38,031 nucleotides of DNA, taken from contig JAFIEO010000057.1 of the NCBI GenBank assembly GCA_020832445.1, positions 1 through 38,031 of the forward strand, in the 5' to 3' direction. The notes under the pieces were generated by a model. The model saw nothing but the letters and a program-made list of their open reading frames with translations, made no database searches and was not told the origin of the DNA. Source of the stretch: Paracoccaceae bacterium. GTDB taxonomy: Bacteria; Pseudomonadota; Alphaproteobacteria; Rhodobacterales; Rhodobacteraceae. A program made the translations under genes and the position numbers. Shown here piece after piece: positions 1 to 38,031 of the stretch (positions within the stretch are counted from its first letter, which is position 1; each line of letters starts with the position of its first letter).

Positions 1-126
1 GACATCTATATCGACACGCGCACGGTGGATGTGCATGTGGGCCGGCTGCGCAAGACGCTGTGCACAACAGGCCACCCCGACCCCATCCGCACCGTCCGCG
101 GCGCAGGCTACGCCATGGGCGGATAA
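1..126 (+). CDS. phoB: PhoB-type response regulator, C-terminal end (5' part outside the window)
   Basis: Frame 1 is open from the window edge to TAA at 124-126 and gives 41 residues. They match the last helix and wing of an OmpR/PhoB-type winged-helix DNA-binding domain: DIYIDTRTVDVHVGRLRK, then DPIRTVRGAGYAMGG. The TVDVHVGRLRK and RTVRGAGY blocks are characteristic of PhoB, which binds Pho boxes when phosphorylated by PhoR. Finding pstSCAB-phoR about 5 kb downstream supports PhoB over other OmpR-family members. The receiver domain is not visible, so the name rests on this short tail and on context. If right, this regulator would act on the Pho-box array in front of pstS, and phoR is separated from phoB by a helicase and an oxidoreductase gene. 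Confidence 0.75.
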   Translation, partial: DIYIDTRTVDVHVGRLRKTLCTTGHPDPIRTVRGAGYAMGG

Positions 127-279
127 CGCCCGACGATACGGGCCTGTCGCAAATTTTGGCGGCTTTGGATTGATTCGGGCATATACTTTCGTGACGATTC
201 CGGTTATGTGCGCTGGTCTTGTGTCGTTTCGGCGACCGCCCCCGGCGTGATGCGCCGCTATCCATGGAACTTTCCTGTT

Positions 280-2451
280 ATGATCCCTCCCCTGTCCGAG
301 GCGCTCGCAGAGCGCGGTTTTGACATTCTTACCCCGGTTCAACTTGCCGTGGCCGCTGACGACGTTGTGGCTGAAGACCTTCTGGTTTCAGCGCAGACCG
401 GATCGGGCAAGACCGTTGGTTTCGGTCTGGCCATCGCGCCGACGCTGTTGGGGGATGCGCATAAGTTCGGCCCGGCCGCATTGCCCCTGGCGCTGGTTGT
501 GGCCCCCACGCGCGAACTTGCTTTTCAGGTCATGCGCGAGTTGACATGGCTTTATGCGCGCACCGGCGCAGTTGTCACGTCCTGTGTGGGGGGCATGGAC
601 ATTCGCACCGAACGCCGCACGCTGGAACGTGGTGTGCATATTGTTGTCGGCACGCCGGGTCGTCTGCGCGACCATATTGAACGCGGCGCGCTGGATCTAA
701 GTGAAATTCAGGCCATCGTTCTGGATGAAGCCGACGAAATGCTGGATCTGGGGTTCCGCGAGGATCTGGAATTCATGCTGGGTCAGGCCCCGGTTGAACG
801 CCGCACCTTGATGTTTTCCGCGACCGTGTCGCCGATGATTGCCAAGCTGGCCAAACAATACCAGCGCGATGCCAAGCGCATCAGCACCCTTGGCGGCACT
901 GACCAGCATGCAGATATTTCATATCAGGCGCTGCGCGTTTCGGCGTCCGACAGTGAACATGCGATCTTTAACCTGCTGCGCTTTCATGAAGATCAAAGCG
1001 CCATTGTGTTCGCCAATACCCGCGCCGCTGTCAGCCACCTGACCGCGCGTCTGGCCAATCGCGGGCTGTCCACGGTCAGCCTGTCGGGCGAACTTAGCCA
1101 GACCGAGCGCACGCACGCCTTGCAAGCCATGCGCGACGGGCGCGCACGGGTCTGTGTGGCGACCGACGTGGCCGCGCGCGGGATTGACCTGCCGAACCTG
1201 AATCTGGTGATTCATGCGGATTTGCCCACCAATACCGAAAGCCTGTTGCACCGTTCGGGCAGAACGGGCCGCGCGGGCCGCAAGGGTATATCGGCGCTGA
1301 TCGTGCCACCCAAGGCTGTGGGCAAGGCCGAACGCCTGCTGAAATGGGCCAAGATTTCGGCGGAATGGACTGTCGCGCCATCGGTCGAGGATGTTTTGCG
1401 CAAGGATGAAGAACGGCTGCTGTCCGACCCTGTCTGGTCGGAACCGGTCACCGATGAACAAGCCGCGTTTGCCGAAAAACTGCTGGGCCTGCACGCGCCG
1501 GATGTGATTGCGGCGGCATATCTGCGGCTGTATCAGTCCCGCCACGCAGCCCCCGAAGAACTGCGCGCGCCCGACAGCAAACCTGCCGCGCGCGAGCACC
1601 GCGAATTCGGGCCAAGCCGTTGGTTTTCGCTGTCCGTGGGCCGCGATGACCGCGCCGAGGCCCGTTGGCTGCTGCCCTTGCTGTGCCGCGCCGGTAATCT
1701 GGAAAAAGCGGCCATCGGGGCCATTCGGGTCCAGAATAACGAAACACTGGTCGAGATTGCAGAAAGCAGTGCTGCGGGTTTTCTGGCAGCACTTGGGCCG
1801 GATGGCGTGCTGGAAGATGGCGTGACCGCGCGCGCGGCCAGTGGCCCGCCCAGCGGCCAGCATTCCGGCGACAGGCCCCGCGATGGTGCCAGAGATGGTG
1901 CCAGAAAACCGCGCGAGAACCGCGACCGGGGCTTTGACGCGAAGCCCAAACCGCGCGAGGCGGGCTTGGCGCGCAGCGAACGCGCGACCAGCCCGAAGCC
2001 CGAAGGCAAGCCACGGGCAAAGCCTGCCTATGATGCCGCGCCTGCTGCCCCGCGCGCGAAACCGGCCTATGATCCTGATGCGGCCCCTGCGGCCCCGCGG
2101 GCAAAACCCGCCTATGATGCCCCCCCGCAGGGCGAGCGTAAGCCGCGCCATAAAGCCAAACCTGCGGCGGGGGCCGAAGGCCGGTCTGCGGGGTTCAAGT
2201 CACATGACGCAAAACCCGCGCCGCGCAGCAAACCCAAACCGGAACGGGCTGATCCGTCGTCAAAACCTGCTGGCAAAACATGGCAAAAGCCTGCGCCCAA
2301 ACCAAAGGCACGGCCTGCGCCCGCAGATGCGCGCGACAGCTCCAAGCGGTTTGTCCCGCCCGGTATGGCCAAGGCAGATGCCCGCAAGCCCCGCAAACCC
2401 GGTGCAGGTCCGCGCCCCGGCGGGCGCGATGCACCGCGTCGCGGTAAATAA
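280..2451 (+). CDS. DEAD-box ATP-dependent RNA helicase with DbpA-like RNA-binding domain and basic disordered tail
   Basis: 723-residue superfamily 2 RNA helicase that remodels RNA or RNPs using ATP in the cytoplasm. Motifs appear in order: Walker A AQTGSGKT (about residues 38-45), PTRELA, GTPGR, DEAD within VLDEADEMLD, SAT, and HRSGRTGRAGRKG. A region around WFSLSVGRDDRAEARWLLP resembles the DbpA RNA-binding fold, which in DbpA targets structured rRNA. From about residue 530 the protein is low-complexity, rich in K, R, P and A, with three near-copies of RAKPAYD. The start at ATG 280 is preferred over in-frame ATG 208 because family homology begins at MIPPLSEAL and GGAA lies 11 bases upstream. 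A ribosome-assembly or cold-adaptation role is inference. A hairpin terminator follows the gene. Confidence 0.9.
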   Translation: MIPPLSEALAERGFDILTPVQLAVAADDVVAEDLLVSAQTGSGKTVGFGLAIAPTLLGDAHKFGPAALPLALVVAPTRELAFQVMRELTWLYARTGAVVTSCVGGMDIRTERRTLERGVHIVVGTPGRLRDHIERGALDLSEIQAIVLDEADEMLDLGFREDLEFMLGQAPVERRTLMFSATVSPMIAKLAKQYQRDAKRISTLGGTDQHADISYQALRVSASDSEHAIFNLLRFHEDQSAIVFANTRAAVSHLTARLANRGLSTVSLSGELSQTERTHALQAMRDGRARVCVATDVAARGIDLPNLNLVIHADLPTNTESLLHRSGRTGRAGRKGISALIVPPKAVGKAERLLKWAKISAEWTVAPSVEDVLRKDEERLLSDPVWSEPVTDEQAAFAEKLLGLHAPDVIAAAYLRLYQSRHAAPEELRAPDSKPAAREHREFGPSRWFSLSVGRDDRAEARWLLPLLCRAGNLEKAAIGAIRVQNNETLVEIAESSAAGFLAALGPDGVLEDGVTARAASGPPSGQHSGDRPRDGARDGARKPRENRDRGFDAKPKPREAGLARSERATSPKPEGKPRAKPAYDAAPAAPRAKPAYDPDAAPAAPRAKPAYDAPPQGERKPRHKAKPAAGAEGRSAGFKSHDAKPAPRSKPKPERADPSSKPAGKTWQKPAPKPKARPAPADARDSSKRFVPPGMAKADARKPRKPGAGPRPGGRDAPRRGK
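2017..2130 (+). repeat. Tandem coding repeat (RAKPAYD units) in helicase tail
   Basis: Three in-frame copies of a unit reading RAKPAYD followed by a short Ala/Pro spacer lie in the disordered tail of the helicase. Codons differ between copies, so the repeat is conserved at the protein rather than the DNA level. This suggests selection for a short basic linear motif, probably a non-specific RNA-binding patch. Confidence 0.6.
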
Positions 2452-2472
2452 CAGCATTGGTAAAATCCAAAG

Positions 2473-2507
2473 GCCCGCGTCCAGAAGCATGATGGACGCG
2501 GGCTTTT
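2473..2507. terminator. Rho-independent terminator between convergent genes
   Basis: Perfect 11-bp inverted repeat, GCCCGCGTCCA (2473-2483) and TGGACGCGGGC (2493-2503), with a 9-nt loop and TTTT directly after on the plus strand. It sits 21 bases after the helicase stop and just beyond the minus-strand stop of the molybdenum hydroxylase gene, so it probably ends helicase transcripts and may serve both directions. Confidence 0.85.
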
Positions 2508-2508
2508 G

Positions 2509-4788
2509 CTATGCGCTGGCAGTCTGGCACAGCCGCCAGATGCGCTCAGACGTCAGCGGCATCTGGATGTCTGTGCCCAATTCCGGCCCCAGCGCATCCT
2601 GAACCGCGTTCACGATGGCGGCGATGGCGCCCACGGTGCCCGCTTCGCCGCAGCCTTTCAGGCCCAGCGGGTTGCCCTTGGCGGGAACCGGCACGGAATG
2701 GAACCGGATGGGCGGCATGTCGGATGCGCGCGGCATGGCGTAATCCATGAAACTGCCGGTCAGGGGTTGGCCCTGATCGTCGAACACCACCTGTTCGCAA
2801 ATGGCCTGCCCCAACCCTTGGGCAATGCCACCATGAACCTGCCCTTGCACCAGTTGCGGATTCAGCAGATTGCCGAAATCATCCACGGCCGTGTAATTCA
2901 GCACCTGAAGGGCACCTGTTTCGGGGTCCAGTTCCACTTCTGCCAGATGGGCACCGTTGGGGTAGGATCGCGCATCCAGTTTGGCGCTGCCCGCATGTTG
3001 TAGCAAATCCGCCCGCCCCTGGCTGCGCGCCAGATCGGCGGCTTCGATCAGGGTCAGGGTGCGGTTTGACCCCGGCGCGCGGAAGTTGCCATCGTCAAAC
3101 CCCAGATCAGCGCCCAGTTCGGGTTTCAGAAATTCCGTGAACGCGGCCACCATCTGGCCGACTGTGGCCAGTGTCGCATTGGTCTGCACCGTGACCGAAC
3201 GTGACCCGCCGGTTCCGCCCCCTTTGGCAATGCGGTCGCTGTCGCCCTGAACAACCTGAATCGCGTCCAGCGGAATGCCTGTCTGGTCTGACAGGAATTG
3301 CGCGAACACGGTTTCATGCCCTTGCCCGTTGGATTGCGTGCCGATCATCAGCGATACGGTCCCGTCCTTGTTGAAGGCGATTTCCGCATCCTCGGACGGG
3401 TTGCCCATGATGCTTTCGATATAATAGCACAGGCCCAGACCGCGCTTGCGCCCGCGTGTCGCACTTTGTGCGCGCCGCGCGGCGAAGCCCGCCACATCGG
3501 CGTGCCCGCGCGCTTCTTCCAGCAGATGCGCGAAATTCCCTTCCTGAATGTGGTCCCCTGCCACCGTGGCATGCGGGAAGGCGTCGGGGGAAATGAAATT
3601 GCGGGCGCGCAGGGCAAACGGGCACAGCCCCAGTTGGCGCGCGGCCTTGTCCATCAGGCGTTCCAGAACGGTGATCGCTTCGGGCCTGCCGGCACCGCGA
3701 TAGGCGTCCACTTGCGTGGTGTTGGTGTATATCCCGCGAGTGTGGATAAAGGCCGCCGGAATATCATACGCCCCGGTCGCCACCATGGAAAACAGCTGCG
3801 ACTGGATGCCTTGGGCAAATTCCGAATTCCACGCGCCCAGATTGGACCAGTTTTCAACGCGGTAGCCCAATATGCGCCCGTCCGCATCCAGTGCCAGTTC
3901 CGCATGTGACCGCAAATCGCGCCCTGCATTGTCGGACACGATGGCGTCAGACCGGTCGGGGGCCCACCTGACGGGGCGCTGCAAGGCCTGTGCTGCATGG
4001 GCGATTGCGAAATATTCGGGATAGGGCATGCCCTTCATGCCAAACCCGCCGCCGACATCGGGCGTGGTGACGCGCACATCCTGCGGGGCAAGGCCCAGCA
4101 TTTTGGCCAGCCGTTCCTTCATGACCCACACACCCTGCCCGCCAAAACAGAAATGCAGCCGTGTGCCATCCCATTGCGCATAGGCGCCGCGCGGTTCCAT
4201 GGATGCGGCCAGCAGACGGGGTTGGTCAACTGTTATGGCGATTCGGTGCGCGGCTTGGTCAAAGGCCGCGTTCACCGCGCCCTCATCGCCCACCGCCCAG
4301 TCATAGGCGATATTGTCAGGCGCTTGCGGATGAATTTGCGGCCCGCCCGCTGCAAGCTCCAGATGCGGGGGCAGCGGGTCTATGTCCAGCTCGATCAATT
4401 CCAGCGCATCGCGGGCCTGTGCGGGCGTGTCGGCCACCACCATTGCAACAGCTTCGCCCACAAACATTACCCGGTCGCGGGCAAGCAGGGGGCGGGGCGG
4501 GTTTGCCCCTGTGGTGCCATCGCGGTTGGTGCGCAGGCTGGCCTGCATGGGCTGGGTCAGACCGGCGGCGGCCAGCGCGTCCGCATCCAGCACGGCATGA
4601 ACGCCGGGGGCATTTCGTGCAGCCGACAGGTCCAGCGACAGGATTCGGCCATGTGCGACGGGGGCGCGCAGAAAAACAGCATGCAGCGCATCTTTTGGGG
4701 CGACATCGTCCAGAAAACTGCCTGCGCCTGTCAGCAGGCGCTTGTCCTCTCTGCGGGGGACGGATTGGCTTTTGCCGAATGCTGTCAT
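2509..4788 (-). CDS. Xanthine dehydrogenase/CO dehydrogenase-family molybdopterin-binding large subunit (form II CoxL-like)
   Basis: 759-residue molybdenum-cofactor catalytic subunit of the molybdenum hydroxylase family. The N-terminal block (RREDKRLLTGAGSFLDD), a GGGFGMK cofactor loop (about 247-252) and C-terminal GCGEAG (about 712-717, with the conserved catalytic-type Glu) are all present. At about 362-368 the sequence is AYRGAGR, the form II CoxL signature; genuine aerobic CO dehydrogenase has AYRCSFR. CO oxidation is therefore unlikely and the substrate is unknown. ATG at complement 4788 is chosen because GGAG sits just upstream and the longer in-frame extension does not resemble the family. 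The medium FAD and small 2Fe-2S partner subunits are not adjacent on either side. The gene is convergent with the helicase and divergent from pstS. Confidence 0.88.
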   Translation of the reverse strand: MTAFGKSQSVPRREDKRLLTGAGSFLDDVAPKDALHAVFLRAPVAHGRILSLDLSAARNAPGVHAVLDADALAAAGLTQPMQASLRTNRDGTTGANPPRPLLARDRVMFVGEAVAMVVADTPAQARDALELIELDIDPLPPHLELAAGGPQIHPQAPDNIAYDWAVGDEGAVNAAFDQAAHRIAITVDQPRLLAASMEPRGAYAQWDGTRLHFCFGGQGVWVMKERLAKMLGLAPQDVRVTTPDVGGGFGMKGMPYPEYFAIAHAAQALQRPVRWAPDRSDAIVSDNAGRDLRSHAELALDADGRILGYRVENWSNLGAWNSEFAQGIQSQLFSMVATGAYDIPAAFIHTRGIYTNTTQVDAYRGAGRPEAITVLERLMDKAARQLGLCPFALRARNFISPDAFPHATVAGDHIQEGNFAHLLEEARGHADVAGFAARRAQSATRGRKRGLGLCYYIESIMGNPSEDAEIAFNKDGTVSLMIGTQSNGQGHETVFAQFLSDQTGIPLDAIQVVQGDSDRIAKGGGTGGSRSVTVQTNATLATVGQMVAAFTEFLKPELGADLGFDDGNFRAPGSNRTLTLIEAADLARSQGRADLLQHAGSAKLDARSYPNGAHLAEVELDPETGALQVLNYTAVDDFGNLLNPQLVQGQVHGGIAQGLGQAICEQVVFDDQGQPLTGSFMDYAMPRASDMPPIRFHSVPVPAKGNPLGLKGCGEAGTVGAIAAIVNAVQDALGPELGTDIQMPLTSERIWRLCQTASA

Positions 4789-4855
4789 GACTTTCTCCAG
4801 TAAATCCTGTCGCTTGGGCAATCCTAACGGGCGTGGCCGCCCTGTGCTACCACTA

Positions 4856-4870
4856 TATAGCCCGGCTATA
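4856..4870. promoter_or_regulatory. Palindrome upstream of the molybdenum hydroxylase gene
   Basis: TATAGCC-C-GGCTATA, a perfect 7+1+7 palindrome, lies 68 bases upstream of the hydroxylase start and about 25 bases from the Pho-box array on the pstS side. Size and position fit an operator or an extended -10 region, but no regulator can be assigned. Confidence 0.35.
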
Positions 4871-4895
4871 CAGGAATAGCCGCATATCACGGCAA

Positions 4896-4924
4896 CCGTC
4901 ATAATACCGTTACACGCGGGTCAT
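4896..4924 (+). promoter_or_regulatory. Pho box: three 7-bp half sites at 11-bp spacing upstream of pstS
   Basis: CCGTCAT (4896-4902), CCGTTAC (4907-4913) and GGGTCAT (4918-4924) are phased exactly 11 bp apart. PhoB is known to bind direct repeats close to CTGTCAT with 4-bp spacers as head-to-tail dimers. The array begins 83 bases before the pstS start codon, so it is the likely PhoB-controlled promoter of pstSCAB-phoR. Three units rather than two suggest room for more than one dimer. Confidence 0.7.
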
Positions 4925-4978
4925 ATCAGGACGATGTTGTCAAACCGCCCCGACGGGGCAAACCCAGAGGACCGTTTT

Positions 4979-5944
4979 ATGCGCACTTCCTTTTCACTTT
5001 CCCTTGCAGTATCTGCCCTTGCCCTGTCGGCTGGCATGGCGACTGCCCAGAACATAGATCCTAACCTGCCCACCTATGAGCCTGTCTCAGGTGTGTCCGG
5101 CAACCTGACCTCTATCGGGTCGGACACGTTGAACAACCTGATGACCCTGTGGTCAGAAGGGTTCCGCAGCCATTACCCGAATGTTGCAGTTCAGGTTCAG
5201 GGTGCCGGTTCGGGCACTGCCCCACCCGCACTGGTCGAAGGCACAGCCCAGTTCGGCCCGATGTCGCGCCCGATGCGCGGCACCGAGATTGAGGAATTCG
5301 AGGCCCGCTATGGATTTGAGCCGCTGCCGATGCGCGGCGCGATCGACGCCATTGGTGTGTTCGTGCACCGCGATAACCCTGTAACTTGCATCTCGATGCA
5401 GGAAGTTGATGCGATCTTCTCATCCACCCGCGCCGGTGGTGCAGATGAAGCCATCACCACATGGGGTGAGCTTGGTGCGGAAGGTGAGTGGGCCGACCGT
5501 GCAATCTCAACCTATGGTCGTAACTCCGCGTCGGGCACTTATGGTTACTTCCGCGAAGTGGCCCTGTTTGGTGGCGATTATAGCGCCGATGTGCGTGAAC
5601 AGCCCGGTTCTTCGACCGTTATTCAAGGTGTTGCATCCGACCTTGGCGGCATTGGCTATTCCGGAGTGGGCTATGGAACCGCTGATGTGCGTGCGCTTGA
5701 AATTCGTGGCGATGACGGCACTTGCTACACAACAGATGACGCGCCTGAAGGCACATATCCGATTGCGCGCTTCCTGTATATCTACATGAATGTGGACCCC
5801 AATGCTGAACTGGAGCCGCTGCGCGCTGAATTCGTGCGCTATGTCTACAGCCAGCAAGGCCAGCAAGACGTTGTGCGCGCAGGTTTCTTCCCTGTCACCG
5901 CGCGGATTGCTGATCTTGACCTTGAGGCATTCGGCCTGAACTAA
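4979..5944 (+). CDS. pstS: Periplasmic phosphate-binding protein PstS
   Basis: 321-residue substrate-binding protein of the high-affinity phosphate ABC importer. A Sec signal peptide is visible (MRTSFSLSLAVSALALSAGMATA, cut before QNID). The mature protein has phosphate-binding features: SIGSDTLNN near the start, then GAGSGTAPPALVEG, FGPMSRPMR, and SSSV-type contacts in STYGRNSASGTYGYF. ATG 4979 is chosen over in-frame ATG 4934 because AGAGGA lies at 4966-4971 and the signal peptide starts there. It is first gene of pstS-pstC-pstA-pstB-phoR, behind a Pho box, so induction by phosphate starvation is expected. A hairpin after it probably lets pstS accumulate above the permease genes. Confidence 0.93.
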   Translation: MRTSFSLSLAVSALALSAGMATAQNIDPNLPTYEPVSGVSGNLTSIGSDTLNNLMTLWSEGFRSHYPNVAVQVQGAGSGTAPPALVEGTAQFGPMSRPMRGTEIEEFEARYGFEPLPMRGAIDAIGVFVHRDNPVTCISMQEVDAIFSSTRAGGADEAITTWGELGAEGEWADRAISTYGRNSASGTYGYFREVALFGGDYSADVREQPGSSTVIQGVASDLGGIGYSGVGYGTADVRALEIRGDDGTCYTTDDAPEGTYPIARFLYIYMNVDPNAELEPLRAEFVRYVYSQQGQQDVVRAGFFPVTARIADLDLEAFGLN

Positions 5945-5959
5945 GGTCTTGACCTGTTC

Positions 5960-5994
5960 GGGTGGCGCGGCGCAGGTCGCGTCACCCCTTTTTT
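5960..5994 (+). terminator. Intercistronic hairpin with T tract between pstS and pstC
   Basis: GGGTGGCGCG (5960-5969) pairs with CGCGTCACCC (5978-5987), one G-U included, followed by CC and a run of six T. It looks like a rho-independent terminator, but pstC starts 25 bases further on with no clear new promoter. It is best read as a partial terminator or mRNA stabiliser that sets the PstS to PstCAB ratio. Confidence 0.7.
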
Positions 5995-6019
5995 GTTTTC
6001 AACGTGATGGACACGCAAC

Positions 6020-8644
6020 ATGAGTGACAGCGCCCCCACCACCAGCGAACGCGGCATCGCCGCACGGCAGCGGCGGATGACCACCCGCACCAGTGTCAAA
6101 CTGGGCGAGAATATCGCACAAGGGGTCATCACAGTCGGTGGACTGATGGTGATTGTTGCCGTTATGGGGATCATGGTGTTCCTGTTTCGTGTGGTCATGC
6201 CGTTGATGGCCGGTGGCGAATTGCAAGGCAACACCCGCTACCAGCTTGACACCCAGCAAGATGTTATCTGGATCAATGGTGATGAATTCCAGACACTTGG
6301 GATTGCGGTTGCCGCCGAAGGGCGGGTGATTACCTATCACATCCCGTCAGGCACAGAAGTTGCGCGCGACCAGTGGGATTTTCGCGGGGCCGAAGTGACC
6401 GCCGTTGCCGGCACATTGCAGCGTGACCGTGTGGCCTTCGGCTTTGATGACGGGGTTGTGCGTTTTGCCACGCTTGGGGTTCAAACCACGACGACGGCGC
6501 AGCGCGCCCTGCCCGGCGGGCTGATCGATCTTGACGGGCGGGACCGTATGCTTGACGGGCGCGTCTACACCGAAGTCGGCACTGGTGATTTCCGAACGCT
6601 GTTCGGGGAAATCGAACTGGGCGACGGGCAGCAGATCTCTGAACTGCCCATCATCGCGATTGATTACCGCATTGGCGGCACGCGCGAGCGGCCGACCATC
6701 GCGTTTGCCACTGTTGATGCGGACAATCAGGTGCGGGTCAGCCAGTCCCGCGTGCAGATCAACATGATGACCGGTGCGGAAACCGTGTCGACCACCACGA
6801 CCGATCTGCCGCCGCTTGTTGGCCTTGCGGCAGATGCAACGGTTACGGGAATTTTGCTGTCGGGCACGGGCGACCGCGCCATTGTCGCAAGCGATGACGG
6901 GGTCGTCTTCCGCTATGATTTGCGCGATATGAACAACCCTTCGCTGGCTGAAGTGCGGCGCGTTGCCGATGACGGTGTTGCCGTGACGGCCATGACGTTC
7001 CTGTCGGGCGAGGAAACGCTGGTTGTGGGCACCGAAGATGGGGGCTTGAACGCGTTTTTCCGTCTGCAAACCGGCACGACGGATACTACGGACGGGCGCG
7101 AGTTGATGCGCGCACGCACACATGCGCCCATGCCTGCGTCCATCGTCGATCTGTCCGAGGCGCAGCGCCAGAAAGAATTTGTGGCCATCGACGCTGAAGG
7201 CAATGTCTGGGTCTACCATTCAACTTCGGATCAGGTGCTGTTTGAACTGGCGCGTTCGGGCGATGTCAGTACAGACTCCAGCGGGATGATTTTCCCGCGG
7301 TCCAACGGCGTTATGCTGGTGTCGCAAGGCGGCGAGGTCGAGGCATGGCAATACACCCAGCGCCACCCGGAAGTTACGTTTGGCGTGCTGTTCAGCAAAA
7401 TCTGGTATGAAGGCTATATGGAGCCGACCTATGTCTGGCAATCCACTGCCGGAACCGATTTGGCAGAACCCAAATATTCACTGGTGCCGCTGGTTTTCGG
7501 CACGTTCAAGGCGGCGTTTTACGCCATGATCTTTGCCGTGCCGATTGCACTGATGGCCGCGATCTACACATCGGAATTCGTGGACAAACGCGTGCGCGGC
7601 ACCGTCAAGCCGATGATGGAGATGATGGAATCCCTGCCGACCGTGGTTTTGGGGTTCATCGCGGCGCTGGTGCTGGCGCCCTTGGTCGAAGAATGGATCG
7701 GTGCGGTGTTGCTGGGTTTCTTCGCGTTGCCCATGGGGCTGATGATCGGGGCTTTCGCATGGCAGGCATTACCTGCGCAGATTGCCCTTAAATACGACGG
7801 CTTTCCGAAATTCACGCTGATGGGGCTGTCCATTCTGATCACGGCTTGGATTGCCGCCCAGCTTGGCACTTCGCTGGAGCGGGTGCTGTTTTACGGTGAT
7901 TTCAAGCAATGGACGACAGGGCGCATCGGCACTGGCACGCCGTTCATGTTTCTGATCCTGCTGCCGGTCAGCTATTTTGTAACCGCGTGGGCCTTTCGCA
8001 AGCAATTCGGGCACCATTACCGCGACCTGATTTCGGGGTTGGACCGCTCGCGCGCGGGTATGGTGGATGCGGGGCGCTGGATCGTGCTTTTGCTGGTGGC
8101 TATGCTTCTGTCGTTTCTTGTGGCCTATGCGCTGACCCTGATCGGCTATGACCCGCGCGGCAGTTTCATTGACAGCTATCAGCAACGTAATGCGCTGGTG
8201 GTGGGCTTCATCATGGCGTTCGCGGTGATCCCGAACATCTACACACTGGCCGAAGATGCGCTGAATTCCGTTCCCGGCCATTTGCGCGCGGCGTCACTGG
8301 CCTGCGGGGCAACCCCTTGGCAAACCGCGCGCTGGGTCATTTTGCCGACGGCGGCATCGGGTGTGTTTTCGGCGGTGATGATGGGCATGGGCCGTGCTGT
8401 TGGCGAAACCATGATTGTGGTCATGGCCGCAGGCAATACGCCGATCATGGAATGGAACATCTTTTCGGGGTTGCGCACCCTGTCGGCCAATATCGCGATT
8501 GAACTGCCAGAGGCCGTGAAGGATGGCACGAATTACCGTGTGCTGTTCCTTGCTGCGCTGACGCTGTTCATCATGACTTTCGTGATCAACACAGGCGCGG
8601 AGTTGATCCGCCAGCGCTTCCGCAAGCGCGCCTTCAATCTGTAA
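6020..8644 (+). CDS. pstC: Phosphate ABC transporter permease PstC, long form with large periplasmic insert
   Basis: 874-residue permease, against about 320 in E. coli PstC. One membrane segment lies near residues 37-62. A hydrophilic stretch of roughly 420 residues follows, with repeated beta-strand-like blocks (for example GDRAIVASDDGVVFRYDL and EETLVVGTEDGGLNAFF) that suggest a beta-propeller. The usual permease domain begins near residue 488, and its coupling motif reads LRAASLACGATPWQTARWVILP. Long PstC proteins occur in other proteobacteria, so this is a known variant; the propeller call is inference. It would form the channel with PstA and be driven by PstB. ATG 6020 has GATGGA upstream, and pstA begins 21 bases after the stop. 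Confidence 0.9.
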   Translation: MSDSAPTTSERGIAARQRRMTTRTSVKLGENIAQGVITVGGLMVIVAVMGIMVFLFRVVMPLMAGGELQGNTRYQLDTQQDVIWINGDEFQTLGIAVAAEGRVITYHIPSGTEVARDQWDFRGAEVTAVAGTLQRDRVAFGFDDGVVRFATLGVQTTTTAQRALPGGLIDLDGRDRMLDGRVYTEVGTGDFRTLFGEIELGDGQQISELPIIAIDYRIGGTRERPTIAFATVDADNQVRVSQSRVQINMMTGAETVSTTTTDLPPLVGLAADATVTGILLSGTGDRAIVASDDGVVFRYDLRDMNNPSLAEVRRVADDGVAVTAMTFLSGEETLVVGTEDGGLNAFFRLQTGTTDTTDGRELMRARTHAPMPASIVDLSEAQRQKEFVAIDAEGNVWVYHSTSDQVLFELARSGDVSTDSSGMIFPRSNGVMLVSQGGEVEAWQYTQRHPEVTFGVLFSKIWYEGYMEPTYVWQSTAGTDLAEPKYSLVPLVFGTFKAAFYAMIFAVPIALMAAIYTSEFVDKRVRGTVKPMMEMMESLPTVVLGFIAALVLAPLVEEWIGAVLLGFFALPMGLMIGAFAWQALPAQIALKYDGFPKFTLMGLSILITAWIAAQLGTSLERVLFYGDFKQWTTGRIGTGTPFMFLILLPVSYFVTAWAFRKQFGHHYRDLISGLDRSRAGMVDAGRWIVLLLVAMLLSFLVAYALTLIGYDPRGSFIDSYQQRNALVVGFIMAFAVIPNIYTLAEDALNSVPGHLRAASLACGATPWQTARWVILPTAASGVFSAVMMGMGRAVGETMIVVMAAGNTPIMEWNIFSGLRTLSANIAIELPEAVKDGTNYRVLFLAALTLFIMTFVINTGAELIRQRFRKRAFNL

Positions 8645-8665
8645 TTCCGGGGCTTGGGGACAGAC

Positions 8666-10456
8666 ATGACCAGCTTGAACGAACAACAACCGCCTGCATC
8701 CGGGGCCGCTGGCATTGCCGCTGTTGCCGCGCGCGACGCGGTGAAGCCACGCAACCGCAGGCGCTATTCTGCGGACCTGTCGGCGCTGGGGGAACCCGCG
8801 CTGTGGGGGTTTGGCGGTGCCCTGGCGCGTGGGATCATGCTGATCGCGGGCGTTTTGTTGGTTGTGTTGTATAACGGGGCAACAACCTTCTGGCCCAAAC
8901 CCATCGACCGGGTGGCGTTGACCGACGGCACGGTGATTGCAGGTGTGGAACGTCGCGGCACCATCTTTCGCCCCGACCTGCCGCGCCTGACGGATGAACA
9001 GCGCGCCGTGGTCGAGGAAAATGAAGGTTTCGCCTACCGCACCCTGTATCAGACCGCGAATTTCGACCTGTATGGCGATGATTTCCAGTGGGTTGCGGAT
9101 TTCGAAACCGCCAATGTCACCCAGCCCGAGGATTTCTATTATTTCGAGCGCCAGACATGGGGTGTGTTTGTAGGCCGCATCGCCGGCATGACCATAGACG
9201 GGCAGGAAATGGCCTATGACGCGGATGTGCTGAAGCGCGAACAGCGTGCCGCCCGCGAACGGTTCCGCGAAATCCGCCAGCTTGAACGCAGCGAGATCGG
9301 CGCGATCAACCACCACATCGAACGAGAGCGTCTGGCCCAGCGTCGCGCCTTGTTACGCGAGGGCGAATTGCAGCGCGGCGAGGCTGCAGACGTTGATGGG
9401 ATGGCGTCACAGGCGCGCGACGGGATTCTGGCTGAATCGCAGGCCCGCATCCAGACCCTTCAAGCCGAGTATGAGGTGCTTCAGGCCCGCGTGAACGAAA
9501 TCCGCGCAAATGACCGGCGCTACACTGTCACGCTGGAAGAGGTGGGCGGTCGTCAGATCACCCCGGAGATCAGCCAGATTGTCCGCTATTACCCTGCCAA
9601 CACCATCGGGATTGCCGACAAGATTGGCATCTATCTTTCGCGCTGGTGGGAATTCGTGTCTGCCGAACCGCGCGAGGCGAATACCCAAGGCGGCGTTTTA
9701 CCCGCTATCTTTGGCACGGTGGCGATGACATTGCTGATGGTGGTGTTCGTGGCCCCTTTTGGTGTCATTACGGCGCTGTATTTGCGCGAATATGCCAAAC
9801 AGGGTCGGGTGACGTCGATTGTTCGTATATCCGTCAACAATCTGGCCGGTGTGCCCAGTATTGTTTACGGCGTGTTCGGTCTGGGGTTCTTTGCCTACAC
9901 AATGGGCGGCACGATTGACCAGTTGTTCTACCCTGAAAACCTGCCCAACCCGACCTTTGGCAAGGGCGGCATCCTGTGGGCATCGCTGACACTGGCACTT
10001 CTGACAGTGCCGGTGGTGATTGTCGCCACCGAAGAAGCGCTGGCGGCGGTGCCGCGTTCCATGCGCGAAGGGTCATTGGCGTGCGGTGCGTCGAAATGGC
10101 AGACCATCCGTTATGTGGTGCTGCCCAAAGCGCTGCCGGGCATCATGACCGGCATGATCCTGGCAATGGCGCGCGGCGCGGGCGAGGTGGCACCCCTGAT
10201 GCTGGTGGGGGTTGTGAAACTGGCCCCCGCGCTGCCCATCGACGGCTTCTACCCCTTCATTCACCTTGATCGCAGCTTCATGCATCTGGGGTTCCATATT
10301 TTTGACGTGGGGTTCCAGTCGCGCAATTCCGAAGCTGGCAAGCCGATGGTTTTTGTAACCACGCTGCTGCTGCTGGCCTTGATTGTCGCCATGAACGCAA
10401 CTGCCATCATCATACGCAATCGCCTGAAGCGCAAATACGCAACCGGCCAGTTCTGA
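8666..10456 (+). CDS. pstA: Phosphate ABC transporter permease PstA, long form with coiled-coil periplasmic domain
   Basis: 596-residue permease, about twice the length of E. coli PstA. One membrane segment is near residues 55-75 ([21 protein letters not shown]). An extracytoplasmic region of about 270 residues follows, rich in E, R, Q and L around residues 180-285, which looks like a coiled coil. The transport domain starts near residue 345 ([19 protein letters not shown]) and has the coupling loop [25 protein letters not shown] 8666 is preferred because GGGGA lies at 8656-8660; an in-frame TTG 12 bases earlier would overlap that site. Both partner permeases being extended suggests that the extra domains meet outside the membrane, possibly around PstS. 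Confidence 0.9.
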
Positions 10457-10466
10457 GGCTCAAGAC

Positions 10467-11276
10467 ATGAATGACATCATAGAATTCGAACCCACATCCT
10501 ACCACGTCAAGAAGTCCACTGATGGCCCCGCGCTGGATATCACTGATTTCAACCTGTGGTATGGCGAAGCGCAGGCCCTGTTCGACTGCAATCTGGAAAT
10601 CCAGAAAGGGCAGGTCACCGCGCTGATCGGGCCATCGGGTTGCGGCAAATCCACGCTGTTGCGCTGCCTGAACCGGATGAACGACCTTGTTGACGGGTTG
10701 CGCATTCAAGGCAAAATCACCGTGGACGGTTTTGACATTTACGCCAAAGGTGTTGATGTGATTGCGCTGCGCAAACGCATGGGCATGGTGTTCCAGAAAC
10801 CCAACCCCTTTGCCATGTCGATCTATGACAACATCACCTATCCGCTGCGGGTGGATGGTATCACCAAACGGTCCATTCTTGATGAAACCGTGGAACGCGC
10901 GCTGCAACAGTCCGCCCTGTGGAAAGAGGTCAAGGACCGCTTGCAAGAAAGCGCCCTTGGCCTGTCGGGCGGGCAGCAACAGCGCCTGTGCATCGCGCGC
11001 GCGGTCGCATCGGACCCCGAAGTGTTGTTGATGGATGAACCCTGTTCCGCCCTTGACCCCATCGCCACCGCCCGCATCGAGGAACTGATTGAGGAGTTGA
11101 AGGGCACTTATTCCATTGTGATGGTCACGCACTCGATGGCACAGGCCGCGCGGGTTTCCGATAACACGGCGTTCATGTATCTGGGGCGCCTGATTGAATA
11201 TGGTGACACTGACACAATCTTCACCAACCCGCAGAAATCGCGCACGAATGACTATGTAACCGGCCGGTTCGGATAA
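10467..11276 (+). CDS. pstB: Phosphate ABC transporter ATP-binding protein PstB
   Basis: 269-residue cytoplasmic ATPase of the Pst importer. Walker [10 protein letters not shown] is at residues 55-63, a Q-loop MVFQKPNPF near 107-115, signature LSGGQQQRL at 166-174, Walker B LLMDEP at 187-192, and the H-loop in [18 protein letters not shown] and CSALDPIAT are typical PstB sequences and separate it from other importer ATPases. It starts 10 bases after pstA ends, with TGAGG upstream, and is followed after 7 bases by phoR. Length is normal for the family. Confidence 0.95.
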
Positions 11277-11283
11277 CACTGTC

Positions 11284-12327
11284 ATGTATGACGCGGCGAC
11301 AACTGCGCTGATCGCGGCCCTGCCGCACCCGGTTTTGCTGGTGGATATGGCGGGGGGCGTTGTGAAGGCAAACCCGCCCGCCACCGAATTGTTCGGCGCG
11401 CGCATTGCGGGTGCGCAGATCCGTGCGCATTTGCGCCAACCGGACGTTGCGGGAATGCTGGACCGTGTGCTGGGCGGCGCGCATGAAGGAAGCGCAAGTT
11501 TCGTCTCCTCCTCGGGCAGTCGCGAAACGGTCTGGCATGTGATCGCGCGCCATGTCGGGGATGGCACTGTTGTGCTGTCGTTGGGCGATGTGTCCGACAT
11601 TGAGGCGGCAGAAGCGCAGCGCCGTGATTTCGTCGCCAATGTCAGCCATGAACTGCGCTCTCCCCTAACGGTGCTGTCGGGGTTTATTGAAACATTGCAG
11701 GGACCGGCAGGTGACGATCCGGGCGCGCGCGCAGAATTTCTGGGTATCATGGCTGATCAGGCCGAACGTATGACGGGCCTTGTTTCGGACCTTCTGTCCC
11801 TAAGCCGTGTCGAATCCGCCGAGAAGATTCGCCCGCGCACGCCGGTGTCCATTGATATGGTGCTGAAAGCCACGCTTGCCGCCCTGCGCCCCCAGATAGA
11901 GGCTGCGCAACTTAGCATTTCCTATCAGGTTCCCGATGATATTGCCGATGTTCCGGGGGATTATGACCAACTGGTTCAGGTGTTTCACAACCTGATCGAG
12001 AATGCCCTGAAATACGGCTTCAGCGGGGGCCGTATAGAAGTGGTGGCGCAACAGATGTCGGCAATGCCCGGTTTCGAAGGGGCCGTGTTGCGCGTCAGTG
12101 TGCGTGATTTTGGCGAAGGTATCGATCCTGTCCATATTCCGCGCCTGACCGAAAGGTTCTACCGCGTGGACAAGGCGCGGTCGCGTGACAGTGGCGGCAC
12201 GGGGCTGGGGCTGGCGATTGTCAAACATATCCTTAGCCGACATCGCGGGCGGCTTGTCATCCGCTCGGCGCAGGGTGAAGGCACCATATTCGATGCCGTT
12301 CTGCCCTGTGGCCCGCCACAGAACTGA
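11284..12327 (+). CDS. phoR: PhoR-like histidine kinase without membrane segments
   Basis: 347-residue sensor kinase. A PAS-like N-terminal part (about residues 5-105, LPHPVLLVDMAGGVVKANPPATELFG) leads into a HisKA domain with phospho-acceptor His122 in FVANVSHELRSPLTVLSGFIETL, a PhoR-like H-box. The HATPase domain has an N box NLIENALKYG, DFGEGI and GGTGLGLAIV. No hydrophobic segment long enough to cross the membrane is present, unlike E. coli PhoR, so the protein should be cytosolic or tethered through the Pst complex. Position straight after pstB supports the name. The usual link protein PhoU is absent here. It would phosphorylate the PhoB whose end lies at the window start. It converges on the HAD gene. 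Confidence 0.85.
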   Translation: MYDAATTALIAALPHPVLLVDMAGGVVKANPPATELFGARIAGAQIRAHLRQPDVAGMLDRVLGGAHEGSASFVSSSGSRETVWHVIARHVGDGTVVLSLGDVSDIEAAEAQRRDFVANVSHELRSPLTVLSGFIETLQGPAGDDPGARAEFLGIMADQAERMTGLVSDLLSLSRVESAEKIRPRTPVSIDMVLKATLAALRPQIEAAQLSISYQVPDDIADVPGDYDQLVQVFHNLIENALKYGFSGGRIEVVAQQMSAMPGFEGAVLRVSVRDFGEGIDPVHIPRLTERFYRVDKARSRDSGGTGLGLAIVKHILSRHRGRLVIRSAQGEGTIFDAVLPCGPPQN

Positions 12328-12333
12328 TACCTG

Positions 12334-12354
12334 AAACCATGGGCCATGGTTTTT
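12334..12354. terminator. Hairpin terminator after phoR
   Basis: AAACCAT (12334-12340) and ATGGTTT (12346-12352) flank a GGGCC loop and are followed by two more T. It lies in the 36-base gap between the convergent ends of phoR and the HAD gene and can act in both directions. Confidence 0.6.
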
Positions 12355-12363
12355 GCCCAACCA

Positions 12364-13248
12364 TCAGATCCGTTCGGTGCGCCAATCGGGGTGTATTGCG
12401 CTGCGTTGACAAAAACTGTCCGTATCCGTGCCTGCAAAAAGCCCGTCGCGGGTAACCAATACCGTGCGCCAGCCGCGCGCTGCGGCGCCAAGAATATCGG
12501 TATGAAGGGTGTCGCCGCACATGATAATCCGGTGGGGCGGGGTGTCTGGCAATGTGGCTTCGATCATCTGGTGAACCTGCGGGAAGGGTTTGCCGAAATA
12601 CGTCAGATGGCCAAGGTTGGCATCAGCCAACAGATGCGCATAATAGCCCGGTTCCAGCGAAAATCCGCCTTCGCGCGGGGCAACAAGGTCTGCATTCGCC
12701 ACGATCAACGGGCGCGGTCTGGTGCGCAGGCTGCGCGCAAGGATGTCTTGATGGGCGTCTGTCCAAGCAGCAGTCGACAGAAAAAGAAAGCTGTCCACGC
12801 GGTCGAAATCGCGCACGCTGTCGCCCAGCCGGCATATCGTGGCGTCAATATCGCTAAGGTCGTCTGACGGGGCGGTTATGCACCCCCAAAGCCCTGATCC
12901 CAGCCCCGATATGGCCGCATCGCGGCTGGTGATAATTTCGTCTGGTGTAACGGGAATGCCCAGTTTGCGGAATTTTTCCGTCGCGGCGTCATGGGTGTAG
13001 CTTGCGGCATTGGACAGGATGCGGATTTCCTTGCCCGCCGCGCGCAGCTGATCGATGCGCTGCGCGGCCCCTGCGATGGGCGTTTCCCCGATATTCAGCA
13101 CGCCGTAGGCGTCGAAAACGAACGCGTCTGCGTCCGGTGCAATATCAAGAAGCGAGTCGACCGCCTGGGTTGTCGCGCCAAAGCGGGCTTTGGGCATGCG
13201 GTGGCGGACTGTCTCATAACGGTCAAAAATACTTGCTACGTTATCCAT
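12364..13248 (-). CDS. NagD-like HAD-superfamily hydrolase (TIGR01459-type)
   Basis: 294-residue HAD protein resembling NagD-type sugar-phosphate phosphatases. Motif I is FVFDAYGVLN with nucleophile Asp46. The Asp normally found two residues later is Tyr, as in haloacid dehalogenases, whereas most phosphatases have DxD, so activity as a phosphatase is not certain. ILSNAAS supplies motif II and MCGDTLHTDILGAAARGW motif IV, which binds Mg. It is divergent from the DeoR/ABC operon across a 238-base region that contains three putative DeoR operators. It may therefore be co-regulated and remove phosphate from the product of the GpdQ-like enzyme; that role is inference from position. Confidence 0.82.
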   Translation of the reverse strand: MDNVASIFDRYETVRHRMPKARFGATTQAVDSLLDIAPDADAFVFDAYGVLNIGETPIAGAAQRIDQLRAAGKEIRILSNAASYTHDAATEKFRKLGIPVTPDEIITSRDAAISGLGSGLWGCITAPSDDLSDIDATICRLGDSVRDFDRVDSFLFLSTAAWTDAHQDILARSLRTRPRPLIVANADLVAPREGGFSLEPGYYAHLLADANLGHLTYFGKPFPQVHQMIEATLPDTPPHRIIMCGDTLHTDILGAAARGWRTVLVTRDGLFAGTDTDSFCQRSAIHPDWRTERI

Positions 13249-13325
13249 GCTTGCGATCTGCTCTTTTCATTCGCGATGTCGGACCTGTTTCCGGTCATAA
13301 CGATTCTGCATCAAGATGAAAAGCA

Positions 13326-13338
13326 AAAGCAACAAAAA
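13326..13338 (-). promoter_or_regulatory. Putative DeoR operator site 1
   Basis: AAAGCAACAAAAA is the exact reverse complement of the 13 bases at 13429-13441. It lies 78 bases upstream of the HAD start codon and could bring that gene under the same repressor. Confidence 0.45.
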
Positions 13339-13432
13339 GACAGAAACAGCCACGATGCGGGCGCATTTGCGCGAATTTCTGGGCTGAATGTCGAAATTAG
13401 GGCGGGATTGGATGCTGGATTTCAGGAATTTT

Positions 13433-13478
13433 TGTTGCTTTGTTGTTTTTGGTCGGTATATTTTCTAACAAAGCAACA
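13433..13478. promoter_or_regulatory. Putative DeoR operators 2 and 3: 12-bp inverted repeat around the operon promoter
   Basis: TGTTGCTTTGTT (13433-13444) and AACAAAGCAACA (13467-13478) are perfect reverse complements separated by 22 bases. The second arm ends 8 bases before the deoR-type start codon. DeoR-family repressors commonly bind such repeats and regulate their own operon. Repression by looping between the two arms and site 1 is inference. The 22-base loop has no T tract, so an intrinsic terminator is unlikely. Confidence 0.6.
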
Positions 13479-13486
13479 GGGTTATC

Positions 13487-14269
13487 ATGGCGTCAAAAAA
13501 GATCAGACGGTGCGACCTTATCCAGCAGGTGGTGCAGGAACGCGGGGGTATCAGCGTGGGCGCGCTGGCCGATATGCTGGGCGTGTCGATGCAAACCATC
13601 CGCCGCGATCTGGATACGCTATGCGATGACGGCACCATGCGCCGCGTTCACGGGCGTATCGAACTGGCAGAAGATCGGCTGAACACGCCGTTTGACCAGC
13701 GCGCGGGCACCAACCTTGTGGGCAAACGCGCCATTGCCGAAGTGGCGGCCGGAATGATCCCTGATGGCGCAACGCTGTTTTTGTCCATCGGCTCGACCGC
13801 GCTGAGTGTGGCGCGCGCCCTGCATCGCCGCCGCGAACTGACCGTCATCACAAATAACCTGAGTGCGGCAATGACCCTGAGCGAGGAAGTCTCGAACAGG
13901 ATCATCCTGCCGGGGGGCGAATTGCGCCTGCCGGATCGTGATTTCATCGGCGAAGAAGTGGTATCCTTTTTTGGCCGCTACCGCGCCGAATACGCGGTTT
14001 TCGGCACCGCAGGTGTGGATATTGACGGTGGCCTGTCAGAATTCCATCAGGCCGAAGTGCGCGCATCAGAACGCATGCGCCAGAATGCGCAAACATCGGT
14101 TCTGGTCATAGACCGCAGCAAGTTCGGGCGCCATGCCCCCTCCATCGGGTGCGCCATCACCGAGGTGGACCATGTGATCTGTGACCGCCCACCGGCTGCG
14201 GATTTTGCTGCATTGATCGAAGACCTTGGCGACCGGATCGTGTTTTCAGAAGAAAGAGAAATGGAATGA
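13487..14269 (+). CDS. DeoR/GlpR-family transcriptional regulator
   Basis: 260-residue regulator. The N-terminal winged helix includes GISVGALADMLGVSMQTIRRDLDTLCDDG (about 21-49), the classic DeoR helix-turn-helix with the RRDL recognition helix. The sugar-phosphate sensor domain has GSTALSVARAL and the C-terminal DRSKFGRHAP and GCAITEVDHVICD blocks. Proteins of this family usually sense a phosphorylated sugar or polyol, and GlpR senses glycerol 3-phosphate. The stop overlaps the ATPase start as ATGA (14266-14269), so it is the first gene of the importer operon and probably represses it. ATG 13487 has AGGG upstream. The inducer is not known; glycerol 3-phosphate would fit the neighbours. Confidence 0.9.
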   Translation: MASKKIRRCDLIQQVVQERGGISVGALADMLGVSMQTIRRDLDTLCDDGTMRRVHGRIELAEDRLNTPFDQRAGTNLVGKRAIAEVAAGMIPDGATLFLSIGSTALSVARALHRRRELTVITNNLSAAMTLSEEVSNRIILPGGELRLPDRDFIGEEVVSFFGRYRAEYAVFGTAGVDIDGGLSEFHQAEVRASERMRQNAQTSVLVIDRSKFGRHAPSIGCAITEVDHVICDRPPAADFAALIEDLGDRIVFSEEREME

Positions 14270-15297
14270 CTGACCCTTTCGTTCATGTCGAAAGCGTTGA
14301 GAAGCGCTGGAACGGCCAGCTTGGGGTCGAAGACATTTCACTAAGCATTCCGCGCGGGTCATTTGTGGCATTGCTGGGTCCGTCGGGGTGCGGCAAGTCG
14401 ACCACGCTGCGCCTGCTGGCAGGGCTGGAGGTGCCTGACAGCGGCAGAATTATCATCGGCGGGCGCGATGTGACCGCCAGCCCTGCCGCAGAACGCGGCC
14501 TGTCGATGGTGTTTCAGTCCTATGCGCTGTTTCCCCATCTGGATGTCGCCGAGAATGTGCTGTTCGGCCTGAAGGTGCGTCGTGTGCCGCGCGCCGAGCA
14601 GCGCGAGAAACTGGCGCAGGCGCTGGAAATGACCGGCCTGACCGGATTGGAAAAACGCAAGCCCGGCCAGATTTCGGGCGGGCAGCGCCAGCGGGTCGCA
14701 CTGGCGCGGGCCATTGTCGCGGGCCATCCGCTGTGTCTGATGGATGAACCCTTGTCCAATCTGGACGCAAAATTGCGCCATTCCGTGCGGCGCGACATCA
14801 AGAAACTACAGCGCGATCTGGGGATGACCGTCATTTATGTCACCCATGACCAGACCGAAGCCATGAGCATGGCCGACATGGTTGTGCTGATGAAGGATGG
14901 CCGGATTGAACAGTTCGGCAGACCTGTCGATCTGTATGAAACGCCTGCCAGTATTTTCGTCGCGGAATTTGTGGGCAGCCCGCCCATGGCGCTGGTTGAA
15001 TCCGGCGTTATGCCTGCCGAACTGGAACGCTCCGACAAGCAGGTGGTTTATGGCATTCGCCCCGAGCATCTTGATCTGGCCGAACCGGGGGCGGGCCTGC
15101 TGCAAGCAGTGATTACCCATTGCGAATATATGGGGTCGGAAACATTCCTGAGTTTCGAGGTTCCCGGCACAAGCGGGTTGACAGTGCGCCTGCCGGGCGA
15201 AGTGCGCAGATCGGTCGGGGAGGCGGCCGGTCTGACGTTTGATCGCGCGAACCTTCATGTGTTTGACAAGAACACTGGCTACAGACTGCCGCGTTAG
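14266..15297 (+). CDS. UgpC/MalK-type ABC importer ATP-binding protein
   Basis: 343-residue ATPase of a carbohydrate or glycerol-phosphate type importer (CUT1 class). Walker [10 protein letters not shown] is at 38-46, Q-loop MVFQSYALFPH at 81-91, signature ISGGQRQRV at 136-144, Walker B CLMDEP at 157-162, and an H-loop YVTHDQTEAM. The C-terminal regulatory OB-like part includes YGIRPEHLDL, typical of UgpC/MalK proteins. It shares four bases with the DeoR gene and is followed by the binding protein and two permeases. Substrate cannot be read from the ATPase itself; the phosphodiesterase at the operon end favours a glycerophosphodiester or glycerol 3-phosphate. Confidence 0.9.
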   Translation: MTDPFVHVESVEKRWNGQLGVEDISLSIPRGSFVALLGPSGCGKSTTLRLLAGLEVPDSGRIIIGGRDVTASPAAERGLSMVFQSYALFPHLDVAENVLFGLKVRRVPRAEQREKLAQALEMTGLTGLEKRKPGQISGGQRQRVALARAIVAGHPLCLMDEPLSNLDAKLRHSVRRDIKKLQRDLGMTVIYVTHDQTEAMSMADMVVLMKDGRIEQFGRPVDLYETPASIFVAEFVGSPPMALVESGVMPAELERSDKQVVYGIRPEHLDLAEPGAGLLQAVITHCEYMGSETFLSFEVPGTSGLTVRLPGEVRRSVGEAAGLTFDRANLHVFDKNTGYRLPR

Positions 15298-15357
15298 ACC
15301 CCGCTTTGCCGTCGCCATATGCGGCGGTGATGCATTCAACCCAAGGGAGGAACTACC

Positions 15358-16623
15358 ATGACACGCCATACCATGACTGCCTCGCTGCTGGCCGGTGCCA
15401 CAGCATTGACCGCGCTGCCCGCCAGCGCGCAAACCGAACTGACCATGTATTACCCCATTGCTGTCGGCGGTGCGCTGACACAGGTGGTCGACGGGCTGAT
15501 TGCCGAATTCCACGAGGCCCATCCCGATATTCGCGTGAATTCCATCTATGCAGGCAACTATGATGACACCCGCGTGCGGGTTCTGTCGGCGATTGCGTCG
15601 GGCGACTCGGCCCCGCTGTCGGTGTTGTTTTCCATTGATGCACTGGATCTGATTGAACAGGAAATGATCATTCCCTTTGATCAGGTGCTGGAAACCGATG
15701 AAGAACGCGAATGGCTGGACAGCTTCTATCCCGGCCTGATGGCCAATGGCCAGATCGACGGGCAGACATGGGGCGTGCCGTTCCAGCGATCAACGATCGT
15801 TGCCTATTACAACAAAGACATGTTCAGCGCCGCGGGCCTTGACCCTGAAGCGCCACCCGCCAACTGGGACGAGTTGGTCAGCATGGGGCTTGCGCTGCGC
15901 GAAACCGGCCCTTACGGCATCATGATCCCGTCCACCGGCTATCCTTACTGGATGTTTCAGGCACTGGCCACGCAGAACGGGATGGAGTTGATGAACGGTG
16001 ACGGCACCGAGACATATTTCGACGACCCCGCCGTGATAGAGGCGCTGGAATACTGGGTGTCGCTGTCGGCAGAGCATGACATCATGCCATCGGGCACAGT
16101 CGAATGGGGCACATTGCGTCAGGCGTTCCTGGAAGGGCAGACCGCGATGATGTGGCACACCACCGGCAACCTGACCGCTGTGCGCGATCAGGCCAGTTTT
16201 GATTTCGGTGTGGCAATGCTGCCCGAAAAAGTTCGCCCCGGTTCGCCCACGGGTGGCGGGAATTTCTATCTGTTTGAAGGGGCCAGCGATGATGAATATC
16301 GTGCCGCCCTGACACTGATCCGGTTCCTGACCGATGCGGAACGCGCTGCGCAATGGTCGATTGCCACAGGCTATGTGGGTGTCAGCCCTGCGGCCTATGA
16401 AACCGATGTCCTGCGCGCCTATGCCGAAGAATTTCCGCCTGCGATTGTTGCGCGCGACCAGCTGGAATATTCGGTGGCGGAATTGTCCACCTATGAAGGG
16501 GCGCGGGTGCGCGATGCGCTGAACACCGCAATCCAGTCCGCGTTGACAGGTTCGGCCACGCCTGCGGATGCGCTGGCACAGGCGCAAAGCATCGCCGACC
16601 GGCTGCTGACCCCTTACCGCTAA
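15358..16623 (+). CDS. UgpB-like extracellular solute-binding protein
   Basis: 421-residue periplasmic binding protein of the CUT1 importer family. A Sec signal peptide is clear (MTRHTMTASLLAGATALTALPASAQ). The mature part has family features: TMYYPIAVGGALTQVVDGLIAEF, GQTWGVPFQRSTIVAYYNKDMF, GQTAMMWHTTGNL and a GGGNFYLF hinge block. UgpB of E. coli, which binds glycerol 3-phosphate and glycerophosphodiesters, has the same overall plan. The ribosome site AGGGAGGAA is the strongest in this operon and fits high expression. A GC-rich hairpin follows the stop codon. The ligand assignment is inference from the neighbouring phosphodiesterase. Confidence 0.88.
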   Translation: MTRHTMTASLLAGATALTALPASAQTELTMYYPIAVGGALTQVVDGLIAEFHEAHPDIRVNSIYAGNYDDTRVRVLSAIASGDSAPLSVLFSIDALDLIEQEMIIPFDQVLETDEEREWLDSFYPGLMANGQIDGQTWGVPFQRSTIVAYYNKDMFSAAGLDPEAPPANWDELVSMGLALRETGPYGIMIPSTGYPYWMFQALATQNGMELMNGDGTETYFDDPAVIEALEYWVSLSAEHDIMPSGTVEWGTLRQAFLEGQTAMMWHTTGNLTAVRDQASFDFGVAMLPEKVRPGSPTGGGNFYLFEGASDDEYRAALTLIRFLTDAERAAQWSIATGYVGVSPAAYETDVLRAYAEEFPPAIVARDQLEYSVAELSTYEGARVRDALNTAIQSALTGSATPADALAQAQSIADRLLTPYR

Positions 16624-16638
16624 GTTCCTCCCCTGATG

Positions 16639-16659
16639 GGGGGCGCGTAATGCGCCCCC
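16639..16659 (+). terminator. GC-rich intercistronic hairpin after the binding-protein gene
   Basis: GGGGGCGC (16639-16646) and GCGCCCCC (16652-16659) enclose a 5-nt loop. There is no T run and the permease genes follow on the same strand, so it is more likely an mRNA-stabilising stem that protects the binding-protein message than a full terminator. Confidence 0.55.
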
Positions 16660-16714
16660 TGTCGCATATGCCGCCAGCGCCCTGCGGGTGCGGTTCTTCG
16701 TCTGGAGTGACAGC

Positions 16715-17608
16715 ATGAATGATCTTGCAAGATACGAGCGCCGCCGCCGCATCATGTATGGCTGGATGCTGCTGTCACCTGCGCTGATCCTGCTGTCGTT
16801 GTTTGCGTTTATCCCGTCGGCAATGACCTTCTGGTCAAGCCTGTTTTCGCGCGGCACACGGCGCAACCCGTCCGAATTTGTGGGCGCGGGCAATTATGAC
16901 CTGCTGTTCGCCGACCCGACATTTGCCAAGGTTGTGGTCAACAACCTGATCTATGCGGGTGTGACGATCCCTGTGTCGATCATCATCGCGCTGGCGATGG
17001 CGCTATGGGCCAATTCCAAAATTCCCGCGCGTGGTTTCGTGCGCACTGCCTATTTCACGCCGACAATTCTGCCGATGATTGCTGCGGCAAATATCTGGCT
17101 GTTTTTCTACACGCCGGGCCTTGGGGTGCTGGACCAGATTGGCGCGCTGTTCGGGTTCGCGTCGGTCAACTGGCTGGGGCGCCCTGAAACCGCGCTATGG
17201 GCAGTGATCATCGTGACCATCTGGAAAGAAGCCGGTTTCTTCATGATCTTCTATCTGGCTGCGCTGCAAACCATTCCGCCGGACCTGAAAGAAGCTGCCG
17301 ATATCGAAGGGGCCAGCCGTTGGACCTATACCCGCCGGATTGTCCTGCCGCTGCTGATGCCGACCACCATTTTTGTGGCCGTCAATGCCCTGATCAATTC
17401 CGTCAAGCTGATTGACCATTTGTTCATATTGACCAAGGGCGGGCCGTCGGATGCGTCAAAACTGGTGCTGTATTACATCTGGGAACTGGCGTTTTCCTAT
17501 TTTGACAGGCCGCAGGCGGCGGCGCTGACCGTGATGGTGCTGGCCGTGCTGGGGGTTACAGCGGCGATCAAGTTCATCATTCTGGACCGCAGGACACATT
17601 ACCAATGA
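16715..17608 (+). CDS. UgpA-like ABC importer permease
   Basis: 297-residue inner-membrane permease with about six hydrophobic segments, the first being GWMLLSPALILLSLFAFIPS. The coupling motif that docks on the ATPase is EAADIEGASRWTYTRRIVLPLLMPT. ATG 16715 is chosen because GGAG is at 16704-16707 and the family starts near MNDLARYERRRR; an in-frame ATG at 16688 lies before that site. The stop overlaps the second permease start (17605-17608), as expected for a pair translated together. Confidence 0.9.
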   Translation: MNDLARYERRRRIMYGWMLLSPALILLSLFAFIPSAMTFWSSLFSRGTRRNPSEFVGAGNYDLLFADPTFAKVVVNNLIYAGVTIPVSIIIALAMALWANSKIPARGFVRTAYFTPTILPMIAAANIWLFFYTPGLGVLDQIGALFGFASVNWLGRPETALWAVIIVTIWKEAGFFMIFYLAALQTIPPDLKEAADIEGASRWTYTRRIVLPLLMPTTIFVAVNALINSVKLIDHLFILTKGGPSDASKLVLYYIWELAFSYFDRPQAAALTVMVLAVLGVTAAIKFIILDRRTHYQ

Positions 17609-18477
17609 GCGATGCACTTAAATCTGGCCAAGCGCCCCTATATGTCATGGCCCCCAAGCGCAGCTTCCGGCCCCGCCTGACACTGGCGCTGGACACGTTC
17701 GCGGCGTGGACTCTTGCCATCGTGTGGATTGCACCGCTGCTGTTTGCCGTGTGGGCGGCGTTCCATTCCACATCGGATGCCGTGAATTTCAACCTTGCAG
17801 GCGCATGGACGCTGGATAACTTTCGCACCGCGTGGGACGGGGCGCCGTGGATGCGCTATTTCTTCAACACCTTTTTGCTGGTCAGCGTGGTTCTGGCGGG
17901 GCAGTTGGTGGTGACCACGCTGGCAGGCTATGCCTTTGCACAGTTCCAGTTTCCGGGGCGTGATGTGCTGTTCATCATTGTGCTGTTGCAGCTTTTCATC
18001 CTGCCAGAGGTGCTGATCGTTGAAAATTACGCCATGGTGTCGCGGCTGGGCATGTTTGATACGGTCTTCGGGATCGGCACGCCCTATTGGGCCAGTGCTT
18101 TTGGCATTTTCCTGATGCGACAGGCGTTCAAAAGTGTGCCCAAAGAACTGGACGAGGCTGCGCGCATTGAAGGATGCAGCTGGTTCGGTGTGCTGTGGCG
18201 CGTCTATGTGCCCTCGGCCAAACCCACATATCTGGCCTATGCGCTGGTGTCGGTATCCACGCATTGGAACAACTTTCTGTGGCCGCTTATCGTCACCAAT
18301 TCCGAAACCACACGTCCGCTGACAGTCGGGTTGTCCCTGTTTGGCGCGCCCGAAAGCGGGGTGAATATTTCGGTCATTTCAGCCGCAACCATCATGTCGA
18401 TTGCACCGCTGCTGATCGCGTTTTTGCTGTTCCAGCGCCAGTTTGTGCAGGCATTCCTGCGCGCGGGGATCAAATAA
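17605..18477 (+). CDS. UgpE-like ABC importer permease
   Basis: 290-residue second permease of the importer, with about six membrane segments. The coupling loop is ELDEAARIEGCSWFGVLWRVYVPSAKPT. It overlaps the first permease by four bases and ends three bases before the phosphodiesterase start, so the enzyme is translated from the same message. Family length is normal. Confidence 0.9.
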   Translation: MSDALKSGQAPLYVMAPKRSFRPRLTLALDTFAAWTLAIVWIAPLLFAVWAAFHSTSDAVNFNLAGAWTLDNFRTAWDGAPWMRYFFNTFLLVSVVLAGQLVVTTLAGYAFAQFQFPGRDVLFIIVLLQLFILPEVLIVENYAMVSRLGMFDTVFGIGTPYWASAFGIFLMRQAFKSVPKELDEAARIEGCSWFGVLWRVYVPSAKPTYLAYALVSVSTHWNNFLWPLIVTNSETTRPLTVGLSLFGAPESGVNISVISAATIMSIAPLLIAFLLFQRQFVQAFLRAGIK

Positions 18478-18480
18478 GCC

Positions 18481-19278
18481 ATGGCGCGTTTTCTGCACCT
18501 GACTGATTTGCATGTTGTGGCGCCGGGCGCATTGTGTTCCGGCGTGCTGGATACCGGCGCGATTTTGCGCGCGGGTGTGGACCATATTCTGGCGCAGATG
18601 CCAGCCATCGGACCGCTGGACGGCGTTTTGGTGACCGGTGACATCAGCGAGGATGGCAGTGCCGCAAGCTATGAACTGGCGCGGCGTGAACTGGCGCGGT
18701 TTGGCCTGCCTGTCTATGCCGTGCCGGGCAACCATGACAGCCGCGCTGCATTTCGCGCAGTCTTCGGGGGGGCGGCATGGATGCCTGCTGCGGGGGCCAT
18801 AGACTGGGTTGTTGACCTGCCCGATACCCGCCTGATCGGGCTTGATACGCTGGTCGAAGGGCAGGGCGCGGGGCGGTTGCAACCAGACAGTCTGGAATTT
18901 CTGACCCATGCGCTGAATGGCGCGGGCGCGCGCGCAGTGGTTGTGGCCCTTCATCACCCGCCCTTGCGGACAGGTATCCGGTTCATGGACAATATCGGGC
19001 TGGAAAATACCCACGACCTTGCCGCCGCCATGCCCGCGAATTGCGCGCCGGTGATCTTTGTGGCAGGTCATGTGCATGGTGTTTACCTGGGCCGGATTGG
19101 CGCGCACCGCGTTGTGACCGCGCCGTCCTTGTGCAGCGCATTTGCACTTGATAGACGCGCCAATGCGCGCGTGGGCTTCTTGACAGGCCCGACCGGATAC
19201 GCCCTTCTGGACACCGGACCTGACGACAGCTGGACGGCACAGCCGCTGTTCATGGGTGACGGCCCCTTTGACTTCTAG
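18481..19278 (+). CDS. GpdQ-like metallophosphodiesterase (calcineurin-like, class III)
   Basis: 265-residue binuclear metallohydrolase. The metal ligands of the family are all present: Asp9 and His11 in TDLHV, Asp54 in TGDISEDG, GNHD at 83-86, HHPP near 158-161 and GHVHG near 196-200. The order and the block SYELARRELARFGLPVYAVPGNHD resemble GpdQ of Enterobacter, which cleaves glycerophosphodiesters, and the CpdA/Icc cAMP phosphodiesterases. No signal peptide is seen, so it acts in the cytoplasm on imported substrate. Operon membership with a Ugp-type importer favours glycerophosphodiester cleavage over cAMP hydrolysis; this is inference. The protein sequence alone does not decide between the two. 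Confidence 0.85.
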   Translation: MARFLHLTDLHVVAPGALCSGVLDTGAILRAGVDHILAQMPAIGPLDGVLVTGDISEDGSAASYELARRELARFGLPVYAVPGNHDSRAAFRAVFGGAAWMPAAGAIDWVVDLPDTRLIGLDTLVEGQGAGRLQPDSLEFLTHALNGAGARAVVVALHHPPLRTGIRFMDNIGLENTHDLAAAMPANCAPVIFVAGHVHGVYLGRIGAHRVVTAPSLCSAFALDRRANARVGFLTGPTGYALLDTGPDDSWTAQPLFMGDGPFDF

Positions 19279-19323
19279 CGCCTTGCCCATCAAGGTAGGG
19301 TCTTCTTTTTCCAGCGGGACATC

Positions 19324-20982
19324 ATGGAAACCTCGCCCATTCTTTTTATTCTGAATATGGCCGGCGCTGCTGCGCTTCTGATATGGGCTGTGCGACTGGT
19401 GCGCACGGGGTTTGAACGCGCCTTTGGCGGGCAGTTGCGCCTGTGGTTGCGGCGGTCCACGTCAAACCGTGTGGCCGCTGCCCTTAGCGGGGCCGGGGCG
19501 GCGGTGTTGCTGCAAAGCTCCACGGCGGTGGCCATGCTGATGGCGGGTTTTGTGTCCGCGGGCGCGATTGGCAGCATGGCGGGTATGGCCATTGTGCTGG
19601 GGGCCGATCTGGGGTCGGCGGTGGTGGCGCTGATCCTGAATTCGCGGCTGGTGGGGGTCACGCCAATTTTGCTGTTGGGCGGGGTGCTGATATTCCTGCG
19701 CAGTTCACGCAGGCGTTTGCGCCAGATCGGGCGCATCATGATCGGGCTGGCGCTGGTGTTCCTGTCGCTTGACCTGATCCGCGCGGCCAGCCTGCCGCTG
19801 GTGGACAGCGCAGGCGCGCGTGGTGTCATGCTGTATCTGGCCAATGATCCGATCAGTGCCTTTTTGCTGGCGGCGGCATTCGCGTGGCTGGTGCATTCCA
19901 GCGTTGCGGCCGTGCTGTTATTCGCGACATTGGCCGCGCAGGGGGCACTGCCACCTGTTGCAGCCTTTGCCATGGTTCTGGGGGCCAATCTGGGCGGGGC
20001 CATGATTGCGTTTTTGCTGACGCTGAAATCGGATGTGACGGTGCGCAGGGTCATCTGGGCCAATCTGGTGCTGCGTGGTGGCGGTGCGGTTCTGGTGCTA
20101 TGGGCCATCGTCGCGGGGCAGATTCCTGTCAGCGTGTTGGGCGCCGATGCCGGAGCGCAGGCGCTGCATTTGCATTTGCTGTTCAACGCCGTTTTGCTGG
20201 CGGTGTGCCTGCCGCTGGTGGGGCCGATCACGCGCATGACATCCGTGCTGGTTCAGGATGCGCCCAACCCCCATGCCGCCGATCTTGCGCGAACCGCGCT
20301 TGACCCGACGGTGCAGGATCAGCCAAGCCGCGCATATGCCTGCGCGGTGCGCGAACTGGTGGATATGGGCAGCCGTATTGAAACCATGACGCGGCAGGTT
20401 ATCCCCCTGTTCGAGAGTTTTGACGACGTGGCCGCACAGAAAATGCAGGACGCACTGGAGCGTGTGGAAAACCGGTCGCTGGAGGTGCGGATCTATCTTG
20501 CCAAGGTGCGTGGCCGCGAGGGCGACGAGGATATCGGCACGCGCGCATTCGAGTTGTCCGCCATCGCCATGAACCTGGAGGCGGGCGCCGATATGATTGC
20601 CCGCAAGGCTGTTGAACTGGCGCGCCGGAAATCACTGGAAAACCTTAACTTCTCCGCCGATGGCTGGCGGGAGTTGCAGGATTTTCATGATGTGGTGCTG
20701 CGCAATGTCCAGCAGGGTATTGCCGTTCTGATGTCCGAAGATGTGGGCCTTGCCCGCGAATTGGTCGAGGAAAAGGAAAAGGTGCGCAACATCGCGCGCG
20801 ACCTGCAATCGCGCCATCTGGAACGCCTGCGTCAGGGGTTGGCAGAATCGATCGAGACAAGCGCGATCCACCTTGAACTTCTGCGGGCCTTCAAATCATT
20901 GAACACATCCTTTGCCATGATCGGCTACCCGTTGCTGACCAAGCGCGGAGAGTTGCTGGACAGCCGGCTGACCGGCGCATAA
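19324..20982 (+). CDS. Na/Pi cotransporter (NptA type) fused to a PhoU-like domain
   Basis: 552-residue membrane protein. The N-terminal half (about 1-330) has two inverted Na/Pi-cotransporter repeats. The first carries the family QSS motif (Gln64 in LLQSSTAVA), while the second reads VHSSVAAV near residue 189, with His where Gln is usual. The C-terminal part from about 340 is a helical bundle resembling PhoU (RELVDMGSRIETMTRQ through LLRAFKSLNTSFAMIGYPLL). NptA-type proteins move phosphate with sodium, in or out depending on context. Placement behind a phosphodiesterase suggests it disposes of, or takes up, the released Pi. The fused domain is the only PhoU-like sequence in the window. Confidence 0.87.
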   Translation: METSPILFILNMAGAAALLIWAVRLVRTGFERAFGGQLRLWLRRSTSNRVAAALSGAGAAVLLQSSTAVAMLMAGFVSAGAIGSMAGMAIVLGADLGSAVVALILNSRLVGVTPILLLGGVLIFLRSSRRRLRQIGRIMIGLALVFLSLDLIRAASLPLVDSAGARGVMLYLANDPISAFLLAAAFAWLVHSSVAAVLLFATLAAQGALPPVAAFAMVLGANLGGAMIAFLLTLKSDVTVRRVIWANLVLRGGGAVLVLWAIVAGQIPVSVLGADAGAQALHLHLLFNAVLLAVCLPLVGPITRMTSVLVQDAPNPHAADLARTALDPTVQDQPSRAYACAVRELVDMGSRIETMTRQVIPLFESFDDVAAQKMQDALERVENRSLEVRIYLAKVRGREGDEDIGTRAFELSAIAMNLEAGADMIARKAVELARRKSLENLNFSADGWRELQDFHDVVLRNVQQGIAVLMSEDVGLARELVEEKEKVRNIARDLQSRHLERLRQGLAESIETSAIHLELLRAFKSLNTSFAMIGYPLLTKRGELLDSRLTGA

Positions 20983-21133
20983 TTCACGCCCCCCAATCTG
21001 CCAGATCCGCTGACGCCTGCGCAGCTATCGGGTCGCGCCCGGATATGGAATGCCGATTGGTTGAAACTTCTTCCACACCGTTTCGTAGCCATAGGACAAA
21101 ACGCCAATATCGGTGTAACCGGGAGAAATAATT

Positions 21134-22246
21134 ATGAAACTATCACTTCGCGCAACCTTGATGGCCGCAACCGTATTTGCATCCGCACCCGCTGTCGCAC
21201 AAATGACAGACAACCCCATGGTCGGCGGTGCGCCGATGCTTGCAGAACGCAATATCGTGGAAAATGCCGTGAATTCCGCAGATCATACCACGCTGGTTGC
21301 CGCCGTGCAGGCCGCCGGTCTGGTGGACACGCTACAGACCGAAGGGCCGTTCACGGTGTTTGCGCCTGTAAATGCGGCATTCGACGCGCTGCCCGATGGC
21401 ACCGTTGAAACGCTGCTGATGCCCGAAAACATTGACGCCCTGACCGAAGTGCTGACCTGTCACGTCCTTGGTGCGAATGCGATGTCCGATGTCATTGGCG
21501 GCATGATCGCGGATGGCGGCGGTGTCCATATGGTCGAAACCCTGGGCGGTTGCCTGCTTGAAGTGCGCGCATCGAACGGAATGATCACCCTGACAGATGA
21601 AACCGGCGGCACCGCAACCGTGACGATTGCCGATGTTGTTCAGTCAAACGGTGTTATTCACGTCATTGATGCCGTGTTGCTTCCGGCGGCAGATGATGCC
21701 GCGATGGACGAAGATATGCCCATGCAGACGGGTATGGATACGGGTATGGATGCGGGCGACAACCCGATGGTTGGTGGCGCGCCCATGTTCCCCAGCCGCA
21801 ACATTGTGGAAAACGCCGTGAATTCGGCGGATCACACCACGCTGGTTGCCGCCGTGCAGGCCGCCGGTCTGGTCGAGACATTGCAAAGCGAAGGGCCGTT
21901 CACTGTGTTCGCGCCCACCAACATGGCGTTTGACGCGCTGCCTGATGGCACGGTCGAGACATTGCTGATGGAAGAAAACCGCGAGACACTGACCAGGGTT
22001 CTGACCAGCCATGTCGTTGCGGGCAACATTTCTGCCGCGCAGCTGACAGCGCGCGCACGCGCATCGTCGGACGGGTTCTACCACTTCAACGCCGTGTCGG
22101 GGGCTGCGCTGTCGGCACAGGTCCGTCCGTCAGGCGATGTGTATATCTTTGACGAAAGCGGAAACGCCTATCTGGTCAGCGTCGCGGATGTGAACCAGTC
22201 AAACGGTGTGATCCACGTTGTTGACGGCGTGCTTCTGCCGCGCTGA
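21134..22246 (+). CDS. Secreted protein with two fasciclin (FAS1) domains
   Basis: 370-residue exported protein. A Sec signal peptide (MKLSLRATLMAATVFASAPAVAQ) precedes two FAS1 domains, about residues 26-200 and 209-370, each with the H1 block EGPFTVFAP and the H2-type block NGVIHV. A Met/Asp-rich linker (GMDTGMDAGD) joins them. FAS1 domains mediate adhesion in many bacteria; the ligand is unknown. The first 70 residues of the domains are nearly identical, while the rest has diverged strongly. Domain 1 has two cysteines (LTCHV and GGCLL) that could pair, and domain 2 has none. ATG 21134 has GGGAGAAATAATT upstream. A terminator follows. Confidence 0.9.
   Translation: MKLSLRATLMAATVFASAPAVAQMTDNPMVGGAPMLAERNIVENAVNSADHTTLVAAVQAAGLVDTLQTEGPFTVFAPVNAAFDALPDGTVETLLMPENIDALTEVLTCHVLGANAMSDVIGGMIADGGGVHMVETLGGCLLEVRASNGMITLTDETGGTATVTIADVVQSNGVIHVIDAVLLPAADDAAMDEDMPMQTGMDTGMDAGDNPMVGGAPMFPSRNIVENAVNSADHTTLVAAVQAAGLVETLQSEGPFTVFAPTNMAFDALPDGTVETLLMEENRETLTRVLTSHVVAGNISAAQLTARARASSDGFYHFNAVSGAALSAQVRPSGDVYIFDESGNAYLVSVADVNQSNGVIHVVDGVLLPR
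21209..21408 (+). repeat. Internal direct repeat, copy 1 (fasciclin gene)
   Basis: This segment recurs 549 bases later at 21758-21957. The two share an exact 38-base run (21287-21324 and 21836-21873) and are nearly identical in protein from DNPMVGGAPM to TVETLLM. Confidence 0.85.
21758..21957 (+). repeat. Internal direct repeat, copy 2 (fasciclin gene)
   Basis: Second copy of the duplicated N-terminal half of the FAS1 domain, in frame and offset by 183 codons from copy 1. Differences are mostly synonymous, in contrast to the diverged downstream halves. Confidence 0.85.
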
Positions 22247-22270
22247 TACCATCGCACTGACATTTTTGTT

Positions 22271-22306
22271 GCGGCAAGGCGGGGATGACCTGCCTTGCCG
22301 CCTTTC
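22271..22306 (+). terminator. Rho-independent-like terminator after the fasciclin gene
   Basis: GCGGCAAGGC (22271-22280) pairs perfectly with GCCTTGCCGC (22292-22301), followed by CTTTC. An outer pair, ACCATCGC (22248-22255) and GCGATGGT (22307-22314), could enclose the whole hairpin. The T tract is short. Confidence 0.65.
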
Positions 22307-22481
22307 GCGATGGTGGCGCAGTGCCTGTGTATCTGATTGTCCGCCGCAAGCAGGGCATATATTCAACGGCGCAGTATTCCGCGACGGAATGACATCAGAC
22401 CAAGTCAACGCTGGCATTGTCGCGGTTTCCGGCACAAGATTTGGGTGGTTGATGCCCTGATCAGAACGAAAGGCCCCCGAT

Positions 22482-23759
22482 ATGCAAGGCGATCCGCGCA
22501 GTCATGGACTTTGGGAGGTATCCGCGCCACCCGCGCCCGCAACGCGGCCCCTGACCTGTGCTGTGCGTGCCGATGTTGTGGTGGTGGGGGCTGGCTATAC
22601 GGGGCTGTCAACCGCGCTGCATCTGGCCGAGCAGGGCTGCGATGTTGTTGTGCTGGAAGCGGTCGATATCGGTTTTGGCGGGTCGGGGCGCAATGTCGGT
22701 CTGGTCAATGCAGGCATGTGGGTGATGCCTGATGCGCTGGTCGACACCCTGGGCGCAGATCAGGGCGAGCGGTTGATTTCCTATCTGGGCGAAGGTCCGT
22801 CACTTGTCTGGGATATTATCGCGCGCTACGCGATTGCGTGCGAAGCCACGCAGGCAGGCACGCTGCATGTGGCCCCTGACCGCGCGGGGGTGGCGGAACT
22901 GGCCGAACGTCATGCGCAATGGGCGCGGCGGGGGGCACCCGTGGAATTGCTGGATGCGCAGGCTACTGCCGGACGGCTGGGCACGACGCATTATCAGGGG
23001 GCCTTGCTGGACAAACGCGCGGGAACAATCCAGCCGCTGGCCTATGTTCGCGGGCTGGCGGCGGCTGCAATCGGGCAGGGGGCGCGCATTTTCACGGCCA
23101 CGCCCGCCATTGGCATGCGCGCAGATGGTGGCGGCTGGCAGGTCACAACACCGCAGGGGGCGGCCACGGCGCAAAAGGTGGTGTTTGCAACCGACGCCTA
23201 TACCCGCCACCTGATGCCGCAGGTCCAGACGCAGCAGGTGTTCTTGCCCTATTTCAATCTGGCCACAGCACCGCTGCCCGATGCGCTGGCCAAGACCTTG
23301 CTGCCGCAGCGCCAGGGGGCATGGGACACACGGCAAGTGCTGACGTCCTTTCGGATGGACCGGCAGAACCGGCTGATTTTCGGGTCTGTGGGCGCGCTGC
23401 GCACTGGTGGCGCGCAGATACATCGGGCGTGGGCGCGGCGGGCCTTGGCGCGGATTTTCCCGCAACTGGGGGCAGTGGATTTTCAGCATCAGTGGCACGG
23501 CACTATCGGCATGACCAACGACCACTTGCCACGGTTTCACGAACTGGCGGACGGTGTGGTGTGCTTTTGCGGCTATAACGGGCGCGGCATTGCACCGGGC
23601 ACGGCATTCGGGCGTTCGCTTGCGGGGTGGTTGCGGGGCGGCAACGAAGAACTGCCCCTGCGCCCCAGCACGCCCCAAGATGCCCCGTTGCGCAACCTGA
23701 AAGGGGCGTTCTACGAATTCGGCGCGCAGGCCTTCCATCTGGTTGACGCGCGGATTTAA
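22482..23759 (+). CDS. DadA/OrdL-type FAD-dependent oxidoreductase, candidate L-pipecolate oxidase
   Basis: 425-residue flavoprotein of the D-amino acid oxidase/glycine oxidase family. The dinucleotide-binding motif VVVVGAGYTGLSTALHLAEQG is at about 32-52, GGSGRNVGLVN marks the FAD-binding second block, and the C-terminal block CGYNGRGIAPGTAFGR closes the FAD site. Such enzymes oxidise secondary or primary amines to imines. Gene order here, FAD oxidase then LysR (minus) then an AmaB-like dehydrogenase, resembles the Pseudomonas putida amaA-lysR-amaB locus, where AmaA oxidises L-pipecolate. The specific substrate is inferred from that synteny and not from active-site residues; gamma-glutamylputrescine or another amine remains possible. 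Confidence 0.8.
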   Translation: MQGDPRSHGLWEVSAPPAPATRPLTCAVRADVVVVGAGYTGLSTALHLAEQGCDVVVLEAVDIGFGGSGRNVGLVNAGMWVMPDALVDTLGADQGERLISYLGEGPSLVWDIIARYAIACEATQAGTLHVAPDRAGVAELAERHAQWARRGAPVELLDAQATAGRLGTTHYQGALLDKRAGTIQPLAYVRGLAAAAIGQGARIFTATPAIGMRADGGGWQVTTPQGAATAQKVVFATDAYTRHLMPQVQTQQVFLPYFNLATAPLPDALAKTLLPQRQGAWDTRQVLTSFRMDRQNRLIFGSVGALRTGGAQIHRAWARRALARIFPQLGAVDFQHQWHGTIGMTNDHLPRFHELADGVVCFCGYNGRGIAPGTAFGRSLAGWLRGGNEELPLRPSTPQDAPLRNLKGAFYEFGAQAFHLVDARI

Positions 23760-24082
23760 AGCATGTCGTGCAAAAGCGGGAACCGGTTTTGCACATGCGT
23801 ATCAACAGGTTTGGGGCGGGTCGTGCGAAGGGGACGTTGAGGCATGGACAAAGCCCGCGCCAACGGTGGGCCGGGGTCTGCCGGTCCGCCGCCAGTGAAG
23901 TTCACTTTATGCGGGCTGCATACTCCGGCGATCAAATGCTTGGCGTGCCATCAGCCAAATCGGCAGGCCGCGGGACGGCCCGCCGATGGCGCGGCGGGCT
24001 GCGCCCTTGTTTCCGCGCCTTGGGGTGTCCCCTTCAGGCCAGAACCAACCAGCTTTGTAATTCCATCTGACATAACACCGCC
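23760..24082. other. 323-bp intergenic region between the FAD oxidase and lysR genes
   Basis: It opens with a palindromic repeat (23761-23798). The rest is GC-rich, with short open frames on both strands that lack ribosome sites and recognisable protein patterns, so I see no convincing gene. The genes on either side converge, so promoters are not expected. Confidence 0.5.
23761..23798. repeat. REP-like palindromic intergenic element
   Basis: GCATGTCGTGCAAAAGC at the left and GGTTTTGCACATGC at the right form an imperfect inverted repeat around GGAACC. Palindromes built on GCATGTCG...CAAAA...TTTTG...CATGC are widespread between genes in Rhizobiales and related alphaproteobacteria. It starts directly after the FAD oxidase stop codon. 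Only one copy was noticed in the window. Confidence 0.55.
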
Positions 24083-24961
24083 CTAGGTGACCTGACCGAT
24101 GATCCAGTCGCGAAATGCCAGCGGCACCGGATCTGACGCGCTGGCATCGGGGATGGCCACCCAATAGGCGGCATCCGTTGACAGCGACCCGCCGGACAGC
24201 GCGCACAGATCGCCCGTCTGCAATTCGCGTTCTATCAGATAGCTTGGCAGCAATGCGGCCCCGATTCCGGCCAGTGCCGCTTCGATCAACAGTGAAAACT
24301 GGTCAAACCGGTGGCCCTGAAACCCCCGCGTCACAGGCTGGCCTTGCGCGCTTAGCCATTCGGGCCACAGCATCGGGCGCGATTCAAGGTGCAGCAGCGG
24401 CAGGTCATCGGGCAATATGTCGCCTGTCACAACACCGGGCGCGGCCACGGCCAGCATCGTTTCGGCGCATAGATATGTGCAGCTTGCACCGGGCCATGCG
24501 GGCTTGCCGTAATGAATGGCCAGATCAACACCGGCATCTGTCATATCGAACGCGCCCTGACGGGCCGCAATGCTGACCTGCAATCCCGGATGCGCGCTCA
24601 GAAAGCTGCACAGGCGCGGCATCAGCCACCGGCTGCCGAAGGTTGGCAAGGTGACAACTGACAGGTGCCCGGTGACATCGCGCCCGCTGGCGGCACGGAT
24701 TGACAGGTTTTGCAATTCTGCCAGCAGCCGCTCGATTTCGGGGCGCAGCCGCTGGCCTGCGGTGGACAACACGATCCGCTGGCGCACGCGTTCAAACAAT
24801 GCGATGCCCAGCTGGGTTTCCAGATCCTTGATCTGCCGGCTGACAGCACTTTGGGTCAGGTTCAGTTCCACCGCCGCGCGGGTAAAGCTGCCATGGCGTG
24901 CCGCCGCCTCGAAGGCTTGAAGCGCGGCAAGGTCCGGCAACTGGCTGCGGCTTAGCTTCAT
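24083..24961 (-). CDS. LysR-family transcriptional regulator
   Basis: 292-residue regulator. The N-terminal winged helix-turn-helix is typical: LQAFEAAARHGSFTRAAVELNLTQSAVSRQIKDLE (about 14-48). The co-inducer domain follows, with GHLSVVTLPTFGSRWLMPRL and a second lobe containing VDLAIHYGKPAWPG, close to GcvA-type regulators. It is divergent from the AmaB-like gene across 242 bases, the usual arrangement for a LysR activator and its target. It probably controls that gene and perhaps the FAD oxidase. The co-inducer is unknown; pipecolate or aminoadipate semialdehyde would suit the context. Confidence 0.9.
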   Translation of the reverse strand: MKLSRSQLPDLAALQAFEAAARHGSFTRAAVELNLTQSAVSRQIKDLETQLGIALFERVRQRIVLSTAGQRLRPEIERLLAELQNLSIRAASGRDVTGHLSVVTLPTFGSRWLMPRLCSFLSAHPGLQVSIAARQGAFDMTDAGVDLAIHYGKPAWPGASCTYLCAETMLAVAAPGVVTGDILPDDLPLLHLESRPMLWPEWLSAQGQPVTRGFQGHRFDQFSLLIEAALAGIGAALLPSYLIERELQTGDLCALSGGSLSTDAAYWVAIPDASASDPVPLAFRDWIIGQVT

Positions 24962-24995
24962 TCCTGCCTCGCATCATGTCAGGTGAAATTGGCAC

Positions 24996-25009
24996 GTTTC
25001 ATACGAAAC
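24996..25009. promoter_or_regulatory. Putative LysR-type operator between lysR and amaB
   Basis: GTTTC-ATAC-GAAAC is a 5+4+5 inverted repeat in the divergent intergenic region, 35 bases from the lysR start codon. It contains a T-N11-A pattern common to LysR-type sites. An AT-rich stretch (TATATATGAC, 25020-25029) just beyond could hold a promoter element. Confidence 0.4.
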
Positions 25010-25203
25010 TTGATGTTCTATATATATGACATGCTAAACTGGCAAGCTGAGGGAATGGGCATCATGGTGGCCAAACCTGCCTTCTAGACCTGACTGCTAT
25101 TGTATGGAACACCCCGCATTTGACCGCCCAGGCCGGTGCAATCTTGCAAAGAAACGACACGCAGCGCCCTGGTGCAGGCGTGTGGACGTTAAAAGGACAT
25201 GAC

Positions 25204-26718
25204 ATGATCGATATTCAACAAACCACGAATGACATCTTGGGCCGTTTCGGTGTTGACCCCGCCGCGTATACGGGCGGCACATTGGCCAGCTTTTCGCCAA
25301 TTACCGGCGAACAGATTGCCCTGCTGCCCGAACATGATGCCGATGGTGTGACCGCCGCGATTGACCGCGCCGCCGCCGCATTCCGCGACTGGCGCAATGT
25401 CCCCGCCCCGCGCCGTGGCGAGTTGGTGCGCCTGCTGGGCGAGGAATTGCGCGCCGCCAAGGATGATCTGGGCCGTCTTGTGTCCATCGAGGCAGGTAAA
25501 AGCCCGTCTGAAGGCGCAGGTGAAGTGCAGGAAATGATCGACATCTGCGATTTTGCGGTCGGCCTGTCACGCCAGCTCTATGGCCTGACCATCGCCACGG
25601 AACGCCCCGGTCACCGGATGATGGAAACATGGCACCCGCTGGGCGTCGTGGGCGTGATTTCGGCGTTTAATTTCCCTGTGGCCGTGTGGTCATGGAACAC
25701 GGCACTGGCGCTGGTCTGCGGCAATGCGGTTGTCTGGAAACCGTCCGAGAAATCACCGCTGACGGCATTGGCCAGTCAGGCGGTTCTGGAACGGGCGCTG
25801 GCGCGGTTTGGCGATGCGCCTGCGGGGCTGGCACAAGTTATCATCGGCGGGCGCGACACGGGCGCGGCGCTGGTCGATGATCCGCGCGTGGCGTTGGTGT
25901 CGGCCACCGGATCAACCCGCATGGGGCGGCAGGTGGGGCCGCGTGTGGCTGCGCGGTTCGGGCGCTGCATTCTGGAACTGGGCGGCAATAATGCGGGCAT
26001 TGTCTGCCCGTCTGCGGATATGGACATGGCGCTGCGGGCCATTGCATTCGGGGCCATGGGCACGGCGGGCCAGCGCTGCACATCCATGCGGCGGCTGTTT
26101 GTGCATGACAGTGTTTATGACGCATTGGTGCCGGGGCTGGTCAAGGCATACGAATCTGTCACCATCGGCAACCCGCTGACCACGCAGGCGCTGGTCGGCC
26201 CGCTTGTGGACCGCGCCGCGTTCGACGCGATGACGGGCGCGCTTGATGCGGCGCGCGCGGCGGGCGGCACTGTTCACGGTGGCAACCGCGTGACCGATGT
26301 GGCCCCCGACAGCGCCTATTATGTGCGCCCTGCGCTGGTTGAAATGCCCGCGCAGACCGGCCCCGTGCTGGAGGAAACATTCGCGCCCATCCTGTATGTC
26401 ATGCGCTACAGCGACCTTGACGATGCGATTGCGCAGCAAAACGCCGTGGGCGCGGGGCTGTCATCGTCGATCTTCACGACCGACCTGCGCGAGGCGGAAA
26501 CCTTCCTGTCGGCGGCGGGATCTGATTGTGGCATTGCCAATGTCAATATTGGCACATCGGGCGCGGAAATCGGCGGTGCGTTCGGTGGCGAAAAGGAAAC
26601 CGGCGGCGGGCGCGAAAGCGGGTCTGACGCATGGAAAGGCTATATGCGGCGCGCGACCAATACCATCAACTATTCGCGCGAACTGCCGCTGGCGCAAGGC
26701 GTCGTCTTCGACATCTGA
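25204..26718 (+). CDS. amaB: ALDH7-type aldehyde dehydrogenase, candidate piperidine-6-carboxylate/aminoadipate semialdehyde dehydrogenase
   Basis: 504-residue NAD-dependent aldehyde dehydrogenase. Catalytic Cys292 lies in GQRCTSMRR and general-base Glu258 in LELGGNN, and the cofactor block is GVISAFNFPVAVWSWN. The N-terminal YTGGTLASFSPITGEQIA and the NIGTSGAEIGGAFGGEKETGGGRESGSDAWK tail are typical of the ALDH7/AmaB (Pcd) group, which oxidises aminoadipate semialdehyde to 2-aminoadipate in lysine and pipecolate breakdown. ATG 25204 is chosen because AAAGGA is just upstream and homology begins there; an in-frame ATG at 25120 gives an unrelated leader. It is divergent from lysR and upstream of a BCCT carrier. 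Confidence 0.87.
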   Translation: MIDIQQTTNDILGRFGVDPAAYTGGTLASFSPITGEQIALLPEHDADGVTAAIDRAAAAFRDWRNVPAPRRGELVRLLGEELRAAKDDLGRLVSIEAGKSPSEGAGEVQEMIDICDFAVGLSRQLYGLTIATERPGHRMMETWHPLGVVGVISAFNFPVAVWSWNTALALVCGNAVVWKPSEKSPLTALASQAVLERALARFGDAPAGLAQVIIGGRDTGAALVDDPRVALVSATGSTRMGRQVGPRVAARFGRCILELGGNNAGIVCPSADMDMALRAIAFGAMGTAGQRCTSMRRLFVHDSVYDALVPGLVKAYESVTIGNPLTTQALVGPLVDRAAFDAMTGALDAARAAGGTVHGGNRVTDVAPDSAYYVRPALVEMPAQTGPVLEETFAPILYVMRYSDLDDAIAQQNAVGAGLSSSIFTTDLREAETFLSAAGSDCGIANVNIGTSGAEIGGAFGGEKETGGGRESGSDAWKGYMRRATNTINYSRELPLAQGVVFDI

Positions 26719-26745
26719 CGCTGTGCCTGCCTGTCCCCGCCTGTG

Positions 26746-26762
26746 CCACAGCGCTGCTGTGG
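26746..26762 (+). terminator. Short hairpin downstream of amaB
   Basis: CCACAGC (26746-26752) and GCTGTGG (26756-26762) form a 7-bp stem with a 3-nt loop, 28 bases after the amaB stop. There is no T tract, so termination is uncertain. The remainder of the 253-base gap to the BCCT gene is AT-richer (around 26805-26820) and may contain its promoter. Confidence 0.35.
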
Positions 26763-26971
26763 TCCGGGTCGGGGGCATGCAGGGCGCACAACCTTTGGAT
26801 GTGCTTGAATAAATTTTTCCTTGCATGAAGCGAATAGACCTGCAACGATTTCTGATCAGGCTTTGTGTGTGACGATACGCGCACATATCAACCATCGGCA
26901 AAATGACCTGCCGCGATGGGCCAATTTGAAAACGCAGCCACTTTGTGGATGCCGATCAGAAAGGAACTCTT

Positions 26972-28579
26972 ATGGAGAAGCTTGCACTTCAACTTGGGCT
27001 GCGCACGAATGTAACGATCTTTTTCTGGTCGGCGGGGCTTATGATCGTTTTCCTGTTCGCGTTGGTGATAGCACCCGAGGCCATAGGCGACTTCTTCGCC
27101 GGTGCGCGGTCATGGGTCGTCACCAATCTGGGCTGGTTTTTCATTCTGGGTGTAAATATCTGGTTGATTTTCCTTGTCTGGATCGCGTTCAGCCGCTTTG
27201 GCAATATTCGCCTTGGGCCTGTTGACAGCAATCCCGAATATTCGAACCTGTCGTGGTTCACCATGCTGTTTGCAGGCGGCATCGGGACGGTGCTGATGTT
27301 TTGGGGCGTGGCGGAACCGATCCTGCATTTCGCATCCCCGCCCTATGCCGAGACCGAACCCCATTCCGTTGAGGCCGCGCGCGAGGCGATGGGCTTTTCG
27401 CTGTATCATCTGGGCCTGCACACATGGACAATTTTCACCCTGCCCGGGCTGGCCTTTGCCTATTTCATCTATCGCTATGACCTGCCGGTCAGGGTCAGTT
27501 CGGTGTTCTATCCGTTCCTGAAAGAAGGCATCCACGGCCCCATAGGCAAGGCCATCGACATTGCCGCAATTCTGGGTACGCTGTTTGGTGTGGCGGTGTC
27601 GATCGGGCTTGGAACAAGCCAGATCAATGCAGGTCTGTCCGAATTGATGGGCGTGCCGGACAACGTGACAAGCAAGGTTCTTATCATCATCGTGTTGACG
27701 GCTGTTGCCACCACATCCATCGTGGTCGGGCTGGATAAGGGCGTCAAGGTTCTGTCGAATATCAATATCGGCATGGCAACAGGGTTGATGCTGTTCGTGC
27801 TGGTCACCGGATCGACAGTGTTCCTGTTGCGCGGCATCATCGAGACTGCGGGCATCTATGCGACCAATATTTTCCCGATGGCATTCTGGAACGACATGAT
27901 GGCCAGCTACACCAATGATGACGGCTGGGGCTGGCAGGGGGGCTGGACGGTCTTTTACTGGGCCTGGACGGTGACATGGTCACCATTCATCGGCATTTTT
28001 GTGGCGCGTATATCCAAGGGGCGCACCATTCGGGAATTTGTGCTGGGCGTGCTGCTGGCACCGTCCCTGTTCACGCTGGTCTGGTTTGCAATCTTTGGCT
28101 GGTCCGCGATGGAAATTGACGGCATCGGAACTGCCGCGCGCGACGCCTTGGGCGCAAATGCGGGCCAGATTGCCGAAGCTGTGGGCCGTGGCCCCGAATT
28201 CGCGATGTTCGCGTTTTTCGAGAATTACCCCGCGACCCAGTTGATACAGGGTCTGGCGGTGGTGATTGTCGCGATCTTCTTTGCGACATCATCAGATTCT
28301 GCGTCTTTGGTCGTTGATATGCTGTGCACAGGCGACACAGAACCCGGCCCCGTGCGCCAAAGGGTGTTCTGGGGCGTGTCGGAAGGCGCGGTTGCCGCAA
28401 TGCTGATCGTGCTGGCAGGCGAGGCTGGTCTGGTGGCCTTGCAGCAGGTGATTACAGTGGTCGGGCTGCCGATCTTTATCCTTGTTTTCGCGATGATGTT
28501 TGCCCTGCTAAAGGCGCTTCTGGCGGAAAACATATCGGGGGTGAAGGTGGGCAGACCGCCGGACATCAAGAACACTTAA
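26972..28579 (+). CDS. BCCT-family betaine/choline/carnitine-type transporter
   Basis: 535-residue secondary transporter with about twelve hydrophobic segments. The family's Trp-rich segment is visible at WGWQGGWTVFYWAWTVTWSPFIGIFVARISKGRTIREF, along with WFTMLFAGGIGTVLMFWGVAEPI near residue 85. BCCT carriers import quaternary amines or related zwitterions with Na or H, or exchange them. ATG 26972 follows AAAGGA closely; an in-frame GTG at 26945 is less likely. The substrate is not readable from sequence. Next to a pipecolate/lysine-type locus, pipecolate or a betaine derivative is plausible, but a general osmolyte is equally possible. Confidence 0.9.
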   Translation: MEKLALQLGLRTNVTIFFWSAGLMIVFLFALVIAPEAIGDFFAGARSWVVTNLGWFFILGVNIWLIFLVWIAFSRFGNIRLGPVDSNPEYSNLSWFTMLFAGGIGTVLMFWGVAEPILHFASPPYAETEPHSVEAAREAMGFSLYHLGLHTWTIFTLPGLAFAYFIYRYDLPVRVSSVFYPFLKEGIHGPIGKAIDIAAILGTLFGVAVSIGLGTSQINAGLSELMGVPDNVTSKVLIIIVLTAVATTSIVVGLDKGVKVLSNINIGMATGLMLFVLVTGSTVFLLRGIIETAGIYATNIFPMAFWNDMMASYTNDDGWGWQGGWTVFYWAWTVTWSPFIGIFVARISKGRTIREFVLGVLLAPSLFTLVWFAIFGWSAMEIDGIGTAARDALGANAGQIAEAVGRGPEFAMFAFFENYPATQLIQGLAVVIVAIFFATSSDSASLVVDMLCTGDTEPGPVRQRVFWGVSEGAVAAMLIVLAGEAGLVALQQVITVVGLPIFILVFAMMFALLKALLAENISGVKVGRPPDIKNT

Positions 28580-28603
28580 GTGGTTCAGTGACCAAACATG
28601 GTG

Positions 28604-28626
28604 CCCCCGCATGTTATGTGCGGGGG
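28604..28626. terminator. Hairpin between convergent BCCT and ltnD-like genes
   Basis: CCCCCGCA (28604-28611) and TGCGGGGG (28619-28626) flank a 7-nt loop. The stem overlaps the last codons and stop of the minus-strand dehydrogenase. It is GC-rich with only two T after it, so a bidirectional terminator is likely but not certain. Confidence 0.55.
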
Positions 28627-29489
28627 TTCATGCCTTCCAGATGCAGCAACAGGGCGCTGTGGTCGGCATCGCCGCCGCCATTGGCTACGAAATCTGCAAA
28701 AGCCTGATGCACCGCGTTCGTTTGCGGCAGGGTCAGGCCCTGTGCCTGCGCCAGCACCGCCACGGAGTCCAGGTCCTTCAGGTGCAGGCGTGCAGGCCCG
28801 CCGGGGGTGAAATCGCGCGCGACCATGCGCCCGCCATGCAACTCCAGTATGCGGCTTTCGGCAAAACCGCCGCGAATGGCCTGCCGGAACTTTGCGCGAT
28901 CTGCGCCGCCCGCCTGAACCAGAACCATGGCTTCGGCGACGGCTGCGATGGTTATGGCAACGATTTGCTGGTTGGCCAGTTTGCACACCTGTCCCGCCCC
29001 TGACGGGCCGACATGTGTGACCCGCCCCAAGGGCGCCAATACAGGCGCAAGCCGGTCAATCACATCAGGCGCGCCGCCCGCCATCAGCGCCAATGTGCCC
29101 GCATCCGCCCCCGCAACGCCCCCTGACACCGGACAATCCACATGTGCGATGCCCCGTGAAGCCAGCCGCGTGGCATGGTCGCGCGCCTGATCGGGGGCGA
29201 TGGAGGATGTGTCTACCACCACCGTGCCCGCCGTCAAATGCGCGGCTGTGCCGTGTGTGAACAGCACATCTTCCACGGCATGCCCGTCCGACAGCATGGT
29301 GAACACCACGCCCGCCCCGTCCACCGCCTGTGCGGGGGTGTCCGCCAGTTCTGCGCCATCTGCGACAAGGGCCTGCGCCTTGGCGCTGTCGCGGTTCCAG
29401 ACCCGCACAGGGAACCCCGCGCCCAGCAAGCGCCGCACCATTGGCGCGCCCATTAACCCTGTGCCCAGAAATGCGATCTGTTGGTTCAT
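28614..29489 (-). CDS. Beta-hydroxyacid dehydrogenase, LtnD/GarR-like
   Basis: 291-residue NAD(P)-dependent dehydrogenase of the 3-hydroxyisobutyrate family. The Rossmann motif FLGTGLMGAPMVRRL is at 7-21, the substrate-binding block DCPVSGGVAGADAGTL at 118-132, and catalytic Lys170 sits in GQVCKLANQ. Members include tartronate semialdehyde reductase, L-threonate dehydrogenase (LtnD) and 3-hydroxyisobutyrate dehydrogenase. Overlap by four bases with a DenD-like gene favours the LtnD type, because DenD and LtnD occur together in tetronate catabolism. The kinase and decarboxylase (OtnK, OtnC) normally needed are not in this window. Confidence 0.85.
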   Translation of the reverse strand: MNQQIAFLGTGLMGAPMVRRLLGAGFPVRVWNRDSAKAQALVADGAELADTPAQAVDGAGVVFTMLSDGHAVEDVLFTHGTAAHLTAGTVVVDTSSIAPDQARDHATRLASRGIAHVDCPVSGGVAGADAGTLALMAGGAPDVIDRLAPVLAPLGRVTHVGPSGAGQVCKLANQQIVAITIAAVAEAMVLVQAGGADRAKFRQAIRGGFAESRILELHGGRMVARDFTPGGPARLHLKDLDSVAVLAQAQGLTLPQTNAVHQAFADFVANGGGDADHSALLLHLEGMNPRT

Positions 29490-30469
29490 AGCTGGCCCCC
29501 AAGTTCATCTTCGATATGGATGCGGATGATGTCGTCAAAGCTGTCCTCGGCGGTGAAACCCAAGGCCCGCGCGCGGCTGGCATCAAACCCTGTGGCCCAG
29601 CCTTCGCACATGCGGGTGATCATCGCATCCGGTTCGCGCGTGATCAGGGCGACAGCCTTGTCGCCCGCGACACGGCGCAGCGCGTCAATCTGGTCCGCCA
29701 CTGTGGCGCTTAATCCGGGCATGGACAGATTGCGCCTTGGCCCAAGGGCAGACAGGTCCATCGTGGCACCATGCAGCATGAACCCCACCGCCGCGCGCGG
29801 CGATGCATGCCAGTGGCGGATTGTATCGGGCACCGGCAGAATGGCGGGCTGTCCGATCAGCGGTTCGCGCAGGATGCTGGAAAAGAACCCGGATGCGGCC
29901 TTGTTGGGCGCACCGGGGCGAATGCAGATCGTGGGCAGCCGGATGCCGATTGCATCCATAAAACCGCGCCGCGTGTAATCGGCCAGCAGCAATTCGCAAA
30001 TGGCCTTTTGCGTGCCATAGCTGGTCAGGGGCGTGCAGTGAAAGTCATCCGGTATCGGGTGGGGCATCGGCGCGCCCACCACCGCGATGGAGGACGCAAA
30101 CACCACGCGCGGGGTATAGCCGTCCGCCAGATGTGCCAGCCGGATGGCATCGAACAGCCCGCGCGTGGCATCCAGATTGATGCGGTAGCCTTTGTCGAAA
30201 TCCTGCTCTGCCTCGCCCGATACAATCGCGGCCAGATGAAACACGACATCGGGACGCGCGGCGATCAGTTGGGCCGGTGTGTCGGGGTGTTCCAGATCGG
30301 CCGCGATACAGGCAACCTGGCCGCCAAAGCCCGCAGGTTCTGGCGGGGCCATCACATCGGCCAGCGTCAGCTGTGTCACCGCCTGCCCGCCAAGGGCACC
30401 GTCTGCGACCAGCCGTTCTGTCAGCTTGCGCCCGACCATTCCGGCCGCGCCCGTTATCAGAATATGCAT
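29486..30469 (-). CDS. NAD-dependent epimerase/dehydratase family protein, DenD (D-erythronate dehydrogenase)-like
   Basis: 327-residue extended short-chain dehydrogenase. The N-terminal Rossmann motif is ITGAAGMVGRKL (5-16). The catalytic set is Ser126/127 in VFASSIAVVG with Tyr151 and Lys155 in SYGTQKAICELLL. IRLPTICIRPGAPNKAASGFFSSILREPL is a block I associate with DenD proteins, which oxidise D-erythronate to 2-keto-D-erythronate. ATG at complement 30469 is chosen because AGGGAGTGAGG is directly upstream and homology begins there; the frame is open much further 5' but is unlike the family. It is divergent from the FAD dehydrogenase, with a GntR-like operator between. Confidence 0.83.
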   Translation of the reverse strand: MHILITGAAGMVGRKLTERLVADGALGGQAVTQLTLADVMAPPEPAGFGGQVACIAADLEHPDTPAQLIAARPDVVFHLAAIVSGEAEQDFDKGYRINLDATRGLFDAIRLAHLADGYTPRVVFASSIAVVGAPMPHPIPDDFHCTPLTSYGTQKAICELLLADYTRRGFMDAIGIRLPTICIRPGAPNKAASGFFSSILREPLIGQPAILPVPDTIRHWHASPRAAVGFMLHGATMDLSALGPRRNLSMPGLSATVADQIDALRRVAGDKAVALITREPDAMITRMCEGWATGFDASRARALGFTAEDSFDDIIRIHIEDELGGQL

Positions 30470-30522
30470 CCTCACTCCCTTCGATATGCGCGCGTCGTGT
30501 TGCGCTTGCTTTCGCGTTAATT

Positions 30523-30539
30523 TGTCTGATAACCTGACA
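30523..30539. promoter_or_regulatory. Putative FadR/GntR-type operator in the divergent promoter
   Basis: TGTCTGATAACCTGACA has TGTC/GACA ends and an internal TCTGAT/CCTGAC pattern. It is located 54 bases upstream of denD and 48 upstream of the FAD dehydrogenase start. GntR regulators of the FadR group commonly bind such short palindromes, and the GntR gene lies in the plus-strand operon. Confidence 0.5.
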
Positions 30540-30586
30540 TATATGCAATGCAAAGCACAAATCTGCCCAAAACCGGATACCAACCT

Positions 30587-32038
30587 ATGACGACAGCCCC
30601 CGACACTGCCGCCCCGCCCCTGCTGGATGGTTTGAAAAAGGCCCTTGGCGCGGATTTGGCCGCTGATCTGGTTCTGTCCGGCCCGGATATGGCCCCCTAT
30701 TGCCGCGACTGGCATGGCGATGTGCAATCAGATGCGCTGGCCGTGCTGCGCCCGCGTGACACCGCGCAGGTATCGGCTTGTCTGCGCGCCGCGTCCGCTG
30801 TGGGTTTGGGCGTTGTGCCACAAGGCGGGCGCACGGGGCTGGTGCTGGGCGCTGTGCCCGACACACCTGCGCGGCAGGTGGTGCTAAGTCTGGAACGCAT
30901 GAACCGCATCCGCCGCATCGATGCTGATGATTTCACGACTGAGGTGGAAGCAGGCGTTGTGTTGCAAACCCTGAAGGACAGATTGGCCGATGCGGGGCTG
31001 TTTTTCCCGCTGGCGCTGGGCGCGCAGGGCAGTTGCCAGATTGGCGGAAACCTGTCCACCAATGCGGGCGGGCTGAATGTGCTGCGCTACGGCATGACGC
31101 GCGATCTGGTGCTGGGGCTGGAAGTGGTGCTGCCGGACGGGCGCGTGCTGGATTTGCGGTCGCGGTTGCGCAAGGACAATCGCGGCATTGATCTGAAACA
31201 GGTGTTCATTGGCGCGGAAGGCACGCTTGGCGTGATCACGGCGGCCACACTGAAACTTGGCCCGCTGCCCGAACAAACCGCAACCGCGCTGCTGGCGCTG
31301 GACCGGCTGGAAGATGCGATGTCCCTGTTCCGGCTGGCTCGCCGCCAGTGCTGCGACCTGATGTCGGCGTTTGAATTCATGCCGCCGCTGGCGTTCACGC
31401 TGGCGCGCGAAGCTATGCCCGATCTGCCCATACCCATGGCCACCGACGCGCCCGCCTATGTGCTGATGGAATTGTCCGGGTCCGGGCTGGTCGATGTTGC
31501 GAACCTGATGGAGCGGTTTTTGGAACTGGCGTTCTCAAAAGGGTTGGTGCGCGACGGGGTGATTGCCCAATCGCAAACGCAGGCGCAGGGCCTGTGGCTG
31601 ATCCGCGAGGGGATGAATGATGGGCAGGCGCGGCGCGGGCGGCATTTGCGCACCGATGTGTCCGTGCCCTTGTCCCGCCTGCCGGAATTCGTGGCGGCCG
31701 CCGAAGCGGCAGTTACAGCCGCGCTGCCGGGGGCGGTGTGCGTGTCCTACGGGCATGTGGGCGATGGCAATGTGCATCTGAACGTTCTGCCCGCACAGGG
31801 GCGCGATACAGACCAGCAGATCGAGATGGCCAAGAAGCTGATTTATCAGGTGCTTGAACGCTTTGACGGGTCCATCAGTGCCGAACACGGCATCGGGCGG
31901 TTGAAACGCGCGGATTTTCAGGACGCCTTGCCGGAGGTGCAGCGCGACCTGCTGGGGGCGATCAAGCGCGCGATTGATCCCGCGCAGATGATGAACCCGA
32001 ATTGCCAGTTGGTGCTGGCGCACGGGGCAGGGGGATGA
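30587..32038 (+). CDS. GlcD/D-2-hydroxyacid dehydrogenase-type FAD-linked oxidase
   Basis: 483-residue flavoprotein of the vanillyl-alcohol-oxidase fold. FAD is held by VVPQGGRTGLVLGAVP and GGNLSTNAGGLNVLRYGMTRDLVLGLEVVLPDG. The C-terminal substrate domain has GHVGDGNVHLNV, whose histidines bind metal in related dehydrogenases, and the HGIGRLK closing motif. Family members oxidise D-lactate, D-2-hydroxyglutarate or glycolate. Here a sugar acid or 2-hydroxyacid from the tetronate-like pathway is likely, but the substrate is not determined. ATG 30587 is preferred; in-frame ATG 30548 would put the first codons close to the operator. The stop shares ATGA with the GntR gene. Confidence 0.83.
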   Translation: MTTAPDTAAPPLLDGLKKALGADLAADLVLSGPDMAPYCRDWHGDVQSDALAVLRPRDTAQVSACLRAASAVGLGVVPQGGRTGLVLGAVPDTPARQVVLSLERMNRIRRIDADDFTTEVEAGVVLQTLKDRLADAGLFFPLALGAQGSCQIGGNLSTNAGGLNVLRYGMTRDLVLGLEVVLPDGRVLDLRSRLRKDNRGIDLKQVFIGAEGTLGVITAATLKLGPLPEQTATALLALDRLEDAMSLFRLARRQCCDLMSAFEFMPPLAFTLAREAMPDLPIPMATDAPAYVLMELSGSGLVDVANLMERFLELAFSKGLVRDGVIAQSQTQAQGLWLIREGMNDGQARRGRHLRTDVSVPLSRLPEFVAAAEAAVTAALPGAVCVSYGHVGDGNVHLNVLPAQGRDTDQQIEMAKKLIYQVLERFDGSISAEHGIGRLKRADFQDALPEVQRDLLGAIKRAIDPAQMMNPNCQLVLAHGAGG

Positions 32039-32751
32039 GCGCGCCTGTGCCCGGTTTTGCACGCAACACGCAGCTTTCCACCCGCATTGCCGCGCATCTT
32101 CTGGCGCAGATCGAAGCGGATGGCCTGACAACCGGCGCGCGGCTGCCGACCGAAGCGCAACTGGCGCGTGATTTCGGTGTCAGCCGCGCGGTCATCCGCG
32201 AAGCGATTGCCCAGTTGCGCAACGAAGGATTGGTGGAAACCCGTCAGGGCGCGGGTGCGTTTGTGGCCGACATGGCCGCCCGCCCGATCCGTCTGGACGC
32301 CCCGCAAGACATGGACAGCCGCGCGTTTCAGCAGCTTTTCCAGTTGCGCGCCCCCCTGGAGGTTGAGGCCGCAGCCCTGGCCGCGCACCATCGCAGCGCA
32401 GCAGATATAGTGCGGATCAAGGCTGCACTGGCACGGTTTGATCAGCCTGAAGAAAGCGCCGACAGTTCTGTGGCCGCCGATCTGGAATTTCACCGCGCGC
32501 TGGCGCAGGCAACGGGCAACCCCTATTTTGTGCAGTTTCTGACCGCAATTTCCGACCGGATCGCGCATGTCATACTGGCAGCACGGGCTGAAACCCCGCT
32601 GGATGCCCTGCACGCCCAGACCAGACGCGAACATGCCGCAATCTGCGCCGCGATTGTTGCGGGCGATGCACGGGCCGCACGCGCGGCGATGCGCGCGCAT
32701 CTGGCCGGGGGCGCGCAGCGTGTGGGCTTGCAACTGGATATGTCTGACTGA
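32035..32751 (+). CDS. GntR-family (FadR subfamily) transcriptional regulator
   Basis: 238-residue regulator. The N-terminal winged helix is LPTEAQLARDFGVSRAVIREAIAQLRNEGLVETRQGAGAFV (about 38-78). The all-helical FCD ligand domain follows, with LEFHRALAQATGNPYF and a C-terminal REHAAICAAIVAGDARAARAAMRAHL, including the histidines that hold metal in this subfamily. ATG 32035 overlaps the previous stop codon (ATGA), so it is translated with the FAD dehydrogenase. It probably represses this operon and the divergent denD-ltnD pair through the palindrome at 30523-30539 until a sugar-acid ligand appears. Confidence 0.9.
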   Translation: MSAPVPGFARNTQLSTRIAAHLLAQIEADGLTTGARLPTEAQLARDFGVSRAVIREAIAQLRNEGLVETRQGAGAFVADMAARPIRLDAPQDMDSRAFQQLFQLRAPLEVEAAALAAHHRSAADIVRIKAALARFDQPEESADSSVAADLEFHRALAQATGNPYFVQFLTAISDRIAHVILAARAETPLDALHAQTRREHAAICAAIVAGDARAARAAMRAHLAGGAQRVGLQLDMSD

Positions 32752-32799
32752 TGCCCATCCGCCCCTGATTTCGCACATATCAACACGAAAAGGTGCCGC

Positions 32800-34002
32800 A
32801 TGAAAATTACCGCCATTGAGACCATTCGCATTGCGGAGCGCCCGAACCTGCTATGGGTCGAGGTTCATACCGATGAAGGGATCACAGGTCTGGGCGAGAC
32901 ATTTTTCGGCGCCGCCACTGTTGAGGCGCATGTGCATGAATGGATCGCACCGCGCGTTCTGGGGCGTGACCCGTTGCAGATTGACGCATTGGCCGCCGAT
33001 CTGGTGGGCTATCTGGGGTTCCGGTCGGCGGGGGCGGAAATGCGCGGCAATTCCGCGTTTGACATTGCGCTTTGGGACATATTCGGCAAGGCCACGGGCC
33101 AACCTATCGCGCAGCTCTTGGGCGGGTTCACGCGGCCCTCCATCCGCACCTATAACACCTGCGCGGGGCTGGATTACATCAAGAAGGCTGACGGCCAGCA
33201 GGTGGGTAACTGGGGGCACGGCAACAAGCCCCATGCCTATGACGACCTTGATGCATTCTTGCACCGCGCCGACGATCTGGCCCTGTCCCTGCTGGAGGAC
33301 GGGATCACAGCGATGAAAATCTGGCCTTTTGATATTGCTGCTGAAAAGACGCGCGGTCAGTATATCGCGCCTGAAGATCTGAAAACCGCGCTGCGCCCGT
33401 TTGAAAAAATTCGCGATGCGGTGGGCGATAGAATGGACATTATGGTTGAATTCCATTCCATGTGGCAGCTTTTGCCCGCGATGCAGATTGCCCGCGCGCT
33501 GGCCCCGTTCAATACGTTCTGGCACGAAGATCCCATTCGCATGGACAGCCTTGGCAGCCTGACGCGCTATGCGCAGGCATCTGTCGCGCCGATCTGCGCA
33601 TCTGAAACACTTGCCACGCGCTGGGGGTTTCGGGATTTGCTGGAAACCGGCGCGGCCGGCGTTGTTATGCTGGACCTAAGCTGGTGCGGCGGCCTGTCAG
33701 AGGCGCGCAAGATTGCGGCCATGGCCGAAGCATGGCACCTGCCGGTTGCCCCGCATGATTGCACAGGGCCTGTGGTGCTGGCGGCGTCCACCCATCTGTC
33801 GTTGAACGCCCCCAACGCGCTGGTGCAGGAAAGCGTCCGCGCGTTCTACCGCACATGGTACCGCGATCTGGTCACCGCCCTGCCAGAGGTCAGGAACGGC
33901 CACATAACTGTCCCCCCCGGCCCGGGGTTGGGGCTGGCGTTGAACCCGGAACTGGACAGGGCATTTGAAACCAGCCGCAGGGTTACGCGGGCGGGTATTT
34001 GA
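32800..34002 (+). CDS. Enolase-superfamily (mandelate racemase/muconate lactonizing) acid-sugar dehydratase-like protein
   Basis: 400-residue enzyme. The N-terminal capping domain is followed by a barrel with the three Mg ligands expected of the family: Glu217 (VEFHS), Glu243 (HEDP) and Glu269 (ASETL). Candidate acid/base residues are Lys173 in MKIWPFD and His319 in APHDCTGP. Family members remove a proton next to a carboxylate and then dehydrate or epimerise. Its place behind a GntR regulator and beside hydroxyacid dehydrogenases points to a sugar-acid dehydratase, but the residues do not name a substrate. AAGGTG precedes ATG 32800. It is the last gene before the sequence changes to the accessory island. 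Confidence 0.85.
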   Translation: MKITAIETIRIAERPNLLWVEVHTDEGITGLGETFFGAATVEAHVHEWIAPRVLGRDPLQIDALAADLVGYLGFRSAGAEMRGNSAFDIALWDIFGKATGQPIAQLLGGFTRPSIRTYNTCAGLDYIKKADGQQVGNWGHGNKPHAYDDLDAFLHRADDLALSLLEDGITAMKIWPFDIAAEKTRGQYIAPEDLKTALRPFEKIRDAVGDRMDIMVEFHSMWQLLPAMQIARALAPFNTFWHEDPIRMDSLGSLTRYAQASVAPICASETLATRWGFRDLLETGAAGVVMLDLSWCGGLSEARKIAAMAEAWHLPVAPHDCTGPVVLAASTHLSLNAPNALVQESVRAFYRTWYRDLVTALPEVRNGHITVPPGPGLGLALNPELDRAFETSRRVTRAGI

Positions 34003-34073
34003 TGTCGGATTGCTCGCGCTAGTCAACTACGATGATCGTATTATGTGTGATACGCGGCCAAGTTGATTGACTA

Positions 34074-34636
34074 TCAAAGCTTACTCAAAGCTATTCGAAG
34101 TGCTGCTATCGAAACGCCGAAACGCTTTGAAAGAATTTCCTCGTCAAGTCCATGAAGACTCACCGCAGATGTTAATGCGCCATCTCCAAACACAATAGCT
34201 TCAACAAATTCGTTAGCCTCACGTTCTTGGAACTGTTCATGCGCATCGTAAAAGTGCATCCCCCCCGCGCGATTTAGATCCGGTGCAAATGGGTCTTCGT
34301 TCTTATGCAGCAGGAAGTGCATTATTTCATGCAATACGGTCCATCGCCTGATGGCCACGTCATCGTATCTGTTCACTTCAATGGCAAACCCATTGTCGCT
34401 GAATGGATCAGTAACAAGGCGTCCGCGCTTATTTCTTGGCATTCCAACAAGATATATGTCGAATCCCATTTCAGTTGCGAGTTTTTTTGCGGAAGGGGTG
34501 GTCCCCCCTCCGCCAATTCCAAGATTGAAGTTCCTTATAAGATGGCGCAGATTCCCTTCGGCTGGAAGCCGATTAAAAAGTTCACGTAGGTGTCGGAAGT
34601 CGAAATTTTGTACGAAAAATCAGCCAATTCAGGCAT
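34074..34636 (-). pseudogene. ImmA/IrrE-family metallopeptidase, frameshifted near its start
   Basis: The readable frame from complement 34619 to the stop at 34074 encodes a zinc peptidase with HEIMHFLLH (HExxH) and a following EREANEFVEAI helix that supplies the third ligand, as in ImmA/IrrE. This frame has no ATG, GTG or TTG before residue MGFDIYLV (complement 34469), yet it is clearly coding upstream (RHLRELFNRLPAEGNLRHL). ATG at complement 34636 starts MPELADF in another frame; adding one T to the five-T run (complement 34619-34615) joins it to FVQNFDFRHLREL. Either a one-base deletion, a sequencing error, or slippage explains this. ImmA-type proteases cut repressors in mobile elements, often beside an Xre regulator, which is absent here. 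Confidence 0.75.
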
Positions 34637-34725
34637 TATATGAGTAATATCAATGGCTTAATTTTGAAATTTCAATATGACTTCCCAGAATCTCAAAATA
34701 GGCCCGTTTTCGACAGACAAGAAAG

Positions 34726-34751
34726 AACCCGCGATGAAATCATCGCGGGTT
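34726..34751 (-). terminator. Perfect 12-bp hairpin terminator downstream of the TniB-like gene
   Basis: AACCCGCGATGA (34726-34737) and TCATCGCGGGTT (34740-34751) are perfect reverse complements separated by AA. On the minus strand the stem is followed by CTTTCTTGTC, a weak T tract. It lies 31 bases after the stop of the TniB-like gene. Confidence 0.7.
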
Positions 34752-34782
34752 CATGCAACTTATTGCTGAAATCTGGAGCGGT

Positions 34783-35625
34783 CTATGATTGGAAAAGTTT
34801 ATGCGGGTCGATCCGGTATGGGTTCTCGATCAACATGACATTTGCACTGTCACATGCACCGGTCCATCGGCCGAACGTTTCCGCGAGATCGGTTCTGGAA
34901 AGATCCGTTTTTCCCGCGGCCTTCGCATGGGCCATGGACTGGATCACCATCTCGATGAAGCGCCCCCAACGCCGCGCCGTCCCATGGATCATCCGATTAT
35001 AGGTATCCTCATCCCGGGCACCCGACACGTCCAGTTTCGCGGCCGCGCCGTAAGAGCACATAATCCCGTCGGCCTCTTCGAGGTTTTGTTGGTTGTAGGC
35101 GATATCGCTGTAGGAGATCGGTTCCAGGAGTGCGATCAATTCATCTGATTCATTCAGGTGCTGGAGAAGCGTCGGAATTCCAGACAGGATCAACAAGATC
35201 GGCCATTCCGGGCGCTTCATCAGGTCCTTCAAACCGTCAAGGATGGTCTTGATCTCCTTCGGGGACTTGTCGTGCATGGTATGTTGAGATTCGTCGATAT
35301 GAACGATGAAAATGCCCTTCCGTTTCAACTGATCCTCGGTCCGGCGCCAGATCATGTCCGAGCTGCGATGGTCGAGGTCGCTGAAATAACCCGAAGCCTT
35401 CAACAGGGCTGACCCTAAATGCTTCCATGCGGTCGTCGTCCGCAGGGATATTCGGGCATACTTGCGTTCAAGCCCTCCCGGGAGCGCTGAGGGGTTTTCA
35501 GCGAAGCCTTTCAGGAGATGCTTGATGTCATGGGATTTCCCCGAGCGGGTCCCGGCGGTCAGGACAAGTCCACGCCCTTCGAAGTGGGTGTCTGCGAGGC
35601 GTGAGGATACGAACTGAGCGAGCAC
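34783..35625 (-). CDS. TniB/TnsC-like AAA ATPase of a transposon, probably 5'-truncated
   Basis: 280 residues from GTG at complement 35625. Walker A TAGTRSGKS is at 24-32, Walker B IFIVHIDESQH near 107-117, and sensor-type LILSGIPTLL near 146-155. These features and the ESQH variant match TniB/TnsC ATPases that pick targets for Tn5053/Tn7-like transposition. Family members usually have 30 or more residues ahead of Walker A than seen here. The minus-strand frame runs on without a start codon into sequence that, on the other strand, encodes an EcoRII-type fragment, so the 5' end was probably lost at a recombination joint. No TniA/TnsB transposase or TniQ flanks it, so it is likely a remnant. 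Confidence 0.75.
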   Translation of the reverse strand: MLAQFVSSRLADTHFEGRGLVLTAGTRSGKSHDIKHLLKGFAENPSALPGGLERKYARISLRTTTAWKHLGSALLKASGYFSDLDHRSSDMIWRRTEDQLKRKGIFIVHIDESQHTMHDKSPKEIKTILDGLKDLMKRPEWPILLILSGIPTLLQHLNESDELIALLEPISYSDIAYNQQNLEEADGIMCSYGAAAKLDVSGARDEDTYNRMIHGTARRWGRFIEMVIQSMAHAKAAGKTDLSRTDLAETFGRWTGACDSANVMLIENPYRIDPHKLFQS

Positions 35626-35628
35626 ACT

Positions 35629-35943
35629 GTCGAATCCTGCCTGAAGGCCCGCGCCTATCGTGACCCTGACTTTCCGGAAACCCGGCTTCGGATGCTAGCC
35701 ACAAAGACTACATGCCGCGACCGCTGGCGGCAGGTCATCAACGAGGCGGACCGAATTTCCGTGAAACACCTGCTGACCTTGCAGGAGGGTGTTTCCGAGG
35801 CACAGTTCCGCGAGATGGTGCAGGCCAATGTGCAGCTTGTTGTACCTGAGCCTCTAATTGGCAAGTTTCCACCTGTCATTCGAACTGATATCATGACTCT
35901 TGAGAGCTTTTTGGGGGATTTGAGGGTGTTGCAACAAGCTTAG
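35629..35943 (+). pseudogene. C-terminal fragment of an EcoRII-type restriction endonuclease
   Basis: The frame, open from about 35605 and homologous from about 35632, gives around 104 residues ending at TAG 35941-35943. RLRMLATKTTCRDRWRQV, EADRI, KHLLTLQEGVSEAQFREM, LVVPEPLIGKFP and MTLESFLGDLR match what I recall of the end of the EcoRII catalytic domain. Full enzymes of this type have about 400 residues and cut at CCWGG-like sites. Everything upstream is missing and is replaced by the oppositely oriented TniB-like gene. No cognate cytosine methyltransferase is in the window. It is a dead stub; the ATG at 35692 is not a genuine start. Confidence 0.75.
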
Positions 35944-36134
35944 TGGAGTTTAGGGTCCGCCTGCTGCACGCGGACTGGTTACAAGTGAATTGCACTATTT
36001 TTTGCGATGAAGACGAAGGTTTCCATACTGCATCTGTTAGCCAGTTAAACCAAGCAGAACGGCGCAGGCAAGTCACGGCGGTAGCCTGTCCCCGCAACCA
36101 ACACTGTTTCTTCAATAAAATCAACATCTTCCAA

Positions 36135-36150
36135 CCCCGCACCCGCGGGG
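36135..36150 (+). promoter_or_regulatory. Short GC hairpin directly upstream of the AAA/M41 protease start
   Basis: CCCCGC-ACCC-GCGGGG is a perfect 6-bp stem with a 4-nt loop, ending five bases before ATG 36156. The GGGG of its 3' arm is the only purine-rich stretch near the start codon, so the stem could mask the ribosome site. Confidence 0.4.
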
Positions 36151-36155
36151 CCGTC

Positions 36156-37625
36156 ATGCGTTCCGCTCTTTTTGCCAGCACCCGCAGCCCTTTGTTAGCG
36201 GAGGATCTCAAGACGGCGATCGAACGTCTTGAGCGTGCAGCTTCCCAGAAAACCCAGACGCGGGTCACACTTGATGACGTTCATGGGCAACCCAAAGCGG
36301 TCAAGGCGCTCCGGCGAGTGGTTGAAGATCTGTGGAGTTATCAGTCCGGGGCGGTGAAGTGGTCAGAAGTCACGAAATCCTTCCTGCTTTTGGGTCCACC
36401 AGGCACCGGAAAGAGCATGATGGCGGCGGGGCTGGCGGGGTCAGCGGGCATCAGCTTCGTGAAGACTTCATATTCAGACTGTCAAAAATTCGGGCACCAA
36501 GGCGACATGCTGAAAGCTCTGAACACCGCCGTTGAAAGCGCCATTTCCGCGGCACCCAGTGTCTTTTTCATTGATGAGATTGACTCTTTTCACAGCCGTG
36601 ACCGGGAAACCGGCTCCAGGAATGGCTACATCATCGGAGTGGTGAACGGCTTGCTGACCCAGATTGACCGGCTGTCGGCGACGCCCGGCGTCATTCTGAT
36701 CGCCGAGACCAATGACGCAAAACGCGTCGATAGCGCCGTCATCAGGCCCGGCCGGTTTGACCGGCATATTCATGTCGGAAAGCCGGACCGGTCCGGAATT
36801 CGATCGATGTTCGAAGAGCCGCTTTCCGGACTGACGGTTGATCCGGTCGAGATCGACAGGCTCTGCGATCAGCTATTGGGGTCGTCCGGAGCGGAGATCG
36901 CCGCATTGATCCGGGATGCACGGACGCGTGCCCGCGCAGAACGCAGCCCGCTGTCGTTCGGGCATCTGAAGTCCGCCGCCGACGCGATCCAGCCCCCGTC
37001 GGAGCCCGGCGTCATCTGGCGGATCAGCGTGCATGAAGCCGGACACCTGCTGGCCGGCCATCTTCTGGGACTTCCCGCTGCCGCACATGCCACCGTTACC
37101 GGAATTTATGGACGAGTCACACGTCCTTACCCCACATGCAAACTCCCGGGAACCATCAGCGATATGATTGTTCATGACCTGTCGGGGCGGGTCGCGGAGA
37201 GGCTGGTCTTCGGCGTGATCAGCCACGGCGCCGGTAGCGGCTTGGAAAGCGATCTCGCCCTGGCGACACGTGCCGCCATTGCCGCCGAGACCAGCTATGG
37301 TTTCGGGACATCCCTGAGCTGGATCGACCCGGAAACGCCGCTCTATCTGCTACCACGCGACATTCAGTCAAGGGTCGAGGCCCGGCTGGCCGCCGCCGAA
37401 GCCCGCACACAGAGGCTTCTGGCGGAGCGGAAACCTGAAATTGAGCGGATCGCCCGGGTTCTGATTGAGAAGCGGGACCTGGATGCAGCGGCGATTTCTG
37501 CGCTGTTGTCTGGCGTCCCCAATGGAACAGTCCACACCATGAGCCCCGCGGAATGTGAGGGCCGCGAAACCCAGCATGTTGATCCCAGTTTCTTGAAGGA
37601 AACCCCCGATGCACAATCACTTTAA
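36156..37625 (+). CDS. FtsH-like AAA+ ATPase/M41 zinc protease without membrane anchor
   Basis: 489 residues. The AAA module has Walker A GPPGTGKS (80-87), Walker B VFFIDEID (136-143), sensor-1 Asn in AETND (184-188) and arginine fingers in RPGRFDR (197-203). The peptidase part has HEAGH (293-297), GRVAERLVFG (344-353) and Asp366 in GLESDLALAT as third zinc ligand. All catalytic elements of FtsH are therefore present, but there is no N-terminal membrane segment, so the protein should be soluble. ATG 36156 is chosen because the frame before it, open back to GTG 35943, looks non-coding and overlaps the EcoRII stub. The next gene starts inside its last codons (37609). Function is unknown; a regulated or defence-related protease is a guess. 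Confidence 0.8.
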   Translation: MRSALFASTRSPLLAEDLKTAIERLERAASQKTQTRVTLDDVHGQPKAVKALRRVVEDLWSYQSGAVKWSEVTKSFLLLGPPGTGKSMMAAGLAGSAGISFVKTSYSDCQKFGHQGDMLKALNTAVESAISAAPSVFFIDEIDSFHSRDRETGSRNGYIIGVVNGLLTQIDRLSATPGVILIAETNDAKRVDSAVIRPGRFDRHIHVGKPDRSGIRSMFEEPLSGLTVDPVEIDRLCDQLLGSSGAEIAALIRDARTRARAERSPLSFGHLKSAADAIQPPSEPGVIWRISVHEAGHLLAGHLLGLPAAAHATVTGIYGRVTRPYPTCKLPGTISDMIVHDLSGRVAERLVFGVISHGAGSGLESDLALATRAAIAAETSYGFGTSLSWIDPETPLYLLPRDIQSRVEARLAAAEARTQRLLAERKPEIERIARVLIEKRDLDAAAISALLSGVPNGTVHTMSPAECEGRETQHVDPSFLKETPDAQSL

Positions 37626-37895
37626 TCCTCACCATCCGATGCGGCATCTGATCTCAACGGTCGCTGAAAGTTTGCTGCGTGATGATCCGGAATATGAAGA
37701 GAGCCCTGCGACTTTGCCGCCGGTAATTCGTCGGATGTACCAGGAATTCCTCCGGTTCCCGGAGCATGGCTCAACGGCGCCACGTCTGGTCGACTTTCTG
37801 CATTATATCAAGAGATTGGATGCGATCTCTCCAAGTGACAGTGATCTGGATGAGGCCCCGGAACTCGGCCGTTGGGCGCTGGTGCGCCGCCCCGC
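37609..37895 (+). pseudogene. Unrecognised partner gene of the AAA/M41 protease, cut by an IS21-family element
   Basis: ATG 37609 overlaps the last 17 bases of the protease gene, so translation is probably coupled. About 96 native residues are readable: His-rich start MHNHFNPHHPMRHLISTVAESLL, an acidic stretch DDPEYEES, then PPVIRRMYQEFLRFPEHGS and LVDFLHYIKRLDAISPSDSDLDEAPELGRWALVRR. I do not recognise the family. No membrane segment or known motif is visible. From 37896 the sequence is the end of an insertion sequence; the frame continues 22 codons into it to a stop at 37960-37962, giving a chimeric tail. The original 3' end lies beyond the window, if it survives. Confidence 0.6.
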
Positions 37896-38031
37896 TGTAA
37901 ATGCTGGATTAAAATTCCCCAGAAGTGCTGGCGCAAAATTCCCCACCTCACGGGTTTGGTGATCAGCCGTTGAGTTGATCAGCGCCTCCGTTCTTGGGTG
38001 GCCTGCCTCGGCGTTTTGGCGGCGGTGGGGG
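37896..38031. mobile_element. One end of an IS21-family insertion sequence (runs off the window)
   Basis: The element begins TGTAAATGCTGG at 37896. Two imperfect subterminal repeats follow at a 24-base interval, ATGCTGG-N3-AAAATTCCCCA (37901-37921) and GTGCTGG-N3-AAAATTCCCCA (37925-37945). TGT ends with multiple internal repeats are typical of IS21. The 3' end of a minus-strand istB-like gene lies just inside. The target duplication cannot be checked because the other end is outside. Confidence 0.75.
37963..38031 (-). CDS. istB: IstB-like IS21 helper ATPase, C-terminal end (rest outside the window)
   Basis: The minus-strand frame from the window edge to TGA (complement 37965-37963) gives 22 residues: five prolines, then KRRGRPPKNGGADQLNG. 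Basic, proline-rich tails with RRGRPPKNG are common at the end of IstB proteins, the AAA ATPase that works with the IstA transposase. The short length limits certainty, but the adjacent IS21-like terminus supports the call. Confidence 0.65.
   Translation of the reverse strand, partial: PPPPPKRRGRPPKNGGADQLNG

What the first reader, a model, noticed from the sequence alone, without database searches (positions are those of the whole stretch)
36156..37895. Soluble FtsH-like AAA+/M41 protease coupled to an unknown small protein in a mobile-element graveyard
The AAA and HEAGH zinc-protease motifs are intact, including Asp366 as third ligand, yet the membrane segments that define FtsH are missing. 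The following gene overlaps it by 17 bases, implying a two-gene unit, and belongs to no family I recognise. Neighbours are a restriction-enzyme stub, a TniB-like remnant, an ImmA-like gene and an IS21 end, which is the setting of defence or plasmid-maintenance modules. A two-component soluble protease system acting in defence or stress is inference.
Basis: partly seen in the sequence, partly recalled or inferred. Interest (0 to 1): 0.75.

Follow-up and report, generated by a model that had tools for sequence, protein, structure and literature searches.

The report
Broken copy of a nuclease-partnered protease
The window holds a broken copy of a soluble cousin of the bacterial protease FtsH; intact relatives usually sit beside a DNA- or phosphodiester-cutting enzyme or a small uncharacterised partner, often on mobile elements or near defence genes, which makes it a candidate for an undescribed bacterial defence system.

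Summary
The motifs, the 17-base overlap and the debris setting are real, but neither gene is whole. A same-genus genome (G676) is 90% identical to window 36198-37895 exactly. Left of 36198 lies the opposite-strand tail of a large serine recombinase (LSR) gene; right of 37895 lies an IS21 end. The "489-residue protein" is a 5'-truncated AAA+/M41 gene, and the partner is the first 96 residues of a 169-residue DUF6634 protein. Full-length relatives (658-795 residues) add an N-terminal domain, probably a degenerate AAA+, and show no transmembrane segment. They group apart from FtsH. Of 66 loci, 35 have a GIY-YIG-like or PD-(D/E)XK nuclease gene upstream, 16 have DUF6634 and/or a calcineurin-like phosphoesterase nearby, 0 both, 15 neither; 20 control regions have none. 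Fifteen of 66 have an LSR downstream. Defence genes lie near several loci (Mza, Druantia, Lamassu, CBASS, type I RM). Best reading: soluble ATP-dependent protease plus interchangeable phosphodiesterase, probably defence or inter-element conflict. Function is inferred. Ten paper searches (listings only) found no description.

The parts
36198..37625 (+). 5'-truncated gene for a soluble AAA+/M41 protease (N-terminal domain lost; AAA and M41 domains present; catalytic residues intact)
   Evidence: PF00004 and PF01434; homology to ~700-aa relatives starts near their residue 250; 90% DNA identity to G676 from exactly 36198
36156..36197 (+). 14 codons read as the start of the 489-residue ORF but lying over the antisense recombinase tail; not part of the protease gene
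   Evidence: G676 identity starts at 36198; 36049-36197 matches LSR 3' ends or parts of them in same-genus genomes
36045..36194 (-). last 49 codons and stop of a large serine recombinase gene (5'-truncated)
   Evidence: C-terminus like the LSR tail in L243 (by eye) and cl4 LSRs (39.6% over 48 residues to L041_6, E 2e-5); L243 carries an intact tRNA-Met(cat) beside it
37609..37895 (+). 5' part of a DUF6634 gene (96 of 169 residues), overlapping the protease gene by 17 bases
   Evidence: G676 orthologue 169 aa, 81% identical over 96 residues, DUF6634 PF20339 1.3e-6
37896..38031 (.). IS21-family element end that cuts the DUF6634 gene; the contig ends here
   Evidence: 80-84% to Paracoccus and Leisingera plasmid sequences, mostly annotated istB; G676 identity ends at 37895
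35692..35943 (+). C-terminal stub of an EcoRII-type restriction endonuclease
   Evidence: PF09019 EcoRII-C positions 92-165, 6.7e-30
34783..35625 (-).
   Evidence: PF13401 2.5e-6; the TniB label itself was not tested
34074..34469 (-). ImmA/IrrE-type M78 peptidase ORF
   Evidence: PF06114 1.1e-11

Best explanation
The locus is a relic of a mobile, two-component conflict module. Shown by sequence: a soluble, FtsH-related AAA+/M41 protease family whose full-length members carry a folded N-terminal domain. Their genes usually sit near one of several unrelated partners: a zinc-ribbon GIY-YIG-like nuclease, a PD-(D/E)XK nuclease, or DUF6634 and/or a calcineurin-like phosphoesterase. Probable: the N-terminal domain is a degenerate AAA+ domain without nucleotide-binding motifs. 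Inferred mechanism: the protein forms a cytosolic hexamer; the N-terminal ring recognises a trigger or substrate, the active AAA ring unfolds it and the M41 ring degrades it, and this controls (releases or restrains) the neighbouring nuclease, which attacks invading DNA or disables the host. The interchangeable effector beside a constant ATPase-protease and the recurrent defence neighbours suggest anti-phage or anti-plasmid defence, or competition between mobile elements. In the window both genes are broken, so this copy most likely no longer works as a unit.
For: Partner conservation: nuclease upstream within 500 bases in 30 of 38 loci with usable flank (3 of 41 dropped for lack of flank). 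In 66 loci (47 used while developing, 19 fetched afterwards from 13 genomes) 35 have a nuclease, 16 DUF6634 and/or phosphoesterase in the stretch (up to about 5 kb away), 0 both, 15 neither; in the later 19 alone 4, 7, 0 and 8; 20 random regions of the same genomes: none. Nuclease type needs at least 5 changes on the protease tree. Residues recalled as catalytic are invariant in the three partner alignments, 13, 9 and 7 rows. Protease motifs invariant; the model matches FtsH cytosolic part 2ce7; the 50 listed N-domain matches are AAA+ proteins as far as their titles show. Defence neighbours: 12 of 20 hand-picked neighbours matched PADLOC, among them MzaC/D/E, DruE3, LmuA and LmuB, type IV REase, NsnB-like, PD-T7-1, SoFic; later type I REase, CBASS SAVED-HNH and cyclase, MTase; CRISPR repeats after the L055 LSR. 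PADLOC models matched at 1e-20: 59 by 121 neighbours, 8 by 120 control proteins.
Against: No function was tested. Mobile elements collect defence genes anyway, so neighbours may be hitchhikers. The 59-against-8 contrast counts models, not proteins: one Cas1 or DruE protein hits many models, only 25 of the 59 were shown, and matches are not assigned to members. I can place the foreground's best matches in five of 20 loci (L048, L053, L055, L056, L058); the control's could fall on about 3 to 9 proteins, two of them GlgB. Eight of the 20 hand-picked neighbours matched nothing. 15 of 66 loci have no recognised partner. The partner profiles were built from some of the 47 development loci, which match by construction, and partner type follows relatedness to some degree, so '0 both' is not 66 independent events. 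No specific PADLOC model matched the protease or the two nucleases tested. The GIY-YIG call is weak by Pfam (best E 0.014; nothing below 0.08 in solved structures, none of those a nuclease) and leans on PGAP names. hhalign finds no significant similarity between the N-domain and the active AAA domain, and Foldseek E-values for it are weak (best 2e-3).
Confidence: 0.45

Rival explanations
1. Element-maintenance module: protease and nuclease serve the mobile element itself (control of recombinase, relaxase or repressor; processing during mobilisation or replication) rather than defence.
For: Recurrent order RHH gene (opposite strand) - ~170-aa protein (one weak MobD-like match, 1e-3) - nuclease - protease - large serine recombinase; relaxase-like genes (weak Mob_Pre or Relaxase matches) in the two loci tested, related genes in others; LSR downstream in 15 of 66 loci, running into initiator tRNA in 8 loci.
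Against: 51 of 66 loci show no LSR downstream in the stretch held (some stretches end early); the nuclease fold and partner type vary while the protease stays; none of the 16 DUF6634/phosphoesterase loci shows the RHH or the ~170-aa gene.
Confidence: 0.27
2. General protein quality-control or stress protease carried as cargo; adjacency to nucleases reflects shared mobility.
For: FtsH-like protease core; plasmid location of many copies.
Against: Close, ordered partner genes of two kinds not seen together, and short or overlapping gene junctions.
Confidence: 0.17
3. The window ORF is a plain FtsH fragment that lost its membrane N-terminus.
For: AAA and M41 domains; TIGR01241 match of 160.6 bits.
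Against: Intact orthologue in G676 has a different, soluble N-terminal part of about 240 residues; family and FtsH lie on opposite sides of supported branches (SH-aLRT 95 and 100); score far under the FtsH cut-off of 600, though the query is truncated.
Confidence: 0.01
4. The truncated pair in the window is still a working short two-gene system.
For: No stop codons, catalytic residues kept, dN/dS 0.33 against G676. A few other short copies exist: L104 (489-residue call) and L278 (match of about 425 residues).
Against: First third of the protease and the DUF6634 C-terminus are gone; in the alignment of 28 relatives only L001, at a contig start, lacks most of the N-domain; the divergence includes the time before truncation.
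Confidence: 0.04

Closest known systems
FtsH / m-AAA and i-AAA proteases (AAA+ with M41)
   Same: AAA and M41 domains, Walker motifs, HEXGH, third Asp ligand; model matches FtsH cytosolic structures
   Different: No clear membrane segments; extra N-terminal domain, probably AAA-like; separate group in the tree; coupled to nuclease or phosphoesterase genes; patchy (16 of 398 phylum-level genomes, own genome included, all of the same class)
IetAS defence system
   Same: AAA ATPase linked to proteolysis; PADLOC IetA model matches the AAA domain (2.6e-24)
   Different: Match covers only residues 50-259; protease is M41 fused to the ATPase, not a separate subtilisin (the latter recalled)
Effector-swapping defence systems such as CBASS and Lamassu
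   Same: Constant ATPase or sensor with interchangeable effectors, in defence islands (principle recalled)
   Different: Core is an ATP-dependent metalloprotease; no cyclase or SMC-type ATPase belongs to the unit
Integrative and mobilisable elements with serine recombinases
   Same: LSR, relaxase-like gene in some loci, RHH gene, recurrent insertion site
   Different: Site is the initiator tRNA gene, with the LSR 3' end overlapping the tRNA; no description seen in the listings of searches

Membership tests
FtsH (TIGR01241) | AAA domain with Walker A/B, sensor and arginine-finger residues | tested here: met
   Invariant or nearly invariant columns in 29 sequences; roles of residues recalled
FtsH (TIGR01241) | M41 HEXGH and third Asp ligand | tested here: met
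   HEAGH 293, Asp366; invariant in the alignment
FtsH (TIGR01241) | N-terminal membrane segments | tested here: not met
   Top hydropathy 1.10-1.81 in 28 relatives, 1.27 in window; four FtsH 1.79-2.49, so the ranges touch; soluble fold in the model of L055
FtsH (TIGR01241) | Curated score cut-off of 600 bits and place among FtsH in a tree | tested here: not met
   160.6 bits (truncated window copy); separate group in a quick tree
DUF6634 (PF20339) | Passes Pfam gathering score | tested here: met
   Intact G676 orthologue 28.7 bits against 27; the window stub alone matches nothing
IetAS | Full-length IetA match | tested here: not met
   Partial IetA match, AAA domain only
IetAS | Partner subtilisin protease gene | not tested
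   No search for S8 genes was made across the window; one is annotated near relative L248
Known anti-phage system (PADLOC) | Protease and partner match a described system | tested here: not met
   Protease: AAA-domain matches to IetA and TRIP13 and weaker ones; no match for one PD-(D/E)XK and one GIY-YIG-like protein, PDC-S10 4.5e-7 for the phosphoesterase
Anti-phage function | Protection against phage or plasmid | not testable with these tools
   Needs bench work
Integrative and mobilisable element | Site-specific recombinase, relaxase and both attachment sites | tested here: inconclusive
   LSR in 15 of 66 loci, relaxase-like genes in some, one attachment junction seen in 8 loci; the second junction was not mapped

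The most novel reading that the evidence does not exclude
An undescribed alphaproteobacterial defence or inter-element conflict system: a soluble tandem-AAA (one domain degenerate) FtsH-related protease that controls one of several interchangeable phosphodiester-cutting effectors (GIY-YIG-like, PD-(D/E)XK, calcineurin-like with DUF6634), spread in part by large-serine-recombinase elements that insert into initiator tRNA genes.
Probability: 0.4. Interest if true: 0.8.

Novelty: new variant of a known kind. Interest (0 to 1): 0.6.

Why it matters
A defence or conflict system built round an ATP-dependent zinc metalloprotease related to FtsH would be unusual: FtsH is known as a housekeeping membrane protease, and coupling a soluble relative to swappable nucleases would show proteolysis used as the control step for nucleic-acid attack. 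It would also give DUF6634, for which the paper library held no mention, a testable role.

Tried and rejected
Rejected: plain FtsH fragment (G676 and tree). Rejected: a family-less partner (DUF6634 once intact). Rejected: IetAS membership. Phage origin: 153 viral stretches encode a relative and 80 were kept; the best match at 29-32% over the AAA-M41 part, and only three weak ones begin before residue 220 of the query, in the N-domain, so not pursued. The 96-residue stub as a query found one weak match among 149 genomes besides its own (a 221-residue protein; no protease among the genes called in the 15 kb around it), nothing clear in 37 loci (best E 0.05), and in plasmids only IS sequence. hhalign of N-domain against the active AAA domain: not significant. 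Searching the own genome for the tRNA-fMet 3' half gave nothing; of 8 other genomes 6 had matches, but I did not map element ends. Papers: ten searches, listings only; no paper was opened. None described the module in what the listings show, but subscription papers and preprints are mostly not held. My gene caller is home-made and missed some genes (for example the GIY-YIG gene in L038), so partner counts use tblastn and six-frame profile searches. For the PADLOC control I scanned 120 of 193 called control proteins (first six per region) and, as foreground, 20 of the 29 genome loci.

Full report
What is in the window. The second ORF starts at 37609, 17 bases inside the first. A same-genus genome, G676, is 90% identical without gaps to window 36198-37895; in a comparison of window 34000-38031 with the 19.5-kb G676 stretch this was the only match. 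To the left, window 36045-36194 on the minus strand encodes the last 49 residues of a large serine recombinase (LSR), like the LSR tail beside tRNA-Met(cat) in L243. To the right, an IS21 end begins. So the 489-residue ORF is the last two thirds of a gene, with 14 chance codons in front.

The intact relative. In G676 the protease frame is open from 7617, with a first ATG at 7635 and another at 7680, to 9803 in L241, so about 700-720 residues, with an N-terminal part of about 240 residues that the window lacks. The partner is 169 residues with the same 17-base overlap, followed by a calcineurin-like phosphoesterase. The partner passes the DUF6634 cut-off, with the match at residues 73-143, most of it beyond the point where IS21 cuts the window copy. 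The gene upstream of the protease in G676 (229 aa) matches no Pfam family; a type I restriction enzyme gene ends about 4.5 kb upstream of the protease. Between window and G676 the protease part has dN/dS 0.33 and no stops, so I infer that decay is recent.

The protease family. Single-sequence search of 295 same-family genomes gave matches in 57 at 1e-40; by score, 24 of the 295 (my cut, over 165 bits, own genome included) carry this family and the rest look like ordinary FtsH. With a profile, 385 class-level genomes gave matches in 362 at 1e-60; in the part of the list shown, ordinary FtsH scores about 289-316 bits, and 11 genomes besides the window's own have a match above 380 bits, several of them the longer relatives below. 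At 1e-98, 16 of 398 phylum-level genomes matched, own genome included, all of the same class. In a quick tree of 55 rows the module family (38 rows), FtsH (12) and a set of about 910-residue relatives (5) each fall on one side of a branch, and the window copy lies among the module rows next to L001, L038 and L041. The root is unknown, support is SH-aLRT only, and the places of L043, L107, L059 and L056 are unsure.

Structure. AlphaFold2 on L055 with 23 sequences gave mean pLDDT 85. The AAA-M41 part matches FtsH cytosolic structures (best TM-score by target 0.83 in the list). The N-domain of L058 alone gave pLDDT 84; its 50 listed Foldseek matches (of 1202 at E up to 10) are AAA+ proteins as far as titles show (NSF, Msp1, Drg1, Pex1/6, RFC and others), but with weak E-values, 2e-3 at best, and hhalign against the family's own AAA domain was not significant. 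I therefore call it a probable degenerate AAA+ domain.

Partners. Of 41 loci, three had no usable upstream flank; 30 of the other 38 have a nuclease gene just upstream on the same strand: 20 GIY-YIG-like, 10 PD-(D/E)XK. Profile scans of 47 loci used in development and 19 loci (13 genomes) fetched later gave: GIY-YIG-like 22 and 4, PD-(D/E)XK 9 and 0, DUF6634 and/or phosphoesterase 9 and 7, none of these 7 and 8; none of the 66 has both kinds; 20 random regions from the same genomes had none of these (one weak LSR match). All 35 nucleases lie within 500 bases upstream of the protease match; DUF6634 or phosphoesterase genes lie up to about 5 kb away, on either side. Some of the 47 were picked because they looked informative, and several supplied the profiles, so the 19 are the fair test: 11 of 19 have a recognised partner. 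In plasmid records, at least 12 of 58 with the protease have a phosphoesterase within 4 kb on the same strand, counted by me from positions (whose lists were cut at 40 of 59 and 60 of 85 records) and from annotation; three of these are near-identical Rhizobium leguminosarum plasmids. PD-(D/E)XK rests on PF11645 (1.2e-6 in L103; weaker in L044 and L049, none in L063) and a match to the solved putative endonuclease 2ost (3.9e-4). GIY-YIG rests on PGAP names in three loci, conserved residues and only weak Pfam matches. Nuclease type needs at least 5 changes on the protease tree, so partners seem to be exchanged.

Mobility. Fifteen of 66 loci have an LSR, some only in part, downstream on the same strand. 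In 8 loci (L041, L045, L047, L060, L065, L067, L071, L103) the LSR 3' end runs into the two halves of an initiator tRNA gene in antisense; ARAGORN confirmed tRNA-Met(cat) in the three of these that I gave it, and in three (L041, L060, L103) I read 5S rRNA sequence beyond it (recalled, not searched in Rfam). L048 and L106 have only the 3' half; L055 and L063 end otherwise. Relaxase-like genes in some loci, an RHH gene on the opposite strand and a ~170-residue protein with a weak MobD-like match complete the usual order. The window's own LSR tail is of this type but has a different last stretch, so it is not joined to that tRNA gene here; ARAGORN finds no tRNA in the window.

Defence setting. 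Of 20 hand-picked neighbours 12 matched PADLOC at 1e-3: MzaC/D/E (L058), DruE3 (L053), LmuA and LmuB (L046), a type IV enzyme (L056), an NsnB-like ATPase (L064), PD-T7-1 and a DpdF-like protein (L048), SoFic (L038) and a weak caspase match (L052); eight matched nothing. Later also type I REase (L241), CBASS effector and cyclase (L250) and an MTase (L246). CRISPR-like repeats follow the L055 LSR, and SIR2 and TIR proteins are annotated beside L041 and L248. As a less selected test, 121 neighbours from 20 loci matched 59 models at 1e-20 (25 shown) against 8 models for 120 proteins from 20 random regions. This counts models, several of which fall on one protein; by locus the contrast is at least five of 20 against an unknown number from about 3 to 9 proteins. 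It is suggestive and does not prove enrichment.

Reading. The most economical explanation is a two-part conflict module in which a constant soluble ATP-dependent protease is paired with interchangeable phosphodiesterases. Steps shown: architecture, lack of clear membrane segments, recurrent partners of two kinds not seen together, mobile and partly defence-rich surroundings, truncation of the window copy. Steps inferred: hexamer formation, ATP-dependent proteolysis, control of the nuclease, and protection against phages or plasmids. A role in the element's own upkeep is the main rival.

Literature. Ten paper searches returned listings only, none showing this module; no paper was opened. That is absence in the listings of an open-access library, not proof of novelty.

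Noticed in passing
L041, L045, L047, L060, L065, L067, L071, L103 (ends of LSR genes): Large serine recombinase genes end in antisense overlap with an initiator tRNA gene, giving proteins a C-terminus like VAGxGFEPxxFRL; integration seems to restore the tRNA.
   Followed up: partly
L055, after the LSR: A CRISPR-like array with a 32-base repeat starts about 50 bases after the recombinase gene; Cas1c, Cas4c and Cas7c matches in the neighbour scan probably come from this locus.
   Followed up: partly
L108, L110, L111, L112, L114: About 900-residue relatives of the protease, apparently single genes, several with similar chromosomal neighbourhoods; a separate group from both the module family and FtsH.
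   Followed up: partly
G000:C10:2011-4963 (L044) and G000:C69:55520-55996 (L007/L116): The window's own genome carries an uninterrupted PD-(D/E)XK plus protease pair on C10 and a second protease remnant with one stop on C69.
   Followed up: partly
L106:8830-9543 and L104:9526-10218: Similar-looking 230-237-residue proteins near the protease; the L106 one matches no Pfam family above cut-off; possibly a further partner type.
   Followed up: no
window 36045-36090: The LSR tail ends in GYRRDLPAPFCLV instead of the tRNA-coded tail, and near-identical endings recur at L240, L242 and L244; perhaps a second attachment junction.
   Followed up: no
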